A stretch of 64,000 nucleotides of DNA from Actinomycetota bacterium (lineage in GTDB: Bacteria > Actinomycetota > Geothermincolia > Geothermincolales > RBG-13-55-18): assembly GCA_028697145.1 (NCBI GenBank), contig JAQVFR010000005.1, positions 1 to 64,000 of the forward strand. The letters run 5' to 3'. Below the pieces are notes generated by a model that saw only the letters and a list, made by a program, of their open reading frames with translations, made no database searches and was not told where the DNA came from. Each line of letters starts with the position of its first letter. The first letter of the stretch is position 1. Below, one piece after another: positions 1 to 64,000 of the stretch. The position numbers and the translations under genes are program-made.

Positions 1-238
1 TGAACTCCCGCTGCCAGGGGTAAGCGCAGACGGGATGGGAGGCGAAGGGCACCAGGTCCGAGGAGATGCGAAAGTAGAGTATGCAGTGCTCCAGGTTGAA
101 ATCCAACTGCTCCCGCAGGCAGGAGAGGTTCCCGGCGACCGTGCTGCGCATGTTCTCCGCGCTGTAGGATTTGAGGCGGAAGGTCCGCGAGCTGCGGCAC
201 TCCATGGAGAGGTTGATGCACGCGTATCCAATCCTCAC
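1..238 (-). CDS. uvsE: UV damage endonuclease UvsE/UvdE, N-terminal part (truncated by window edge)
   Basis: The first 79 codons of a minus-strand gene that continues past base 1. The protein begins at GTG 238 with MRIGYACINLSM and then has RTFRLKS and the family motif ISSDLVPFASHP, as in UvdE/UvsE TIM-barrel endonucleases, which nick 5' to UV photoproducts and start an excision repair route independent of UvrABC. The start is chosen because RIGYAC(I/L)N is the usual N-terminus and a GGAG lies just upstream, although closely spaced. The metal-binding C-terminal half is outside the window, so an intact gene cannot be shown. Family assignment rests on motif memory from a short fragment but the match is good. 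Confidence 0.8.
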   Translation of the reverse strand, partial: MRIGYACINLSMECRSSRTFRLKSYSAENMRSTVAGNLSCLREQLDFNLEHCILYFRISSDLVPFASHPVCAYPWQREF

Positions 239-338
239 TGCTCCAGGCCGCCCTTTCCGCCGCAGAGTCCTCTTCCCTTCCGGCCTTGATTATAATCCAG
301 CCGCGCCTCGACCCCCATGGTCTAAGACACCTTCGGAG

Positions 339-431
339 TCATTGCGAGGCAGACGCAGCCGCCGCGGCAATCCCCTTGAGGCGAGACTCGTTACTCACTA
401 TAAGGGAATCGGCTCGCTTCGCTCGCGATGA
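339..431. repeat. Small inverted-end repeat element (REP/MITE-like)
   Basis: The element begins TCATTGCGAG and ends CTCGCGATGA, so its 10-base ends are inverted repeats with one mismatch. Inside are a CGGCAATC motif and a CGCTTCGCTCGCGATGA arm. This resembles the CATTGCGAG...CAATC non-coding repeats scattered between genes in many environmental bacteria. There is no transposase. Its function and copy number cannot be judged from one copy. Confidence 0.55.
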
Positions 432-439
432 CAGTGACC

Positions 440-503
440 CCAGGCACGAGGCGAGGCTTGACCCCGATGCCCCAGGCACGCGGCGAGGCTTGACCCCAAT
501 GCC
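440..503. repeat. Two tandem 32-bp units
   Basis: Two adjacent 32-base units, each beginning CCAGGCACG and containing CGAGGCTTGACCCC, differ at only two positions (30/32 identical). They directly follow the inverted-end element. No open frame spans them convincingly. Confidence 0.8.
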
Positions 504-592
504 TGGGCGTCGCAAAGGTCATGGTGGCCGGCTGAAGAATAAATCAATAGGTACCGTGCGGTCGCATCCGGGGAAGTCAGGAGGTATCGGAT

Positions 593-1174
593 ATGGTGGA
601 AGAGGAGAAAAGCAGGGGGGCGTTCCTGATTCCCCGCAGCCCCGCAGGGGTGTTCTTCGAGGGGCTGGGCATCCTTGCGCTGGGCATAGTGCTGGTGGCC
701 TGGCCGAGCGCCACCGTCAGGGTGGTGCTGCTGGCCTTCGGCATCTTCGCCGTTATCTTCGGGGCGGTGCAGATATACTCAGCCGTCTCCGATGAGCGTG
801 AGAGCAAGTGGTGGGGCATCCCCCTCGCGGTGGTGTCCATCGCCGCCGGCATCGTCGCCCTGGTCTGGCCGGACGCGACCGAGAGAATAGTCCTCATCAT
901 CGTGGGGGCGTGGTTCGTCGTCACCGGTCTTATCCTCGTGCTGGGGGGTTTCAAGCTGCCCAAGGATATGTCCGCGAAGTGGATCGTCGTCGTGGTGGGA
1001 CTCATCGCCCTCGGTTTCGGGATCTACCTCATCGTGCGCCCCGAGGACACCTCGCCCAACGAGGTGGCTTCCACCGTGGTCAGGCTAATCGGCATCTTTG
1101 CCATCATCGAGGGACTGCTCATAGCCTTCTACTCCTTCCTGCTGCGCAGGGTGGCGAAGAGCCTGAGTGCCTGA
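593..1174 (+). CDS. HdeD family (DUF308) membrane protein
   Basis: A 193-residue integral membrane protein made almost wholly of hydrophobic helices in a repeated two-helix pattern. The recurring G(I/L)xxLVWP motif (LVAWPSAT near 35, LVWPDAT near 92) and YLIVRPEDT near 148 are the repeat signature of DUF308/HdeD proteins. About six transmembrane segments are expected, with a short charged N-terminus and a basic C-terminus. HdeD of E. coli is linked to acid resistance; no such role can be inferred here. The start has an AGGAGG site seven bases upstream. The corA-like gene follows after 26 bases on the same strand, so the two may be co-transcribed. Confidence 0.85.
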   Translation: MVEEEKSRGAFLIPRSPAGVFFEGLGILALGIVLVAWPSATVRVVLLAFGIFAVIFGAVQIYSAVSDERESKWWGIPLAVVSIAAGIVALVWPDATERIVLIIVGAWFVVTGLILVLGGFKLPKDMSAKWIVVVVGLIALGFGIYLIVRPEDTSPNEVASTVVRLIGIFAIIEGLLIAFYSFLLRRVAKSLSA

Positions 1175-1200
1175 GGTCCGGGGGGTGCTGAACCGAGATC

Positions 1201-2157
1201 ATGAAGGTCTATGTCGTCGATGAGCAGGGTGCGCAGAGGCTGGCGGAAAGCCTCGATGGCGTCGATCCGGCAGAGTGCAAGCTCGTATGGGTGGACGTAA
1301 AGGACCCGTCCCTGGAGGAGAGGAAATACCTGCGGGATTTCTTCGACCTCCACCCCCTGGCCGCGGAGGCGCCGCTGGAGACGGAGACCGTGCCCCGGGT
1401 GACCGAGTTCAACGGCCACATCCTGGCGATATGGAACATGCTGCGCGACGTACGGGAGACGGAGAAGCTGGAGGTGACCAGCCTTTACATGATCCTGGGT
1501 GACAATTTTCTCATATCCGCGCACGTAGAGGACATCCGCGAGATCGACACCATGTTCAAGAAACTGCGGGGCGAGACGGAAGCGCGCCACGACCACCCCG
1601 CCTTTTTCCTCTACACCATCATGAATATCTCCACCGAGGAGTGGTTTCCCATGGTGGAGGGGCTCAAGGACGACATCGACACCTTCATGGAGGAGATGCT
1701 GGAGGGCGGGGCGAAAGGCGACGTGAGCACGGTGATGGGGCTCAAACACAAGAACATGGCGGTAAGGCGCACCCTGTCCTCACTGCGCGACGTGGTCATG
1801 CGGCTCGCGCGCCGCGACCTCACGGCGGTGCCCGGCGAGTTCAACGTATATCTCATGGACATCTACGACCGTCTCACCCGCCTCTACCTGGAGGTGGACA
1901 ACAACAGCGACCTAATCTCCAGTTCCCTGGACATCCACCTCAGCGTGGTCAGCAACCGGCTCAACGTGACCATGAAAAGGCTCACCGTCGTCGCCACCTT
2001 CTTCATGCCCGCCACCTTCCTGGCTGGGGTTTACGGCATGAATTTCATCCATCAGCCCGAGTACAAGTGGTATTTCGGCTACCTCTTCTTCTGGATAGCC
2101 ATCGTCCTGGTCACCCTGGCGATGTTCCTCATAGCCCGCAGGCAGGACTGGTTCTGA
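1201..2157 (+). CDS. corA: CorA family divalent cation (Mg2+/Co2+) transporter
   Basis: A 318-residue protein with the CorA layout: a long soluble N-terminal domain rich in acidic helices, a long stalk helix and two C-terminal transmembrane segments. The signature GMN tripeptide is at residues 279-281 (YGMNF), at the end of TM1 where it forms the selectivity filter. TM2 follows and the protein ends in a short basic tail (ARRQDWF), as usual for the family. CorA pentamers import Mg2+ and sometimes Co2+ or Ni2+; the substrate here is not certain. Length is normal. No M-box riboswitch is visible upstream. Confidence 0.93.
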   Translation: MKVYVVDEQGAQRLAESLDGVDPAECKLVWVDVKDPSLEERKYLRDFFDLHPLAAEAPLETETVPRVTEFNGHILAIWNMLRDVRETEKLEVTSLYMILGDNFLISAHVEDIREIDTMFKKLRGETEARHDHPAFFLYTIMNISTEEWFPMVEGLKDDIDTFMEEMLEGGAKGDVSTVMGLKHKNMAVRRTLSSLRDVVMRLARRDLTAVPGEFNVYLMDIYDRLTRLYLEVDNNSDLISSSLDIHLSVVSNRLNVTMKRLTVVATFFMPATFLAGVYGMNFIHQPEYKWYFGYLFFWIAIVLVTLAMFLIARRQDWF

Positions 2158-2427
2158 CCCCCCGGCAGCCCCCGTGCCCCCGTCGGCAGACATGCCGAGG
2201 GCGAAATGTCCGGACATACACCCGCGTGCGCTGCGAGCGGGAGTTGACGCGGAATCGCGGCGGCGATAAATGACGGTGGAGCGTTTATTCAATGTCATTA
2301 TGAGGGTATATATAGAGCTGGGAATCCGGCGGTCCGTGAGATCGTGAGAAAAAACAACGACCCGAAAAAGGGCAGGAATATAGACGAAATATCACATTCG
2401 GAACGCGAGAACCGGGAGGTGATCTGT

Positions 2428-5400
2428 TTGCCGAAGATCTACTGGAAGAAGACGATAGGAGTGCTGGCGTGCCTTGCCCTGTTATGCGGGTTGGTGGCGG
2501 CGATCCCCGCGGCGCAGAGGGCGGAGGCGCAGGACGCCAAGCTCTTCACCATCCTGCACACCAACGACGAACACTCCAACCTGATACCTTTTGATCCCGC
2601 CATAGACTACCCGGACCATCCCACAAGTGGCGGCATCTCGCGCATCGCCCACGAACTCGCAAGGATCAGGGCGGAGAAGACCGCCGCGGGAGAGCCGGTG
2701 CTGACCCTGTCGGCCGGGGACTTCTCGCAAGGCACCCTTTTTTCCTGGCTGGAGACCGAGGTGAACGGCCATGCCGAGCTCTCTCTGCTGGATGCCCTGG
2801 AATACGACGCCGTGGCCCTGGGCAACCACGAGTTCGACATGGGAGCGGGTTACCGGGCGCAGGCGCTGGCCCAGGCCAAGGCGGACGGGGTCAAACTCCC
2901 CATCCTCTGCGCCAACATACACTTCGATGACACCTACCCCGAGGCCGCCGCCCTGCACGCCCTGTATTCCGACGCCGACCTGGGCGGCACCCAGCTGGCC
3001 ATCCAGCCCTACACGGTGAAGACCCTCTCCAACGGCCTCAAGGTGGGCATCTTCGGCATGCTCGGGGTGGAGGCCGAGAATGATGCCCCGGCGGCGGAGA
3101 AGACCGGGGTGACCTTCGGAGACGTCGAGCGCGCAACCGTCGCCCAGAACATGGTGAACGCCCTGCGCGCGCAGGGCTGCGACGTGGTGGTGGCCCTCTC
3201 GCACAGCGGCACCAGCGAGGAGACGGAACTGGCCGCCGCCGTGACCGGCATCGACGTCATCGTGGGCGGCCACAGCCACGACCTCGAATACCCGCCCATC
3301 ATGGTCGGCGACACCATCATCGTGCAGGCGGGTTCCTACACCAATTACCTGGGCGAGCTGGAGCTGGAGTACGCGGGTGGAAAGGTGACCGTGCGCAACG
3401 CCACCGCCATCCGCATGGACGACAGCATCCCCACCGATCCCGGCGTCGACGCCGCGCTGGCCGCCTATAAGACGAGGCTGGACACCCTGGTCAGCAACGA
3501 GTTGGGAGAGCCGGTGGACGTCCTGGCGCCCTTCGCGGAGACGGACCTCGCGGGCGATGGGGGCTTCAACATCAACGACAGCCCCCCGCTGGTGGAGACG
3601 AACCTGGGCGACCTCATCACCGATGCCTTCCAGCTGGCTGCGACCCAGGCCGAGCCCACCAAGCCCGTCCGCATCGCCGTGGAGGCCAACGGGGTGATCA
3701 GGTCGGGCATCCCCAAAGGAGGGACGGGCCAGTTCAGTTTCTACGACCTCTTCCGCTCCTTCCCCCTGGGCATGGACCTCTCCGGCGCCGAGACCGACCC
3801 GCTGGGATATCCCCTGGTCGGCTTCTATCTCTACGGATCGGAGCTGCAGCTGGCGATGGAGGGTACCCTGGGGTTGAAGAGCAATACTTACTTCCTCCAG
3901 CTGGCCGGGGCCCGCTACTCCTACTATCCCGCCGGGCCTTTCTTCGGGAAGATAACCAGCTTCGAGATCGACGATATGGCCGGAGGGTGGGAGTCCCTCG
4001 ACCCGGCGGCGCTGTACAAGGTGACCACCTGCCAATACGACGCGTATTTCATGGACTCGTTCGGCCTCTCGCCGCGGGACGAGACGGGCACCGTGACCAC
4101 CGTGGACGCCTGCATAGTCTACAACGGTCCGGACCAGGTCAAGGGATGGAAGGCCCTGGCGCAATACGTGGGCGGGATGCCCGACCTGGACGGCGACGGC
4201 ATCCCCAACATCGCCGGCGAATACAGGTATCCCCAGATGAGGATAACGGCGGCGGGATGGTACCTGGCGGAGGGCTCCACCGCTGGCGGCATGGAGACCT
4301 TCGTGCTGGTGCAGAATCCCGGAGACGCGGAAGTCCACGTGAACGTGGCGTTCCAGACGGATGCCGGGGAGGTCAGGCCGGAAGAGCTGCAGGAGGTCTC
4401 CATCCCGGCGAATTCCCGCCGCACCTTCAAGGTCAATGACTGGGTGACCACCTACGACGTATCGACCCTGGTCGAGCCCATCGACGGGGAGGTCATCTGC
4501 GAGCGCGCCATGTACGGAAACGACCGCGCCTGGGCCCACGACTCCCTCGGGGTCGCAGCTCCGGACGGTCCCGCACAGGAATGGTACCTGGCGGAGGGCT
4601 CCACCGGGGGAGGCATGGAGACCTGGCTGCTGATCCAGAACCCCTACGCGTCTGCCGTGCACGTGAACATAGCGTTCCAGACCGACACGGGCGAGGTGGC
4701 TCCCGCCGACCTGCAGGGGGTAAGGATCCCGGCCGAGTCGCGCGCCACCTTCAACGTGGGCTCGTGGGTGCCCGACAGGTACGAGGTCTCCACCTTCGTG
4801 GAGGCGGAGGACGGCATGGTGGTCTGCGAGCGCGCCATGTACGGCAACGGCCGCGCCTGGGCCCACGACTCCATCGGGGCCACGGTGCTCTCCGACGAGT
4901 GGTACCTGGCGGAGGGCTCGACCGAGGGGGGCATGGACACCTGGGTGCTGGTGCAGAACCCGGGCGACACCGCCGTCAACGTGGACGTCACCTTCAACAC
5001 CGGCGCCGGAGAGGTGGCTCCCCCTGCGCTGCAGGGCGTATACATACCGGCCAGGTCGCGCCGCACCTTCAAGGTCAACGCATACGTGACCACCTACGAC
5101 GTCTCCACTTACGTCAAGAGCACCGGTGGAGCGGTGGTGGTGGAGAGGGCCATGTACGGGGGCGGCGGCATCTGGGCTCATGACTCCATCGGGGAGACGT
5201 CGCCCGCCAACGCCTGCTTCCTGGCTGAGGGCTCCACCGACGGTGGTATGGAGACCTTCGTCCTGGTGCAGAACCCGGGCGAGACCGATGCGGTGGTGGA
5301 TATCGTCTTCCAGACCGGCACTGGAGAGGTCGCTCCCGACGTGCTGCAGGACGTGCCCATCCCCGCCAGGTCGCGCCGCACCTTCAAGGTCAACGACTTC

Positions 5401-5544
5401 GTGACCACCTACGACGTCTCCACCGCGGTGCTGGCTACGGAAGGGCAGGTTATTGTGGAGAGGGCCATGTACGGTGGCGGCCGCACCTGGGCCCACGACT
5501 CCATCGGCTACGCCATGAGCGTATTGTTTGAGGCGGGCCTGTAA
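2428..5544 (+). CDS. Secreted 5'-nucleotidase/UshA-type metallophosphoesterase with four C-terminal WYLAEGST repeats
   Basis: A 1038-residue exported enzyme. TTG 2428 is preferred over ATG further upstream because a near-perfect GGAGGTGATC site lies just before it and the product then begins with a clean signal peptide (KIYWKK, hydrophobic core, A-E-A-Q-D cleavage near 35). The calcineurin-like domain shows HTNDEHS, SAGDFSQGT, GNHEFD and GGHSHD metal-binding motifs. The 5'-nucleotidase C-terminal domain follows (NLGDLITDAF) and then a DLDGDGIPN calcium-type loop. From about residue 610 come four repeats of 105-108 residues, each with (W/F)LAEGST, GGM(E/D)T, VQNPG, S(R)RTFKVN, YDVST and ERAMYG motifs. 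Such enzymes hydrolyse nucleotides or cyclic nucleotides outside the cell for phosphate or nucleoside salvage. The repeats probably serve surface attachment or binding; their role is unknown. A strong terminator follows. Confidence 0.88.
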   Translation: MPKIYWKKTIGVLACLALLCGLVAAIPAAQRAEAQDAKLFTILHTNDEHSNLIPFDPAIDYPDHPTSGGISRIAHELARIRAEKTAAGEPVLTLSAGDFSQGTLFSWLETEVNGHAELSLLDALEYDAVALGNHEFDMGAGYRAQALAQAKADGVKLPILCANIHFDDTYPEAAALHALYSDADLGGTQLAIQPYTVKTLSNGLKVGIFGMLGVEAENDAPAAEKTGVTFGDVERATVAQNMVNALRAQGCDVVVALSHSGTSEETELAAAVTGIDVIVGGHSHDLEYPPIMVGDTIIVQAGSYTNYLGELELEYAGGKVTVRNATAIRMDDSIPTDPGVDAALAAYKTRLDTLVSNELGEPVDVLAPFAETDLAGDGGFNINDSPPLVETNLGDLITDAFQLAATQAEPTKPVRIAVEANGVIRSGIPKGGTGQFSFYDLFRSFPLGMDLSGAETDPLGYPLVGFYLYGSELQLAMEGTLGLKSNTYFLQLAGARYSYYPAGPFFGKITSFEIDDMAGGWESLDPAALYKVTTCQYDAYFMDSFGLSPRDETGTVTTVDACIVYNGPDQVKGWKALAQYVGGMPDLDGDGIPNIAGEYRYPQMRITAAGWYLAEGSTAGGMETFVLVQNPGDAEVHVNVAFQTDAGEVRPEELQEVSIPANSRRTFKVNDWVTTYDVSTLVEPIDGEVICERAMYGNDRAWAHDSLGVAAPDGPAQEWYLAEGSTGGGMETWLLIQNPYASAVHVNIAFQTDTGEVAPADLQGVRIPAESRATFNVGSWVPDRYEVSTFVEAEDGMVVCERAMYGNGRAWAHDSIGATVLSDEWYLAEGSTEGGMDTWVLVQNPGDTAVNVDVTFNTGAGEVAPPALQGVYIPARSRRTFKVNAYVTTYDVSTYVKSTGGAVVVERAMYGGGGIWAHDSIGETSPANACFLAEGSTDGGMETFVLVQNPGETDAVVDIVFQTGTGEVAPDVLQDVPIPARSRRTFKVNDFVTTYDVSTAVLATEGQVIVERAMYGGGRTWAHDSIGYAMSVLFEAGL

Positions 5545-5620
5545 GGCAAGGAGGAATGACAGCAGTCCGGGGGCCGGCGCCACGAGGCGGTGGCCCCCGG
5601 CGAGAGAAGATGGACAGACG

Positions 5621-5650
5621 GGAGGCCGGGCGCTGAGCCCGGCCTCCTTT
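5621..5650 (+). terminator. Rho-independent terminator after the 5'-nucleotidase gene
   Basis: An 11-bp perfect GC-rich stem (5621-5631 with 5637-5647), five-base loop GCTGA, followed by TTT. It lies 77 bases after the nucleotidase stop codon on the same strand. The rest of the 308-base gap to the next gene shows nothing else clear. Confidence 0.8.
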
Positions 5651-5852
5651 ATCCCCCGCAAGGCCTCTTGCGATCGAAACGCCGATAAGGACGCACGTCA
5701 GCATCCCGATCAATATCCTCCCTGCATCCCCCCTCATCGCCATCCCCCCCTTCTCCCGCCCCCTCGCGTAAGAGATAATACGCGGGGGCTCACCTGCCCG
5801 TCTTTTCGTGAGCGTCCTGAGGGATATATCGTGAAAAACGGGGTGAACATTT

Positions 5853-6278
5853 ATGCGGCGTTCTCCCGAAAGCGGGGTTTATGTCCTGGTCATAGAGGTG
5901 CAAGCTCCGTCGAGGATAAAGGCGGGGGCACTTTCGAGCATGGATCTGCGCCAGGGGTTTTACGCGTACGTGGGCAAGGCGGGCAGGGGGCTCGCGGCAA
6001 GGCTTGAGCGACATGCGCGCTCACACGATAAGCGCCCGCACTGGCACGTCGACTATCTGCTGGAGGAGGCCCCGCTGCGGGAGATATGGGTATTTTCGTT
6101 GTCTCGCGGGGAATGCCCGCTCGCGGCCGACCTGGAAAGTGCGGGCGGCAGCCGGGAGGGGCTGAAAGGTTTTGGCTCCAGCGACTGCCGCTGTCGCGGC
6201 CACCTGCTGTACCTGGGAGCGAAGAGGCCCGAGCCTCCCCGTGAGGCTTTGAATGTCTTCCGTGACCTGAAGCGGTAA
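5853..6278 (+). CDS. GIY-YIG nuclease of the DUF123 / Uri superfamily
   Basis: A 141-residue protein matching the DUF123/COG1833 family of small GIY-YIG-like proteins. Visible motifs are GVYVLVIEV near the N-terminus (degenerate GIY), GFYAYVGKAGRGLAARLERH (the YIG-like part with the conserved Arg-rich helix), KRPHWHVDYLL, and a C-terminal CRGHLLYLG. These correspond to the conserved RLxRH and KxxHWHIDYL blocks of the family. Members are predicted DNA endonucleases of uncertain role, found in archaea and many bacteria. The ATG at 5853 has only a weak SD site. The gene stands alone; downstream genes are on the other strand. Confidence 0.85.
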   Translation: MRRSPESGVYVLVIEVQAPSRIKAGALSSMDLRQGFYAYVGKAGRGLAARLERHARSHDKRPHWHVDYLLEEAPLREIWVFSLSRGECPLAADLESAGGSREGLKGFGSSDCRCRGHLLYLGAKRPEPPREALNVFRDLKR

Positions 6279-6389
6279 GGGAGCGAGTCTCAGGGGGCCA
6301 GAAGGGATATCCTCCGGACGCCGCGTGCCCGTAAAGCAGTGCCGTGGCGGCCCGGCAGCGCGACCGCAACCGCGATGAGGATGCGCGAC

Positions 6390-6420
6390 AAAAAGGAAGG
6401 GCGCCCCGGAGGGCGCCCTT
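6390..6420 (-). terminator. Rho-independent terminator for the minus-strand membrane operon
   Basis: A 9-bp stem (6397-6405 with 6412-6420) with a six-base loop. Read on the minus strand it is followed by CCTTTTTG. It sits 20 bases beyond the stop codon of the gene ending at 6440. Confidence 0.8.
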
Positions 6421-6439
6421 CTCGCTCTCGTTAGCTTTT

Positions 6440-8494
6440 TCAGGCGGAGGACCTGCGGGACAGCAGGATCCCTCCAGCCACCAGGATGAGCGCTATGACC
6501 ACCGAGATGATGACGGCCACGACCCAGCCCGTGGTGTTGCCCGTCTTGTAGTTGTAGGTGGGTTTGGTCTGGTAGACGAAGCGCACCTGGTTATCCGCGT
6601 CTTCCGCGCGTCCGAGGAAGTGGTCGAACTCCTCGCCGCGCTCCGTGATGGCCTCGAGCTGCGCGTGGGTCATGCTCAGGGTGGCGAGCAAGGTGTGGAG
6701 GCCGTCCTCCAGCGCCATGGTGCCCTCGTTCTTCAGCTGCGTCAAGCCGCTCGCTAGCGCGTTGGTGCCGTAGAGCAGCGTGTCCGGCGTCCCGGCGCTG
6801 CCTATGCCGGCCACGGCCGTGTTCAACCCGCTCGTGAGCTGGTCGAGCCCACCCGAGACCTGCACGAGCCCCTCGTACAGCCCGGGGTCCGCGGGATCCC
6901 CGGTGCTGAGGGCCCCCCTCAAGGTCTTCAGGCCTCCTTCGATCGCAACCGCAGCGTAGAGCAGGGAGGGGTCGGTTTCCGGGGAGCCGATGATGAACGA
7001 AATCAGTCCCAGGCTGCCGGAGACAGAGTTGACTTTCGCGAGCAAGTCACCGACACTGCCTTCGGCTCCGTCCAGCCCGGATTCTACCGACTGCACGTCC
7101 GCGGCTACGGCGTCCATCTTATTAAATAGGGCCTGCTTCTCGTCCGCGGCCATGGTCGGGCTGATGCCCACGAGGCCGCGGATCGTATCATTGGCACCAA
7201 ACGTCGTCAACTCGCCGACCACGCCGTCCAGAATATCGCCAAAGTCCTGCAGTTTTTGCAGCAGGCCTTGCGGGTCTTCGTTGCTGAGGCCCGCTATCAC
7301 CTGGGACACGTCGTTGATAATCGTCCCCTCCTGCCCAACCGCGCCCAACAAGCCCTGAATCATATCCAGATAGTCGACCAGGGCATGGGCGGCGTAGAGC
7401 AGCGTGTCCGGGTCGTCGACGGTGGAGCCGATAAGCGGCAAGTTGGCTGCGAGCCCCGCGGCCATCTCGTCGACTCCCGGCTTGATCTGGGTTGCGATGG
7501 CTTGCGGCGCCTCGGGGAGGGCCGCCCCGAGCTGCTGCAGCCCGCTGTCCACGGCGGTGATGCCGCCAATGAGCGACTCGGTGTTGTCGGGGCTCCCAAT
7601 GCCGGCGTTTACCTGTTTTATCCCGTCGTAGAGCAGGTTGCCGGCATAAGCGACGGTGGCGGTCGTGTCCGCCTGGTTGGTCTGCGGGAAATGGAAGAGC
7701 ACGGCCAGGGTGAGTGGCGGCATCTGGAAGTCAATGACGTCCCCCGCCACCCAGATGGTATGGGTCGGCTCGGTGGCGGGCGGGAAGAGCGGTATGGACC
7801 ACCCGACGTTGTAGAAGTCCGGCATGGGCACTATCGAGGCGGTGGGGTCCGCCTCCAGGTTGAAGAAGACCTGGTTGTCGAAGTACCAGTCGTAGGGGAG
7901 GATGACCGTGGGCAAGTAGACTTCCACTTCCTCGCTGACCATCTGCCCGGTCGCCGGGTCCTCGTATTCGACCTCGGTCATCTCCTTGCTGGTGTTGGTG
8001 AGGGTCATCTCCACCTTGAAACGCCCGTCCTTGCCCGTGATCGTGTCCAGGTCGGTAACCGGCACTCCGTCGAACCAGTACTTGATGTCGACATCCAGGG
8101 GGATGCGCGTTCTGGCCTCCTCGACCATGGGCTCCGAGAGCTTGGTCGAGGCGAGGATGTTCGCGGGCCCGTCGACGCTGATCTCCGGCCACACGATGTA
8201 GTCGCCCTCCACCTTGGGCGTGGTGAAGCCCTTCACCCCCTGAAAGCCTCCGACCTCCTCGAAGGCTTTCTCTTCCCTCACGGTCACCTTGCCCTTTCCG
8301 TCCAGGGAGAGCTGGCTGAAGACCTGGGCCTCCTCGATCTCTCCCGTGGAGTCCAGGGTGAACATCACGAACTCGGAGTCGAGCACACTGACATCATCGC
8401 TGCCGTTCTGGGCGCTCGCGGGAATGACCATTGTCAGCGAGACGACCAGGCCCACGGCGACGAGGATTATGGACGCTCTCTTGATTCGTTTCAT
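6440..8494 (-). CDS. Secreted, C-terminally membrane-anchored protein with Leu/Gly heptad-like repeats (function unknown)
   Basis: A 684-residue protein with an N-terminal signal peptide (MKRIKRASI, hydrophobic core, ASAQ cleavage near 29), a beta-rich region up to about residue 270, then a long helical region with recurring GIGSPDxT(E/L)LL, SGLxQL and GLxxL patterns, and a C-terminal TM helix (residues about 655-678) followed by SRRSSA. The repeated GL(D/T)QLxxG spacing recalls the heptads in YhgE/Pip membrane proteins, but the overall protein does not match that family's two-end TM layout, so no name is given. It is the second gene of an operon, 14 bases after the membrane protein gene, with an AGGTGGTGAT SD site. 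It probably sits on the outer face of the membrane and may partner the upstream protein. Confidence 0.8.
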   Translation of the reverse strand: MKRIKRASIILVAVGLVVSLTMVIPASAQNGSDDVSVLDSEFVMFTLDSTGEIEEAQVFSQLSLDGKGKVTVREEKAFEEVGGFQGVKGFTTPKVEGDYIVWPEISVDGPANILASTKLSEPMVEEARTRIPLDVDIKYWFDGVPVTDLDTITGKDGRFKVEMTLTNTSKEMTEVEYEDPATGQMVSEEVEVYLPTVILPYDWYFDNQVFFNLEADPTASIVPMPDFYNVGWSIPLFPPATEPTHTIWVAGDVIDFQMPPLTLAVLFHFPQTNQADTTATVAYAGNLLYDGIKQVNAGIGSPDNTESLIGGITAVDSGLQQLGAALPEAPQAIATQIKPGVDEMAAGLAANLPLIGSTVDDPDTLLYAAHALVDYLDMIQGLLGAVGQEGTIINDVSQVIAGLSNEDPQGLLQKLQDFGDILDGVVGELTTFGANDTIRGLVGISPTMAADEKQALFNKMDAVAADVQSVESGLDGAEGSVGDLLAKVNSVSGSLGLISFIIGSPETDPSLLYAAVAIEGGLKTLRGALSTGDPADPGLYEGLVQVSGGLDQLTSGLNTAVAGIGSAGTPDTLLYGTNALASGLTQLKNEGTMALEDGLHTLLATLSMTHAQLEAITERGEEFDHFLGRAEDADNQVRFVYQTKPTYNYKTGNTTGWVVAVIISVVIALILVAGGILLSRRSSA

Positions 8495-8508
8495 CTATAC
8501 ATCACCAC

Positions 8509-9060
8509 CTATCGCTCCAGCGCCGGCGCTTCGGACGCCTCGGCCCTGCCGGGAGAGAGCGCCAGTGCGTCCAGGATGGCGGCCAGGAGCATCCCGATGA
8601 GCAATGACAGGACGACTCCGATGAGGGTGGTGATGGCGCGGGGGATGGCCTCCACCGGTTTCTCCGCCAGCAGGTAGTCGAAGCGTGCGATGGCGCCAAG
8701 GAAGCACCCCCAGCCCACCAGGAGCATGGGCAGCATCTCCCTCGTCTTGGGTATGGATATAAGCCCGGCGGCCAGGATGAAGATGGCGCCCGCGATGGCC
8801 ACCGAGAGGCCGTAGTAGAGCGGGAACACCAGCATGTAGAGGTAGAAGGTGACCATGCCGAGCAGCACCCCCACCACCGCGCCCAGGGTCATCCAGGGCA
8901 GGGACCTGGCGAGGGCGGGGCCGTAGGCGATGCACACCCCGAAGGACACCAGCATCACCCAGAAGGCCTTGGCCCCCAGGTAGTCGAAGAACCACATCCA
9001 GAAGAACGCCACCACGGCAAGGACGAGCGCCAGGATGGCATTACGTACGAACTTGTTCAT
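8509..9060 (-). CDS. Small integral membrane protein, possibly DUF1097-like
   Basis: A 183-residue protein that is hydrophobic over nearly its whole length, with five or six predicted TM helices (about residues 7-25, 29-48, 55-78, 82-103, 110-128 and 142-168) and a short acidic soluble tail. The small size and Trp- and Gly-rich helices recall the DUF1097/YcdZ type, but this is tentative. It is the first gene of a two-gene operon with the secreted heptad protein. It is preceded by a long AT-rich leader that can fold into alternative hairpins, so expression may be regulated post-transcriptionally. An AAGGGGGG SD site lies just before the ATG. Confidence 0.75.
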   Translation of the reverse strand: MNKFVRNAILALVLAVVAFFWMWFFDYLGAKAFWVMLVSFGVCIAYGPALARSLPWMTLGAVVGVLLGMVTFYLYMLVFPLYYGLSVAIAGAIFILAAGLISIPKTREMLPMLLVGWGCFLGAIARFDYLLAEKPVEAIPRAITTLIGVVLSLLIGMLLAAILDALALSPGRAEASEAPALER

Positions 9061-9545
9061 GCATACCCCCCCTTAGGATCTATTCGATGAAGCCGTCTTC
9101 TGTTTACCGGATATACCGAAGGTGGTCCGGCCTTCGGTGATGGGAGCCATTGCCCATTAGACCGAAGTCTCCTTGCATCACCTCCTCTAGCCGGCCCGAT
9201 TCCCATTAACCCGATTATCCAACATTACAAACCAAACAAGCAACACAAACCCACTTGAAATGTATGTTTCAAGCTGGTTCTCATCGGATCACCATCTAAA
9301 TTCTCTTACGTTTCCTCTATATATTCCCTCAACAGATAATTCCACACCTGTTCACTTACCCCTTCCCTGTATTATTCGGGGTCCGGGCCGCGGTAGTTTA
9401 GGGGTAATGTGAGAGTCATGTGGTTTGCGCCCGGGGGCACGGGCGGGACGGGCGGCGGCCGATACCGGGTCGAGGCGATCAGGGCAAGCCGGCACTGTCC
9501 CGTGGCGCGGCTCCTCCGTGTTCACGAGGTAAGCCGGCGCGCACC
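9061..9545 (-). promoter_or_regulatory. Long AT-rich leader with mutually exclusive hairpins upstream of the membrane operon
   Basis: This 485-base gap has no supportable gene and is much more AT-rich than its surroundings at 9200-9370. On the minus-strand RNA, segment A (UUCGGU, 9161-9166), segment B (ACCGAAGG, 9131-9138) and segment C (CCUUCGGU, 9115-9122) occur in that order. B can pair with A, helped by an inner AUGGG/CCCAU stem (9153-9157 with 9140-9144), or with C in a perfect 8-bp stem. That is the layout of a conformational switch. No known riboswitch class was recognised. No clear T-run follows the A-distal hairpin, so any control may act on translation or through another factor. Confidence 0.45.
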
Positions 9546-10196
9546 CTACTCAGGCTTGCGCTTCATCATCTTCCTTACGGCGAGCAGATTGTCGAGGGGC
9601 TCCTTCGGCAGTTCCCTGGCGCCGCCCAGGAGCTGGGCGGTAAGAGTCACCTGGGCGCAGAACTCCACCGTCTCCAGGCGGTGGTAAGCCTGCTCGACGT
9701 CGCTACCCCAGCACAGCACGCCGTGGTTTTCCATGAGCACGGCATCGTATTCGTCCAGGTAAGGTACGATGGCCTCGGCGAGTTCCGGGCTTCCGGGGGG
9801 TTGAAAAGGCACCAGCGGGACCACGCCTAAAAAGATCACGGCCTCGGGGATGAGGTGCAGGTCCAGGGCCTTGCCGGCGATGGCGAAGGAGGTGGCCATG
9901 GGGGGATGGGCGTGGACGATGCCCCCGATGTCCTCCCTCTCCCGGAAGACGCGCAGATGCATGGGCGTCTCACTGGTGGGGAAGCCCTCGCCGCGCAGCA
10001 CCTCTCCCTCGAGGTTCATGACCAGCAGCTGCTCCGGCCGCATGAAACCCTTGCTCACCAGGGTGGGCGTGATCAGAATCTCCTCCGCTTCCAGCCGCGC
10101 CGAGATGTTGCCCGAGTTCGCGGAGGCCATCCCCTTCTGCCATACTCGCTTACCTATGTCGCATACCAACTCTCGCATCGAGGATTCGTTCTCCAT
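9546..10196 (-). CDS. Class II aldolase/adducin family protein (L-fuculose-phosphate aldolase-like)
   Basis: A 216-residue protein, normal for the family. ATG 10196 is preferred over upstream in-frame starts because of a GGAGGG site eight bases before it. Motifs of zinc-dependent class II aldolases are present: NSGNIS (phosphate-binding loop), TPT and SKG, the catalytic Glu in SETPMH, the HAHPP zinc ligands and the C-terminal ENHGV with the third His. These enzymes cleave sugar phosphates such as fuculose-1-phosphate or ribulose-phosphate compounds to DHAP and an aldehyde. Some members act in methylthioribulose or other salvage pathways. No sugar kinase or isomerase is adjacent, so the substrate is open. 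Confidence 0.88.
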   Translation of the reverse strand: MENESSMRELVCDIGKRVWQKGMASANSGNISARLEAEEILITPTLVSKGFMRPEQLLVMNLEGEVLRGEGFPTSETPMHLRVFREREDIGGIVHAHPPMATSFAIAGKALDLHLIPEAVIFLGVVPLVPFQPPGSPELAEAIVPYLDEYDAVLMENHGVLCWGSDVEQAYHRLETVEFCAQVTLTAQLLGGARELPKEPLDNLLAVRKMMKRKPE

Positions 10197-10322
10197 GGGG
10201 ATTCCCTCCTTCGCATCAAGGCAGTTCCCGGACGTTTTGAGCGGGGAGCGGCCAGCCCGCCGATGCAAACATTATAGTCTTTTCTCGGGGGGATGGCCTG
10301 GGGCATGTCGGTGTATCTAAGG

Positions 10323-10844
10323 TCAGAACAGCTTCTTCTCCCACCACCGCTCTTTGTCCTGTTCCTTCCCCCTGCCGTAGACACGCACGCTAATCTTTTC
10401 GGTCGGCGCGGAGACGATGGGGGCAAGTTCCGCGGGATCGGGCTCGTCGCCGATGAGTTGGGCTTTCTCGTCCTCGTGGATTACCAGGGATGCCAGGACC
10501 TTGATGGGAGAGGGATCGATGCGCTCGAGCATCTCCTCCCAGCCGCGCCTCGGCCTGCCCATGGTCTCGTAGACCTCCATGAGATGTTCGACGAAGACGA
10601 AGGTCAGGGGTTTGATCTCCGTCTCGTAGGTCACTTTGTCCTCGGGCGTGAACTCCTCGAAGGGCACGTCCATCAGGCTCAGGAGCCTCTGGGGGATCTC
10701 GAGCTGTTTCTCATCGAATTTGCGCTCGAGTTTCTTGGTGAAAAAGCTGCGAAAGAACCTCTTCCTCTTCGCCTGTGCCTCTTGTGGGTTCCCACCCGGT
10801 TCCATTGCGTCCATAGTCTCGCCTTGCTGTAGAATGTCTGCCAT
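10323..10844 (-). CDS. Conserved hypothetical protein, charged, cytoplasmic
   Basis: A 173-residue soluble protein without signal peptide or TM segments. The N-terminus is low-complexity with a basic patch (KRKRFFRSFFTKK), followed by a predominantly helical acidic region and a basic, Trp-containing C-terminus (ERWWEKKLF). No known family was recognised. The only upstream SD candidate for ATG 10844 is weak (AAAGA), and an internal ATG at codon 11 is an alternative start. It lies divergently from uppS across about 140 bases. Coding is supported by the long frame and codon-position GC bias typical of its neighbours. Confidence 0.6.
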   Translation of the reverse strand: MADILQQGETMDAMEPGGNPQEAQAKRKRFFRSFFTKKLERKFDEKQLEIPQRLLSLMDVPFEEFTPEDKVTYETEIKPLTFVFVEHLMEVYETMGRPRRGWEEMLERIDPSPIKVLASLVIHEDEKAQLIGDEPDPAELAPIVSAPTEKISVRVYGRGKEQDKERWWEKKLF

Positions 10845-10988
10845 CGTTACGTTGTCTTTCTTTGTCGCGTCGATTCTATATATCGGAAATGGGGCGCGTT
10901 ACTTAAGCCGCGCTGTGCCGTTGCGCACCACTCTTCGGCAATCCGTTATAATCTTTATCGCGTGGCGTTCGCTTCGAGAGGATGGCTG

Positions 10989-11696
10989 ATGGACGGGTCC
11001 CGACCGGCACATATCGGGATAATCATGGACGGCAACGGCCGCTGGGCGCAGCAGCGGGGGCTTCCGCGCATAGAGGGTCACCGCCGGGGAGAGGATGCCA
11101 TCATGGAGGCGGTGAGGGCATGCGCTTCCCGGGGCATCAACGCGCTCTCCCTGTTCGCGTTCTCGACCGAGAACTGGGATAGGCCAGACGAAGAGGTGAG
11201 TTTTCTCGTCAACATGAGCCGCGCGGTTCTGCGCAAGCGCATGGAGGAGTTCATGGAACTCGGGGTGCGCATGCGCCACATCGGGCGTAGGGACAGGCTG
11301 TCATCCGAGATCCTCGCCTGGTTCGATATCGCCGCGGAGGTCACCGCGGAAAACAAGGGGTTGAACCTGAGCATCAACTTCAACTACGGGGGCAGGCGCG
11401 AGATCGTAGACGCGACATTGGGCGCCTCTGCCGCGGTAAAGGAGCGCGGCCTTAAGGCAATGGATATCGATGAAGACCTGATCCGTCGCCACACCTACGT
11501 GCCGGAGCTGCCGTACGTCGATCTGCTCATACGCACCGCCGGAGAGATGCGCCTCTCGAATTTCATGCTGTGGCAAGCCGCCGACGCGGAAATCGTAGTC
11601 ACTCCCGTGCTTTGGCCGGATTTCAGGAAGGACCACCTGGAGATGGCCCTGGAGGAGTACCGGCACCGCAGAAGGATTAACGGCAGCGACTTGTAA
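10989..11696 (+). CDS. uppS: Isoprenyl transferase (undecaprenyl diphosphate synthase family)
   Basis: A cis-prenyltransferase of 235 residues when started at ATG 10989, which has a GAGAGGA site six bases upstream; a GTG nine codons earlier is also in frame. The catalytic loop IIMDGNGRWA carries the essential Asp at residue 14. Other family motifs are GHRRGE, LSLFAFSTENW, NFNYGGRREI and, near the C-terminus, LLIRTAGEMRLSNFMLWQ, a form of the RTSGExRxSxFLLWQ block that binds the diphosphate of IPP. The enzyme makes the polyprenyl carrier for peptidoglycan and wall polymers at the membrane face. The A for S in RTSGE is a mild variant. It stands alone rather than with cdsA/dxr. Confidence 0.93.
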   Translation: MDGSRPAHIGIIMDGNGRWAQQRGLPRIEGHRRGEDAIMEAVRACASRGINALSLFAFSTENWDRPDEEVSFLVNMSRAVLRKRMEEFMELGVRMRHIGRRDRLSSEILAWFDIAAEVTAENKGLNLSINFNYGGRREIVDATLGASAAVKERGLKAMDIDEDLIRRHTYVPELPYVDLLIRTAGEMRLSNFMLWQAADAEIVVTPVLWPDFRKDHLEMALEEYRHRRRINGSDL

Positions 11697-11854
11697 CCAT
11701 ACCATTTTCTTCCTTATTCTCCAGCTGGCGGCTTTTTGGAGCTTTTCCTGATTCTGCCTACAGTGTCTTGCGATATCTCCCGAAAAATCATTAGAAGGAA
11801 TATGCATGTTGAGATAGAAGACAGATAGAGAAAACTTAGGAAAGGAGTGAAAAG

Positions 11855-12178
11855 ATGGCAACGAAACCAGCCAAGAAGAAGACCGCAGCAAAGAAGCCGG
11901 CGAAGAAGACCGCAGCCAAGAAGCCCGCGAAGAAGGCAGCGGCCAAGAAGCCGGCGAAGAAGACGGCGGCGAAGAAGCCGGCGAAGAAGACGGCGGCGAA
12001 GAAGGCAGCGGCCAAGAAGCCGGCGAAGAAGACGGCGGCGAAGAAGGCAGCGGCCAAGAAGCCCACGAAGAAGGCAGCGGCCAAGAAGGCGGCGAAGAAG
12101 CCGGCCAGGAAGACCGCAGCCAAGAAGCCCGCCAAGAAGCCCGCGAAGAAGCCCGCCAGGAAGACCGCGAAGAAATAG
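11855..12178 (+). CDS. Histone H1-like Lys/Ala/Pro repeat protein
   Basis: A 107-residue protein made almost only of Lys, Ala, Pro and Thr, as tandem AAKKPAKKT-type units. It matches the C-terminal tails of actinobacterial HupB and of histone H1-like proteins (Hc1/AlgP type), but here no HU fold precedes the tail: translation starts at ATG 11855 behind a clear AAAGGAG site. It should be strongly basic, disordered and DNA- or RNA-binding, and could compact the nucleoid. The coding DNA is itself a run of short direct repeats, so unit number may vary by slippage between strains or in assembly. A leader of about 150 AT-rich bases precedes it. Confidence 0.8.
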   Translation: MATKPAKKKTAAKKPAKKTAAKKPAKKAAAKKPAKKTAAKKPAKKTAAKKAAAKKPAKKTAAKKAAAKKPTKKAAAKKAAKKPARKTAAKKPAKKPAKKPARKTAKK

Positions 12179-12418
12179 GCTTCAGACGGCGGCGTTCGGG
12201 CAACCGGGCTCATCGCGCCGGGATCAAACCTTCTTGTGGGGTTTTTCGGGGTGGGTTGGTCCTGAGGGAAGCGGATGGGAGCGGTCGCGTCGAAAAGGCC
12301 TTCAGCTTGTGGCGAGGGATCGCGCTTGGAGAGACACGAAGCCGCGGCGGGCTCGCGAGCGAAAAGGCCTGGATCACGGGGGGTGAAAGGAAACCGACTT
12401 GTCGCTTCTTGATCAAGA
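12179..12418 (+). other. Non-coding stretch ahead of an isolated terminator
   Basis: Together with the terminator and promoter that follow, this is a gap of about 300 bases. It has no convincing gene, yet ends at a strong terminator 240 bases beyond the histone-like stop codon. It is either a long 3' untranslated region or contains a small RNA. A weak AAACC/GGTTT hairpin with a T-run near 12226-12247 could be a first terminator. Confidence 0.35.
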
Positions 12419-12447
12419 GGGGCGGGATACTTTTTCCCGCCCCTTTT
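12419..12447 (+). terminator. Rho-independent terminator directly upstream of the response regulator promoter
   Basis: A 9-bp stem GGGGCGGGA/TCCCGCCCC (12419-12427 with 12435-12443), seven-base loop, followed by TTTT. Its T-run overlaps the -35 box of the next promoter, insulating the response regulator from upstream transcription. Confidence 0.85.
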
Positions 12448-12475
12448 GACCTCTTCGTGGCCTCATCGATATACT
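12446..12475 (+). promoter_or_regulatory. Sigma-70 type promoter giving a leaderless mRNA
   Basis: -35 TTGACC (12446-12451), 18-base spacer, -10 TATACT (12470-12475). The start codon ATG begins at 12483, seven bases after the -10, exactly where transcription should begin. No SD sequence exists. Confidence 0.7.
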
Positions 12476-12482
12476 CTTATTG

Positions 12483-12866
12483 ATGAACCAGAAAACGGTG
12501 TTGGTGATAGAAGACGACCGCTCCATCGCCAGGCTAGCCGAGATAATGCTCAGCGGAAAAGGCCTCAAGACGCACCTCTGCCTGGACGCGGCCAATGCCG
12601 TGCAGATGACACAGAGGGTTATGCCCGACCTTATCATCCTGGACATACACATGCCCCGCCGCAGCGGTATCAGTATCCTCAAGCGGCTGCAGCATGACGA
12701 GGCTACCCGTGCGATCCCGGTCATCGTCAATTCCGTGCTCACGCGCAGGCAGAGCATCGAGCAATTGAAGAAAATGGGAGCCAGCGATTTCGTGTCCAAG
12801 GGGGCCGGCATCGAAGCGCTGGTGGAGAAGGTGGTCTTCCACCTGGAAACGGAAAGCCAGCCGTAG
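12483..12866 (+). CDS. Single-domain response regulator (CheY-like receiver)
   Basis: A 127-residue stand-alone receiver domain. The acidic pair D11-D12 for Mg2+, the phospho-acceptor D54 in LDIHMP, the switch residue S84 (where Thr or Ser is usual) and the conserved K106 in FVSKG are all present. There is no output domain, so it works by protein contact or as a phosphate relay or sink. Two histidine kinase genes lie 3-5 kb downstream on the opposite strand and may be partners; this is inference. The ATG lacks any SD site and sits seven bases after a good -10 box, so translation is probably leaderless. The nitroreductase gene follows after 40 bases. Confidence 0.9.
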   Translation: MNQKTVLVIEDDRSIARLAEIMLSGKGLKTHLCLDAANAVQMTQRVMPDLIILDIHMPRRSGISILKRLQHDEATRAIPVIVNSVLTRRQSIEQLKKMGASDFVSKGAGIEALVEKVVFHLETESQP

Positions 12867-12906
12867 GCGGACAGCCGGAAAGGATCTTATCCGGGAGGTG
12901 CTCGCG

Positions 12907-13506
12907 ATGGAGGTCATGGAGGCGATTAGAGCGCGGCGAAGCATAAGGCGATATGATGACAGGCCGGTGACGAAGGAGATCATCGACGAGTTGCTCGAAG
13001 CGGCGCGCCTGGCGCCCTCGGCGAGTAACCTTCAGACCTGGAAGTTCAAGGTAGTGACGGATGCTGCGATGAGGAGGTCCTTGAGAGAGGCAGCGTACAA
13101 CCAGCGCTTCGTGGAGAGCGCCCCGGTGGTCATAGTGGCCTGCGCGGATTTCGCGGCCTTCGGCGACCGTACGGCGAGGAGCGTGGAGCTGCTCCGCAGC
13201 GGGGCGGTGAAGCCGTCTTTGTCCATGCTCATGAGGATGCTGCGCTCCGAGAAAGCGGCTGACCCGGAGGAGAGGAACCTGGCCAACGCGCTGATCAACG
13301 TCTCCATCGCAGTTGAGCACATGGTGCTGGCAGCCGTGTCGCTGGGCCTGGGAACGTGCTGGGTAAGGGCGTTCCGGCCCGAGCGGGTCTCCGAGTTGCT
13401 GTCGCTGCCCCCGGAGTGCCCCCCGGTATTTCTCCTTCCCCTCGGCTACCCGCGCGAGGACCCCGAGGCGCGCAGCCGCAAATCGCTGGAGGAGATTCTC
13501 CTGTAA
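12907..13506 (+). CDS. Nitroreductase family FMN protein
   Basis: A 199-residue protein starting at ATG 12907 behind GGGAGGTG. The N-terminal block AIRARRSIRRYDDRPV is the FMN phosphate-binding signature of nitroreductases, followed by ARLAPSASNLQTW (flavin contacts) and the C-terminal GLGTCWVRAF and LLPLGYPRED blocks. Such flavoproteins use NAD(P)H to reduce nitro groups, quinones or enones, or act in specialised steps such as BluB-like chemistry. The middle contains an insertion rich in Arg and Leu (about residues 90-120) as in several anaerobe nitroreductases. It is on the same strand as the response regulator and convergent with the amidohydrolase. Confidence 0.9.
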   Translation: MEVMEAIRARRSIRRYDDRPVTKEIIDELLEAARLAPSASNLQTWKFKVVTDAAMRRSLREAAYNQRFVESAPVVIVACADFAAFGDRTARSVELLRSGAVKPSLSMLMRMLRSEKAADPEERNLANALINVSIAVEHMVLAAVSLGLGTCWVRAFRPERVSELLSLPPECPPVFLLPLGYPREDPEARSRKSLEEILL

Positions 13507-13561
13507 GGGAGGGCGGCGACGTCACTGCCGGGGGCCCGCCGCCCGCGTTTCTTCCCGCAGG

Positions 13562-14377
13562 CTATAATCCCATCAGTTCCGCCGCGTTGTCGTGCAGGAG
13601 CCGCTGCATCGTCTCGTCTTTCAACCCCAGCCCCTCCAGTTCCTTTACGATCCTCTGGCGCGACACCAGGGGATAGTCGCTGCCGAAGAGCACCTTGTGG
13701 GAGAGCACGCGGTCCATGTAGCGCACGACGAACTCCGGGATGTGGCGTGGCGCCCACCCCGCGATGTTGAACCACACGTTGACGTTGCGCTGGCATATGG
13801 TCATGGTCTCCTCGTACCACGGCCAGCCGAAGTGGGCGATGATGATCTTGAGGTCGGGGAAGTCCACCGCCACCTCGTCCATGTCGATTGGCCGGCAGTA
13901 CTTGAGCTTGGTCCCGGAGTGGAACTGGGTGCCGGCATGGAAGAGCACCGGTATGCCGAGGTCCCGAGCCTCCTCGTAGACCGGGTACATCTCCGGGTCA
14001 TTGGGCCGCAGCTCCAGCAGATGGGGGAGGAGCTTGAGGCCGCGCAGGCCCAGTTCCTCCACGGCCCGGCGCAGTTCCTCGCGGGCCAGGACGCCCTTGT
14101 GGGGATCGACGCTGGCGAACCCGATGAAGCGGTCCGGGTGCTCGGCGACAGCCTGCGCCACGAGGTCGTTGCTCACCCGGTAGCCCCAGCGCGTCTCCGC
14201 GTCTATGGCCACGATCACCGACCTGGCGACCCCGGCGGCGTCCATATCCTCGATGGTGTCGCCGATCTTGGGCAGGTTGTCCCCGAAGATGCGCAGGTAT
14301 CCGTCGCGCATGGACGCGGGCATGGACATGATGGCTTCCTCCGTCCAGAGCTGGGCGTGGGTGTCGATGGTCTCCAT
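13562..14377 (-). CDS. Amidohydrolase-2 family TIM-barrel protein, with first metal motif HxQ instead of HxH
   Basis: A 271-residue protein of the amidohydrolase-related family (ACMSD/uronate-isomerase-like barrel). Conserved blocks are IDTHAQLW at the N-terminus, FHAGTQF (metal His after strand 5), IIIAHFGWPW (next His) and LFGSDYPL, whose Asp is the catalytic base. The family norm is D-x-H-x-H; here the second His is Gln, which may change metal binding or activity. Members carry out decarboxylation, hydrolysis or lactonase steps on aromatic or sugar acids. It begins 33 bases after the PP-loop gene with an AAGGAGG site, as the last gene of the minus-strand run from the kinases. Confidence 0.82.
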   Translation of the reverse strand: METIDTHAQLWTEEAIMSMPASMRDGYLRIFGDNLPKIGDTIEDMDAAGVARSVIVAIDAETRWGYRVSNDLVAQAVAEHPDRFIGFASVDPHKGVLAREELRRAVEELGLRGLKLLPHLLELRPNDPEMYPVYEEARDLGIPVLFHAGTQFHSGTKLKYCRPIDMDEVAVDFPDLKIIIAHFGWPWYEETMTICQRNVNVWFNIAGWAPRHIPEFVVRYMDRVLSHKVLFGSDYPLVSRQRIVKELEGLGLKDETMQRLLHDNAAELMGL

Positions 14378-14410
14378 GGCTTACCTCCTTGGCCGTTGTG
14401 AGCGCTTGCT

Positions 14411-15355
14411 TCATACTCCATTATAGGAGTCATCGTGGTCCGTGCGGCGGGCAAACCAGTTGGAGAGCTGGCACAGGGCGCACAGGCTTTGTGACGTGGG
14501 TTCCCCGCAACTCTCGCAGGCCGTGTGCTCTCCCTCGTGAAGGTCTCCGCCGGCCGGGATGGCTTCCTGCAGCGACAGCAGCAGCCGCAGCTTGCTCGAG
14601 GGCATGACCTCCTCCATGTGCTCGAGGACATCCTTGAAGGAGTGGCCGCGGGGGGTCCATTCCGGGCACCTCTCCTCGAAAACGGGCACGCCCTTGAGGC
14701 GGCAGTAGGAGAGGTTCATCCTCTCGTGGTTATAGATCAGGGGTTTGACCTTACGCGACAGCTCGCCGCTGGCGGGCAGGACGGGTTGGGGCACGTAGAA
14801 CTTGCGCGAGAAGAGGTTCTTGAAGGTGAAGAGGAGGACGTCCTCCAGGGTGTGGGCGGTGGCGACGACCGTGGCCCCCAGCCTCTTTGCCTCCCGGTTC
14901 ATGAGTGAACGCTTTATAGCGCCGCACACCGCGCACGGGTGCCAGCCCTTCACCCGCCTGACCTGCAGGCCCAGGTCGGAGATGCGCTTGACCTCGAGGG
15001 GCACCCCGGCGGCTTTTGCCTGATCCTCCACGACCACGAGGTTGCGGTCGGAGTAGTCCCCCATGTTGAGGTGGAAATGGAGCGCGGAAAGCTCGAAACC
15101 CATCACTACGCCCAGGCGGCGCAGCGCGAAAAGAAGGGCGGCGGAGTCCTTGCCCCCCGACAGCGCGAGGACCACGCGGTCTCCCTCGCCGATCATGCCG
15201 TGCTTCTCAATGGTGCGGCGGACGCGGCGCTCCAGGAAGCGCAGGAAGCACGGCTCGCAGACCTTGAGGTTGAACTCGGTCAGTCGCAGCACGGGGGCGG
15301 AATCCCCGCAGATGCGGCAGCGGCCCGGGACGACATCGATCTCATGTTCCTGCAT
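14411..15355 (-). CDS. PP-loop ATPase with zinc ribbons, TtuA/TtcA/Ncs6-like tRNA thiolation protein
   Basis: A 314-residue protein of the tRNA 2-thiolation family. An N-terminal zinc ribbon (C13-x2-C16 with C33-x2-C36) precedes the PP-loop ALSGGKDS (residues 64-71), which binds ATP to adenylate the target base. The central CAVCG motif holds cysteines that in TtuA/TtcA bind a catalytic [4Fe-4S] cluster; ATAHTLEDV is the equivalent of the conserved GHNxDD block. A C-terminal ribbon (CESCG...CALC) is typical of TtuA/Ncs6 rather than TtcA. The likely reaction is thiolation of a tRNA base (s2U54, s2U34 or s2C32); which one cannot be told. It follows the degenerate kinase gene by 31 bases. Confidence 0.85.
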   Translation of the reverse strand: MQEHEIDVVPGRCRICGDSAPVLRLTEFNLKVCEPCFLRFLERRVRRTIEKHGMIGEGDRVVLALSGGKDSAALLFALRRLGVVMGFELSALHFHLNMGDYSDRNLVVVEDQAKAAGVPLEVKRISDLGLQVRRVKGWHPCAVCGAIKRSLMNREAKRLGATVVATAHTLEDVLLFTFKNLFSRKFYVPQPVLPASGELSRKVKPLIYNHERMNLSYCRLKGVPVFEERCPEWTPRGHSFKDVLEHMEEVMPSSKLRLLLSLQEAIPAGGDLHEGEHTACESCGEPTSQSLCALCQLSNWFARRTDHDDSYNGV

Positions 15356-15386
15356 GGGATAAAGATAGCAGAACCTCCGGGCGATT

Positions 15387-16664
15387 TCAGGAGCGCCCCT
15401 CCTCGAAGGCGCCGCGTGGAGAGGAGGGCGGCGCGACGAAATCCTGCGTCTCCGGCTCGGGCAGGCGCAGCACTATGGTAAACCAGCCCCCCGAGGTGTT
15501 GATGAGGTTGATGTTGCCGCGGTGCGCCAGGACTATCCTGCGCGCCATGGCCAGTTCCAGGTCCTCCTTATCGTTCGCGCCCAGGGGAGGAAAGATGCGG
15601 CTTCCGTCCCGTGGTGTCCCGGCCGCCTCGCGGTTTCGCATATTGATGGTCATCACGACCTCCCGCCCCTCCTTCTTGGCCGAGGTCCTGACCTCAGTGC
15701 CCTGTCCCGCTCTCCTCACTATGTATCCGAAAATGGAATCGAAGACGCGCTTCATGCGCTGCGGATCGACCATGACTCCCGGCAGGTCCTCGGGGATGTT
15801 CGCCACGATCCCGGAGGTATCGCACACCTCCTTGAGCACCGGCAGGCTCATCTCGAGCAGGTGCGCGAGGCTGGTGACCTCCCGGTTCAGCTGCAGCTTG
15901 CCGGATTCCAGGCGCGAGATGTCCAGGAGGTCCTCCACCAGCCTGGAGAGGTTGTCCGCCTCCCGGCTGATTATCGCCACGTATTCCCGCTCCTTCTCCG
16001 GCTCCAGGCGTATGGAGGAGAGCAGTTCGCTGAAGCCCAGGATGGACGTGAGGGGGGTGCGCATCTCGAAGCTCACGGCGGAAACGAAACTGGATGCGGC
16101 GCGGTCCATCTGGGAGAGGGAGCGCAGTTCCTCCATGGCCTTCGTCCTCTCCTGCGCCTGCTCGCGGCTCTCCACGCCGAGCCGGTTGATGAAGAACGAA
16201 GAGAGCAGGATAAATAGGACCTGCATGCAGACCAACTGCATATCGTTGCGGGAGAGGTCGGTGAATATCAGGAGGGTGGCCAGGTAGGCGGCGCTGGATG
16301 AGCAGGAGACAAGGGCGGCGGCCCCGAAGGAGGTGAAAAAACTCGTGCTGAAGGCGGTGACGAGCAGGAGGAAGACGAAAAGCGGGCTGTGCGCCCCACC
16401 GCTGTAACGGATGGCGGCGCAGGTGAGAGCCAGGAGGGGGATGCTGTACAGGACTATCAGCAGGCCGTAACGGCGGCCGAGTGGCTCATCCTGGAGGGGC
16501 AGCAATATGGCGAGGAAGTTGACCACGAGGATGCAGAAGAGGAGAAAGAGCGTTATCTCGTAGTTGATCTCCACCTCGTGGGGGAGGAAGAGCATGAAGG
16601 CCATCAGGGGTATCGCGACCCACATCGACTCCCCCAGCATGCGCATAAGGTTCTGTCTGTACAT
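15387..16664 (-). CDS. Degenerate membrane histidine kinase (pseudokinase): phospho-acceptor His replaced by Phe
   Basis: A 425-residue paralogue of the kinase encoded directly upstream. About six N-terminal TM helices (to residue about 170) contain YSGGAHSPL, matching FSGGLDSPL in the partner. The dimerisation helix reads VSFEMRTPLTSILGFSELL: the H-box His is Phe199 (TTC codon at 16068-16070). The ATPase domain is also degenerate: the N-box reads FDSIFGYIVRR without the Asn residues, and no DxGxG G1 box is present. Autophosphorylation is therefore not expected. The frame is intact, six bases after the active kinase gene, so it is probably a selected regulator, for example through heterodimers, rather than a dead gene. 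Confidence 0.88.
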   Translation of the reverse strand: MYRQNLMRMLGESMWVAIPLMAFMLFLPHEVEINYEITLFLLFCILVVNFLAILLPLQDEPLGRRYGLLIVLYSIPLLALTCAAIRYSGGAHSPLFVFLLLVTAFSTSFFTSFGAAALVSCSSSAAYLATLLIFTDLSRNDMQLVCMQVLFILLSSFFINRLGVESREQAQERTKAMEELRSLSQMDRAASSFVSAVSFEMRTPLTSILGFSELLSSIRLEPEKEREYVAIISREADNLSRLVEDLLDISRLESGKLQLNREVTSLAHLLEMSLPVLKEVCDTSGIVANIPEDLPGVMVDPQRMKRVFDSIFGYIVRRAGQGTEVRTSAKKEGREVVMTINMRNREAAGTPRDGSRIFPPLGANDKEDLELAMARRIVLAHRGNINLINTSGGWFTIVLRLPEPETQDFVAPPSSPRGAFEEGRS

Positions 16665-16670
16665 CGCCGT

Positions 16671-17912
16671 TCACACCCCCCTTATCGGGATATGGACGGT
16701 GAAGGTGCTGCCCTGGCCGGGCTCGCTGCGCACGGTTATCTTGCCTCCGTGCAGCTCCACCAGGTTCTTCACTATCGCCAGCCCCAGGCCGGTGCCGGTG
16801 ATCCCGGAGAACTCCTTGTTCTCGATACGCCTGAAACGCTCGAAGATGTGGGGCAGTTCATCGCCGGGGATACCCATGCCGTGATCCGTGACCGAGATGG
16901 TCACGTACTTGCCTTCCGTGCCGGTCTCGACCTCCACCTTGCCCCCCTGGGGCGAATACTTGATGGCGTTCGAGAGCAGGTTGTTTATGATCTGGTGTAT
17001 GCGGTCACGGTCGCCGTAGACCTGGGGCAACCGGGTGCATCCCAGGCACGTCAGTTCGTGCTCCTCCGTCTGGGAGCGGAAGAACTCCAGGTCCTCCTCG
17101 ATCAGGTCGGCCAGGTCGATCATCTCCCGGTTCAACTCGATCCCCGCCTCGATTTTGGACAGGTTGAGCAGGTTGGTGATGAGGCGCGACAGGCGCTCCG
17201 ACTCGTTGAGGATGATGCGATAGAATTCCTGCTTCTTTTCCCGTTCCATGTCCTTGGTGGCGAGTATCTCGCTGAACCCGTGTATGGAGGTGAGGGGGGT
17301 GCGCAGTTCGTGGGAAACCATGGACACGAATTCCGACTTCGCCTTCTCCAGCCTGCGGATGAAGTCGCCCAGCTTGGCCACCTCGTCCCTCGACTGCTCC
17401 TGGCGGCGGAGCTCGAGGGAGAGTCGGTTGGCGAAGAAGCAGGCGAGGTAGAGGTAGAGGACGTTGAATACCAGCGGCTGGACCTGTTGCAGGCGGAAAC
17501 CCTCCTGGGTGAAGGCGACGGCCGCGTAGAACAGGGCCAGGATGGACGTGCTGGCCAGGGCCAGGGGCATCTCGAATGATATCCCGGCGATGATGGGGGC
17601 GATGAGCGCCGCGTAATAGAGCGGGCTGTCCAGGCCCCCGCTGAAAAATATGCTAACGCAGACGATGATGCCAAAGGCGATGACTCCGATGAAGAAGGGG
17701 GGGACGCCTGGAAGCATCTTGCCATGCCTGCTGGGATACAGGAAGACCAGGTTCTGCGCGACAACGAGAACCGCCACGGCCGCCAGGGCCACGTAGAGCA
17801 CGGAGAAGTCCATGTCCTGCCCGTGCGGAAGGTGGATGATGAACGCCGTGGCTGGAATGGCCACGACCGCCACGACGGTCAGGATCCCTGCCAAACGGCG
17901 TTCCAGTTCCAT
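16671..17912 (-). CDS. Membrane sensor histidine kinase, HisKA/HATPase_c
   Basis: A 413-residue sensor kinase with about six N-terminal TM helices and almost no extracytoplasmic domain, so it probably senses something in the membrane or cytoplasm. The H-box SHELRTPLTSIHGFSEIL carries the phospho-acceptor His201. The ATPase domain is complete: N-box IINNLLSNAIKYS, G1 VTDHGMGI, F-box region IFERFRR and G2 GTGLGLAIVKNL. Length and layout are typical of WalK/PhoR-type kinases. It heads a minus-strand run with its degenerate paralogue, the PP-loop gene and the amidohydrolase. No response regulator is directly adjacent; the orphan receiver at 12483 is the nearest. Confidence 0.93.
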   Translation of the reverse strand: MELERRLAGILTVVAVVAIPATAFIIHLPHGQDMDFSVLYVALAAVAVLVVAQNLVFLYPSRHGKMLPGVPPFFIGVIAFGIIVCVSIFFSGGLDSPLYYAALIAPIIAGISFEMPLALASTSILALFYAAVAFTQEGFRLQQVQPLVFNVLYLYLACFFANRLSLELRRQEQSRDEVAKLGDFIRRLEKAKSEFVSMVSHELRTPLTSIHGFSEILATKDMEREKKQEFYRIILNESERLSRLITNLLNLSKIEAGIELNREMIDLADLIEEDLEFFRSQTEEHELTCLGCTRLPQVYGDRDRIHQIINNLLSNAIKYSPQGGKVEVETGTEGKYVTISVTDHGMGIPGDELPHIFERFRRIENKEFSGITGTGLGLAIVKNLVELHGGKITVRSEPGQGSTFTVHIPIRGV

Positions 17913-17986
17913 GCCCCGTCCTCGTTCCTCGCTGTATCGGTCCCCGTCCGCGGCCCCATGTTCCTAATATATGATAATTCGGCGCG

Positions 17987-18433
17987 TTGCGGCCGTTCGT
18001 TGATGGTGGCCCGAATAAAGGGAGCCCTCTCTGGCCCGGCTGGACGCCCTCGCGCTGGGGCGATCCCTATTACTGGGTGCAGGACTCCCGCGGCCGCGGA
18101 ACCTTTTCCACCACCGCCGTGGACGTGGGGGCCAGGGCGGGAAGCGAGGTGCTCTCGCCCGTCGAGGGCGTGGTGGAAAGCGTGGAGGACTATCACCTAT
18201 ACGGCGTCTACCCCGACCAGCGCGTGTCTATCATCCCCGCCGGCTATCCTGACCTGAGGGTCATCGTGGTCCACCTCGAGGCGGACGTGCTGCGGGGCGA
18301 AAGGGTGGCGGCGGGGGAGACGGCCCTGGGACGGGTCCGCGCCCTCTCCCGCTACTTCCGCAGCGACATCGGCAGGTATTACACCATGGACGAGGGCGAT
18401 CACGCCCACGTCCAGGTCAACCGCATACCTTGA
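17987..18433 (+). CDS. M23/LytM-like domain protein, apparently catalytically defective
   Basis: A 148-residue protein with the beta-barrel pattern of LytM/M23 peptidases: AVDVGARAGSEVLSPVEGVVESV, a central VVHLEADV and GERVAAGETALGRV, and C-terminal GDHAHVQV. The second metal motif HxH is kept (HAH), but in the first motif HxxxD the His is Thr (TTAVD), so zinc binding is probably lost. There is no signal peptide; an in-frame TAA at 17975 excludes upstream extension, and TTG 17987 is the first start. A GATAAT lies eight bases before it. Either a leaderless intracellular pseudo-peptidase or the remnant of a longer exported enzyme. Confidence 0.6.
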   Translation: MRPFVDGGPNKGSPLWPGWTPSRWGDPYYWVQDSRGRGTFSTTAVDVGARAGSEVLSPVEGVVESVEDYHLYGVYPDQRVSIIPAGYPDLRVIVVHLEADVLRGERVAAGETALGRVRALSRYFRSDIGRYYTMDEGDHAHVQVNRIP

Positions 18434-18583
18434 ATCGATACTCCCCCGCCGATGACTGAATCAAGGGTTTTTATATTCATACAGCATTTGTTGCGGATCA
18501 CGTTTCCGTATTCATAGACCGCCTGCATGTTCGTCTGACATCATCGCATACGCCGGCAAGGCGGCGGGTCGGGCGATAGCTCC

Positions 18584-19722
18584 TTACAAAGGTCCCTTGC
18601 GTTTTCTCTCCTCCTCCTCGCGCAGGATCTTGCGCAGCACCTTGCCCACGGCGGACTTGGGAAGGTCGGTGCGGAACTCAATGCTCCGGGGCACCTTGTA
18701 GGCGGCCAGCTTCTCGCGGCAGAAGGAGATTATCTCCTCCTCCGTTACGGATTCCCCCTGCTTGAGCACCACGTAGGCTCGGATGGTCTCGCCCCGGTAC
18801 TCGTCGGGGATGCCCACGGCCACCGCGTCCGCGACCTTGGGGTGCTGGAAGAGCACCTCGTCTATCTCGCGCGGGTAGATGTTGTAGCCCCCGGCTATGA
18901 CCATGTCCTTCTTGCGGTCCACGATGAAGATGTAGCCGTCCTCGTCGCGGGTAGCGATGTCCCCGGTATAGAGCCAGCCGTCCCTGAGCTGCGCCGAGGT
19001 CTCCTCGGAGTTCTCCCAGTAGCCCCGCATGATCAGGGGCCCTTTCATGCATATCTCCCCGGGCTCGCCATCGGGCACCTCCGTCTTACCGTCATCGAGG
19101 TCTACCAGGCGCACGTCATTGTCGGGGAATGGGATGCCGATACTCCCCGCCTTCTTCAGGCCCAGGATGGGGTTCGCGATGCCCAGGGCCGTCGATTCCG
19201 AGAGGCCGTAGCCCTCGCTGAAGAAGATGCCCATGTCCTTCACCTGCTCGATCATCTCCACCGGCATGGGCGCCGCCCCGGAGTTCAGGAGCCCCAGCTT
19301 GCGGTCGAGGCCCAGCTCCTCCGCTCTCGGGTGGTTGACCAACGCGCTGATCATGGTGGGCACGGCGGGGAAGAAGGTTATGTCCTCGAAGCCGGAGAGC
19401 AGGTTCATGACCTCGTCCACGTCGAAACGGGGGATGAGGATCATGGAGGCAGTTCCAGGCTGACGGCGGTGCTCGGTTCCATGCCCCCGATGAAGTCGGT
19501 GACCTTGGTCACGATGACCTTCGGTATCTCCACCTCGGCGGTGAGGATGCGGACGATGGGCAGCACCATGTCGAAGGTGATGAGTGTGGAGAGACCGGTG
19601 GTGGTGACGATCTAATATGCGTTCGCCGGCATCCCCAGGAGTTCGTGCGCACCGAGGCGCGGGTAGCGGATGGTTGTGGGCACGTTGTAATCATAGTGTC
19701 GGTGCCAGTGTCTCTCCTCCAT
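18584..19722 (-). pseudogene. Long-chain acyl-CoA synthetase (AMP-dependent), decayed by internal deletions
   Basis: Three pieces of one FadD-type ligase remain. The N-terminal piece starts at ATG 19722 behind GGAGGTGATC and encodes 36 residues (MEERHWHRHYDYNVPTT...) ending at a TAG (19612-19614). Reading on in the same frame gives a middle piece with LITFDMVLP and PKVIVTKVTDF, typical of the region about 120-170 residues into the intact enzyme, ending at TGA near 19446. A third piece in another frame, 286 residues from ATG 19444, has GYGLSESTA, GEICMKGP, YTGDIA, DRKKDMVIAGGYNIYP and the Lys in KSAVGKVLRK. The adenylate-forming P-loop segment and surrounding 100-residue blocks are missing. 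The third piece could still be translated but cannot be a full enzyme. An assembly collapse is the alternative explanation. Confidence 0.8.
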
Positions 19723-19935
19723 TATCGATCACCTCCAAAGTAGCTGGTCGTAAAGCGGTCAGCCATCTTATGTGGCGGTAACCCATCTGCAGGAATATTA
19801 TCCCAGTATTTTTTTGCCCCGGGGGCGGTTCAGAAACAATTCGCGTCTACACATTCTTAGTCCGATATTTCATATGCAATCTCCAGACAACAAGTTTCTA
19901 CCCGGATTCAGGTAAGTCAAAACGTAAAAGTGGGT

Positions 19936-19963
19936 AAAAAAGGGCGGGCCGCAAGGCCCGCCC
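19936..19963 (-). terminator. Rho-independent terminator of the secreted protein gene
   Basis: Stem GGGCGGGCC/GGCCCGCCC (19942-19950 with 19955-19963), loop GCAA, followed on the minus strand by TTTTTT. It lies 18 bases past the stop codon at 19981. Confidence 0.9.
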
Positions 19964-19980
19964 GGGGTTCAACTCGGTAT

Positions 19981-20691
19981 CTACTGCTGCGGCAGGATAT
20001 CCATGAGCGGGATGTCGGCGATGTGGGTGTAGGTGAAGTACGAGCTGCCGGCGCGCGCCCAGTAATGCTTCTGCAATGCCTGCTGCGTATAGAGGACGCT
20101 GCTCTTGTCCCAGTTCCAAACCTCCAGTATGCCCTGCACCTCGATGTAGGCGCTGCTCATGTCGATGGCAGCGCCGTTGGTGTCGAAGGTGAAGATGACG
20201 CGGGCATCGTCGCCGACATGGTCGGGGTAACGCGCCCCCACGTCGTTGCCGTAGTGGTTGCCGCACCTCCACAGGTAGGACTGGCTCCGGTTGGCCTTGC
20301 CGAAGAGGATGAAGGAACGGCCGCCGCTGTGCAGCACCAGCTGCAGCGGCATGTAGTCCAGGGAGCGGTCGTTGTTTAGCCAGTCGATGGTGATGTTGAG
20401 GTGCACGTAGTTGGCGGCGCCCCAGTTCGCGTTGTATATGCTGGGGGTGAACCAGTTGATGATGACGCTCTGGGGATCGAGGTCCGAGGAAGGCCCCACG
20501 GCCGTGAAGGTGTACCTGTAATCCCCCCAGTCTACGCCGGGTTTGACCGGCTCCTCGACGACTACCTCCTCAGCGGTTGCCTGCTCTTCCCCCGCCGCTT
20601 CAGCTTCCCCTTCTCCCTGTGCCCAGGCCCATCCCACCAGCAAACCTGACAAGAGGAAACAGAGGAGGGCGATACCCACGATCCTTTTCAT
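19981..20691 (-). CDS. Exported protein of unknown function, WxxY-rich beta domain
   Basis: A 236-residue protein with a clear signal peptide (MKRIVGIALLCFLLSGLLVGWAWAQ, cleavage after AWA) followed by a Glu/Ala-rich linker (residues about 25-50) and a compact domain rich in Trp, Tyr and Asn (NWFTPSIYNANWGAANYVHLN, LQLVLHSGGRSFILFGKANRS). The linker suggests a mature domain held away from the cell surface. No family was recognised. ATG 20691 is preferred over GTG 20694 because of its spacing to an AAGGGGG site. It is a single-gene unit ended by a strong terminator. Confidence 0.78.
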   Translation of the reverse strand: MKRIVGIALLCFLLSGLLVGWAWAQGEGEAEAAGEEQATAEEVVVEEPVKPGVDWGDYRYTFTAVGPSSDLDPQSVIINWFTPSIYNANWGAANYVHLNITIDWLNNDRSLDYMPLQLVLHSGGRSFILFGKANRSQSYLWRCGNHYGNDVGARYPDHVGDDARVIFTFDTNGAAIDMSSAYIEVQGILEVWNWDKSSVLYTQQALQKHYWARAGSSYFTYTHIADIPLMDILPQQ

Positions 20692-20871
20692 CACGGCCCC
20701 CTTCTCTACCTTTTTCCCAGCTTACCTTAATAAGGAAAAACGCCTAATCAATTTTAACATATCGGCATTTTCGCGCGGCCCCTTGAACCGCTTGCGGGCC
20801 GCTCGCGCCATGAGCCCCTCGCGTTCCCCCGGCGTCGCCGCGGAGCGGGAGCCTCCGCGCTTCCCCCCGTG

Positions 20872-23580
20872 TCAGGCATCGACGGCAAGCTCCTCCTCAA
20901 GGGCGTCCACCACGCTGGTGTAGGCCACGATGCTGCGATGGACGAGGTCCATGGCCTCGGATACCTTGCGCGAGAGCAGGGGGTCTTCCGCGACCTCCTT
21001 TATCTGGCGCATGATGTCCAGGACCTGCTTCATGGAGCGCACGAAATCTCCGGCCGAGTACTGGGGATAGGTGGATGATATGTATTCCAGGTCCTCGCCG
21101 CGCGCCCAGTCGTGGACCACGCGCACGAAGCCGGGATCGGGTTGTCGCATGAGGTCCAGCCTCTCCCTTGACTCCAGGGTCTTGATGCGTCCCGCGATGG
21201 AGCGTGCACGCGCTATCGCCTCCTCCAGGGCGTGAGTCGGTATGGAGGGGGTTACGGCCGGCACGCGTCCCCTGCCCCTTCCTCCGCCCCGGCGCGAAGC
21301 CGGTCCCTCCCTCGATTCGAAGACGAAGACGGAGGCGAAGGCGGCCGTCTCCGCCGCGTCCAGGGGATGGAACACCCCGGCTTCCAGGCATTCCACCAGA
21401 AGCAGGTCGCATTCGTTGTAGACGCGGCTGAGGACCAGCCCCTTGGGGGACGGTTTGTCATCCTCCAGATAACCCAGGCGCGACAGCACCTTGATGATGT
21501 CCGCGAGCCTGCGCGACGAAACGTCGCTGCGCGCCTCCATCTGCCTGTCGATGCGGGCGATCTCGTCGCGGATGTTCTGCATCTGCCGGCACGACTCCAT
21601 GCACTGCTCGCGGTTCTCGCACACGTGGCATTCCTTGCACTCCATATCCCCGCGAGAGGCCGCAAGCTCCTCGCGGTGCGGCAGGGTGTGCTCCCCCTCC
21701 CACTCCTCGGGCGGCGGTACGCGGAAGCCGGCCAGGGCCTGGCGCAGCTTCTTCTCCTTGGCCTTGGTGTCGGCGGGCAGGAAGGACTTGCCCAGGTGCC
21801 CCATGGCCTGGGGCGGCAGCGGGAACTGGCCGTAGGAGACCTTGAGGAGATGTCCGCGGTCGTCCATGGTGGACACGCGCGGGTTGCCGTACTTGTCCTC
21901 GGAGATGCCCAGCACCACCGCCGGGCGCCTGGAGCCCTTGCGGTGAAGCACGATGACGTCTCCCTCCACCAGTTCTTCCAGCTCGCGGTTGATCAGTTCC
22001 TTCCTCCTGCGCTTGCGCTCCTCCGCCATCTCCTTCTCCATGCGCGATACCTCGGAGCGCAGCTTGAAATACTCCCACGCGCTGCCGCGCTCGCACTCCA
22101 CCTTCCTCTCGTGCGTACGCAGCCGCTTGCCCATCTTCGCCTTCGAGCGTTCCAGCTTGACCACGTCGCGGTCGGCATGGAACTGGGCGAAGCTGGAGTT
22201 GAGGAGGTGCACCGCGCCCTCCCTGTCGTTATAGCGCAGCAGATTGACGGCCATGTTGTAGGAGAGGGTGAAGCTGGAGCGGATGGGCAGACTCTCCATC
22301 TCCGCCAGCTTCTGCACCTGGGAGAACTGCACCATGGGGTTGTAGAGGGTGGCGGCGTTGCCCACCTTGTCGATGCCCCTGCGTCCCGCGCGACCGGTGA
22401 ACTGGGTGTATTCGGTGGAGGTCAGGAACTCGTGGCTCTCGCCGCTGAACTTGTAGAGGGACTCTATGACCACCGTCTTGGCCGGCATGTTGATGCCAAG
22501 GGACAGGGTCTCCGTCGCGAAGACCACCTTCACCAGGCCCTGGGCGAAGAGGTCCTCCACCACCTCCTTGAAGATGGGGAGGCGCCCGGCGTGGTGGGAG
22601 GAGATCCCCATCTTCAGGGCCTCCAGCCACTGCTCGAAACCGAAAACCTTGAGGTCCTCCCCGGGAAGCCACGCCATGCGCGCCAGCACCTGTTCCTCGA
22701 TGGTCTTCTTCTCCTCGGGAGAGGTGAGGTCGGCCCCGGCCTCCATGCAGTGGGTGACGCCGGCATCGCACCCCGCCCGGCTGAAGATGAAGTAGATAGC
22801 GGGCAGCATGCCCGACTTGTGCAGGCGCATGACCACGTCCACGCGGCGCGGGATGAAGTGCCTGGTGCGGGGCTTCCTGCCGCCGCCCCCGCGTTTGGTC
22901 ATGGACTTCTCGTATTCGGCCACCACCTGGGGGGAGCGTGCCGAGAGCAGGTTCACCATGATGCCGCCGATCATGTAATAATGGCGCAGCGGCACCGGCC
23001 GCTTGTCATGGTAGATGGTCTCCACGTCCCCACGCAGGTCGTTCAGCCACTCCCCGAACTCGCGGTAATTGGAGACGGTGGCCGACAGGCCGATGACCTT
23101 TACATCCACCGGCAGGTGGATGATTATCTCCTCCCACACCGGCCCCCGGAAGGGGTCCATGAGGTAGTGGCATTCGTCCAGGACCACGAAGCGCAGCCCG
23201 TAGAGGGCGTCGGACCGCTCGTAGATCATGTTGCGCAGGACCTCGGTGGTCATGATCACCACAGGCGCCTCGGCGTTGATGCTGTTGTCGCCGGTGAGAA
23301 GCCCGACGTTCTCCACGCCGTATACGGAGCAGAAGTCGCGGTATTTCTGGTTGCTCAGGGCCTTGAGCGGGGTGGTGTAGAAGGTCTTGTCCCCAGTCCT
23401 CTCCGCCGCCCATACCGCATACTCCGCCACCACCGTCTTTCCGGAGCCGGTGGGGGCGACGACCAGGACGGAACGCCCTCTGGACAGGTACTCGATGGCC
23501 TCGTGCTGGAAGCGGTCGAGGGGGAAGGCGTATCGCGACTCGAATTCGGCTATAGCGCTCGTCTCTCTCTCACTGTTCAC
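20872..23580 (-). CDS. helY: Ski2/Mtr4-like DEAD/DEAH-box helicase (HelY type)
   Basis: A 902-residue superfamily 2 helicase. Walker A APTGSGKT is at residues 42-49, the DECH box at 135-138, then SATVSN, and motif VI TGRAGRRGID, the set seen in Ski2/Mtr4/HelY. A Cys cluster (ECKECHVCENREQCMESC) near residue 640 could bind a metal, and the C-terminal part fits the DSHCT domain. In actinobacteria HelY is a conserved, probably RNA-acting helicase; its precise job is not settled. GTG 23580 gives MNSERET; there is no SD site, but TAGAAT (23587-23592) ends six bases before the GTG, so translation may be leaderless. Confidence 0.9.
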   Translation of the reverse strand: MNSERETSAIAEFESRYAFPLDRFQHEAIEYLSRGRSVLVVAPTGSGKTVVAEYAVWAAERTGDKTFYTTPLKALSNQKYRDFCSVYGVENVGLLTGDNSINAEAPVVIMTTEVLRNMIYERSDALYGLRFVVLDECHYLMDPFRGPVWEEIIIHLPVDVKVIGLSATVSNYREFGEWLNDLRGDVETIYHDKRPVPLRHYYMIGGIMVNLLSARSPQVVAEYEKSMTKRGGGGRKPRTRHFIPRRVDVVMRLHKSGMLPAIYFIFSRAGCDAGVTHCMEAGADLTSPEEKKTIEEQVLARMAWLPGEDLKVFGFEQWLEALKMGISSHHAGRLPIFKEVVEDLFAQGLVKVVFATETLSLGINMPAKTVVIESLYKFSGESHEFLTSTEYTQFTGRAGRRGIDKVGNAATLYNPMVQFSQVQKLAEMESLPIRSSFTLSYNMAVNLLRYNDREGAVHLLNSSFAQFHADRDVVKLERSKAKMGKRLRTHERKVECERGSAWEYFKLRSEVSRMEKEMAEERKRRRKELINRELEELVEGDVIVLHRKGSRRPAVVLGISEDKYGNPRVSTMDDRGHLLKVSYGQFPLPPQAMGHLGKSFLPADTKAKEKKLRQALAGFRVPPPEEWEGEHTLPHREELAASRGDMECKECHVCENREQCMESCRQMQNIRDEIARIDRQMEARSDVSSRRLADIIKVLSRLGYLEDDKPSPKGLVLSRVYNECDLLLVECLEAGVFHPLDAAETAAFASVFVFESREGPASRRGGGRGRGRVPAVTPSIPTHALEEAIARARSIAGRIKTLESRERLDLMRQPDPGFVRVVHDWARGEDLEYISSTYPQYSAGDFVRSMKQVLDIMRQIKEVAEDPLLSRKVSEAMDLVHRSIVAYTSVVDALEEELAVDA

Positions 23581-23586
23581 GTTATC

Positions 23587-23592
23587 ATTCTA
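23587..23592 (-). promoter_or_regulatory. Possible -10 box for leaderless helY mRNA
   Basis: TAGAAT on the minus strand, separated by six bases (GATAAC) from the GTG start. No SD site. No good -35 can be seen, so the call is weak on its own; it gains weight from two other genes in this window with the same spacing. Confidence 0.4.
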
Positions 23593-23778
23593 ACAGAACA
23601 TGCTCGAGGCCGTGGAGAAGGATTTCAGCCCGATCCCGTTTCCGGGCTCGCCGGCCATGCATCAGGATTGCCCTGTCGGGCGATGGCCTAGGGTGGTCCC
23701 ATGCTGCAAGGCCTGGCCGGGAGACGGCTTGACGGGGCCTCGTCCCGGGTCCGGGACCGCCCCATGGAGGTAAGTTCG

Positions 23779-24609
23779 ATGCGCCGTGAAGAGCTCGAGT
23801 TCGGTCAGGAAAGAGAGGCTCTGGCTTTCCTGGAACGCGAACCCGTGCGCAACCTGCGCATGGTCTGGGCTCTGCGGCGGTGGGGCCTCTTCAACCTGGG
23901 TCTGGCTGAGCAGGGAAGATACCTGGCGGCGCGGGGGAGGGAAGGGATACGGGGGATGCTTATGCTGAACAACCAGGGGATGCTGAGGGTCGCGGCGCGA
24001 GGGGACGTGGCGAGGGAGCTGGTGGAGCGGGCGCTTTCCTCGTGGGGAATACCGGAGGTGCTGGCTGGACCCGAGGAGGAGATAGAGGAGATCCTCGGCG
24101 CGGTGAAGGAGTTGATGGAGGCGGTGGAGCACCGCGAGGAGGAGGTGAGCCTGGCGTTATCGGCTCGTGACTTCGCGCCCTTGCGGGGATGGGCGGAAGC
24201 GGCAGGCGAGGAGGACCTGGACTGCCTGGTGGACCTGGAGAGGATGCTGCAGGAAGAGCTGCTGGGGAGCATTGCCGAAACCTGGGTGATACGCTTGCAG
24301 CTCCGCCGCGCCCTCGAGGACGGAACGGCCGCGCTGGTGCGCCATGCCGGACGGGCGGTGTCCAAGGCGGAGATAGAGGCGGCCACGCCCCGGGCGGACG
24401 AACTCGGCGGGGTCTATACCGTTCCCGATCACAGGCGGCGCGGCTTTGCCGCCGCCGCCTGTTCGCTGGTATGCGAGTCCTCCCTCATGCTCGGAAAGAC
24501 GGTGAGGCTGGAGACGCAGCGCGACAACGCCGCCGCCGTCTCCCTCTACCGCAACCTGGGCTTCAGGGAGCTCTGGCCTCACCTGGCGGTGAGGTTCAGG
24601 CGGGAATGA
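23779..24609 (+). CDS. GNAT family N-acetyltransferase with N-terminal extra domain
   Basis: A 276-residue protein starting at ATG 23779, eight bases after GGAGGT; earlier in-frame ATGs lack a good SD site. The C-terminal third is a GNAT fold: LGGVYTVPDHRRRGFAAAACSLV is motif A with the acetyl-CoA-binding RRxGxA loop, followed by NAAAVSLYRNLGF (motif B). The first 150 residues are a helical domain resembling the FR47/GCN5-like two-domain acetyltransferases in which an N-terminal GNAT-like half has lost catalysis. The substrate is unknown. It is divergent from helY and about 90 bases ahead of the PaaK-like gene. Confidence 0.82.
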   Translation: MRREELEFGQEREALAFLEREPVRNLRMVWALRRWGLFNLGLAEQGRYLAARGREGIRGMLMLNNQGMLRVAARGDVARELVERALSSWGIPEVLAGPEEEIEEILGAVKELMEAVEHREEEVSLALSARDFAPLRGWAEAAGEEDLDCLVDLERMLQEELLGSIAETWVIRLQLRRALEDGTAALVRHAGRAVSKAEIEAATPRADELGGVYTVPDHRRRGFAAAACSLVCESSLMLGKTVRLETQRDNAAAVSLYRNLGFRELWPHLAVRFRRE

Positions 24610-24702
24610 AACGGCCACGCGGCCTGGAGGCCTGGGCGTGACCCCGGGCCCACGGTGATAGAATTGATGTTGTTCGGTCGCAGGTGAGAGTGGAGGATAT
24701 GG

Positions 24703-26028
24703 ATGGCAGCGGACGGCATGCACTGGGATCCGGTTATGGAGACCATGGACGGGGAGGAACTGCGGGCGCTCCAGTTGAAGAGGCTGCGCGGGACGCTGGA
24801 GCGCTGCGCGGGCAGCCCCTTCTACCGCGAATGGTTCAAGGAGGCGGGCTTCGACCCCGCCGCGGTGTTTTCCCTGGAGGATATCAGGCGCCTGCCGTTC
24901 ATGGATAAGGATACCTTGCGGGGCGGCGACCCCACGCGTTTTCTGACCGTCCCCAAGGACGACGTCGTGCGCATGCATTCCTCCTCGGGGACCACGGGAC
25001 AGGCGACGGTCATCTTCCACACCGCCCGCGACGTGGAGGCATGGACGGAACTGGTGGCGCGCTGCATGTACATGGCGGGGGTACGCCGCTCGGACGTATT
25101 CCAGAACATGATGGGATACGGCCTCTTCACCGGAGGTCTCGGTTTCCATTACGCCGCCGAGAGGATAGGCGCCATGGTCATCCCCGCCGGCTCGGGCAAC
25201 AGCAGGCGGCAGATACAGCTCATGCGGGATTTTCACACCACCGCGGTGCACGTCATACCCTCCTATGCCCTCTACCTCCTGGAGGTGTTCGCGGATGTCG
25301 GGCTGGACCCGCGCGGCGACACCGACCTGCGCATCGCTTTCCTCGGAGCTGAGCCCCACACGGAGAGCCTGAGGCGCCGCATAGAGGAATCATACGGGGT
25401 GGGAGCCTTCAACTCTTATGGGCTCTCGGAGATGTGCGGTCCGGGCGTCGCCTTCGAATGTCCCGCCAAGCTCGGCATGCACGTATGGGAGGACAGCTTC
25501 CTCGTGGAAGTTGTGGACCCGGGCACGCTGGAGCCGGTGGCGGAAGGGGGGGAGGGGGAACTGGTGTTCACCTCCCTCAACCGCGAGGGCATGCCCCTGC
25601 TGCGCTACCGCACGCGCGACCTCTCCTCTATCGTCGAGGGCACCTGTCCCTGCGGACGGGAGCACCGCCGCATATCCCGCATCAAGGGGCGCAGCGACGA
25701 CATGTTCATCGTCAAGGGGGTCAACATCTTCCCCATGCAGGTGGAGAAGGTGCTCTTGGGGGTGCTGGGGGTCGGTTCGAATTACCAGATCGTGCTGGAC
25801 ACCGTGGGGGCCATGGACGAGATGCGCGTGCTGGTGGAGGTGGCCGGAGAACTGTGGCACGGTGAGGTGCGCGAGCTCAACCGCCTGCGGAGCAGGATCA
25901 TGGAGGAACTGCGCCAGGAGGTGCTGGTTACCCCGCGGGTCGAGCTGGTCGAGCCCGGGTCCCTTCCGGCGGGGGAGGGCAAGGCGGTGAGGGTGTTGGA
26001 TGAGAGGGAACACGCGAGGGAGGATTGA
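24703..26028 (+). CDS. Phenylacetate-CoA ligase family protein (PaaK-like)
   Basis: A 441-residue adenylate-forming ligase, the usual PaaK length. It has the AMP-binding signature HSSSGTTGQATV (residues about 88-99), GYGLFTGGLGFHYAAE typical of PaaK, SYGLSEMCGPGVAFEC for the aryl-acid pocket, and TRDLSSI..., RIxGRSDDMFIVKGVNIFP near the C-terminus. It should make an aryl-CoA from an aromatic acid such as phenylacetate or indoleacetate with ATP. The next gene, two bases on, encodes an ACT-domain protein, a pairing common in anaerobes that oxidise aromatic amino acids through indolepyruvate oxidoreductase. No such oxidoreductase is next to it here. Confidence 0.92.
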   Translation: MAADGMHWDPVMETMDGEELRALQLKRLRGTLERCAGSPFYREWFKEAGFDPAAVFSLEDIRRLPFMDKDTLRGGDPTRFLTVPKDDVVRMHSSSGTTGQATVIFHTARDVEAWTELVARCMYMAGVRRSDVFQNMMGYGLFTGGLGFHYAAERIGAMVIPAGSGNSRRQIQLMRDFHTTAVHVIPSYALYLLEVFADVGLDPRGDTDLRIAFLGAEPHTESLRRRIEESYGVGAFNSYGLSEMCGPGVAFECPAKLGMHVWEDSFLVEVVDPGTLEPVAEGGEGELVFTSLNREGMPLLRYRTRDLSSIVEGTCPCGREHRRISRIKGRSDDMFIVKGVNIFPMQVEKVLLGVLGVGSNYQIVLDTVGAMDEMRVLVEVAGELWHGEVRELNRLRSRIMEELRQEVLVTPRVELVEPGSLPAGEGKAVRVLDEREHARED

Positions 26029-26030
26029 GC

Positions 26031-26459
26031 ATGGCCAACCAGGTGAACGTCTTCGCCCAGAACCAGCCGGGCAGGCTCGAGCGCCTGACCGAGGTGCTCC
26101 TCGAGGAGGGGATAAACATCCGCGCCATCACCATCTCCGGAGCCGACGATTATGGCGTGATAAAACTCCTGGTGGACGACCCCCGCAAGGCCTTCGATGC
26201 GCTGCAGCGCGAGGGCTTCTCCGCCTTCCTGAAGGAAGTGATCGCGGTGGTCATGGACGACCGCCCCGGGGGCCTGCACCGCGTGTGCCGCGTCCTGGGG
26301 GAAGGGGGCGTCAACGTCGAGGATGCATACGGCTTCGTCTTCCAGGACCGCAAGACCGCGATCCTCGTGGTGGAGGTGGAGAAGGTCTCCGAGGCGGAGG
26401 AGATCCTCAAGGCCAAGGGCCTGGAGTTCCTCTCCGACGAGGAGCTCTACTCCCTTTAG
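26031..26459 (+). CDS. Tandem ACT-domain protein
   Basis: A 142-residue protein of two ACT domains: QVNVFAQNQPGRLERLTEVLLEEGINIRAITIS (residues about 4-36) and a second beginning VVMDDRPGGLHRVCRVLGEGGVNVEDAYGF (about 74-103). Each shows the ligand-binding PGxL...L...INI pattern. ACT pairs bind amino acids and act as regulators. Its position two bases after the PaaK-like gene suggests it senses an aromatic amino acid or its breakdown product and modulates that ligase (inference). It has no enzyme domain of its own. Confidence 0.9.
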   Translation: MANQVNVFAQNQPGRLERLTEVLLEEGINIRAITISGADDYGVIKLLVDDPRKAFDALQREGFSAFLKEVIAVVMDDRPGGLHRVCRVLGEGGVNVEDAYGFVFQDRKTAILVVEVEKVSEAEEILKAKGLEFLSDEELYSL

Positions 26460-26476
26460 GGCGGAGGGCGGCGGAA

Positions 26477-26971
26477 GTGAAGGCCGGAGGCCCGGAAGGC
26501 GGGCGCCGCGTGGTCTACACCCTGGGAACGAGCACGCGAAGCATGGAGGAGTTCACCGCGATACTCGAGGCGAGGGGCATCGCCAGGGTCTGCGACGTGC
26601 GCCATTTCCCCGGCAGCAGGAGGTACCCGCATTTTTCCCGCGAGGCTTTCTCCGCGGCCATGCTTGCGGCGGGGATCGATTACGTCTGGCTGGGCGAGCG
26701 GCTGGGCGGCTACCGCAAGGGGGGTTACGAGGCGCACATGCGGACCGCCGCTTTCGCGCGGGGCATGGATGAACTGCAGCGCCTCGCCTGCGAGAAGGCG
26801 ACGGCGGTGGTCTGCGCGGAAGCCCTCCCCTGGAGATGCCACCGCCGCTTCATAGCCAGGGCCCTCGAGGAAAAAGGGTGGGAGGTCGTGCACGTCATAG
26901 ACGCCTCGCGCGACTGGGTCCCCCCGGGGAGGGAGGCCGTCCAGACCTCGCTGGAGGAGCTGGACCCCTGA
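26477..26971 (+). CDS. DUF488 family protein
   Basis: A 164-residue protein started at GTG 26477, eight bases after GGAGGG and 17 bases after the ACT gene stop. DUF488 signatures are visible: VYTLGTSTRSMEEFTAIL at the N-terminus, VCDVRHFPGSRRYPHFSRE (the conserved D-V-R-xxPxSR block), YVWLGERLGGYRKGG and AVVCAEALPWRCHRRFIA, where the E..PxxCHR motif is the invariant centre. The function of DUF488 is unknown; a nucleic-acid or nucleotide role has been proposed. A metal or catalytic Cys-His pair is likely. It is the last gene of the ligase-ACT unit. Confidence 0.9.
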   Translation: MKAGGPEGGRRVVYTLGTSTRSMEEFTAILEARGIARVCDVRHFPGSRRYPHFSREAFSAAMLAAGIDYVWLGERLGGYRKGGYEAHMRTAAFARGMDELQRLACEKATAVVCAEALPWRCHRRFIARALEEKGWEVVHVIDASRDWVPPGREAVQTSLEELDP

Positions 26972-27231
26972 CCCTCGCGGACCGCAGGCCGCCCGCAACG
27001 GATAAGCGCCCCGCCAGGAACTGCAGGACCGCGGGTGTCGTCTATATCGTTAGCGGCGGGCCCGAGCCGATGCTTCGAGGCGAGACGGCGAGAAGGCTGC
27101 CGCTGAGGTCCTCGCCTCGAGGGTCAGGCGGGTGTGAGCAGCGCCTCGGGGTACGCCGCCTTTTTCCTGCCCTGGAGGTTGTGCTATTTTTAGTGCGGGC
27201 CGGAACAGCGTGCTGATGAAAGCGAGGGGAT

Positions 27232-28098
27232 ATGCGCACAAGAACGACGGGGGCCGCCGCGATGGTGGTATGCATGGCCGTGGCCGTCTCCATTCTCGTG
27301 GCCGCGTGCGGCGGCAGCGGCGACGGCGAAGGCCTGCTCAAGCGCGAGCTGCCCGAGAATGCCACACCCGAGAAGATCATGCTCGATGGCCTCAACGCCA
27401 CCGACGCGGCGAAAGGTCTCCATTACATTTTCGATTACTCTTTCATCATTCCGCCCACCGGGCAGCAGGCGTACACCAGCGAGGTGGCCTTGAACGGCGA
27501 GGGAGATTTCGACGCCGGGAGCGGCAACGCGAGCGCGCGCATGGCCTGGCCATCCTTCGAGCTCGAGTTCGATTACGTGCTCTACGACGGCGTGCAATAC
27601 TACCGCAGCGGTGAGAACGAACCCTGGTACGAACTCCCTGCAGGTTCCTCGTTGAGCATACCGAGCGTATCCGAGATCACCCGCAACACGGCGGAATACA
27701 TGGACAATTTCCAGAAGATAACGCGGCTCGAGGACTCCGTGGTGAACGGCCGGGACTGCTACCACATAGCCATGGTGCCCAATTTCGACGCCATCATGGA
27801 GAACGAGGAGTTCCTGAACATGATAAAGGGTGAACAGGAGCAGCTGGGTGAGGACACCCTCAGCGAGCTAGAGGAGATCAAGGAATCGCTGAAAGAGGCC
27901 AGCGTCAATTACGAATACTGGTTCGACAAGGAATACCTGGTCCTCAGGCGCACCGTGTATAACATCGAGATGGTGCAGCCGGGAGACGAGAGCAATCCCG
28001 CTTACACCGTCAAGATCATCATGGAGATAGACTTCCCCACCTACAACCAGAAGGTGGAGATCGCCAGGCCTGAAGAATCCCTGATGTACAAGGAATAG
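27232..28098 (+). CDS. Lipoprotein, LppX/LprAFG- or DUF6612-like
   Basis: A 288-residue lipoprotein with signal peptide MRTRTTGAAAMVV...ILVAAC, the lipobox Cys at residue 25. The mature part alternates beta strands and turns and contains a FSI-type pattern (GDFDAGSGNASARMAWPSFELEFDYVLYDGVQYYRSG) followed by PWYELPAG and VVNGRDCYHIAMVPN. This resembles the half-barrel folds of LppX/LprG and DUF6612 lipoproteins that bind lipids in actinobacterial envelopes (tentative). The next gene encodes a clear paralogue with the same order of motifs. A 260-base intergenic region precedes the gene, without a confident promoter. Confidence 0.82.
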   Translation: MRTRTTGAAAMVVCMAVAVSILVAACGGSGDGEGLLKRELPENATPEKIMLDGLNATDAAKGLHYIFDYSFIIPPTGQQAYTSEVALNGEGDFDAGSGNASARMAWPSFELEFDYVLYDGVQYYRSGENEPWYELPAGSSLSIPSVSEITRNTAEYMDNFQKITRLEDSVVNGRDCYHIAMVPNFDAIMENEEFLNMIKGEQEQLGEDTLSELEEIKESLKEASVNYEYWFDKEYLVLRRTVYNIEMVQPGDESNPAYTVKIIMEIDFPTYNQKVEIARPEESLMYKE

Positions 28099-28115
28099 AC
28101 CGGGAGGTGCAGGAC

Positions 28116-28925
28116 TTGAACAGGAAAAGGCTCGCCGTCCTCCTTTCTCTTCTCGCCGTTCTGGCGTCCTCGCTCGTCCTCGGGGGCTGCGGGGGGAAGC
28201 AGGATCCCCAGGAGGCTTTCGCCGCGGCCACGCATGCGGCCCGCGAGGCGGGCAGCGCGCATGCGCAGATAAACGTGGTCCTTTCCCCCCGGGAGGGCGA
28301 GACGGGCACGGAATTAAACCTCCAGGGCGATGCCTGGATGGACATGGATGCCGGCACGCTGGAGGCGCGCTTCACGGTCATGGGCATGGAGCTTTCCGTG
28401 CGTTACGTGGACGATACCGCGTACGTACAGTTCGGGGGCAAATGGTACGTGGTACAGGGAGAGATGCTGGACGGGGCGGGCGAAGGGGTGATCGGCTCGT
28501 TCGTCGCGGTGCTCTCCTCCCTGCCGGAGATCATCTCCTCCACCCTCGAGCTGAACGAGCTCGGCGAGAAGAAGGTGGGGGACCGCGACTGCGTCCTGCT
28601 CGAGGTGGTGCCCGACCTTCGGGCCATTTCGGCCATGGACCCGGTGCGGGAGGTGGCCGCCCAACTCGAAATGAGCCAGGGCGAGTTGAGGGAATACCTC
28701 GAGGAAGCGGATGTCGCGATCGAGGTCTGCGTGCAGAAGGACGAGGCGGTCGTCCGCCAGGTCTTCATGGCCGCGAGCGTGGAGCTGCCGACGTTGAGCG
28801 ATATCGTGGGGATCCCCCTGCTGCCCGAGATGGCCCGCGTCGAGATAACCATGGACTTCCCGGAGTATGGCATGGAGGTGGATGTCAGGGCTCCGGCCGA
28901 CGCCGTCCCCTTCGAAGGCCTCTAG
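28116..28925 (+). CDS. Paralogous lipoprotein, LppX/LprAFG-like
   Basis: A 269-residue lipoprotein. TTG 28116 is chosen because it lies eight bases after GGGAGG and yields MNRKRLAVLLSLLAVLASS with a lipobox LGGC (Cys 26). The body parallels the upstream lipoprotein: GDAWMDMDAGTLEARFTVMGMELSVRYVDDTAYVQFGGKWY, then KVGDRDCVLLEVVPD, which aligns with VNGRDCYHIAMVPN of the neighbour. The spacing of 17 bases indicates one operon. The stop codon TAG shares CTAG with the stop of the convergent methyltransferase gene. Confidence 0.82.
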   Translation: MNRKRLAVLLSLLAVLASSLVLGGCGGKQDPQEAFAAATHAAREAGSAHAQINVVLSPREGETGTELNLQGDAWMDMDAGTLEARFTVMGMELSVRYVDDTAYVQFGGKWYVVQGEMLDGAGEGVIGSFVAVLSSLPEIISSTLELNELGEKKVGDRDCVLLEVVPDLRAISAMDPVREVAAQLEMSQGELREYLEEADVAIEVCVQKDEAVVRQVFMAASVELPTLSDIVGIPLLPEMARVEITMDFPEYGMEVDVRAPADAVPFEGL

Positions 28926-29632
28926 GTACCGTTCAACCTGCAGGAGATGACCTTGACGAGGTCGACGGGGGGGAGGGCTTGAACCTCGAAACCGTCGAAC
29001 CCGGCTTCTCTCAGCACCGCCTCCCATTCCTCCACCGTGATGATATATTCGCCGTCGCCCCGCAGCAGGAAGGGGATGGACTGCAACTCCCCCAGCATCA
29101 TCTCCCAGGCGCCGTGGTCGAGGGAATAGAGCGCCTTCGCAACCAGCCGCTCGACGACATCCCTCACCTTTTCCGGGTCCGCGAAGTCGCCGGGCACGCC
29201 GCAGAAGGGGTCGGCGTGGATGAAGCGCCCGCCCGGCTCCAGGACCCGGGCTATCTCCCTCGCCATGTCCGGCTTGCGTTCCGGCGGGACGTGGTGCAGG
29301 GCCAGGGATGACACGATGAGGTCGAAGCTGCTATCCGGGTACGGTATGGCCTGCGCGTCGCCTTCCTTGATCTCCACGTTGGGGTAGTCCACGAACCGCT
29401 CCGCGCACACCTCCCGCATGCCCGTGGAGGGGTCCACCCCGCTGAAACCAGCGCTCGGGAACTCTTCCAGCAGGAGGGCGATGAGGTTACCGGTGCCGCA
29501 GCCGAGGTCCAGGGCTCTCTCCACGGCGGCTCCCCTCGCGCCCTCCACCACGCTCGCGAGGATCCGCGCATACATGGGGTCCTTGAAAAAAGACTCGTCG
29601 AAGTCCCTTGCGATCTCGTCCCAGTCAGCCAT
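28922..29632 (-). CDS. Class I SAM-dependent methyltransferase
   Basis: A 236-residue protein starting at ATG 29632 after GGGGGGATC. Motif I is [16 protein letters not shown], motif [10 protein letters not shown], then [27 protein letters not shown] (post II and motif IV) and [19 protein letters not shown], all of the UbiE/Methyltransf_11 type. The substrate cannot be predicted. The N-terminal [15 protein letters not shown] block is common in orphan methyltransferases of this fold. It is convergent with the lipoprotein operon, the two stop codons sharing the tetranucleotide CTAG, and divergent from glyQ. Confidence 0.88.
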
Positions 29633-29717
29633 CAGTGATCCCCCCCTCAGAGGTCCTTTCGGGCGTGAGCCGCTATTTGATATCATAGCCCTAACCGAGA
29701 ACCCGGGAGGATGCCGG

Positions 29718-30593
29718 ATGTACTTTCAGGACATGATCATGGCCCTGCAGGCCTACTGGACGGGGCGCGGCTGCATCCTGGTGCAGCCACACGACGTGGA
29801 GGTGGGGGCGGGAACCTTCAACCCCGCCACCTTCCTGCGCGCCCTGGGGCCGGAGCCGTGGAGGGTCGCCTACGTGGAGCCCTCGCGGCGCCCCACCGAC
29901 GGGCGCTACGCCGAGAACCCCAACCGCCTGCACCAGCACACCCAGTTCCAGGTTATACTCAAGCCCTCGCCCGACGACATCCAGGACATCTACCTGGATT
30001 CGCTGCGGGCCATCGGCATCGATCCGCACCTCCACGACGTGCGTTTCGTCGAGGACGACTGGGAGTCGCCCACCCTGGGGGCGTGGGGCCTGGGATGGGA
30101 GGTCTGGCTGGACGGCATGGAGATTACCCAGTTCACGTATTTCCAGCAGGTCGGCTCGCTGGACTGCAGTCCCGTATCCGTGGAGCTCACCTACGGCATG
30201 GAGAGGCTGGCCATGTACGTGCAGGAGGTTGACAACGTCTTCGACGTGCGCTGGAACGAGGCGCTCACCTACGGCGACGCGCAGCGCCGGGCCGAGGTGG
30301 AATGGAGCACCTACTGCTTCGACGAGGCGGACACGGAGATGACCTTCGCGCTCTTCGACCGCCACGAGGCCGAGGCCAGGCGCCTGCTGGAGAAGGGGCT
30401 GGTGCTCCCGGCGTACGACTGCGTCCTCAAGTGCTCCCACCTCTTCAACATCCTGGATGCACGCGGAGTCATCAGCGTCACCGAGCGCACCGCCTATATA
30501 GCCCGGGTGAGGGACATCGCCCGTGGCGCCGCCTCCGCTTTTCTGGCGCAGCGCGAGGAGATGGGCTTCCCCCTGCTGGAAGGGGGGCCGTGA
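29718..30593 (+). CDS. glyQ: Glycyl-tRNA synthetase alpha subunit
   Basis: A 291-residue class II aminoacyl-tRNA synthetase subunit of normal length. Motif-like blocks include [36 protein letters not shown] at the N-terminus, [44 protein letters not shown] and [14 protein letters not shown]. It forms the alpha2beta2 enzyme with GlyS and carries the catalytic site that makes glycyl-adenylate. ATG 29718 has a GGGAGG site seven bases upstream. Its stop overlaps the glyS start by one base (TGATG), indicating translational coupling. Confidence 0.97.
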
Positions 30594-32659
30594 TGGCCAG
30601 GGACCTGCTGCTGGAGATAGGGACCGAGGAACTGCCCTGGGGCGCCGTGCGGGACGGGCGGCGTCAGCTGGCCGCGAACGCCTCTTCCATGCTGGAAAAG
30701 GAGAGGTTGCGCCGCGGCGATATCGCCGTCTATTCCACCCCGCGCCGCCTGGCCCTCGTGGTCACCGGCCTGGAGGAGAGGCAGGAGGACATGGCGGCGG
30801 AGGTGCGGGGCCCCTCTCGCGAGGCCGCCTACGACGCGGAGGGCAGGCCGACCAGGGCGGCCGAGGGCTTCGCCCGTTCCCGCGGCCTGAAAGTGGAGGA
30901 CCTGGAGGTGCGGGGCACAGAGAAGGGCGACTTCGTCTTCGCGACGGTGAGAGAGGAGGGCAGGCCCGCTCGGGAGGTGCTGCCAGGCCTCCTGGAGGCG
31001 CTCGTCCGCTCCCTGTCCTTCCGCAAGTCCATGCGCTGGGGAAGCGGGGAGTTCCGCTTCGCGCGTCCGGTGCGCTGGATCGTCGCCCTTTACGGCGACG
31101 AGGTGGTGCCCTTCACCCTGGACGGGCTGGAGGCGGGCAGGACCAGCCGCGGCCACCGCTTCCTCTCCCCTGGAGATGTAGAGGTAACCGACCCCAGGGC
31201 CTACCTCGGGGAGCTGCGTGCGTCCTTTGTCCTGGCGGACGAGGAAGTGCGGCGGCAGGCCGTCATCGCCGGCATCGAGGAGGCCGTCTCGGGCAGGGGA
31301 CTGCGGGCGGTGCCCGGCGGCGATACCCTGGATGAGGTGATCGACCTGGTGGAATATCCCCATGTGATCATGGGGAGTTACGACGCGCGTTTCCTGGAGC
31401 TGCCGCGCGAGGTGCTGGAAACGGCCATGCAGGAGCACCAGCGTTACTTCCCGGTGGAGGACGCGCGCGGGGGCCTGGCCGCTGCCTTCCTGGTGGTGCA
31501 CAACGGCGATCCCGCCCAGGAGGAGGTCATACGCAGAGGCAACGAACGCGTTCTGCGCGCCAGGCTGGAGGACGCCTCCTTCTTCTATAGGGAGGACCTC
31601 TCGGTGTCCCTCGAGGACAGGATGGGACAGCTGCAGGCCGTGGTGTGGCAGGCCAGGCTCGGAAGCATGTACGAGAAGAGCCAGCGCCTGCGCGAACTTT
31701 GCGGCGGCATCTGCGCCATGGCGCACCTCTCGCCCGAGGTGGAGGAAGCGTCTGTGCGCGCCGCCCTGTTATGCAAGTCGGACCTGGTTACCTCCATGGT
31801 CAGCGAGTTCCCCTCACTGCAGGGCGTGATGGGGCGCATTTACGCCCTGGCCGGAGGCGAGAACGAGGATACGGCCCGGGCCATCGAGGAGCACTACCGG
31901 CCGCGTTTCTCGGGTGACGCCCCGCCCTCTACCGTACCCGGCACCGTGCTCTCCCTGGCCGAGAAGGCCGACAACCTCGCCGGCTGTTTCGGCGCGGGGC
32001 TGGCGCCCACGGGCTCGGAGGACCCCTACGCCCTGCGCCGCCAGGCGCAGGCGGTGATGACGATACTAGCCGGCGCCCGCATGCACCTGGACTTCACCGC
32101 GGTGGTGGGGGAGGCTGCCACGAGACTCGGCTTTTCCGATCCCGGGGGAGTGGCGGAGGAGGTGGCGGAGTTCAGCCGCCAGCGCTGGAGACAGGCCCTC
32201 ATCTCAGAGGGTTTCGACTACGACCTGGTGGCCGCCGTGATGCCCTTGGCAGCGCGGGACCCTTACGACGCGCGCCGCCGCCTGGAGGCCATGCGCGATG
32301 CCCGTGCGAGGGGCCTGCTCCAGAAGGCTTACACGGGATTCGAGCGCTGCTACAACCTTTCCCGCAAGGCCGGGGAGGTCGCCCTGGACGAGGCGCTCCT
32401 CGCCGAGGAAGCGGAGAGGAACCTGTATTCCCGACTGGTGTGGGCGCAGCAGCCGCTGCGCGATCACCTGGACGCGGACGAATACGACGCCGCCCTCGGG
32501 GTGCTGCTGGAGATGGCGCCGGACGTGGACCGCTTCTTCGAGACCATCTTCGTCATGGGCGACGACGAGAGGCTGCGCGACAACCGCCTGGCCCTGCTGT
32601 CCATGGTGGCCTCGCTCTTCCTGGAGTTCGCTGATTTTACGCAGATCGTAACGGAATGA
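30593..32659 (+). CDS. glyS: Glycyl-tRNA synthetase beta subunit
   Basis: A 688-residue protein, the normal GlyS length. It begins ARDLLLEIGTEELPWG, the conserved LLEIGxEELP start, and has SFRKSMRWGSGEFRFARPVRWIVAL, GHRFLSP, EYPHVIMGSYD, LETAMQEHQRYFPV and LSLAEKADNLAGCFGAGLAPTGSEDPYALRR, all GlyS hallmarks. The beta subunit recognises tRNA-Gly; its C-terminal DALR anticodon-binding domain ends at about 680. Coupled to glyQ by a one-base overlap. About 130 bases separate it from ppdK. Confidence 0.97.
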   Translation: MARDLLLEIGTEELPWGAVRDGRRQLAANASSMLEKERLRRGDIAVYSTPRRLALVVTGLEERQEDMAAEVRGPSREAAYDAEGRPTRAAEGFARSRGLKVEDLEVRGTEKGDFVFATVREEGRPAREVLPGLLEALVRSLSFRKSMRWGSGEFRFARPVRWIVALYGDEVVPFTLDGLEAGRTSRGHRFLSPGDVEVTDPRAYLGELRASFVLADEEVRRQAVIAGIEEAVSGRGLRAVPGGDTLDEVIDLVEYPHVIMGSYDARFLELPREVLETAMQEHQRYFPVEDARGGLAAAFLVVHNGDPAQEEVIRRGNERVLRARLEDASFFYREDLSVSLEDRMGQLQAVVWQARLGSMYEKSQRLRELCGGICAMAHLSPEVEEASVRAALLCKSDLVTSMVSEFPSLQGVMGRIYALAGGENEDTARAIEEHYRPRFSGDAPPSTVPGTVLSLAEKADNLAGCFGAGLAPTGSEDPYALRRQAQAVMTILAGARMHLDFTAVVGEAATRLGFSDPGGVAEEVAEFSRQRWRQALISEGFDYDLVAAVMPLAARDPYDARRRLEAMRDARARGLLQKAYTGFERCYNLSRKAGEVALDEALLAEEAERNLYSRLVWAQQPLRDHLDADEYDAALGVLLEMAPDVDRFFETIFVMGDDERLRDNRLALLSMVASLFLEFADFTQIVTE

Positions 32660-32714
32660 GAGGGCACGCTCCAGGCGGGCGGTTTACGGGCGTGTCTTGA
32701 GGGTAAAAACATAT

Positions 32715-32720
32715 TATAAT
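32715..32720 (+). promoter_or_regulatory. Putative -10 box for ppdK
   Basis: A consensus TATAAT lies 68 bases before the ppdK start codon in the gap after glyS. The -35 region at the correct distance (near TGTCTT) is poor, so the promoter call is tentative. Confidence 0.4.
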
Positions 32721-32787
32721 CTCACTGTTTTTCGTCTTCCCGAAGTGGGATATCCGTTTCGAGTCCGATTGTTAGGAGGAAGGCAAC

Positions 32788-35439
<2,652 letters not shown>

Positions 35440-35726
35440 CCTTGTCGCGCTGCGAGAAGGTCATCGCGAGAAGCCCGCATCAAGGCGCGATGCCGGTTGC
35501 GCCTGGCCTTACCCTGGAAAAGCCCCGAGGGCGGTCCCGACACTGGCACGGATTAAAATCGGTGATGGGAGGCGATTCCACGTCCGCATGCCGGCCGTCA
35601 GTCCCCTCGCGATGCCTTGGGCGTGGCGGAGGGGAGGTTTAAGCGGGGCGGTGAACGGATATGAATATGCGGCGACGCCGGTTTGAGGAACAGCCGAGAG
35701 AAGAGATACCCGGAGGTGATGATCCC

Positions 35727-36317
35727 GTGTTAATACTGGCGATCAACGGAAGCCCGAACCGCAGCGGCAATACCGCTACTCTGCTGCAGGCCGTGCTGGA
35801 CGCGGCCGCGGAAGAAGGCGTCGAGGGCAAGCTCATCCAGGTCATGGACGCGGTAAAGAAGCAGAAGATGCCCTTCTGCGTGGCCTGCTCGAGCCCCTGT
35901 AAGGAGGCGTGCCACGACAAGGACGCCGGTCTCAAGGAGGCCTGCGACGCCCTGGAGAGCGCGGCGGCGGTGGTGCTGGGCAGCCCCGTATATTTCGGCA
36001 CCGTGTCGGCGCAGCTCAAGGCCCTTTGGGATAAGACCAGGGCCGTGCGCGGTAGGAAGTCCCTGGTGGGGAAGCCGGCGGCCGCGGTGAGCGTGGGGGC
36101 GGCGCGTTTCGGAGGGCAGGAGACCACTCTCCGGGCCCTGCATGATATGCTCCTCGTCCAGGGCATGAGCGTCGTGGGAGAGGGTACGGATGACGACGAT
36201 GCGGGACACCAGGGAGTGAGCGCGCAGAAGCCGGCGGAGGAGGATGCCTACGCCCTGGAGAGAGCGCGCATCCTGGGAAAGCGCCTGGCGCGGGAGGTGA
36301 AGAAGGCGGCACGATGA
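35727..36317 (+). CDS. Flavodoxin-like NAD(P)H-dependent FMN reductase / Fe-S flavoprotein type
   Basis: A 196-residue protein. GTG 35727 is preferred because GGAGGTGATG precedes it and the flavodoxin strand then starts the protein (LILAINGSPNRSGNTATLL, the FMN phosphate loop). The cysteine group CVACSSPCKEAC near residue 50 resembles the compact Cys motif of iron-sulfur flavoproteins, and SPVYFGTVSAQLKALWDKT is the second flavin loop. Such proteins pass electrons between ferredoxin-like donors and O2, peroxide or quinones in anaerobes. It overlaps the dgt start by four bases (ATGA) and so heads the dgt-dnaG-rpoD run. Confidence 0.85.
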   Translation: MLILAINGSPNRSGNTATLLQAVLDAAAEEGVEGKLIQVMDAVKKQKMPFCVACSSPCKEACHDKDAGLKEACDALESAAAVVLGSPVYFGTVSAQLKALWDKTRAVRGRKSLVGKPAAAVSVGAARFGGQETTLRALHDMLLVQGMSVVGEGTDDDDAGHQGVSAQKPAEEDAYALERARILGKRLAREVKKAAR

Positions 36318-37318
36318 GCCCGCGTGAGGATATCGAACGGATGGAGGACGAGTGGCTCTCCCCCCATGCCGTACGCAGCCGCGACAGCAGGGGGCGCGAA
36401 AGGGAGGAGCCTCCCGATCCGCTGCGCACCTGCTTCATGCGCGACCGCGACCGCATCATCCATTGCAAGTCTTTCCGCCGCCTCAAGCACAAGACGCAGG
36501 TCTTCCTGGCTCCCGAGGGAGACCATTACCGCACCAGGCTCACCCATACCCTGGAGGTGAGCCAGATCTCGCGCACCATCGCACGCGCCCTGCGGCTCAA
36601 CGAGGACCTGACCGAGGCGATCGCCCTTGGCCATGACCTGGGGCACACGCCCTTCGGCCACATGGGCGAGGAGGCCTTGCAGGGCTTGACCCCCAGCCCG
36701 TTCAGTCACAACGAGCAGAGCCTGCGGGTGGTGGAGAAGCTGGAATACGGCGGCAAGGGCCTCAACCTGACCTGGGAGGTGAGGGACGGCATCCTGGGGC
36801 ATACGGGAAAAAGCCGGTTGCCCGCCACCCTGGAGGGAAGGGTGGTGCGCACAGCCGACCGCATCGCCTATGTCAACCACGATATCGACGACGCCATCCG
36901 CGCGGGCATACTCGAGGAGACCGACTTGCCCGAATCCACCCTGAAAGTTCTGGGGCGTCACCACAGCTTGCGCATAAACACCCTGGTAAATGACATGGTA
37001 GCTCAGAGCACGGGCCGCGACGACATCCTCTTGAGCGAGCAGGTGTCGGCGGCCCTGGACGAGCTGCGCGCCTTTCTCTTCGACCGCGTTTACATCGGGT
37101 CCGTGGCCAAGGCGGAGGAGGGCAAGGCCGTGACCATGCTGCGCAACCTGTTCAACTTCTACCTCGAGAACCCGCAGGAGATGCCCGAGGAGTTCCGTGG
37201 TGGAGATGAGGACCTGCGCGTAAGGGTGTGCGACTACGTGGCGGGGATGACGGACCGTTTCGCCGATCAGAGATACAGGGAGCACTTCGTTCCCAGCGGG
37301 TGGCAGGGGAAGCGTTAA
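36314..37318 (+). CDS. dgt: Deoxyguanosinetriphosphate triphosphohydrolase-like HD protein
   Basis: A 334-residue HD-domain protein. It has the dGTPase start DPLRTCFMRDRDRIIHCKSFRRLKHKTQVFL, then RTRLTHTLEVSQISRTIARAL and the metal-binding GHDLGHTPFGHMGE, and later RTADRIAYVNHDIDDA, whose Asp completes the HD site. It hydrolyses dGTP (and in many homologues other dNTPs) to nucleoside and triphosphate, balancing dNTP pools. Its place just before dnaG and rpoD is conserved in many Gram-positive lineages. ATGA overlap with the flavin reductase gene; 11 bases to dnaG. Confidence 0.94.
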   Translation: MSPREDIERMEDEWLSPHAVRSRDSRGREREEPPDPLRTCFMRDRDRIIHCKSFRRLKHKTQVFLAPEGDHYRTRLTHTLEVSQISRTIARALRLNEDLTEAIALGHDLGHTPFGHMGEEALQGLTPSPFSHNEQSLRVVEKLEYGGKGLNLTWEVRDGILGHTGKSRLPATLEGRVVRTADRIAYVNHDIDDAIRAGILEETDLPESTLKVLGRHHSLRINTLVNDMVAQSTGRDDILLSEQVSAALDELRAFLFDRVYIGSVAKAEEGKAVTMLRNLFNFYLENPQEMPEEFRGGDEDLRVRVCDYVAGMTDRFADQRYREHFVPSGWQGKR

Positions 37319-37329
37319 AAAGGAGGACG

Positions 37330-39159
37330 ATGGGCAGGGGCAGGATCCGGGACGAGGATATCGACAGGCTGCGGGAACAGGCGAGCATCGTAGACGTGAT
37401 ATCCGACTACGTGCAGCTCAAGAAGGCCGGCCGGTACCTCAAGGGCCTTTGCCCGTTTCACGACGAGAAGACGCCGTCTTTCATGGTCGATCCCGCCAAG
37501 CAGCTCTACCACTGCTTCGGCTGCGGCGAGGGTGGGAACGTCTTCACCTTTCTCAAGAAGAAGGAGGGGCTGGACTTCCGCGAGGCCGCCGAGAGGCTGG
37601 CCGCCCGCACCGGGTTCACCCTGCATTACGAGGGGGTCACCAAGGAGTCGGGTGAGGCGGAGAGCCGCCGCGGCAGGCTCTACCGCCTCAACCAGTGGGC
37701 GGCGGACTTATACCAGGACGTGCTCCTCAAACGCGAGGCGGGAAAGCCTGCGCGGGACTACCTCGTTTCCAGGGGCATCGACCGCGAGGCCGCGCTGGCT
37801 TTCAAGCTCGGCTATGCCCCCGGTTCATGGGATTTTCTCTACCGCGAGGCCACCCGCAAGGGCTTCTCCGCGCAGGATTTCATGGCCGTGGGGCTTGGCC
37901 TGCAGGGAGAGAAGGGCATATACGACCGCTTCCGCGGCCGCCTCATCTTCCCCATCCAGGACCTGCAGGACCGCGTGATCGCCTTCGGGGGGAGGATTAT
38001 CGCGGAGGGCCAGCCCAAGTATCTCAACTCGCCCGAGACGCCCATCTACACGAAGAGCCGGCACCTTTACGCCCTCAACCTGGCCAGGCGGGAGATCGTT
38101 CGCGAGGGGTTCGCGGTCCTGGTGGAGGGATACACCGACGTGATAGGGCTGTGGCGGGCGGGGATACGCAATGCCGCAGCCACCCTGGGAACCGCCCTGG
38201 GAGAGGAGCACATCAAGCAGCTGTCCCGCCTCACGGAGCGGGTCGTGCTGGCTTTCGACGCCGACGCGGCCGGCATCAGCGCCAGCGAGAGGGGGCTGGA
38301 TTTCTACGACGATTACAACCTCGACCTGCGGGTGACGACCTTCGAGGAGGGGATGGACCCGGCTGATCTCGTCTCCTCGCGCGGGCCGGACGAATTCCGG
38401 CTGCGGGTGGAGCAGAGCGTGCCCCTGGTGGATTTCTGCCTGGAAAAAGTGCTGGAAGAGCATGATCCCTCGGACACCAACTCGCGCCTGCGCGGCGTGC
38501 GCAAAGCCGTTCACCTGGTGGGAGGCCTGGGAAGGGAGATCGGCGCTGAGCGCTACATCAAGGAGATAGCCGACTGGGCCGGCTCCGGCTACCAGGCCGT
38601 TTACGAGCTGTACAGGCGCGAGCATGGAGACGCCGCGGCGGGGAGGGCCGTCGCGCCGGAGGCCTCCATCTCCCTTCCCCCCCACGTGAGGGTGGAAAGG
38701 GAACTTTTGCGGCTGATCGTGCATCATCCCTTTCTATTGGAAACAGCCCAGGACGAGCTGGATATGGGGTTGTTTGATGACCCCGGGTACCGTATAATCC
38801 TTCAGGCCTTGCTCGAGAGCCCCGGGAACGCCGGGGATTCCGGCCGGGAGGGCGAAGGCCTCATATCCGGTATCATCGAGGAGCTGGAGTCCGAGCAGGT
38901 CAGGAACACCGCTACGGCGTTAGTTTTCGATAAAAGTGGGAATGTTGATAATGTAAGTGGCGACGACGCTCAGGTGATGTACGGCGACATGCTCCTGTCC
39001 CTGAAGGAGTTCTATTTCGAGCGTCAAATAAGGAGATTGAAGAAAGAGTTGGAAAGCCACGCATCCGCTTCCCGGAGGGATCACGCACGCGAGCAGGAAC
39101 TCACCGAGGAGATTTTCGCTCTTGAACGCCTGAAACGGGAGTTAAGACAGGGGCATTAA
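37330..39159 (+). CDS. dnaG: DNA primase
   Basis: A 609-residue primase. The zinc-binding domain is CPFHDEKTPSF...YHCFGCGEGGN (a CHC2 finger); the RNA polymerase core has YDRFRGRLIFPIQD and AFGGRII; the TOPRIM fold shows VLVEGYTDVIGLW and AFDADAAG with the metal-binding acidic residues. The C-terminal third is the helicase-binding region. It makes RNA primers at the fork. ATG 37330 follows AGGAGG by six bases. The gene lies between dgt and rpoD in the classic macromolecular synthesis arrangement; rpoD starts 56 bases on. Confidence 0.97.
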   Translation: MGRGRIRDEDIDRLREQASIVDVISDYVQLKKAGRYLKGLCPFHDEKTPSFMVDPAKQLYHCFGCGEGGNVFTFLKKKEGLDFREAAERLAARTGFTLHYEGVTKESGEAESRRGRLYRLNQWAADLYQDVLLKREAGKPARDYLVSRGIDREAALAFKLGYAPGSWDFLYREATRKGFSAQDFMAVGLGLQGEKGIYDRFRGRLIFPIQDLQDRVIAFGGRIIAEGQPKYLNSPETPIYTKSRHLYALNLARREIVREGFAVLVEGYTDVIGLWRAGIRNAAATLGTALGEEHIKQLSRLTERVVLAFDADAAGISASERGLDFYDDYNLDLRVTTFEEGMDPADLVSSRGPDEFRLRVEQSVPLVDFCLEKVLEEHDPSDTNSRLRGVRKAVHLVGGLGREIGAERYIKEIADWAGSGYQAVYELYRREHGDAAAGRAVAPEASISLPPHVRVERELLRLIVHHPFLLETAQDELDMGLFDDPGYRIILQALLESPGNAGDSGREGEGLISGIIEELESEQVRNTATALVFDKSGNVDNVSGDDAQVMYGDMLLSLKEFYFERQIRRLKKELESHASASRRDHAREQELTEEIFALERLKRELRQGH

Positions 39160-39215
39160 AGGGAATTTGGAGTTCGCTCGATATCCATTAGGAAATCCTC
39201 TCTCAGGTGGTATAA

Positions 39216-40415
<1,200 letters not shown>

Positions 40416-40457
40416 TCCGCTAAAGGCCTGGCCTTCGCGCTCCGAATCATTACCGAG

Positions 40458-41639
40458 ATGATAATCCTGGAACTGCTCATAGTCGCCTGGATGGCATCCG
40501 GCTGTATCTACTGGCTGGTGGTGCTCTGGCTCACCGTGCGCATCGTGAGGACGGTGCCCCTCATGGAGAAGCTGCCCGAGCCACGGCGGGAGGAATGGCC
40601 GGAAGTCTCCGTCATAGTCCCCTTGCGCGACGAGGCGGAGAACGTGAAGGGGCCCGTTGCGGGGCGTCTCGCTGAAGAATATCCCGAAGTGGAGTTCGTG
40701 CTGGTGGACGACCGCTCCACGGACGGGACCGGGGGACTCATAGACTCCCTGGCCGCATCGGACGCGAGGGTCAGGGCGGTTCACGTAAAAGAGCTACCGG
40801 GCGGATGGATAGGCAAAGCATATGCCATGCAGCGGGGGCTCGAGGAGTCCGGCGGGGGGTGGCTTGCCTTCAGCGATGCGGACGTGGACGTCAAATCGGG
40901 CACGCTGGAGAAAGCGGTCTCCTACTGCGAATCGGAAGGTCTCGACTTCCTGGCCGTGATACCCGGACTGAACCGCGGCAAGTCACTTATGGACTCGGTA
41001 TCCCAGGTGCTGCTGCGCGTCATGCTCATCACCGAGAGGGTGTGGAAGGTGGACGACGACGAGAGCGGGGCCGCGGTCGGCTCGCCTTCCCTGGCGCTCG
41101 TGCGCCGCGCGGTCCTGGAGGAGGCCGGCGGGCTGGCCGAGCTGCGCATGGAACCCTCGGAGGACGTTGCGCTGGCCCAGATGGTCAAGGCTTCGGGCGG
41201 CCGCTGCGGGATCTTGAACGGACGCGGCTACGTGGGCGCCTCCTTTCCTCCCAGGCTGCGCGAAATGGCATTGGACTCGGAAAGAGCGATATACGCTTCC
41301 CTGGGCGGCTTCAGCCTGGCGCGCATATTCTGGCTCACCCTGCTGTTCTTCGTCCTGGAGTTCGGCCCCTACCTGTTCTTCTTTCCCTTCGGCATCCCTT
41401 ACCACGATCTCATCGGGACGGCGGCCGTTTCGGTGGGCATCGTGGTCTCCATCATCATCTGCAGGTGGACGGGATTGCCCCTGCTGGCGGCGTTCTACTT
41501 CCCCATCGACCTGTTCATCGTGGTCTATATCATGTTAAGGGCGGGAATCGTGGGGACGGCGCAGGGTGGCCTGTGGTGGCAAGGGGACTTTTACCCGGCG
41601 GAGATGCTCTCCATGGGCAGGAAGTTCAGATACCGTTGA
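40458..41639 (+). CDS. Membrane-bound family 2 glycosyltransferase (HpnB/CrtQ-like)
   Basis: A 393-residue protein with one N-terminal TM helix (residues 3-29), a GT-A domain and about four C-terminal TM helices. GT2 motifs are VSVIVPLRDEAEN, FVLVDDRSTDGT (nucleotide-sugar binding), GGWIGKAYAMQRGLE, FSDADVDV (DxD) and EPSEDVALAQMV (catalytic ED). The layout and the closing GLWWQGDFYP resemble HpnB or CrtQ-like glycosyltransferases that modify hopanoids, carotenoids or other membrane lipids. No terpenoid genes are adjacent, so the acceptor is open. It starts 42 bases after rpoD without an obvious terminator between. Confidence 0.88.
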   Translation: MIILELLIVAWMASGCIYWLVVLWLTVRIVRTVPLMEKLPEPRREEWPEVSVIVPLRDEAENVKGPVAGRLAEEYPEVEFVLVDDRSTDGTGGLIDSLAASDARVRAVHVKELPGGWIGKAYAMQRGLEESGGGWLAFSDADVDVKSGTLEKAVSYCESEGLDFLAVIPGLNRGKSLMDSVSQVLLRVMLITERVWKVDDDESGAAVGSPSLALVRRAVLEEAGGLAELRMEPSEDVALAQMVKASGGRCGILNGRGYVGASFPPRLREMALDSERAIYASLGGFSLARIFWLTLLFFVLEFGPYLFFFPFGIPYHDLIGTAAVSVGIVVSIIICRWTGLPLLAAFYFPIDLFIVVYIMLRAGIVGTAQGGLWWQGDFYPAEMLSMGRKFRYR

Positions 41640-41713
41640 CCCCTCCTCCCACCGCATCGCAGACAGTCGCAGTGCCGCTTCCGGTATCCGCGGGCCGGGT
41701 TCCGGGAAAGCAA

Positions 41714-41737
41714 AAGGACGCCCCGCGGGGCGTCCTT
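41714..41737. terminator. Palindromic terminator between convergent genes
   Basis: A near-perfect palindrome around GGACGCCCCGCGGGGCGTCC. Read on the minus strand it runs into TTTTGCTTT, so it mainly ends the lipoprotein transcript, but it can also stop the glycosyltransferase transcript. Confidence 0.75.
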
Positions 41738-41756
41738 CCTATCGCCCGATCGACGG

Positions 41757-42161
41757 TCACTTCTTAGTGTACTGCACAAGGGTGAAGTCATCGACAAGCG
41801 CCGCCACTTCGTCCATGCCTATCATCACGCTCAGGACCACCGGGGTCCCATCCTCGAAGGTGAGATCGACCCAGTAATAGCCCTCCTCGTCCTGGCTCAC
41901 CACGTACGTCCCTTCCGCCATGTCCTCCCAACCATCGGTAGTGAAAGTGCCGTCCGCGTTGAGCTCGATGTACTTTCCCTCGTCCGACTCGAAGGTTCCG
42001 ACCACGCTGTACTCAGCCGTCTTCTCGCCAGCATCGGGAGAGCCGTTGACCAGCGGCTCATCCTTTTTTGCGTCGCCGTTGTCCGAGCCGCCGCAGCCCG
42101 CGGCTATCACCGCCGAGGCCGACAGCATGACCAGCAGGGCGATCACCAGCAACTTCTTCAA
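41757..42161 (-). CDS. Small lipoprotein with C-terminal lipocalin-like domain (paralogue A)
   Basis: A 134-residue lipoprotein. TTG 42161 is chosen: GGAGG lies seven bases before it and the product begins MKKLLVIALLVML with lipobox IAAGC (Cys 22). A short charged linker is followed by a domain of about 75 residues, YSVVGTFESDEGKYIELNADGTF...WVDLTFEDG...LSVMIG...LVQYTKK. The pattern of short strands fits a small beta-barrel of the lipocalin/DUF type, but no family is certain. The gene upstream encodes a paralogue with the same closing motifs. Confidence 0.78.
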   Translation of the reverse strand: MKKLLVIALLVMLSASAVIAAGCGGSDNGDAKKDEPLVNGSPDAGEKTAEYSVVGTFESDEGKYIELNADGTFTTDGWEDMAEGTYVVSQDEEGYYWVDLTFEDGTPVVLSVMIGMDEVAALVDDFTLVQYTKK

Positions 42162-42263
42162 TTCAAGGCCTCCTTCCAGGGTCTTTTTCCTATACTTGCT
42201 CACAACCTATAATCGGAATGCGCCGCAGGCTCCTTGAATCTTCCGGGGGTCAGGCCTCCGCCG

Positions 42264-42746
42264 TCATTTCCTGTTGTACTGGACGAGGGTATCGTCGTCG
42301 ACGATCGCGGAAACCCCGCCGTCGCCGATCATCACGCTCAAAGTCGCCGAGGATCCGTCGCCGAACGAGAGCCTGATCCAGGCTCCCCCCCTCTCCTCCT
42401 TATAGCTGCCTTCCTTCTTGGCGCCCCAGGCATCGCTCTCGAAGGAACCGTCGTCATTCAGGGTGATGAAGGTCCCCTCCCCGGATTCGTAGGTGCCGAG
42501 TACCGAATATCCGGCAGGGTCCTCCCCCTCCTCCTTGTCGCTTCCGGCCGCTTCGCCGTCAGCGGTCTCCTTCTTCTCTGTGCCGCCGCCGGCCGTTCCG
42601 GTGTCAGCGGCTTCCTCTCCACTGTCGCCGTTCACCACGTCTTCAGCGGTTTCGCCATTGCCGCCGCTTGAGCCGCCGCATCCCGCGGCTGTTGTCACCG
42701 AGGCGACGAGCAGAACGAGCAGTGCGATCACCAGCGATTTCTTCAA
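42264..42746 (-). CDS. Small lipoprotein with C-terminal lipocalin-like domain (paralogue B)
   Basis: A 160-residue lipoprotein starting at TTG 42746 (GGAGG upstream) with MKKSLVIALLVLLVASV and lipobox TAAGC (Cys 23). A long Gly/Glu/Thr/Ala linker (residues about 25-75) precedes a domain that matches its neighbour almost motif for motif: YSVLGTYESGEGTFITLNDDGSF, WIRLSFGDG, LSVMIGDGGVSAIVDD, LVQYNRK. The two genes are a tandem duplication in which the linker has expanded. A separation of about 100 bases means they may have separate or shared transcripts. Confidence 0.78.
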   Translation of the reverse strand: MKKSLVIALLVLLVASVTTAAGCGGSSGGNGETAEDVVNGDSGEEAADTGTAGGGTEKKETADGEAAGSDKEEGEDPAGYSVLGTYESGEGTFITLNDDGSFESDAWGAKKEGSYKEERGGAWIRLSFGDGSSATLSVMIGDGGVSAIVDDDTLVQYNRK

Positions 42747-42984
42747 TCAGGGCCTCCTCTCATCGTCGTTTACAGCATATGCTCAAGTCATTGCATCGGA
42801 ACCAGGGTTAACCACGTTTAACCGGCCGTCGCCTCTCCCCAGCGAGACGGCGATCGAGTCAGAGGTTTGCCTCGTGATCCCCCTGCACTCCCTTCAACCG
42901 CGTCAGCCTCCAACGAGATCGCCGCGCCGCTTCGTCCCAGCCGCTCATTCCCTCCGACTCCCGCCGCTCTTTCCCCATCCACGA

Positions 42985-43025
42985 GTACGCGACCACTTAC
43001 GACGTCTCCACCAGGGTGACCTCCG
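42985..43025 (+). pseudogene. Possible remnant of a WYLAEGST-type repeat
   Basis: On the plus strand the bases encode ATTYDVSTRVTS, nearly identical in protein and DNA to the VTTYDVST(x)V segment found in each of four repeats of the nucleotidase at 4257-5530. No flanking repeat sequence survives. It lies in the 284-base gap downstream of the convergent propeller gene. It may be a scar of a lost secreted-protein gene. Confidence 0.4.
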
Positions 43026-43030
43026 AAACG

Positions 43031-44125
43031 TTATTGCGCACGTACGATCTCGAGAACAGTCACCTGTGGCGGGGCGTAATTGGAGACGAAGAGCCGCTCC
43101 CCCCTGGCGTCCACGGCCATGCCGATGGGGTCCGGGGTGCGGTACGTGAATATCTGGCTGCGCGCCGCGACGTCCACGCAGCCGACCGTACTGTCATCGT
43201 AGTTGCACACGAAGAGGTAGGCGCCGTCGGGGGTGATGGCGATGGTGCGCGCCTTGTTGCCCACCTTCACGGTGGCCGTGGCCGTCCCCGCTATACGGTC
43301 CACGTAGGTGATAGTGCCCGGTATGTTGTTGCTCACGTAGATGGTGCCGCCGTCGGGGGAGAGCACGGCGTGGCGGGGGTTCTCGCCGCAGTAGATCTGG
43401 CGGGAGACCACGTGTCCCGCCGCCACGTCCACCTCGGCCAGGGTGTTCCCCCCCATCACGCACACGTACACCTTGCCGCCGTCGGGGGAGAAGACCATGC
43501 CGCGGGGAGTGCCGTACATCGCTATGTCCTTGACCCTGGCGTGCGAAGCCGCGTCGATGACCGAAACGGTGTTTGAGTCCCAGTTGGCGACGTAGACCCA
43601 CTTGCCGTCCGGGCTGATGGCGATCTCCTTGGGGATGCTCCCCGTCTGCACCTGCGCGGTTATCGCCCCCGCCTCCGTGTCTACCACCACCACCTTGGAG
43701 GTGTTGTAGAGCGAGACCCAGGCGAAACGCCCGTCCGGAGAGAAATCCGTCTCCACCGGCTCGTCGGGCAGGGGGATGACCTCGAGCACCTCGTAGGTGT
43801 CCGCGTCGAAGATAAAGCTCTTGTGGGCGTAGAGGTCGTTGACGAAGATGCGGCCGCCGCCCGGCATCAACTCCACCGATTTGGGGCCCGCCTCGACGTA
43901 GAGGGTCGTGACCGGGCTGAGCCCCGTCACCGCTCCCGTGGCGAAACGCGGCGCCGGTGGCCCTTCCGCCTGCTCCTCATCCACCGCCGAGGTCTCTTCC
44001 TGCGCAGGGGGTTCCTCCGCGTTCGTGGCGGTGCCCCCGGAGGCGCCGCAGCCGGCGGCAAGCATCAGTGAGAGCGCCGCCGCCAGCAGAACCCACAAGA
44101 GCGACATGATCTCGTGGCGTCTCAT
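43031..44125 (-). CDS. YVTN beta-propeller lipoprotein (YncE-like)
   Basis: A 364-residue lipoprotein starting at ATG 44125 behind GGGAGGG; the signal ends in LAAGC (Cys 26). A disordered Glu-rich linker leads into a seven-bladed propeller with repeats such as VFVNDLYAHKSFIFDADTYEVL, SPDGRFAWVSLYNTSKVVVVD, SPDGKWVYVANWDSNTVSVID and SPDGGTIYVSNNIPGTITYVD, the YVTN/YncE pattern. Such propellers act as binding platforms on the cell surface; some bind heme or metals. The DNA of the blades is not identical, so the repeats are old. The C-terminus ends within 30 bases of the plus-strand remnant. Confidence 0.88.
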   Translation of the reverse strand: MRRHEIMSLLWVLLAAALSLMLAAGCGASGGTATNAEEPPAQEETSAVDEEQAEGPPAPRFATGAVTGLSPVTTLYVEAGPKSVELMPGGGRIFVNDLYAHKSFIFDADTYEVLEVIPLPDEPVETDFSPDGRFAWVSLYNTSKVVVVDTEAGAITAQVQTGSIPKEIAISPDGKWVYVANWDSNTVSVIDAASHARVKDIAMYGTPRGMVFSPDGGKVYVCVMGGNTLAEVDVAAGHVVSRQIYCGENPRHAVLSPDGGTIYVSNNIPGTITYVDRIAGTATATVKVGNKARTIAITPDGAYLFVCNYDDSTVGCVDVAARSQIFTYRTPDPIGMAVDARGERLFVSNYAPPQVTVLEIVRAQ

Positions 44126-44299
44126 TAGCCGTCCCTCCCCGGGTGGACCCGGTCCTCTCCTTCTCCGGCCCGCACATTCTTTCGCCCGTCCGCCGCGATC
44201 CACCTCCCCGGTCCTGGGATGGAGCGGAGGAGGCAGCGGTTCCCGCAAACACCGCCACGGGCGTCCTCGTCTCGCCCTGCGCAGGCGAGCCCGGCCTTC

Positions 44300-45388
44300 T
44301 CAGACGCGCAGCCAGCCCGGGACGAAGAGGAAGGCGTATCGCATGCTGAAGCGGGCGTGCAGGGGATACAGCTCTAGCCCCAGGCGGCTCGCGGCCATGA
44401 GCCCGTAGGGGTGGGTGGCCTCGATGAGCAGGCGGTTGAGATAGCTCAACTTCCACAGCAGGTTGATCTTGCGGAACTCCCGGTAAGCTTCCTCCGGGCG
44501 GTCCAGCGCCATTGCCGCTATCTTGCCGGTGACCAGTGCCCCATGCACACCGAAGAGGAGCACGGGGTCCTGGGCCCCGGCCAGGGTCCCGGCGAGGATG
44601 AACCTGTCCGAGAAGAGCCGCGGGTTGTTGATGGAGCCCATGGGGAGCACCCCCACGTCCAGTTCGATCCACTCCGGGAACTCGATGCCCTCGTCCTTCG
44701 CGAGCTGGGCGGGGAACCACCCCCTGGCCTCCCGCGACAGGGGTTTCTTGCGCTGGAAGAGCAGCGCTCCCGCCAACCCGTGGATGGTGGAGAAGAACGC
44801 GTAGTCCCAGGTATGCCGGTCCATGTACAGGATGACGCTGGGGCCGTCGTAGTCGTCGGCAACCATGCCCTGCCCGAAGAGCCCGTCCACGCGCACGTAG
44901 GGGATGTCCAGTATCTTGTACGCGTCCTCGAAGAGGCCGGCGGCGATGATGCTCTTGGGCGGGAGGTCGTCGAAATCCCTGCGCGTCTTCAGGGGGAAGT
45001 TGAACTCGAACTCGACGCCCTCGTCGACGGCGATGCGGTAGAGGTACATATCCATGGAATCCTTGCGCGAGCCCCGCTCCACCAGCACCGCGGGCACGTT
45101 ATCGGGGAAGGCGGTGTCGAAACGCTTGCCGAAACTGTAGATGCGGGCGCTCTTCAGGGGCATACAGGCGGGGGAGACGTCGATGCCGATATAGCGGGAC
45201 AGCTTCCCCACCTCCATGGGGGTGCCGTCGGCCATGACGTAGGTGAGTTCGCCCGTGGACATGTCGCGCGCCGGGCCGCCTACGCTGTCCCTCCTCTCCA
45301 GCACCCTGACCTCGTGGCCCTCGCGCCTGAGGTTGATGGCGGCGCACAGCCCGGCCAGGCCCGCGCCGACCACGATCCGCTCGCTCAT
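44300..45388 (-). CDS. FAD-dependent oxidoreductase (phytoene desaturase/GG-reductase superfamily)
   Basis: A 362-residue flavoprotein starting IVVGAGLAGLCAAINLRREGHEVRVLERRDSVGGPA, a full Rossmann dinucleotide-binding site for FAD. Near the C-terminus RFILAGTLAGAQDPVLLFGVHGALVTGKIAA is the second FAD block of this superfamily. The middle contains MYLYRIAVDEGVEFEFNFP and SVILYMDRHTWDYAFF. It resembles geranylgeranyl reductase/squalene-type enzymes that act on lipids, but the specific substrate is not clear. About 170 bases separate it from the propeller gene on the same strand. Confidence 0.82.
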   Translation of the reverse strand: MSERIVVGAGLAGLCAAINLRREGHEVRVLERRDSVGGPARDMSTGELTYVMADGTPMEVGKLSRYIGIDVSPACMPLKSARIYSFGKRFDTAFPDNVPAVLVERGSRKDSMDMYLYRIAVDEGVEFEFNFPLKTRRDFDDLPPKSIIAAGLFEDAYKILDIPYVRVDGLFGQGMVADDYDGPSVILYMDRHTWDYAFFSTIHGLAGALLFQRKKPLSREARGWFPAQLAKDEGIEFPEWIELDVGVLPMGSINNPRLFSDRFILAGTLAGAQDPVLLFGVHGALVTGKIAAMALDRPEEAYREFRKINLLWKLSYLNRLLIEATHPYGLMAASRLGLELYPLHARFSMRYAFLFVPGWLRV

Positions 45389-45569
45389 CCTTCTCCTCCC
45401 TCGTCAGGAACCCCTCCCAGGACGAAAGAGCAACGGAGCGGTACCCGGGCGCTTCCTCGCAGATCGAGTTACCGTCAGGGTTTGAGGTAGAGAGATCCTC
45501 CCGGGCGGGCTGGATCGACCCTTCCTCCCCGGCATCGCGCCTTTATGATATCAGAAAGGGCTGAAGTCC

Positions 45570-46064
45570 TCACAGGAGCGATGCGGTCGAGGCGAGAACG
45601 GGCAGCATGGACACATTGGTCGCCGCGACGATCGCAACGATCGCCCATATGATCATGGTTACGATGACAACGGCCAGGCCTATCCAGCCCAGGATTATCC
45701 CCGCCCTGGCGTTCGATTCCCCCGTCTGGTAACCTCCGCTCTCGGCGATCTCCTTCTTCGCGGTGGAGCCCAGGATTATCGCCAGGACAGAACAGACTAT
45801 GGGGCATACGAAAAGGCCGACTATCCCCAGCACGAGAGAGGCCGTCGCCTTGCTGTTGTTCACCTGCACCACCACGGGGTAAGGTCCCTGCGCATAGGGA
45901 GCGCCGGGCGGGGGATACTGTGCGGGATAGGCGGCCGGTGGCTGTCCGTAGGGCGGCGGGGCGGCTTCCTCCCCGGCCTCCTCGGGCGTGAAGGCGCCCC
46001 CGCAGTTCGCGCAGAAAATCGCGTCATCCGGGTTCTCCTTACCACATCTCGCGCACGTCTTCAT
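45570..46064 (-). CDS. Zinc-ribbon plus DUF4190-type membrane protein
   Basis: A 164-residue protein starting at ATG 46064 (GGGGAGGAAGG upstream). The N-terminus is a zinc ribbon (CARCGKENPDDAIFCANCG), followed by a Pro/Tyr/Gly/Ala-rich disordered stretch and two TM helices. The first helix region (ATASLVLGIVGLFVCPIVCSVLAIILG) and the AxxxEIxxSGG(Y)xTGxxxAxAGIILGWIGL block are the hallmark of DUF4190 proteins common in actinobacteria. The function is unknown; such proteins probably bind partners on the cytoplasmic side through the ribbon. Confidence 0.87.
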   Translation of the reverse strand: MKTCARCGKENPDDAIFCANCGGAFTPEEAGEEAAPPPYGQPPAAYPAQYPPPGAPYAQGPYPVVVQVNNSKATASLVLGIVGLFVCPIVCSVLAIILGSTAKKEIAESGGYQTGESNARAGIILGWIGLAVVIVTMIIWAIVAIVAATNVSMLPVLASTASLL

Positions 46065-46218
46065 CCTTCCTCCCCTTTCCTGCCGGGCGCCTCTGGCCTT
46101 TCTGCGTCCAAGTATAATCGAACTCGAAGTCGTTATCCCGGGAAAGCTCACGCCGCCTTCGGGCGCGCCGGGCGCTCCTACCTGCGGGCGGTCACCCTGC
46201 CGCCTGGTTCCCCGCGGT

Positions 46219-47160
46219 CTATGAAGCCGGGACGCAGGCGTTCTCTATGAGCCACGCGTAGGCGGAGAGCGCGGCCTTGGCCCCCTCGCCCGCGGCGATG
46301 ATTATCTGTTTCTCCACCACGTTGGTGACATCTCCTGCCGCGAAGAGGCCGGGGATGCTGGTGCGGTTGTTGGAGTCGATTACTATCTCTCCCAGCTCGT
46401 TCAGCTCTACCCCGGGGGGGAGAAAAGCGGTGCTGGGGATGCTGCCGATCTCTATGAAGACGCCCGAGACCTCCAGGGACCTCTCCGCGCCGTCCACCAG
46501 GAGATCGATGGCAGCGACGAACCTCTCGCCGCGTATGGCAGCTACCTGCGTGGAGGTGAGCACCTCTATCTTCCCCGCCGCCGTTACCTGGTTGCGGCGT
46601 ATCTCGTCTCCGCTCAGGCACTCCTCCACGGTGACGACGTAAACCTTCTCGGCTATCTGGTTCAGCTGCAGCGCGGCGTCCAGGGCTGAGTTGCCGCCGC
46701 CGATCACCGCCACCTTCTTGCCGCGGAAGAGGGGACCATCGCACGTGGAGCAGTAGGCGACGCCGCGGCCGCGGAAGGTGTCCTCCCCGGGAACGTCCAG
46801 GAGCCGCGGGACCTTGCCGGAGGCGACGATCACCGCTCGCGCCGCCAGCTCTCCATCCCTGTCGCTGTTGACGACGAAACCATCGTCCGTTCTGGCCAGG
46901 GTGGAGACGTTGCGCCCGTCCCGCAACTCCACCTTGAAGTTGTCCAGGTGTTCGCGAAAACGCTCCACCAGTTCCACGCCGGTGATGAGCTGGTACCCGA
47001 GGTAGTTCTCGACCTCCCAGGACCACGTGGCCTGGCCGCCGATATTGGCGGAGACCACGAGGGTATCGAGCATCTTGCGCGCGCAATAAATCCCAGCCGA
47101 GAGGCCCGCCGGCCCGGCGCCCACGATCAGCACATCGTACATTCTCTCCCCCGCGGTCAT
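46219..47160 (-). CDS. trxB: Thioredoxin reductase-like FAD oxidoreductase
   Basis: A 313-residue flavoprotein of low-molecular-weight TrxR/AhpF-C type. FAD motif VLIVGAGPAGLSAGIY near the N-terminus, redox-active CSTCDGP (C-x-x-C) near residue 136, NAD(P)H-binding KVAVIGGGNSALDAAL, and GLFAAGDVTN at the C-terminal FAD site. It should reduce a thioredoxin-, glutaredoxin- or AhpF-like partner; the natural acceptor could be thiols that service the nearby peroxiredoxin (inference). Its ATG overlaps the ftsH stop by four bases (ATGA), making it the last gene of the Rrf2 operon. Confidence 0.9.
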   Translation of the reverse strand: MTAGERMYDVLIVGAGPAGLSAGIYCARKMLDTLVVSANIGGQATWSWEVENYLGYQLITGVELVERFREHLDNFKVELRDGRNVSTLARTDDGFVVNSDRDGELAARAVIVASGKVPRLLDVPGEDTFRGRGVAYCSTCDGPLFRGKKVAVIGGGNSALDAALQLNQIAEKVYVVTVEECLSGDEIRRNQVTAAGKIEVLTSTQVAAIRGERFVAAIDLLVDGAERSLEVSGVFIEIGSIPSTAFLPPGVELNELGEIVIDSNNRTSIPGLFAAGDVTNVVEKQIIIAAGEGAKAALSAYAWLIENACVPAS

Positions 47161-49010
47161 ACCGTGGCGACCTGGCGGCCGGGACGATATTTTTCCATCA
47201 ACTCGCGGAAGGCGTCGCCCTCCAGGGTCTCCTTCTCCAGGAGCATCCCGGCGATGCCCTCCAGCGCTGCGGTGTTCTCCTCGAGGATTCTCTTCACGCG
47301 GTCGTAGTTGCCGGTGATGATCCGCTTGACTTCCTGGTCTATGACCTCTGCCGTGGCCTCGCTGTAATTGGATTCCTTGCCGTAGGAGTACTCGCCCATG
47401 AGAAGGCGCGCCCCCCTCTCCATGCCCAGGGAGATGGGTCCCACCCTTTCGCTCATGCCGTAGTCCTCCACCATCTTTCGCGTCAGGATGGTGGCTTTTT
47501 CCAGGTCGTTCTGAGCCCCGGTAGAGACCTGTCCCAGCATGATCTCCTCGGCGGCGCGGCCCCCCAGGAGCACGCCCAGGCGGTCCTCCAGCTCGGGCAG
47601 GGTCATGATGTAGCGGTCCTCTTCGGGCAGCTGCGTGGTCATGCCCAGCGACCCTATGCCGCGGGGTATCACCGTTATGCGGTGCACCGGGTCGGCGTGC
47701 TCCAGCAGCGAGGCGGCCAGCGCGTGGCCCACTTCGTGGAAGGCCACCACCCGCCTCTCCTTTTCGCTCATGACCCGGCTCTTGAGCTCGAGGCCCCCGA
47801 TGACACGGTCGATGGCCTGCTCGAAATCCTCCTCGAACACCTGCTTTTTATCCTTGCGCGCCGCGAGCAGGGCGGCCTCGTTCACCACGTTGGCCAGCTC
47901 GGCGCCCGCGAAGCCCGGGGTGCGCGCGGCTATCTTCTTCAGGTCCACGTCGTCCGCGAGCTTGACCCGTCTCGCGTGGACCTTGAGTATCTCCTCGCGC
48001 CCCCGGATGTCCGGGCGGTCGATCATGATCTGCCGGTCGAAGCGGCCGGGGCGCAGGATGGCGCTGTCCAGGACCTCGGGGCGGTTGGTCGCGGCCAGGA
48101 TTATCACTCCCGTCTGTGGGTCGAAGCCGTCCATCTCCGACAGCAGCTGGTTCAAGGTCTGTTCCCGCTCCTCCGTCCCCCCGCTGGCGACGATGCCGCC
48201 GCGCACCTTACCGATGGACTCGATCTCGTCGATGAACACGATGCAGGGCGCCTTGGCCTTGGCCTGTTCGAAGAGGTCACGCACGCGTGCGGCTCCCACA
48301 CCCACGAACATCTCCATGAACTGCGAGCCGCTGATGGAGAAGAACGGCACGTCGGCCTCGCCCGCGACGGCGCGGGCCATGAGGGTCTTACCCGTACCCG
48401 GCGCCCCCACCAGCAGCACGCCCTTGGGGATAAGGGCCCCGATGCTGCGGTATTTCTGCGGTTTGCGCAGGAAATCGATGATCTCGCGCAGTTCCTCCTT
48501 GGCCTCGTCGAGCCCGGCCACGTCGTCGAAGGTCACCCGCTCGACGCTGCGGTCGTATAGCTTCACCTTGGACTGGCCGAAGGACATGGGGCTTGCTCCC
48601 CCGATGCGCCTGGAGAGGCGCCGGAACACGAAGAACCAGATGAACAGGATGAGGCCGAGGGGAAGGATCCAGGTGATGAGGAAGTCGCGCCAGAAAGTGT
48701 TCTCCACCTTTCCCGAGAACTCCACCCCCTTTTCCGCCAACAGGTTGATGAGTTCCTGGTCGTCCGTGTTGGGAATACGGCTGGTGACGAAATCGCTTTC
48801 CGCGTTCTCGCTGACGGATTTTCCCTCGATGCGGGTTTCCGTGACCGTCACCTCGGTGATCTGCCCCGCCTCCAGTCGCGCGAGGAACTCGCTGTAGCTG
48901 ATCTCCGGCGATTGGAACGGGTTGGCGAACTGGATGCTCAGGATGATGGCCAGAGCGATAAGGCCGTAGACCACGTACAGCCATACCCTTTTTTTCTTGC
49001 TTTCTTCCAT
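47157..49010 (-). CDS. ftsH: ATP-dependent zinc metalloprotease FtsH
   Basis: A 617-residue membrane protease. TM1 is near residues 8-25 and TM2 near 107-127, with a periplasmic loop between. The AAA domain has Walker A GAPGTGKT (about 205-212), Walker [13 protein letters not shown] and [16 protein letters not shown]. The protease zinc site is HEVGH at residues 425-429, a variant of the usual HEAGH. FtsH degrades membrane proteins and short-lived regulators. ATG 49010 lacks an SD site; TATAAT (49017-49022) lies six bases upstream, inside the previous gene's stop codon. Operon with Rrf2, the ferredoxin-like gene and trxB. Confidence 0.96.
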
Positions 49011-49016
49011 AATCCC

Positions 49017-49022
49017 ATTATA
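49017..49022 (-). promoter_or_regulatory. Internal -10 box for leaderless ftsH mRNA
   Basis: A consensus TATAAT on the minus strand whose TAA is the stop codon of the upstream gene. Six bases separate it from the ftsH ATG, and no SD is present. No clear -35 can be seen. Confidence 0.45.
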
Positions 49023-49791
49023 CCCGCAATGCGGGAGGGTCCTTTTCGTCCTCGAGCAACTCGCCCTGGATGCCTACCTTGACAGTGCGGAAGGGTATGT
49101 CCTTGCCGGATTCCCGCAGGGCCTGGCGCGCCAGGTTCACCAGCCCGGAACAGCAGGGGACCTCCATGTAGGCCACGGTGAGTTCACGGATGTCGTTTTC
49201 CCGCAGGATGGACGCGAGCTTTTCGCGGTAGAAGGCGGCGTCGTCCAGCTTAGGGCACCCCACGATGAGGGTCTTCCCCGCGAGCAGGCCGCGGTGGAAA
49301 TCGGGGTACGCGAAACCCACGCAGTCGGCGGCCAGCAGCAGGCTCGCTTTATCCAGATATGGGGCGCCCTGCGGCACCAGGTGCATCTGCACCGGCCAGT
49401 TGCGAAGGTGGGAGGGTATGCCCTCCACCTCATCGCCGGCAGCCTCCCGGGCCTCGGCCGCCGGGTCGAGCTCGCGGATCATGGAGCCGGGACAGCCGCA
49501 GGCGAGGGCCTCGGCCGCCGCGGCGGGGACCGCGCCTCGCTCGCCTTCCTCCGCCGCGGCGAGGTGGCGCTCCACCGCCGCTTCGTCGAACTCCGCCGCC
49601 TCCCGCTCGACGATGGTTATTGCGCCCTGCGGGCATTCCCCGATGCAGGCGCCCAGGCCGTCGCAATAGGTATCGCTCACCAGCCTGGCCTTGCCGCCCA
49701 CCATGCGGATGGCCCCCTCGGAGCAGGCGGAGGCGCAGAGCCCGCAGCCGTCGCATTTCTCCTCGTCTATCTGTATGATCTTCCTGATCAT
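49018..49791 (-). CDS. Dicluster ferredoxin-like protein with a C-terminal Cys-containing domain
   Basis: A 257-residue protein. The N-terminal ferredoxin region has DEEKCDGCGLCASACSEGAI and, for the second cluster, DTYCDGLGACIGECPQGAI, consistent with two [4Fe-4S] clusters. An Ala/Glu-rich linker follows, with CGCPGS near 100, and the C-terminal domain has LLLAADCVGFAYPDFH, LIVGCPKLDD and VPCCSGLVNLARQAL. Such proteins occur in anaerobes next to hydrogenases or reductases, but the C-terminal domain has no known function. Second gene of the Rrf2 operon, seven bases after rrf2; regulator and Fe-S protein may share a cluster signal. Confidence 0.85.
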   Translation of the reverse strand: MIRKIIQIDEEKCDGCGLCASACSEGAIRMVGGKARLVSDTYCDGLGACIGECPQGAITIVEREAAEFDEAAVERHLAAAEEGERGAVPAAAAEALACGCPGSMIRELDPAAEAREAAGDEVEGIPSHLRNWPVQMHLVPQGAPYLDKASLLLAADCVGFAYPDFHRGLLAGKTLIVGCPKLDDAAFYREKLASILRENDIRELTVAYMEVPCCSGLVNLARQALRESGKDIPFRTVKVGIQGELLEDEKDPPALRV

Positions 49792-49798
49792 GCCGCGC

Positions 49799-50218
49799 TC
49801 ACTCCTTCAATACATCCTTGATCCTCTCCACCGTGGTGTGCTCAAGGTAGTTCTTGAAGTCGCTGTTCACCTTGTGGATGAGATCGTCGAAGACACAACT
49901 CTTGCCACCGCATATCTGCGTGCCGATGAGGCAGTCTTCCAGCTGCAGCGGACCTTCCACGCCCTCGTAGATGTCGCGCAGGGTTATCTCGACGGCGGGA
50001 CGGTTCAGTGAGAACCCCCCTCCCGGTCCGCGGGACGACCTGAGTATGCGCGCGCGCACCAGTCTCTGCAGGACCTTGGACAGATGGGCTTCCGAGACGC
50101 CGAGCCGGGAGGCTATATCGTGCGCTGTCACCGCCGCCCCGTTTTTTTCCGCCCCGACCATGGACATGGCGTGCAGCGCCAGAGAATAGGCTTCCGAGAT
50201 GTTCAGCATGCTCTTCAT
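49799..50218 (-). CDS. Rrf2 family transcriptional regulator (Fe-S sensing type)
   Basis: A 139-residue Rrf2 protein starting at ATG 50218, six bases after GGAGGTGG. The winged helix contains HDIASRLGVSEAHLSKVLQRLVRARILRSSRGPGGGFSL, typical of the family. Three Cys, C96, C103 and C108 (CLIGTQICGGKSC), match the cluster ligands of IscR/NsrR/RsrR-type regulators, so a [2Fe-2S] or [4Fe-4S] cluster is likely. It probably senses iron-sulfur status, O2 or NO. It is the first gene of the rrf2-Fd-ftsH-trxB operon, and a perfect palindrome covers its own promoter. Confidence 0.92.
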   Translation of the reverse strand: MKSMLNISEAYSLALHAMSMVGAEKNGAAVTAHDIASRLGVSEAHLSKVLQRLVRARILRSSRGPGGGFSLNRPAVEITLRDIYEGVEGPLQLEDCLIGTQICGGKSCVFDDLIHKVNSDFKNYLEHTTVERIKDVLKE

Positions 50219-50260
50219 CTTCCACCTCCGAGCTGGTCCGCACCATACTGAGAAAAATAA

Positions 50261-50301
50261 GTAATATGATACCATATTACCATAATTATGGCCGTGGTCA
50301 A
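50261..50301 (-). promoter_or_regulatory. Promoter and overlapping palindromic operator of the rrf2 operon
   Basis: On the minus strand: -35 TTGACC (50296-50301), 16-base spacer, -10 TAATAT (50274-50279). Two perfect palindromes sit on it: GTAATATG-N4-CATATTAC (50261-50280), overlapping the -10, and CCATAATTATGG (50280-50291), inside the spacer. Position and symmetry fit an autoregulatory Rrf2 site. The sequence is not an obvious copy of the NsrR or IscR consensus. Confidence 0.7.
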
Positions 50302-50566
50302 ACCCCTGGATGAAGCATGAACGCACCCCCGTGCTTTATGGGCGACTGTAAAATAACCTGCCGCATCCCGTTATTCCAGAGCATGTTTCGGGAATAATGG
50401 AAAACAGTCAAGACATCATCGTGCTGTGGGAGAAATATCTCCTTGAAGCGCGTGAATATGTGCGCGGAATCGAGAGGCGTCAGACCAGCCGTGAAGACAC
50501 GCGAGAGGTAGAGACGGGTCGAACGCACAAGGGCGGGAAACCCGGGGACGAGAGGGAGGTGATCGA
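50302..50566 (+). other. Intergenic region between rrf2 and the selenoprotein gene
   Basis: With the operator region this is a gap of about 350 bases. It has an inverted repeat TTATTCC...GGAATAA (50371-50377 and 50391-50397) with a 13-base loop, possibly a regulator site for the peroxiredoxin gene. A short frame of 69 codons from ATG 50397 overlaps the peroxiredoxin start and was not accepted. Confidence 0.4.
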
Positions 50567-51292
50567 TTGGCAGCGACCAAGGCGGAGCCCAAGGACCAGT
50601 GTGTGAAGCCGGCGAAGGGCATCATCTCGCAGGCGAAGGCCGGAGCGGCGAAAGCCGGTGAGCCCGCAGCGCCAGAGGGAGGTACTGGAGTGATAGCACA
50701 AGTCGGAAAGCCCGCCCCTGATTTCGAAGCCAGTGCTTTCGTGGGGGGCGGATTCAAGAACGTCAGGCTGTCGGATTACAAGGGCAAGTGGGTAGTGCTG
50801 TGCTTCTATCCGGGTGATTTTACCTTCGTATGACCTACGGAGCTGTCGGCAGTTGCCGCCAAGTACAAGGAGCTGAAGAAACTGGGCGTCGAGGTCATCT
50901 CCATGAGCGTGGACAGCAGGTTCGTACACAAGATATGGCAGGAAGAGGAGCTGTCCAAGATGGTCAAAGGGGGAATCCCCTTCCCCATGCTCACGGATGC
51001 GGGAGGCCGCATCGGGCGGGCCTACGGCGTGTATGACGAGGACGCGGGCGTGAACATACGCGGCCGCTTTCTCATCGATCCGGACGGGATCATACAGGCG
51101 ATGGAGGTGATGACCCCTTCGGTCGGGCGTAACGTGTCCGAATTGATCAGGCAGGTCAAGGCGTTCCAGCACACCATGAAGACCGGTGAGGTCATGCCGT
51201 CCGGCTGGCAGCCGGGCAAGCCCACCCTGAAGCCCGGGCCGGACCTCGCGGGCAAGGTGTGGAAAGTATGGAAGGTTGAGGACGCATTCTGA
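50567..51292 (+). CDS. Peroxiredoxin (AhpC/TSA), selenocysteine-containing: in-frame UGA at the peroxidatic Cys
   Basis: One continuous peroxiredoxin frame is interrupted only by TGA at 50831-50833. Upstream the protein reads [11 protein letters not shown] and downstream [11 protein letters not shown], so the UGA falls exactly on the peroxidatic Cys of the FVCPTE motif. All other domains are intact: PDFEASA, the FYPGDFTF strand, DSRFVHKIW and [16 protein letters not shown]-like hairpin follows 13 bases after the UGA. Counted from TTG 50567 (perfect GGAGGTGATC site), Sec is residue 89; from the alternative GTG 50690 (GGGAGG) it is Sec48, the usual AhpC position. The resolving-Cys motif EVCPA(N)W is EVMPSGW, so this is a 1-Sec enzyme needing an outside thiol. 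It would reduce peroxides. A nonsense mutation is possible but unlikely at this exact codon. Confidence 0.85.
50847..50858 (+). promoter_or_regulatory. SECIS-like hairpin downstream of the UGA
   Basis: CGGC-AGUU-GCCG: a 4-bp stem with a tetraloop containing GU, extended by a G-C pair across a mismatch. The stem begins 13 bases after the UGA and the loop 17 bases after, which fits bacterial SECIS placement. The stem is short, so confidence is moderate. Confidence 0.5.
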
Positions 51293-51310
51293 GATACCGC
51301 ACTGGGAGAA

Positions 51311-51345
51311 AAAAGGGGCGCCCGCGCGGGCGCCCCTTCGTTTCG
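51311..51345. terminator. Terminator between the peroxiredoxin and desulfoferrodoxin genes
   Basis: A 9-bp stem GGGGCGCCC/GGGCGCCCC (51315-51323 with 51328-51336). On the minus strand six T follow the stem, on the plus strand TTCGTTT follows; it ends the two convergent transcripts, most strongly the desulfoferrodoxin one. Confidence 0.85.
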
Positions 51346-51372
51346 GAACCTTTTATCAGACGCTTCGGGACA

Positions 51373-51750
51373 TCAGCTCGTTTTCCAGAGGCCGTGCAGG
51401 TTGCAGTATTCCCGCGCGGTGATGCCCTTCTTGGGTGGCGTGAACTTTCCCTCCGGCGCCATACCAGGCTTGAGAAATATGCGCGAGCACCTGTCGCCCA
51501 CGATGATCTGGACCCACTCGATATAGTGGTCGTCCTGCATGGGATGCGCTACTTCCCCGACCTTCACCACTACCCCGTCCTCTAGCACCTCGACCACGGG
51601 GACGTGCTTTTCCACCGCGGCGTCAACGGTGTTCTCGGTCTGCAGGACCATTTCCTCGCCACAGCAGACCAGAGTTCCCTTGCCGCCGTGCAGCACCTCG
51701 ACGATGTTGCCGCATATCTCGCACTTGTAGATCTCCATCCTCTCTGCCAT
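51373..51750 (-). CDS. dfx: Desulfoferrodoxin / superoxide reductase
   Basis: A 125-residue two-domain SOR. The desulforedoxin-like domain has C10-x2-C13 and C29-C30 as rubredoxin-type iron ligands. The catalytic SOR domain has E47-K48-H49, H70 (AHPMQDDHY) with H76, and the C-terminal CNLHG for the Cys/His ligands of the active-site Fe. It reduces superoxide to H2O2 without releasing O2, the usual defence of anaerobes. Downstream of rubrerythrin by 52 bases on the same strand. ATG 51750 follows AAAGGAGGAACGG. Confidence 0.96.
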   Translation of the reverse strand: MAERMEIYKCEICGNIVEVLHGGKGTLVCCGEEMVLQTENTVDAAVEKHVPVVEVLEDGVVVKVGEVAHPMQDDHYIEWVQIIVGDRCSRIFLKPGMAPEGKFTPPKKGITAREYCNLHGLWKTS

Positions 51751-51802
51751 GCCGTTCCTCCTTTTCTGTTTCGGCTACGAGGCGGCGCGCCCACGTTTGC
51801 GC

Positions 51803-52306
51803 TCAGAACTGCCGGAACTTTTCCCTGGATGCGCCGCAGATGGGGCACTTGTCCGGGGCTTCGCCCTCGCGCGTGTGCCCGCAGACGCTGCATATCTGGA
51901 TCGCGCCCACCTTGACGTCCTCGCCCCCGTCCACGGCCCCCTTGGACTTCTTGTACCAGTCAGCGTGGATCTTCTCGGCTTCCAGGGCGTAGTGTGTGCT
52001 GCGCACTGCACCGGCTTCATCCTGCAACTTGGCTGCGGCGTTGTACACCGGGTACATCTCGTCGATCTCGAAGGTCTCCCCCTCGATACATGACTGGATA
52101 TTGTCGGAAGTCGATTTCAGATCGCCCAGCGCATCGAGGTGGTTGCCGGCATGAACCAGCTCAGCGTAAGCGATAGCCCGGAACATCCTGGCCATTTCCG
52201 TGAGGCCTTCCTGCTCGGCCCTGTCCGCGAAGAGCATGTATTTCATATGGGCCATGCTCTCGCCGGCAAAGGCGTCGTTGAGAAATCTCTCCGTCATCTC
52301 TCTCAT
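51803..52306 (-). CDS. rbr: Rubrerythrin
   Basis: A 167-residue rubrerythrin of the short type. The ferritin-like diiron domain has LNDAFAGESMAHMKY, ARMFRAIAYAELVHAGNHL and later HYALEAEKIHADWY, giving the E-ExxH pairs. The C-terminal rubredoxin domain has ICSVCGHTREGEAPDKCPICGA (two CxxC). It reduces H2O2 to water with electrons from reduced rubredoxin or NADH. Together with Dfx it forms the classical anaerobe pair: superoxide to peroxide to water. It is the first gene of the rbr-dfx unit, ATG 52306 behind AGGAGG. Confidence 0.96.
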   Translation of the reverse strand: MREMTERFLNDAFAGESMAHMKYMLFADRAEQEGLTEMARMFRAIAYAELVHAGNHLDALGDLKSTSDNIQSCIEGETFEIDEMYPVYNAAAKLQDEAGAVRSTHYALEAEKIHADWYKKSKGAVDGGEDVKVGAIQICSVCGHTREGEAPDKCPICGASREKFRQF

Positions 52307-52527
52307 GCCGCGTTTCCTCCTTTCCCGAGTCCTTTTCGCATTCTATGTTTCCCCCCGCCATCGAGAACGAAACGCCCATCGGCCGATGCTTCTGACCCAG
52401 GTCATCGTCCCGCGAGGCCTTGCGGCGCCGGAAAGTCAGCGATAAGACCGCGGCCGAGTGGGGATAATAAAAGGGCCGGAGCTGGACCTGGACGGTCCGG
52501 TCGATATGAGGGTGAGGTGTGAAATCC

Positions 52528-53196
52528 ATGATAGATGGGCCGCAAGAGGTCTTGAGGCAGGCGGTCGAGGGCGGAGAGTTGAACGGCTATTCCCTGGAAC
52601 CCAGGGACTTCAAGCAGGGGAGGACGGGCAGGGAGACCTACTTCAACCTTTTTCTCGCCCGCGGCGGCCAGCGCTCCCTCTCCCCCGTCGTCCAGGGCCT
52701 TTTCTTCGTGGGCAGGGGGGATTACATAAAGGCGTGGATCGAGTTCCGTTACGAGCCCGGGGCGACATTTCCGGACGGCTCCACCGTCGACCTCGAGGAG
52801 ATGGGCCTCACCGCGAAGCTCTTTTCCCTGCTGGGAGGACTGATACCCCCGGGCGGCTCCATGATGGCCATCTACGGGGCGGAACACCACCCCATATCCG
52901 CCGATACAGAAAAGGGCCTGAAGAGGAGCTTCCCGCCCGCGGCCACGCCCCTCGGTTATCATCTCTGGGAGGCCGGCATGCGATGGTTCAAGGACTGGTA
53001 TTTCCCGGAGGGCTGGATGGAAGGGGGGATGAAGCTCCAGGCTACCCGCCCACTCAGCGAGGAGATCCGAGCACAGAGGGAAGCAAAGGCGAGGCGGGAA
53101 CTCGAAGCCTTCGTTTCGGGGCTGAACGGTCGCGACCTCGACCCGCTCGAACTGGAAGCGCTGTCCCGGGCCGAGGACGTCCTCTCCTCCCTGTAG
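52528..53196 (+). CDS. Conserved hypothetical protein
   Basis: A 222-residue soluble protein. ATG 52528 follows GAGGTG by eight bases; a GTG three codons earlier is also possible. It has GGELNGYSLEPRDFKQG, ETYFNLFLARGG, GLFFVGRGDYIKAWIEFRY, GSMMAIYGAEHHPI and LGYHLWEAGMRWFKDWYFPEGWMEGG, a conserved-looking block ending in a charged helix. No family could be named with confidence; DUF1122 was considered because of the YHLWExGxxWFKDWYF pattern. It is isolated between rbr and the PfpI gene. Confidence 0.75.
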   Translation: MIDGPQEVLRQAVEGGELNGYSLEPRDFKQGRTGRETYFNLFLARGGQRSLSPVVQGLFFVGRGDYIKAWIEFRYEPGATFPDGSTVDLEEMGLTAKLFSLLGGLIPPGGSMMAIYGAEHHPISADTEKGLKRSFPPAATPLGYHLWEAGMRWFKDWYFPEGWMEGGMKLQATRPLSEEIRAQREAKARRELEAFVSGLNGRDLDPLELEALSRAEDVLSSL

Positions 53197-53270
53197 GAGG
53201 CCGGGCATTTTTATTGCCCCCGGGGCATATGAACCGCTGAAATATCCGGGGCTGATATCAACAAGCGCGG

Positions 53271-53795
53271 TCAAGCCCGTCCCAGCAGCTTCTCCTTGAG
53301 GGTGGCGTTGAAAGCCGGCAGGTCGTCCGGAACCCTGGAGGTGATGACGTTGCGGTCCACGACGACCTCGCGGTCCACGAAGTCGGCGCCGGCCTCCAGC
53401 ATCTCCTCCCTGATCTTGGGGTAACCGGTCATGGTCAGGCCTTCCACCAGGCCCGCAGCCGCCAGCAGCTGGCCCCCGTGACATATGGCCGCGAGGGGTT
53501 TTCCGGTGGCGGCAAAGGAGGCGACGAAATCGCGAGCCTCCTTGAATTCTCGCAGATATGCCGGGGACCTGCCCCCCGGGACCACCATGGCGTCGAAGGC
53601 GGTCGCGTCCAGGTCAGCGAAGACATGGTCCACCTTGATCACCGTCCCGTGGATGCCCTCGATATCGCCGGTGTACGGTCCCACGGTGACAACCTCCGCG
53701 CCCTCCCTCGCGAGGAAATCGATGGGAACCGTGGCCTCCTGGTCCTGGAAGCCCTTGCCGATAACCACTACGACCCGCTTTCCCTCGAGATCCAT
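53271..53795 (-). CDS. DJ-1/PfpI family protein
   Basis: A 174-residue PfpI/DJ-1 protein starting at ATG 53795 behind AAAGGAGGTG. Strand 1 VVVVIGKGFQDQE holds the conserved acidic residue, DAMVVPGGRSPAYL the oxyanion loop, and AAICHGGQLLAAAG has the nucleophile Cys105 with His106. The family includes proteases, glyoxalases and methylglyoxal-damage repair proteins; YhbO-type stress roles are likely. It is close to the oxidative-stress cluster but not in its operon. Divergent from korA. Confidence 0.93.
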   Translation of the reverse strand: MDLEGKRVVVVIGKGFQDQEATVPIDFLAREGAEVVTVGPYTGDIEGIHGTVIKVDHVFADLDATAFDAMVVPGGRSPAYLREFKEARDFVASFAATGKPLAAICHGGQLLAAAGLVEGLTMTGYPKIREEMLEAGADFVDREVVVDRNVITSRVPDDLPAFNATLKEKLLGRA

Positions 53796-53998
53796 TCCGG
53801 CACCTCCTTTTCTCGGCACCGCCCGGTCGAATCCGCCCGCGCCCCCCGCTGCAGCGCTCGGGGGTGCCTGCGTTCACTCATATCTTTCCCGCGGTGCGCG
53901 GCGCCAAACAACCGCACCCTTTTCGCCCGTGGCACGGAAAACGGATAAAAAGGGGCCTCGGTGGGAATCAATAATAATTGAGGCGGAAGGAGGGGATG

Positions 53999-55717
53999 AT
54001 GGACTACACGCTGATGGTCGGCGGAGAGGCCGGCCAAGGCATACAGACCATAGGGGGCACCCTGGCGAAGGTCTTCTCCAGGGAGGGCTACCACGTGCTC
54101 ACGCACCAGGACTACGAGTCGCGCGTGCGCGGCGGCCATAACTTCTACCGCGTGAGGATATCGGAGGAGCCGGTCGCGTCGCCGCGTCAGGGCGTCGATA
54201 TCCTCATCGCGCTCGACCGGGAGAGCATGGCGAGGCACTCGGGTGAACTCAATGCCGGTGCCGCGGTCATTTATGACGCGGATGCCCTTCAGGTCCGTTA
54301 CGAGGGGGAGGCGTTCCTCGATATCCCGCTCGAGAGGATCGCCGTTGAGCGGGGCGGGAGCAGGGTCATGTCCAATGTGGCGGCGATCGGAGCCGCGCTG
54401 GGAGCGCTCGGATTGGCGCAAAGGCCGCTGCCGGAGGTGCTGGAGTGGGCGCTGCACGGCAAGGGCCGCGATGTCGTGGAAGGGAACGTCAGGGTCGCGG
54501 AGGAGGGATACCGCCACGGCTCGAAGGCCTGCGCGAAATGCGGGTTCGAGCCCGGGAGGCCCGGCGAAGCAAAGATGCTCATCGCGGGCAACGATGCGGT
54601 CGGACTGGGCGCGCTGGCCTCCGGGTGCAGGTTTTATGCCGCCTACCCCATGACGCCGTCGACGGGGATCATGAATTATCTCGCCGCCAGATCAGGGGAC
54701 TACGGTATCGTAGTGGAGCAGGCCGAGGACGAGATCGCGGCGATCAACATGGTCCTGGGCGCGTCCTATGCCGGGGTCAGGAGCATGACCGGGACCTCCG
54801 GCGGGGGTTTCTCCCTCATGGTGGAGGGGCTCTCCCTCGCGGCGATGACGGAGACGCCCGTGGTGATCGTCCTGGCGCAGAGGCCGGGGCCGGCGACCGG
54901 TTTTCCCACCCGCACGGAGCAGGGGGAACTGCTCTTCGCGTCGCATGCGGCCCACGGGGAGTTCCCGCGAGTGGTCTTCGCGCCAGGCGACCCCAGGCAG
55001 GCTTTCCTGCTCACCTGCAAGGCGTTCGACCTGGCGGAGCGCTATCAGGTGCCGTGCATCATCATGACCGACCAGTACCTGGCGGACTCCGAATGGACCT
55101 ACGGCGAGTTCGAGTTCGACTGCGTGTCTTACGCGGACCACCGCCTGCGCGGGGACCCCCTAAGCGAGGCCGCAGGCTACAAGAGGTATGCGTTTACCTC
55201 TGGCGGCGTTTCTCCGCTCGCCGTTCCGGGCGCGTCGCGGCACCTCGTGGTCGCTGACAGCGACGAGCATGACGAGGAAGGCCACATCGTCGAGGACGCG
55301 CTTACCCGTACGAGGATGGTCGAGAAGAGACTGCTTCTGAAATCGCCCGCCTTGAAGGAGGCCATTGCGCCCCCGCTGCGTTACGGCTCGGAGAACCCGG
55401 AGGTGGTGATCGCAGGGTGGGGATCGACCTACGGGTGTATGCGGGAAGCGGTCGACCGCCTCTCCCCCGATACGGATATCGCCATGCTTCACTTCTCCGA
55501 GATCTGCCCGTTTCCCGATACCGGCAGGTACGGTTTCATGGAGGCGCTGGAGAACGCCCGCTTCACCATATGCGTGGAGAACAACGCCAGCGGCCAATTC
55601 CGCCGCCTGGTCAGGGCCGAGACCGGGTACGAGTTCGGGGCGGGACTGAACCGCTGCGACGGCAGGCCGTTCACCGTCGACGACGTGCTGGGAGGATTGC
55701 ATGATCTCATTCGATGA
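53999..55717 (+). CDS. korA: 2-oxoacid:ferredoxin oxidoreductase, alpha subunit with fused gamma domain
   Basis: A 572-residue subunit. The N-terminal gamma domain has LMVGGEAGQGIQTIGGTLAKVFSREGYHVLTHQDYESRVRGGHNFYRVRIS, then the alpha pyrimidine-binding part GNDAVGLGALASGCRFYAAYPMTPSTGIMNYLA, GTSGGGFSLMVEGLSLAAMTETPVV and PGDPRQAF. This gamma-alpha fusion is the KorA type. With KorB and ferredoxin it converts 2-oxoglutarate (or another 2-oxoacid) and CoA to acyl-CoA and CO2, reversible in anaerobes. ATG 53999 is five bases after GGAGG. It overlaps korB by 17 bases. Confidence 0.93.
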   Translation: MDYTLMVGGEAGQGIQTIGGTLAKVFSREGYHVLTHQDYESRVRGGHNFYRVRISEEPVASPRQGVDILIALDRESMARHSGELNAGAAVIYDADALQVRYEGEAFLDIPLERIAVERGGSRVMSNVAAIGAALGALGLAQRPLPEVLEWALHGKGRDVVEGNVRVAEEGYRHGSKACAKCGFEPGRPGEAKMLIAGNDAVGLGALASGCRFYAAYPMTPSTGIMNYLAARSGDYGIVVEQAEDEIAAINMVLGASYAGVRSMTGTSGGGFSLMVEGLSLAAMTETPVVIVLAQRPGPATGFPTRTEQGELLFASHAAHGEFPRVVFAPGDPRQAFLLTCKAFDLAERYQVPCIIMTDQYLADSEWTYGEFEFDCVSYADHRLRGDPLSEAAGYKRYAFTSGGVSPLAVPGASRHLVVADSDEHDEEGHIVEDALTRTRMVEKRLLLKSPALKEAIAPPLRYGSENPEVVIAGWGSTYGCMREAVDRLSPDTDIAMLHFSEICPFPDTGRYGFMEALENARFTICVENNASGQFRRLVRAETGYEFGAGLNRCDGRPFTVDDVLGGLHDLIR

Positions 55718-56552
55718 TTACAAGGACCAGGAACCGGCCTGGTGTCCGGGCTGCGGGAATTTCGGCATCCGCAACGCTTTCATCGATGCCATGACCGGCA
55801 TGGGCATGGAGCCGCACCAGCTCGTGATCGTCTCGGGTATCGGGCAGGCCGCCAAGTTCCCGCATTACGTCAAGTGCAACGCCTTCAACGGCCTGCACGG
55901 CAGGGCGCTCCCCGTGGCCACCGGTATCAGGTTGGCCAACCACCGCATGCACGTGATCGTCATGACCGGGGACGGTGACTGCTACGGGGAAGGCGGCAAC
56001 CATTTCGTCCACGCCATGAGGCGCAACGTCAACGTCAAACTCTTCGTGCACGACAACCAGATATACGGGCTCACCAAGGGACAGGCGTCACCCACCAGCA
56101 TGGAGGGTATGGTCACCAAGGCGCAGCCGTTCGGGGTCATGTCGGAGCAGTTCAATCCCCTGGCCATGGCCATTGCCCTCGACTGCGGCTTCGTGGCGCG
56201 CGGTTTCGCGGGCGACCGTGCCCACCTCGCTGGGCTGTTCGTGCGGGCCATGGAGCACGAGGGATTCGCCCTGGTTGATATCCTCCAGCCCTGCGTGACC
56301 TTCAACAAGGTCAACACGTATGAGTGGTACCGTGAGCGGGTGTGGAAGATGGATGGCGAGCACGACGAAGGGGACAGGATGGAGGCGTTCAAGATGTCGC
56401 TGCTGTGGGGAGAGCGCATCCCCATTGGGGTGATATTCAGGAAGCGGCGACCGACCTACGAGGAGCGCAATCCGGTCATCAGCCGGGCTCCCCTGGTAGA
56501 ACAGGCATTCGACCGCTCGAAGCTCGCCGCCGCCCTCGCGGAGTTCTACTGA
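55701..56552 (+). CDS. korB: 2-oxoacid:ferredoxin oxidoreductase, beta subunit
   Basis: A 283-residue TPP-binding subunit starting inside the end of korA (17-base overlap, translational coupling). It has WCPGCGNFGIRNAF (Fe-S/TPP site Cys pair), VSGIGQAAKFPHYV, TPP motif GDGDCYGEGGNHFVHAMRRN with the metal Asp and Asn, and YGLTKGQASPTS. The C-terminus carries PCVTFNKVNTYEWYRERV, a KorB hallmark. There is no separate delta (ferredoxin) gene next to it; the dicluster protein at 49018 or the one at 56907 may serve electrons, but this is inference. Confidence 0.94.
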   Translation: MISFDDYKDQEPAWCPGCGNFGIRNAFIDAMTGMGMEPHQLVIVSGIGQAAKFPHYVKCNAFNGLHGRALPVATGIRLANHRMHVIVMTGDGDCYGEGGNHFVHAMRRNVNVKLFVHDNQIYGLTKGQASPTSMEGMVTKAQPFGVMSEQFNPLAMAIALDCGFVARGFAGDRAHLAGLFVRAMEHEGFALVDILQPCVTFNKVNTYEWYRERVWKMDGEHDEGDRMEAFKMSLLWGERIPIGVIFRKRRPTYEERNPVISRAPLVEQAFDRSKLAAALAEFY

Positions 56553-56906
56553 GCCTGCGTCCAGGGAGGGTGGAGGATTATTCACGAGAGAGGCGAAACC
56601 CTTAGGCGGAAACTCTTCAGACGGGCGGTGTCAGCGAGAGCGGGAAATGAAGATGAGCATGAAGAGCGTTATCACCAAGGAGGGCGCTTTCCGGATTCGG
56701 AACGGCGCTGTCAATCCTCCTCGAACCCTGCTCACACTATATCAGCGTAAAGGCTTCGACATCGCCCGTGCGGGATATCCCTCGCCGCTGGCCGGCTTGA
56801 GCGCCGGGCAGGCCACCTCGTAACCGCCGGGTTCCGATCAACCGCCCCGAAGCATGTTCTTGCTCTTCGGATGCGCCCCCGTCTATGCCAAAAAAGACTT
56901 TAGTCA
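56553..56906. other. Intergenic region without recognisable gene
   Basis: A gap of 354 bases after korB. There is no frame with a good SD. A GGAAACTCTTCAG stretch near 56609 looks like the core of a glycine riboswitch but lacks the rest. Otherwise nothing was seen. Confidence 0.5.
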
Positions 56907-57719
56907 CTAAGTCACGTCCACCAGGGAGGTGATGCGGGGCACGAGGCCGTCCAGGAAAGAGGGGTCCTCGACGGTCAGCTCGATGGCTCCCTCCGGGCAG
57001 ACCGAGACGCAGTTGCCGCAGCCGCGGCATTCGTCGCTGATGACGGCGCGGTTGCCCTCCAGGCTGATGGCCCTGGGTATGCAGACATCGTTCTGGCAGG
57101 TGCCGCAGGCGGTGCACCTCTCCGTGACCGTTACCCTCACCCCAGGCATGCGCTGTATCTTGTCGCTTATCTTGTGGGAGAGGACGGGCAGCACCTTCCA
57201 CAGGCAGCAGCAGGGACAACAGAAGCACACGGTGAGCAGCTTTGTCCCCGGGCGGACGTTGAGCCACATGGGGTCCAGCTTGTTGCGCCCGATGAGCTGC
57301 ATGAGGCCGGCCTCGCGGCACTTCCTCACGTGCTCGAGGGCCTCCTCCCTGGAAACCAGGCGACCCAGTTCCGGGTTGATGTCGAGCACCGCCTCCCCCA
57401 TGAAGAGGCAGCCCAGGTCGATGGGATAGTCGCTGCACTTACTGGCGTCGCGGCAGATACAGGCGTTCATGACCCACAGGTAGTTCGCTTTCGCGACGAA
57501 GCTCTCGATCACCTGCGAGGGGAGCACCACGTTCTCCGGTTCGACCTGCTCGTTTACCGCGATCACGTTGTCCTTGGGGAGAAACACCATGTCGTCTCCC
57601 TCGAAAAAGAGGTACTCTATACCCCGACCGATGAGGGGCAGCCTGGTCATCCTGGCCAGGATGAAACGCTGCGGAAAAGACTTCTTTACGATGTTCACGA
57701 ACCACGTCGGACTGGACAT
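56907..57719 (-). CDS. Ferredoxin-domain protein with additional Cys clusters
   Basis: A 270-residue cytoplasmic protein. The C-terminal third is a dicluster ferredoxin: ERCTACGTCQNDVCIPRAI and DECRGCGNCVSVCPEGAIEL. Upstream are two unusual Cys groups, MNACICRDASKCSDYPIDLGC (about residues 84-104) and LLTVCFCCPCCCLWKV (about 163-178), which could hold one or more further Fe-S clusters. The N-terminus is basic with FVNIVKKSFPQRF. Related proteins are seen in Desulfo-type anaerobes and Coriobacteria but have no assigned role. ATG 57719 behind GGGAGGAG. Single gene. Confidence 0.85.
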   Translation of the reverse strand: MSSPTWFVNIVKKSFPQRFILARMTRLPLIGRGIEYLFFEGDDMVFLPKDNVIAVNEQVEPENVVLPSQVIESFVAKANYLWVMNACICRDASKCSDYPIDLGCLFMGEAVLDINPELGRLVSREEALEHVRKCREAGLMQLIGRNKLDPMWLNVRPGTKLLTVCFCCPCCCLWKVLPVLSHKISDKIQRMPGVRVTVTERCTACGTCQNDVCIPRAISLEGNRAVISDECRGCGNCVSVCPEGAIELTVEDPSFLDGLVPRITSLVDVT

Positions 57720-57977
57720 GATCTCCTCCCGAGTCGCATAACCACTTGGCGAAGTAGCGCACCGGCCTCACCGGCCGTGTGCCTATATCATGCCACAAGC
57801 GCTGCATCCGTCACAGGACTATTCACCGGCCTCGGTCCCGGGCGCACGTGGCCCGGGACCGGGAGATGCCGTGTTTCCCGGTGGGGAGGGAGCCCCGCAG
57901 GCGGACATACGTGATCCCGGGTCCGCATACGCGGTAAAATCAGGTGAAGCGATCTCTCAGCATGATGGAGGTGCGAG

Positions 57978-58562
57978 ATGAGCGGCGAACGCCTCTGCGG
58001 GAAGGACCTGGAGTTCCACCCCCTCACCCCGGAGCGCTGGGACGATTTCGAGGAGCTGTTCTCGCAGCGCGGGGCCCCCAACAGCTGCTGGTGCATGTGG
58101 TGGAGGATCACCCGCGAACAGTTCGGAAAACAGCTGGGCGAGGGAAACCGGCAGGCGATGAAGGCCATCGTGGACGCCGGGAAGGTACCCGGCATCCTGG
58201 CTTATCATGACGGCAAGGCCGTGGGCTGGTGTTCGGTCGGCCCGCGGGAGGATTTCGGTTCTCTCGAGCGCTCCCCCAAGCTGAAGCGCATCGACGATGC
58301 GCCGGTGTGGTCCATCGTCTGCTTCTATATCCCGAAGAGATACCGCAGGTCGGGCCTGATGGGTCTCCTGCTCGCGGCAGCGGTGGATCACGCCCGGGTG
58401 AACGGCGCCGGCATAGTCGAGGCTTACCCCGTGGAGATGCCCGGAGACATGAGCGGCTCCGCCGGCTACATGGGGTTGATACCCGCCTTCAGCAAGGCCG
58501 GTTTCGAGGAGGTCGCCCGGCCCAAGGAGCGCCAGTCCATCATGAGGCGCTACGTCCGTTGA
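57978..58562 (+). CDS. GNAT family N-acetyltransferase
   Basis: A 194-residue protein of the GNAT family with the C-terminal motif A/B pattern VWSIVCFYIPKRYRRSGLMGLLLAAAVDHAR, where R-R-S-G-L-M-G is the acetyl-CoA P-loop, followed by GIVEAYPVEM. The N-terminus has WCMWWRITREQFGK, a conserved block in a common orphan subgroup. The substrate is unknown. The gene overlaps the convergent larB gene by 23 bases at the 3' ends. ATG 57978 follows GGAGGTG by six bases. Confidence 0.9.
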   Translation: MSGERLCGKDLEFHPLTPERWDDFEELFSQRGAPNSCWCMWWRITREQFGKQLGEGNRQAMKAIVDAGKVPGILAYHDGKAVGWCSVGPREDFGSLERSPKLKRIDDAPVWSIVCFYIPKRYRRSGLMGLLLAAAVDHARVNGAGIVEAYPVEMPGDMSGSAGYMGLIPAFSKAGFEEVARPKERQSIMRRYVR

Positions 58563-59325
58563 AACCGCGCCCCTTCACGGCCGCCTGGTTTATGAGGTGA
58601 GCGAGGTACCCGGCCCCGAAACCGTTGTCGATGTTGACCACCGCCACTCCGAGCGCGCAGGAATTGAGCATGGCCAGGAGGGCGGCCATGCCGCCCAGGT
58701 TGGCCCCGTATCCTACGGAGGTCGGCACCGCTATCACCGGGCATTCCACCAGGCCCCCCACTATGCTGGGCAGCGCGCCCTCCATTCCCGCCGCCACCAC
58801 GGCCACGTTGGCCCCGATGAGCGCGTCGGTGCGCGCCAGTATGCGGTGCATGCCCGAGATGCCGACGTCGTACAGTTTCTCCACGGCATTGCCGGTGAGC
58901 TCGGCCACGATCGCGGCTTCCTCCGCCACCGGGATATCCGCCGTGCCGGCGGTGATCACCACGACCTTGCCGGCGAGTTCCTTTTCCTCCCTGCGGATGA
59001 GGATGAAACGCGCCTGCCTGTGGTATTCGGCCTGCGGGCACGACGCGCGCACCTCCTCGTAGACCTCCTCGGAGGCCCGCGTGAGCAGGATGTTGCCCTG
59101 GTTCTTCTCCAGCAGTGCCTCCACGATGGGCCGGATGGTGTCCCGGTGCTTTCCCTCGCAGTAGACCACCTCGGGCAGACCCTTGCGCAGTTCGCGGTGG
59201 TGGTCGAGCATGGCGAAACCGAGGTCGGTCACGGGTTCGATGGCTATGCGCGACGCCGCCTCCTCCAGGCCCATCTCGCCGCGCTGCACCTTCCCCAGTA
59301 TCTCCGCCAGTTCCTCTCTGCGCAT
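58540..59325 (-). CDS. larB: Nickel-pincer cofactor biosynthesis protein LarB
   Basis: A 261-residue LarB of the PurE-like AIR-carboxylase superfamily. A short helical N-terminus is followed by VVYCEGKHRDTI, VVITAGTADIPVAEEAA, LYDVGISGMHRIL, ANVAVVAAGMEGALPSIVGGLVECPVIAVPTSVGYGANLGGMAALLAMLNSC, the diagnostic PurE-like part. LarB carboxylates and hydrolyses nicotinic acid adenine dinucleotide to start the pincer cofactor used by lactate racemase LarA and relatives. LarC and LarE are not in the window, so the cofactor route would need them elsewhere. Confidence 0.93.
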   Translation of the reverse strand: MRREELAEILGKVQRGEMGLEEAASRIAIEPVTDLGFAMLDHHRELRKGLPEVVYCEGKHRDTIRPIVEALLEKNQGNILLTRASEEVYEEVRASCPQAEYHRQARFILIRREEKELAGKVVVITAGTADIPVAEEAAIVAELTGNAVEKLYDVGISGMHRILARTDALIGANVAVVAAGMEGALPSIVGGLVECPVIAVPTSVGYGANLGGMAALLAMLNSCALGVAVVNIDNGFGAGYLAHLINQAAVKGRGFNGRSAS

Positions 59326-59475
59326 CCTTCAACTCCCGCCGGTTGACCCCGATGGCCGCCTGCCGCTGTGCCTGTTCATATTATATGAGATTTGTCCGCG
59401 CGAAGGTGACCGGCTGGCTGCCCTGGAATAATTCTACGTAGGTCGCGAACGGATACCGCTTGGGGAGGTTTACGG

Positions 59476-61944
59476 TTGGCCGCTGTACGCCCGGGGATGG
59501 CCCTTCGGCTTTGCGCGGTGGCGCTGGCCGCGGCGTTCGTCTTTCCTGGCCTCATCCCGGCGCAGCCCGCGGGCGCCTTCAGCTGGACGCGCACCGCCAC
59601 TGGCGGCTTCGGGGCGGCCGGCAACACGACCGTTTCCGCTCTGGCACACTACGGCCAGAGCATCTACGCAGGTACCTATAATGCCGGAGGCTGCCAGGTA
59701 TGGTCGTATGACGGCCTGTCCTGGGCGCAGGAGACAGGCCAGGGCGCCGCGGGCACCCCCACCGGCCCCGGCTTCGGCGACGCCGGCAACAACAACGTCT
59801 CGTCCATGGCCGTCTTCGACTCCAGGCTTTACCTGGGGACGCGGAATCCCGAGCGGGGCTGCCAGGTGTGGTCATATGACGGCACGGCCTGGACCCAGGA
59901 GGTCGGGCGGGGCGACGCGGGCACCCCCACCGCCCCCGGCTTCGGCGACGCCGGCAACACCGACGTCTCGAGCATGGCGGTAATGGGCGGGAGCCTCTAC
60001 GCCGGCACCTACAATTCCGCCGGCTGCCAGGTGTGGTGCCGGGACGGAAACACGTGGAAACGCGTGGCGGAGGGCGGCTTCGGGGATGCGGACAACTGCG
60101 GCGCGGCGTCCATGGCCGTCTATTTCCAGGGCCTCTACGTCGGGACTTTCAACGATGACTACGCCTGCGGATGCCAGGTGTGGTGCTGGGACGGCACGGC
60201 CTGGACCCAGGAGGTCGGGCGGGGCGACGCGGGCACCCCCACCGCCCCCGGCTTCGGGGACGCCAACAACCGCCGGGCGGCGTCCATGGCCGTCTATGAC
60301 TCGTTCCTTTACGTGGGGACCTATGATTCGTCCGGCGGCGCGGGATGCCAGGTGTGGTCCTTCGACGGCGCCAACTGGACCAGGGTGGGCAGCGGCGGTT
60401 TCGGCGACCCCTCCAACCTCACGGCCGCGAGCATGGCCGCTGGCGGCCTCGACCTCTACGTGGGCACCTACAACGAGGACGGCGGATGCGAGGTCTGGCG
60501 CTACGACGGCGAGGATTGGAACAGGGAGGCTTACGGGGGTTTCGGTAACGCCGGGAACGTGGCGGCGCCGGCCATGCTCCTGGAGGGAGCGGACCTGGTC
60601 GCGGGCACGCAGTGCGAAAACGGCTGCCAGGCGTGGGCAACGCAGGCCTTCAGCCCCCTCTACTTTGCCGAAGGTTACACCGGCGTCGGATTTCAGGAGT
60701 ACCTGTGCCTGGGCAACCCGCAGCCCCAGGACGCCAGGGTGGCGATCACATACCTCTTCCCCGATGCCACCGCGCTGAACAGGATAGTGGTGGTCCCCGC
60801 CGAGTCCCGCCTGACCGTCTTCGTCAACGCTGACGTGGGCGCGGACAGGGACGTCTCGGTCGCGCTCGAGTCCGACCGGGAGATCATGGCCGAACGGCCG
60901 ATGTACTTCATCTACAACGGCGCCTGGAGGGGAGGACACAACGCCATGGGCACACCGTCGCCCTCGACCACGTGGTATTTCGCGGAGGGTTACACGGGGG
61001 CCGGATTCGAGCAGTGGATATGCGTGTTGAACCCCGGCAACGTCGCGGCCGGACTGACCTTCCGCTTCCAGACCCAGGAGAAGGGGGAGCAGGTCAAGGC
61101 GGGCTTCACCGTGCCGGCCCGCTCCCGTGCGAGCTTCAAGGTTAACGACCTCCTGGACGCCGATCTCCAGAATTCGCTTGCGCTCGAATCGTCCGTGCCC
61201 GTGGTCGCGGAGCGCCCCATGTACTTCGACTATCGCGGTACGGGGGGTCACGGCTGGCAGGGAGGGCACTGCGTGATGGGGACCACCGCGCTGGCACAGG
61301 TGTATTACTTCGCGGAAGGGACCACGCGCGAAGGGTTCGAGGAATGGCTCACCCTGCAGAATCCCAATCCCCGCAGCATCACCGTGAGTGCCTCCTACCA
61401 GATGGGCCCAGGCCAGGGCGATGCGGTGCAGAGGTCCTATACGGTGAGGCCGGGCGAGCGCTACACGGTGTTCGTACCGGGTGAGGTGGGTGAGGGCAAG
61501 GACGTGAGCGCCGTGCTCGCCTCGACGGCGTTCTTTCTGGCCGAACGCCCCATGTACTTTCGCTACGGCGGATACGGGGCGGACTGGAGCGGTGGCGATT
61601 GCATCATCGGGGCCAGGCATGCCGCCGTGGAATGGTTCCTCGCTGAGGGTTACACGGGGGAGGGCTATCACACCTGGCTGTGCATGCACAATCCCGGCAT
61701 AGAGGACGCCTCGGTACTGCTGACCTATTACACCCAGGAGGAAGGCCCCTTGCCGGCGCGCCTCCTGGAGCTGCCGGCGGGGGTGCGCCAGACCGTCTAC
61801 GTCAACGAGCACGCGGGCGCCGGGTATCAGCTCTCGGCCCGCGTGATATCCAGCAGGCCCATCGTGGTGGAACGGCCGATGTACTTCGACACCGGGGGCG
61901 GGGTGCAGGGCGGCCATGACGTGGTCGGGCGCGAAGTGCGATGA
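59476..61944 (+). CDS. Large secreted protein: propeller-like GCQVW repeats plus four YFAEGYT repeats
   Basis: An 822-residue exported protein, TTG 59476 behind GGGGAGG, with signal peptide ending GLIPAQPAGA. From about residue 35 to 395 come roughly seven repeats of about 55 residues, each with (G/A)CQVW(S/C)(Y/W)DG..W.(Q/R) and GTYN.(D/A)(A)G patterns, probably a beta-propeller. Two units share a 67-base DNA segment identically (59879 and 60191). The C-terminal half has four repeats of about 110 residues beginning YFAEGYTG or WFLAEGYTG and containing LNPG, VPARSR and ERPMYF; they are distant relatives of the WYLAEGST repeats of the nucleotidase. It likely forms a long surface structure; no enzyme motif is seen. 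Confidence 0.85.
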   Translation: MAAVRPGMALRLCAVALAAAFVFPGLIPAQPAGAFSWTRTATGGFGAAGNTTVSALAHYGQSIYAGTYNAGGCQVWSYDGLSWAQETGQGAAGTPTGPGFGDAGNNNVSSMAVFDSRLYLGTRNPERGCQVWSYDGTAWTQEVGRGDAGTPTAPGFGDAGNTDVSSMAVMGGSLYAGTYNSAGCQVWCRDGNTWKRVAEGGFGDADNCGAASMAVYFQGLYVGTFNDDYACGCQVWCWDGTAWTQEVGRGDAGTPTAPGFGDANNRRAASMAVYDSFLYVGTYDSSGGAGCQVWSFDGANWTRVGSGGFGDPSNLTAASMAAGGLDLYVGTYNEDGGCEVWRYDGEDWNREAYGGFGNAGNVAAPAMLLEGADLVAGTQCENGCQAWATQAFSPLYFAEGYTGVGFQEYLCLGNPQPQDARVAITYLFPDATALNRIVVVPAESRLTVFVNADVGADRDVSVALESDREIMAERPMYFIYNGAWRGGHNAMGTPSPSTTWYFAEGYTGAGFEQWICVLNPGNVAAGLTFRFQTQEKGEQVKAGFTVPARSRASFKVNDLLDADLQNSLALESSVPVVAERPMYFDYRGTGGHGWQGGHCVMGTTALAQVYYFAEGTTREGFEEWLTLQNPNPRSITVSASYQMGPGQGDAVQRSYTVRPGERYTVFVPGEVGEGKDVSAVLASTAFFLAERPMYFRYGGYGADWSGGDCIIGARHAAVEWFLAEGYTGEGYHTWLCMHNPGIEDASVLLTYYTQEEGPLPARLLELPAGVRQTVYVNEHAGAGYQLSARVISSRPIVVERPMYFDTGGGVQGGHDVVGREVR
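59879..60257. repeat. Exact 67-bp direct repeat within the secreted repeat gene
   Basis: Positions 59879-59945 and 60191-60257 are identical over 67 bases, encoding the GTAWTQEVGRGDAGTPTAP part of two propeller repeats. Neighbouring repeats have diverged, so this pair reflects a recent duplication or gene conversion. Confidence 0.85.
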
Positions 61945-62056
61945 AAGGTCCTGGCGTGCGAGGCACGCGCTCGTCCAGGCGCTCGATGACCGCCGCCTGG
62001 CTGCAGTCGAAAGACACGGCGACCGCGCCGGGATATACGGGTGAAAGGCATCTCAT

Positions 62057-62077
62057 GGGGCGCGGCGTGCGCGCCCC
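62057..62077. other. GC-rich stem-loop between convergent genes
   Basis: An 8-bp stem GGGGCGCG/CGCGCCCC with a five-base loop, between the large secreted-protein gene and the convergent RRM gene. No T-run follows on either strand, so a terminator role is uncertain. Confidence 0.35.
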
Positions 62078-62104
62078 GAGAAGTCTTTATATCAACCTGG
62101 TGGC

Positions 62105-62377
62105 TTACCAGCTCTCGTAGTTCGATTTGCGCTCCGGCTTCGGGCGGGCTTCGTTCACCCTCAGCTGGCGCCCCTCGAAGTCCTTGTTATCCAACTCCGC
62201 GATGGCGGCCTTCGCCTCGTCGTCGTTAGGCATCTCCACAAAGCCGAAACCGCGGGAACGTCCGGTGTTGCGGTCCATGATGATGCTCACCGAATCGACC
62301 GTGCCGTAGCCCTCGAACAGGCCTCGTATGGTCTCTTCCGTCGATCCGTAACTCAGGTTGCCTACATAGATGTTCAT
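62105..62377 (-). CDS. Single-RRM RNA-binding protein
   Basis: A 90-residue protein consisting of one RNA recognition motif. RNP2 is IYVGNLSYG at residues 3-11 and RNP1 RGFGFVEM near 44-51, with the aromatic residues that stack on RNA. The remaining strands read VSIIMDRNTGRSRG, KAAIAELDNKDFEGRQLRVNEA. A short basic tail follows instead of the Gly-rich tail of cyanobacterial Rbp proteins. Such proteins are often cold-induced RNA chaperones. Start ATG 62377 with GAGG eight bases upstream. Confidence 0.93.
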   Translation of the reverse strand: MNIYVGNLSYGSTEETIRGLFEGYGTVDSVSIIMDRNTGRSRGFGFVEMPNDDEAKAAIAELDNKDFEGRQLRVNEARPKPERKSNYESW

Positions 62378-62685
62378 CTTGCGACCTCTCAGCTCCTTTC
62401 TCAGCCTCTCCCTGCGAAACCGGTATAAAGCGCAGAGAGTATGCCTCCCCGTGCGGGCATCGCTAACATTGTAATGAAAAGCCGCCGATTTCGCAAAGGG
62501 ATACTGAAAAGGGATACTGAAAACGTCTTGAGTATCCCGAGAGAACGACGCCGGTGTATGGATCGTTCTCAACTTGCTGGATGATGGCAAAATCACCCAT
62601 CCCGCAGGGACCGATCTCTGTTCCTCGCTTTGGGGATAATATAGGGAGGTGGATGCGAGGACGTTTACGGGTTTGGAGGTGCGTT
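62378..62685. other. Intergenic region with 13-bp direct repeats
   Basis: A 308-base gap upstream of the divergent RRM and flavoprotein genes. It contains two adjacent copies of a 13-base unit AAGGGATACTGAA (62496-62521), followed by an inverted copy AGTATCCC (62531-62538). A regulatory site or transcript hairpin is possible. Confidence 0.6.
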
Positions 62686-63255
62686 ATGGCTAAAGTCCTG
62701 TTGGTATCGGCCAGTCCGCGCAGGAAAGGTAACACGGCGCAACTGGTCGAGATGTGCGCTGGGGTCATAGAGGACAACGGCGTGGAGGCGGAGGTGTTAT
62801 CGCTGGCCGGGAAGGAGATACGTTCCTGCCTCGCATGCGGAAAATGCGCCAAGTTGGGGGAGTGCGTCCAGGATGACGGGCTGAACGAGATCATCGCGAG
62901 CCTGAAGGAGGCGGGGGGCTTCATCGTGGCCACGCCTGTCTATTTCGGCACCGCGCGAGGGGACCTCATGTGCGCCCTGCAGCGCATCGGCATGGTCTCC
63001 TCGTCCACCGACGGCTTTCTTTCGCGCAAGGTCGGCGGCCCCATAGCGGTGGCCAGGCGGGGCGGCCATACCGCGACCATCCAGGAGCTGCTGATGTTCT
63101 ACCTCATCAACGACATGATCGTCCCAGGTTCCCGTTACTGGAACATGGTCTTCGGGCGCGATCCGGGGGAGGCCATGGAAGACGAGGAGGGCGTCGCGGT
63201 CGTGCGCAGGTTCGCGGAGAACGTGGCCTGGCTGGTCGCCAGGCTGGAGGAATAA
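62686..63255 (+). CDS. Flavodoxin-like iron-sulfur flavoprotein / NAD(P)H-dependent FMN reductase
   Basis: A 189-residue protein starting at ATG 62686, six bases after GGAGGTG. The FMN site is LLVSASPRRKGNTAQL, the Cys cluster CLACGKCAKLGECVQDDG (compact CxxCxxC) fits [4Fe-4S] iron-sulfur flavoproteins, and TPVYFGTARGDLMCALQRIG is the second flavin loop. It is a relative, not a close copy, of the flavoprotein at 35727. In anaerobes these reduce O2, H2O2 or other oxidants through ferredoxin. The stop codon overlaps the A-run of the opposite-strand terminator. Confidence 0.88.
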   Translation: MAKVLLVSASPRRKGNTAQLVEMCAGVIEDNGVEAEVLSLAGKEIRSCLACGKCAKLGECVQDDGLNEIIASLKEAGGFIVATPVYFGTARGDLMCALQRIGMVSSSTDGFLSRKVGGPIAVARRGGHTATIQELLMFYLINDMIVPGSRYWNMVFGRDPGEAMEDEEGVAVVRRFAENVAWLVARLEE

Positions 63256-63281
63256 AAAAGGCCGCGGCCGTGGCCGCGGCC
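63254..63281 (-). terminator. Terminator of the acetyl-CoA synthetase gene
   Basis: A 10-bp perfect stem GGCCGCGGCC/GGCCGCGGCC (63260-63269 with 63272-63281), loop GT, followed on the minus strand by TTTTTT. It begins immediately after the stop codon of the flavoprotein on the other strand. Confidence 0.85.
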
Positions 63282-63301
63282 GCACAACGCAATGGCCTAT
63301 G

Positions 63302-64000
63302 TCAGACCTTCATCTTCTCGATGGCCTCCTTGATCTCGTCCACGGAGGCGCCGTCCTCGATGGTGGAGAGGTCGCCCAGGTCTTCTCCAAGCCACAACCG
63401 CTTCATGACCCTGCGCATTATCTTCCCGCTGCGGGTCTTGGGTAGCATGTGCACGAACTGGATGTCCTTGATCACTACGATGGGCCCCATGACGTTCCTG
63501 ACGTGCTGGATGAGCTCCTTCTTCAGCTCCTCCGTGGGTTCCGTTCCGGCAGCCAGCACCACGAAGGCACAGGCCACCTCGCCGCGGAAATCGTCGGGCA
63601 CGCCGGATACGCCGCTCTCCATCACCAGGGGATGGGAGATGAGGGCGTTCTCGATCTCTATGGTGCCTATGCGGTGGGCGGAGATCTTGATGACCTCGTC
63701 CGCCCGGCCCACGAACCAGATGTAGCCGTCCTCGTCGCGGTAGGCCCCGTCGCCCGAGGTGTACATGCCCTTCAGGGCCTCGGTCATGTCCCAGTAGTCG
63801 TCCTGGTATCTCTGCGGGTCCTCCCACAGGGTAGGGGTGAGGCCGGGGAAAGGCTTCTTGATGACGAACATGCCCTTCTCGCCGGGGGGGCAGGGCTCCC
63901 CGGTGTTCTCGTTCACGATGTCCACCAGGACTCCGGGTACGGCCAGGGTGGAGGACCCCGGCTTGATCGGGTACATGCCCAGGCCGTAGGGGTTGCCGAT
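63302..64000 (-). CDS. acs: Acetyl-CoA synthetase, C-terminal part (5' end beyond the window)
   Basis: The last 232 codons of an AMP-forming acetyl-CoA synthetase. The frame is open to base 64000, and the residues at the edge, GNPYGLGMYPIKPGSS, are the usual Acs motif, so the start lies outside the window. Motifs: PTLWEDPQRYQDDYW, YTSGDGAYRDEDGYIWFVGRADEVIKISAHRIGT (A8 region), IEIENALISHP, and the catalytic Lys in KTRSGKIMRR. The enzyme makes acetyl-CoA from acetate, ATP and CoA, and the Lys may be acetylation-controlled as in other Acs. A strong terminator follows. Confidence 0.93.
   Translation of the reverse strand: MGNPYGLGMYPIKPGSSTLAVPGVLVDIVNENTGEPCPPGEKGMFVIKKPFPGLTPTLWEDPQRYQDDYWDMTEALKGMYTSGDGAYRDEDGYIWFVGRADEVIKISAHRIGTIEIENALISHPLVMESGVSGVPDDFRGEVACAFVVLAAGTEPTEELKKELIQHVRNVMGPIVVIKDIQFVHMLPKTRSGKIMRRVMKRLWLGEDLGDLSTIEDGASVDEIKEAIEKMKV

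Follow-up and report, generated by a model that had tools for sequence, protein, structure and literature searches.

Defence against NO and oxidants in strict anaerobes is known mostly through HcpR, a CRP/FNR-type regulator that controls hcp and frdX in other anaerobes. Within the Rrf2 family, the closest described regulators comprise (i) NsrR, governing a small NO-defence regulon; (ii) RsrR, the [2Fe-2S] redox regulator of Streptomyces, in which His and Glu ligands of the cluster are supplied by the partner subunit; and (iii) IscR, which autoregulates the operon that it heads. The locus analysed here lies in a window of 64,000 nucleotides, the whole stretch of DNA under study, and carries a 22-bp palindromic site that, judged from sequence comparison, is very probably the DNA site of a predicted Fe-S stress regulator of the Rrf2 type controlling its own operon.

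By direct reading, the plus strand at positions 50261-50280 is GTAATATGATACCATATTAC, the palindrome GTAATATG-N4-CATATTAC, which forms the inner 20 bp of the predicted operator (50260-50281, minus strand, reading GGTAATATGGTATCATATTACT); the 22-bp extent is supported by a held-out position weight matrix (PWM) and by the same register in homologous promoters. The promoter of the operon, TTGACC-N16-TAATAT on the minus strand, reads into the Rrf2 gene that begins at 50218. Its -35 element TTGACC (50296-50301, read 50301-50296) is matched in position by TTGACN in most relatives, and its -10 element TAATAT with an extended TGG (50274-50279, read 50279-50274) lies in the promoter-proximal arm of the operator, where relatives carry a TATTnT -10. 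A second perfect palindrome of 12 bp, CCATAATTATGG (50280-50291), is located inside the spacer and shares base 50280 with the first. The arrangement described by the earlier note, with the first palindrome over the -10 and the second filling the spacer of the same promoter, is thus what the sequence reads.

The first gene of the operon (49802-50218, minus strand) encodes a 139-residue Rrf2-family regulator, identified by PF02082 (107.8 bits, cut-off 30), TIGR00738 (96.2 bits, cut-off 73.3), an alignment of 64 orthologues and a structure model. The three Cys that the earlier note had picked out as candidate cluster ligands, Cys96-x6-Cys103-x4-Cys108, prove near-invariant (64/64, 63/64 and 62/64 orthologues, respectively), with the C-x6-C-x4-C spacing preserved in 49 of the 63 orthologues in which it is readable. 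In addition, His16 in helix 1 is present in all 64 orthologues and aligns with RsrR residue 12; position 12 of the regulator itself is occupied by Ser, Asn, Ala, Thr or Met and in none of the 64 by Asp, being Ser in the window; Glu9, about one turn ahead of position 12, is near-invariant. A cluster site built from three Cys plus a His is thus a possible feature of this subgroup. The structure model (pLDDT 89.7) displays a winged-helix fold, with RsrR, CymR, IscR and NsrR as top PDB matches, RsrR first. Among the NCBIfam models, the protein scores below the cut-offs of IscR, NsrR, RirA, CymR and HypR, including 41.5 versus 182 bits for NsrR (NF008240), 61.4 versus 207.55 and 45 versus 275 bits for two IscR models (TIGR02010 and a second one), and 42.9 versus 195 bits for CymR (NF047409).

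Searching 31 genomes of the class for an orthologue of this regulator separated 15 with from 16 without, the class relatives sharing 41-73% identity with the window protein. The upstream regions of these orthologues have one palindromic element in common, in the same register and over the -10. Of the 15 genomes that carry the orthologue, 13 match a degenerate operator pattern, against 0 of the 16 that lack it, with a single site per genome, a co-occurrence with a probability of about 5e-7 if the genomes are taken as independent; in the two orthologue-bearing genomes missed by the pattern, the matrix finds sites scoring 21.7 and 22.3. In each of the 15, a matching 22-bp site lies over a core promoter, be it that of rrf2, of hcp or of frdX. 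A PWM trained on ten class sites, with the window site excluded, gives the latter 20.8, and the next independent place in the 64 kb 3.6. Across 52 distinct sites from all phyla, the consensus is GGTATTnTRGTACYAnAATACC, with G10 and T11 at the centre near-invariant; the window operator departs from it by T to A in both arms and by GTAT for GTAC. Covariation between the arms rises clearly above shuffles only at positions 3/20 (0 of 2000), a signal confounded by relatedness, and at the other symmetric position pairs it does not exceed them. The pattern GTAATATG-N4-CATATTAC with up to three mismatches occurs once in the window, against 0.02 expected. The earlier note had proposed scanning the genome for further copies: a pattern search of the window's own genome found no exact second copy and, as a candidate operator elsewhere, just one match with three mismatches, within a coding region and with a matrix score of 0.9.

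The same site is found 5' of orthologues in Synergistota and Verrucomicrobiota/Lentisphaerota, where close Rrf2 homologues were detected in 54 of 121 genomes of the order of a Synergistaceae genome and in 36 of 338 genomes of the phylum of a Lentisphaerae genome. A score of 12 or more is reached by 50 of the 76 upstream regions of orthologues, the site mostly lying about 40-75 bp ahead of the start; for some orthologues, the 250 bp of upstream DNA contain nothing above 12, and several lower-scoring upstreams retain the operator layout, e.g., GGTAAATAGGTACGCTATTACC. For other Rrf2 paralogues, 18 upstreams reach a matrix score of at most 7.1. Overlap of the site with the core promoter is seen throughout, in two arrangements: TTGACA is spaced by 16-17 bp from a TATTnT that belongs to the promoter-proximal arm, or it stands shortly ahead of the site. 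The core of the 22-bp site is therefore clearly conserved 5' of homologous operons, within the class and in other phyla, the very point on which the earlier note had staked its proposal of an Rrf2 autoregulatory operator, and that proposal is strengthened at the level of sequence. The spacer palindrome fares otherwise: CCATAATTATGG matches at 5-9 of its 12 bases in 11 relatives, falls outside the conserved operator and was rejected as a second operator for want of conservation; it is probably merely AT-rich spacer.

Downstream of rrf2, all on the minus strand, the operon comprises genes for (i) an FrdX-like two-cluster ferredoxin of 257 residues (49018-49791), recognized by its Fer4 domains and conserved neighbours; (ii) an FtsH protease (47157-49010), recognized from its translation; and (iii) a thioredoxin-reductase-like flavoprotein of the TrxB/AhpF-like type (46219-47160), with TIGR03140/TIGR01292 matches below the cut-offs. 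The trxB and ftsH genes overlap by 4 bp, and the order rrf2-frdX-ftsH-trxB is maintained within the family. Among the class genomes, 14 of 15 have an FrdX homologue adjoining rrf2, as do most of the distant genomes, and hcp often precedes or follows it; the name FrdX is adopted from this context beside hcp and from published hcp-frdX operons. Considering the 50 loci with the site, FrdX lies within 1.5 kb in 42, Hcp in 28, and an FrdX-like ferredoxin or hcp in 48. The position of the site follows these genes: it is 5' of hcp in two hcp-rrf2-frdX operons (G022, G025), and 5' of frdX in G028, where frdX is on a different contig from rrf2 and the rrf2 promoter has just one good half-site left (score 6.0). 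For Synergistota hcp-rrf2 operons devoid of an rrf2 site, the predicted site upstream of hcp is present in 3 of 3, scoring 16.0-17.0 at 27-55 bp from the hcp ATG. An Rrf2 clade represented by L192 (G231:C58) displays a variant site, of the GTAAATAGGTACGCTATTAC type, and there rrf2 is immediately followed by the gene for a flavodiiron protein. For the operon, with FrdX here and Hcp and the flavodiiron protein elsewhere, a role in NO/oxidative stress fits better than one in Fe-S biogenesis.

Divergent from the operon lies the gene for the selenoprotein peroxiredoxin PrxU (50567-51292, plus strand; NCBIfam NF040737, 394 bits, cut-off 270), whose in-frame TGA at 50831-50833 corresponds to the active-site Cys position; it is considered here simply as a neighbour of the operator. 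Beside it are the genes for a desulfoferrodoxin (51373-51750) and a rubrerythrin (51803-52306). In four relatives (L034, L035, L065, L066), a short gene (MLSEIPKDLS...), whose product looks like a ferritin/rubrerythrin-type protein, is inserted between rrf2 and prxU, and is absent from the window (50302-50566). This intergenic region contains a second element at 50350-50405, GTAAAATAA-N(about 30)-GGGAATAATGG, kept within the genus (L034, L035) and possibly representing the divergent promoter or the site of another regulator.

In the model proposed, an Rrf2 homodimer would bind 50260-50281, where it would overlie both the -10 and the predicted transcription start, and would thereby repress its own operon rrf2-frdX-ftsH-trxB by blocking RNA polymerase. 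A labile Fe-S cluster would be held by the three Cys (C-x6-C-x4-C), possibly together with His16 from the partner subunit. NO, or a related nitrosative or oxidative stress, would probably damage this cluster and release the DNA, inducing the defence genes, namely frdX and, in relatives, also those of Hcp and the flavodiiron protein. The sequences themselves show the operator, its overlap with the promoter, its conservation, its link to the regulator and the genes nearby, whereas dimer binding, repression, the cluster and the signal are inferred. To this reading as a whole, from autoregulatory operator and Rrf2 binding to repression, labile cluster and release by NO or oxidants, a probability of about 0.78 is assigned.

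The nature of the signal is where a competing explanation carries most weight. The same operator and regulator could respond to O2 or peroxide, or to Fe-S or iron status, instead of NO, the operon being an oxidative-stress unit. PrxU, desulfoferrodoxin, rubrerythrin and TrxB in the window and the family neighbourhood agree with such a role, as do the status sensor IscR and the redox sensor RsrR, which share the fold, and FtsH and TrxB fit oxidative stress equally well. Against it stand FrdX and Hcp as constant partners across phyla and the flavodiiron protein in one clade, a set found under NO-responsive regulators in anaerobes, and this alternative is considered possible at about one chance in three. 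NO is favoured as the signal since anaerobes use Hcp, FrdX and flavodiiron proteins in their defence against NO. For the window genome, this preference rests on the relatives, since no Hcp-length hybrid cluster protein was found there but just two long Prismane matches, which by length look like CO dehydrogenase.

The remaining explanations dispute the operator itself. AT-rich promoter palindromes serve many regulators, and Rrf2 binding is here a prediction from sequence, so that another, global regulator might occupy the palindrome, with rrf2 simply heading an operon that this regulator targets; this is improbable in view of the single site per genome, confined to genomes with this Rrf2 orthologue, the movement of the site with hcp/frdX when gene order shifts and its absence 5' of other Rrf2 genes. 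A perfect inverted repeat directly 5' of a gene might also form an RNA hairpin, as an attenuator or a 5'-UTR stabiliser. This is more doubtful still: only one arm would be transcribed, with the start inside the palindrome, because the -10 lies inside it; the conserved bases make up a sequence motif whose centre is conserved as well; and no Rfam match was found for an RNA element. Palindromy alone is weak evidence for an operator because perfect palindromes are frequent in the window, with nine of the 8-4-8 type against 1.7 expected under a Markov model and 32 of the 6-0-6 type against 26 expected. A chance palindrome in an AT-rich promoter is the best reading for CCATAATTATGG, whereas for the first palindrome it is refuted by conservation and by co-occurrence with the orthologue, leaving chance the most remote of the explanations considered.

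Beyond the window, it is tentatively suggested, with the odds somewhat against it, that the Rrf2 subgroup of Actinomycetota, Synergistota and Verrucomicrobiota/Lentisphaerota is a strict-anaerobe NO sensor that replaces NsrR/HcpR in controlling hcp, frdX and flavodiiron genes, and that has an operator of its own and a cluster bound by three Cys of one subunit and a His of the other. A cross-phylum Rrf2 regulator with a recognizable 22-bp operator would provide a tool for finding such regulons in uncultured anaerobes, as well as a test case for the diversification of cluster ligands and DNA specificity among Rrf2 proteins. A search of the open-access literature for an earlier account of this operator yielded only work on HcpR and NsrR, an absence that is not proof of novelty.

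Compared with NsrR, the regulator has the Rrf2 fold in common, as well as three candidate cluster Cys, a predicted operator over the promoter and a probable small NO-defence regulon including hcp, but the Cys of NsrR are Cys93/99/105 versus C-x6-C-x4-C here, the fourth ligand of NsrR is Asp8 of the partner subunit whereas the aligned position in the window is Ser, and the published NsrR box, gATGyAT-N5-ATrCATc, differs from GGTATTnTRGTACYAnAATACC, as the earlier note had anticipated. RsrR is the best PDB match by both structure and sequence, and the invariant His16 aligns on the helix that gives the RsrR His ligand, which suggests a possible cluster role; nevertheless, RsrR has Glu8 where Ser is found here, uses two Cys versus three conserved, recognizes an 11-3-11 operator instead of a 22-bp site with no central gap, and controls different targets. 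IscR autoregulates the operon that it heads, as is predicted here, and shares an Fe-S-type Cys triad, but the loci studied here contain no isc/suf genes, the neighbours being FrdX, FtsH, TrxB, Hcp and the flavodiiron protein, and the IscR box, as the earlier note also held, is presumably different from the present operator. HcpR, too, acts on hcp and frdX in anaerobes but belongs to an unrelated protein family and recognizes an unrelated motif, its role appearing to be held here by the Rrf2 subgroup. By the sequence and structure comparisons made, the regulator thus seems to represent a distinct Rrf2 subgroup, predicted to act like NsrR, yet being neither NsrR, IscR nor RsrR.
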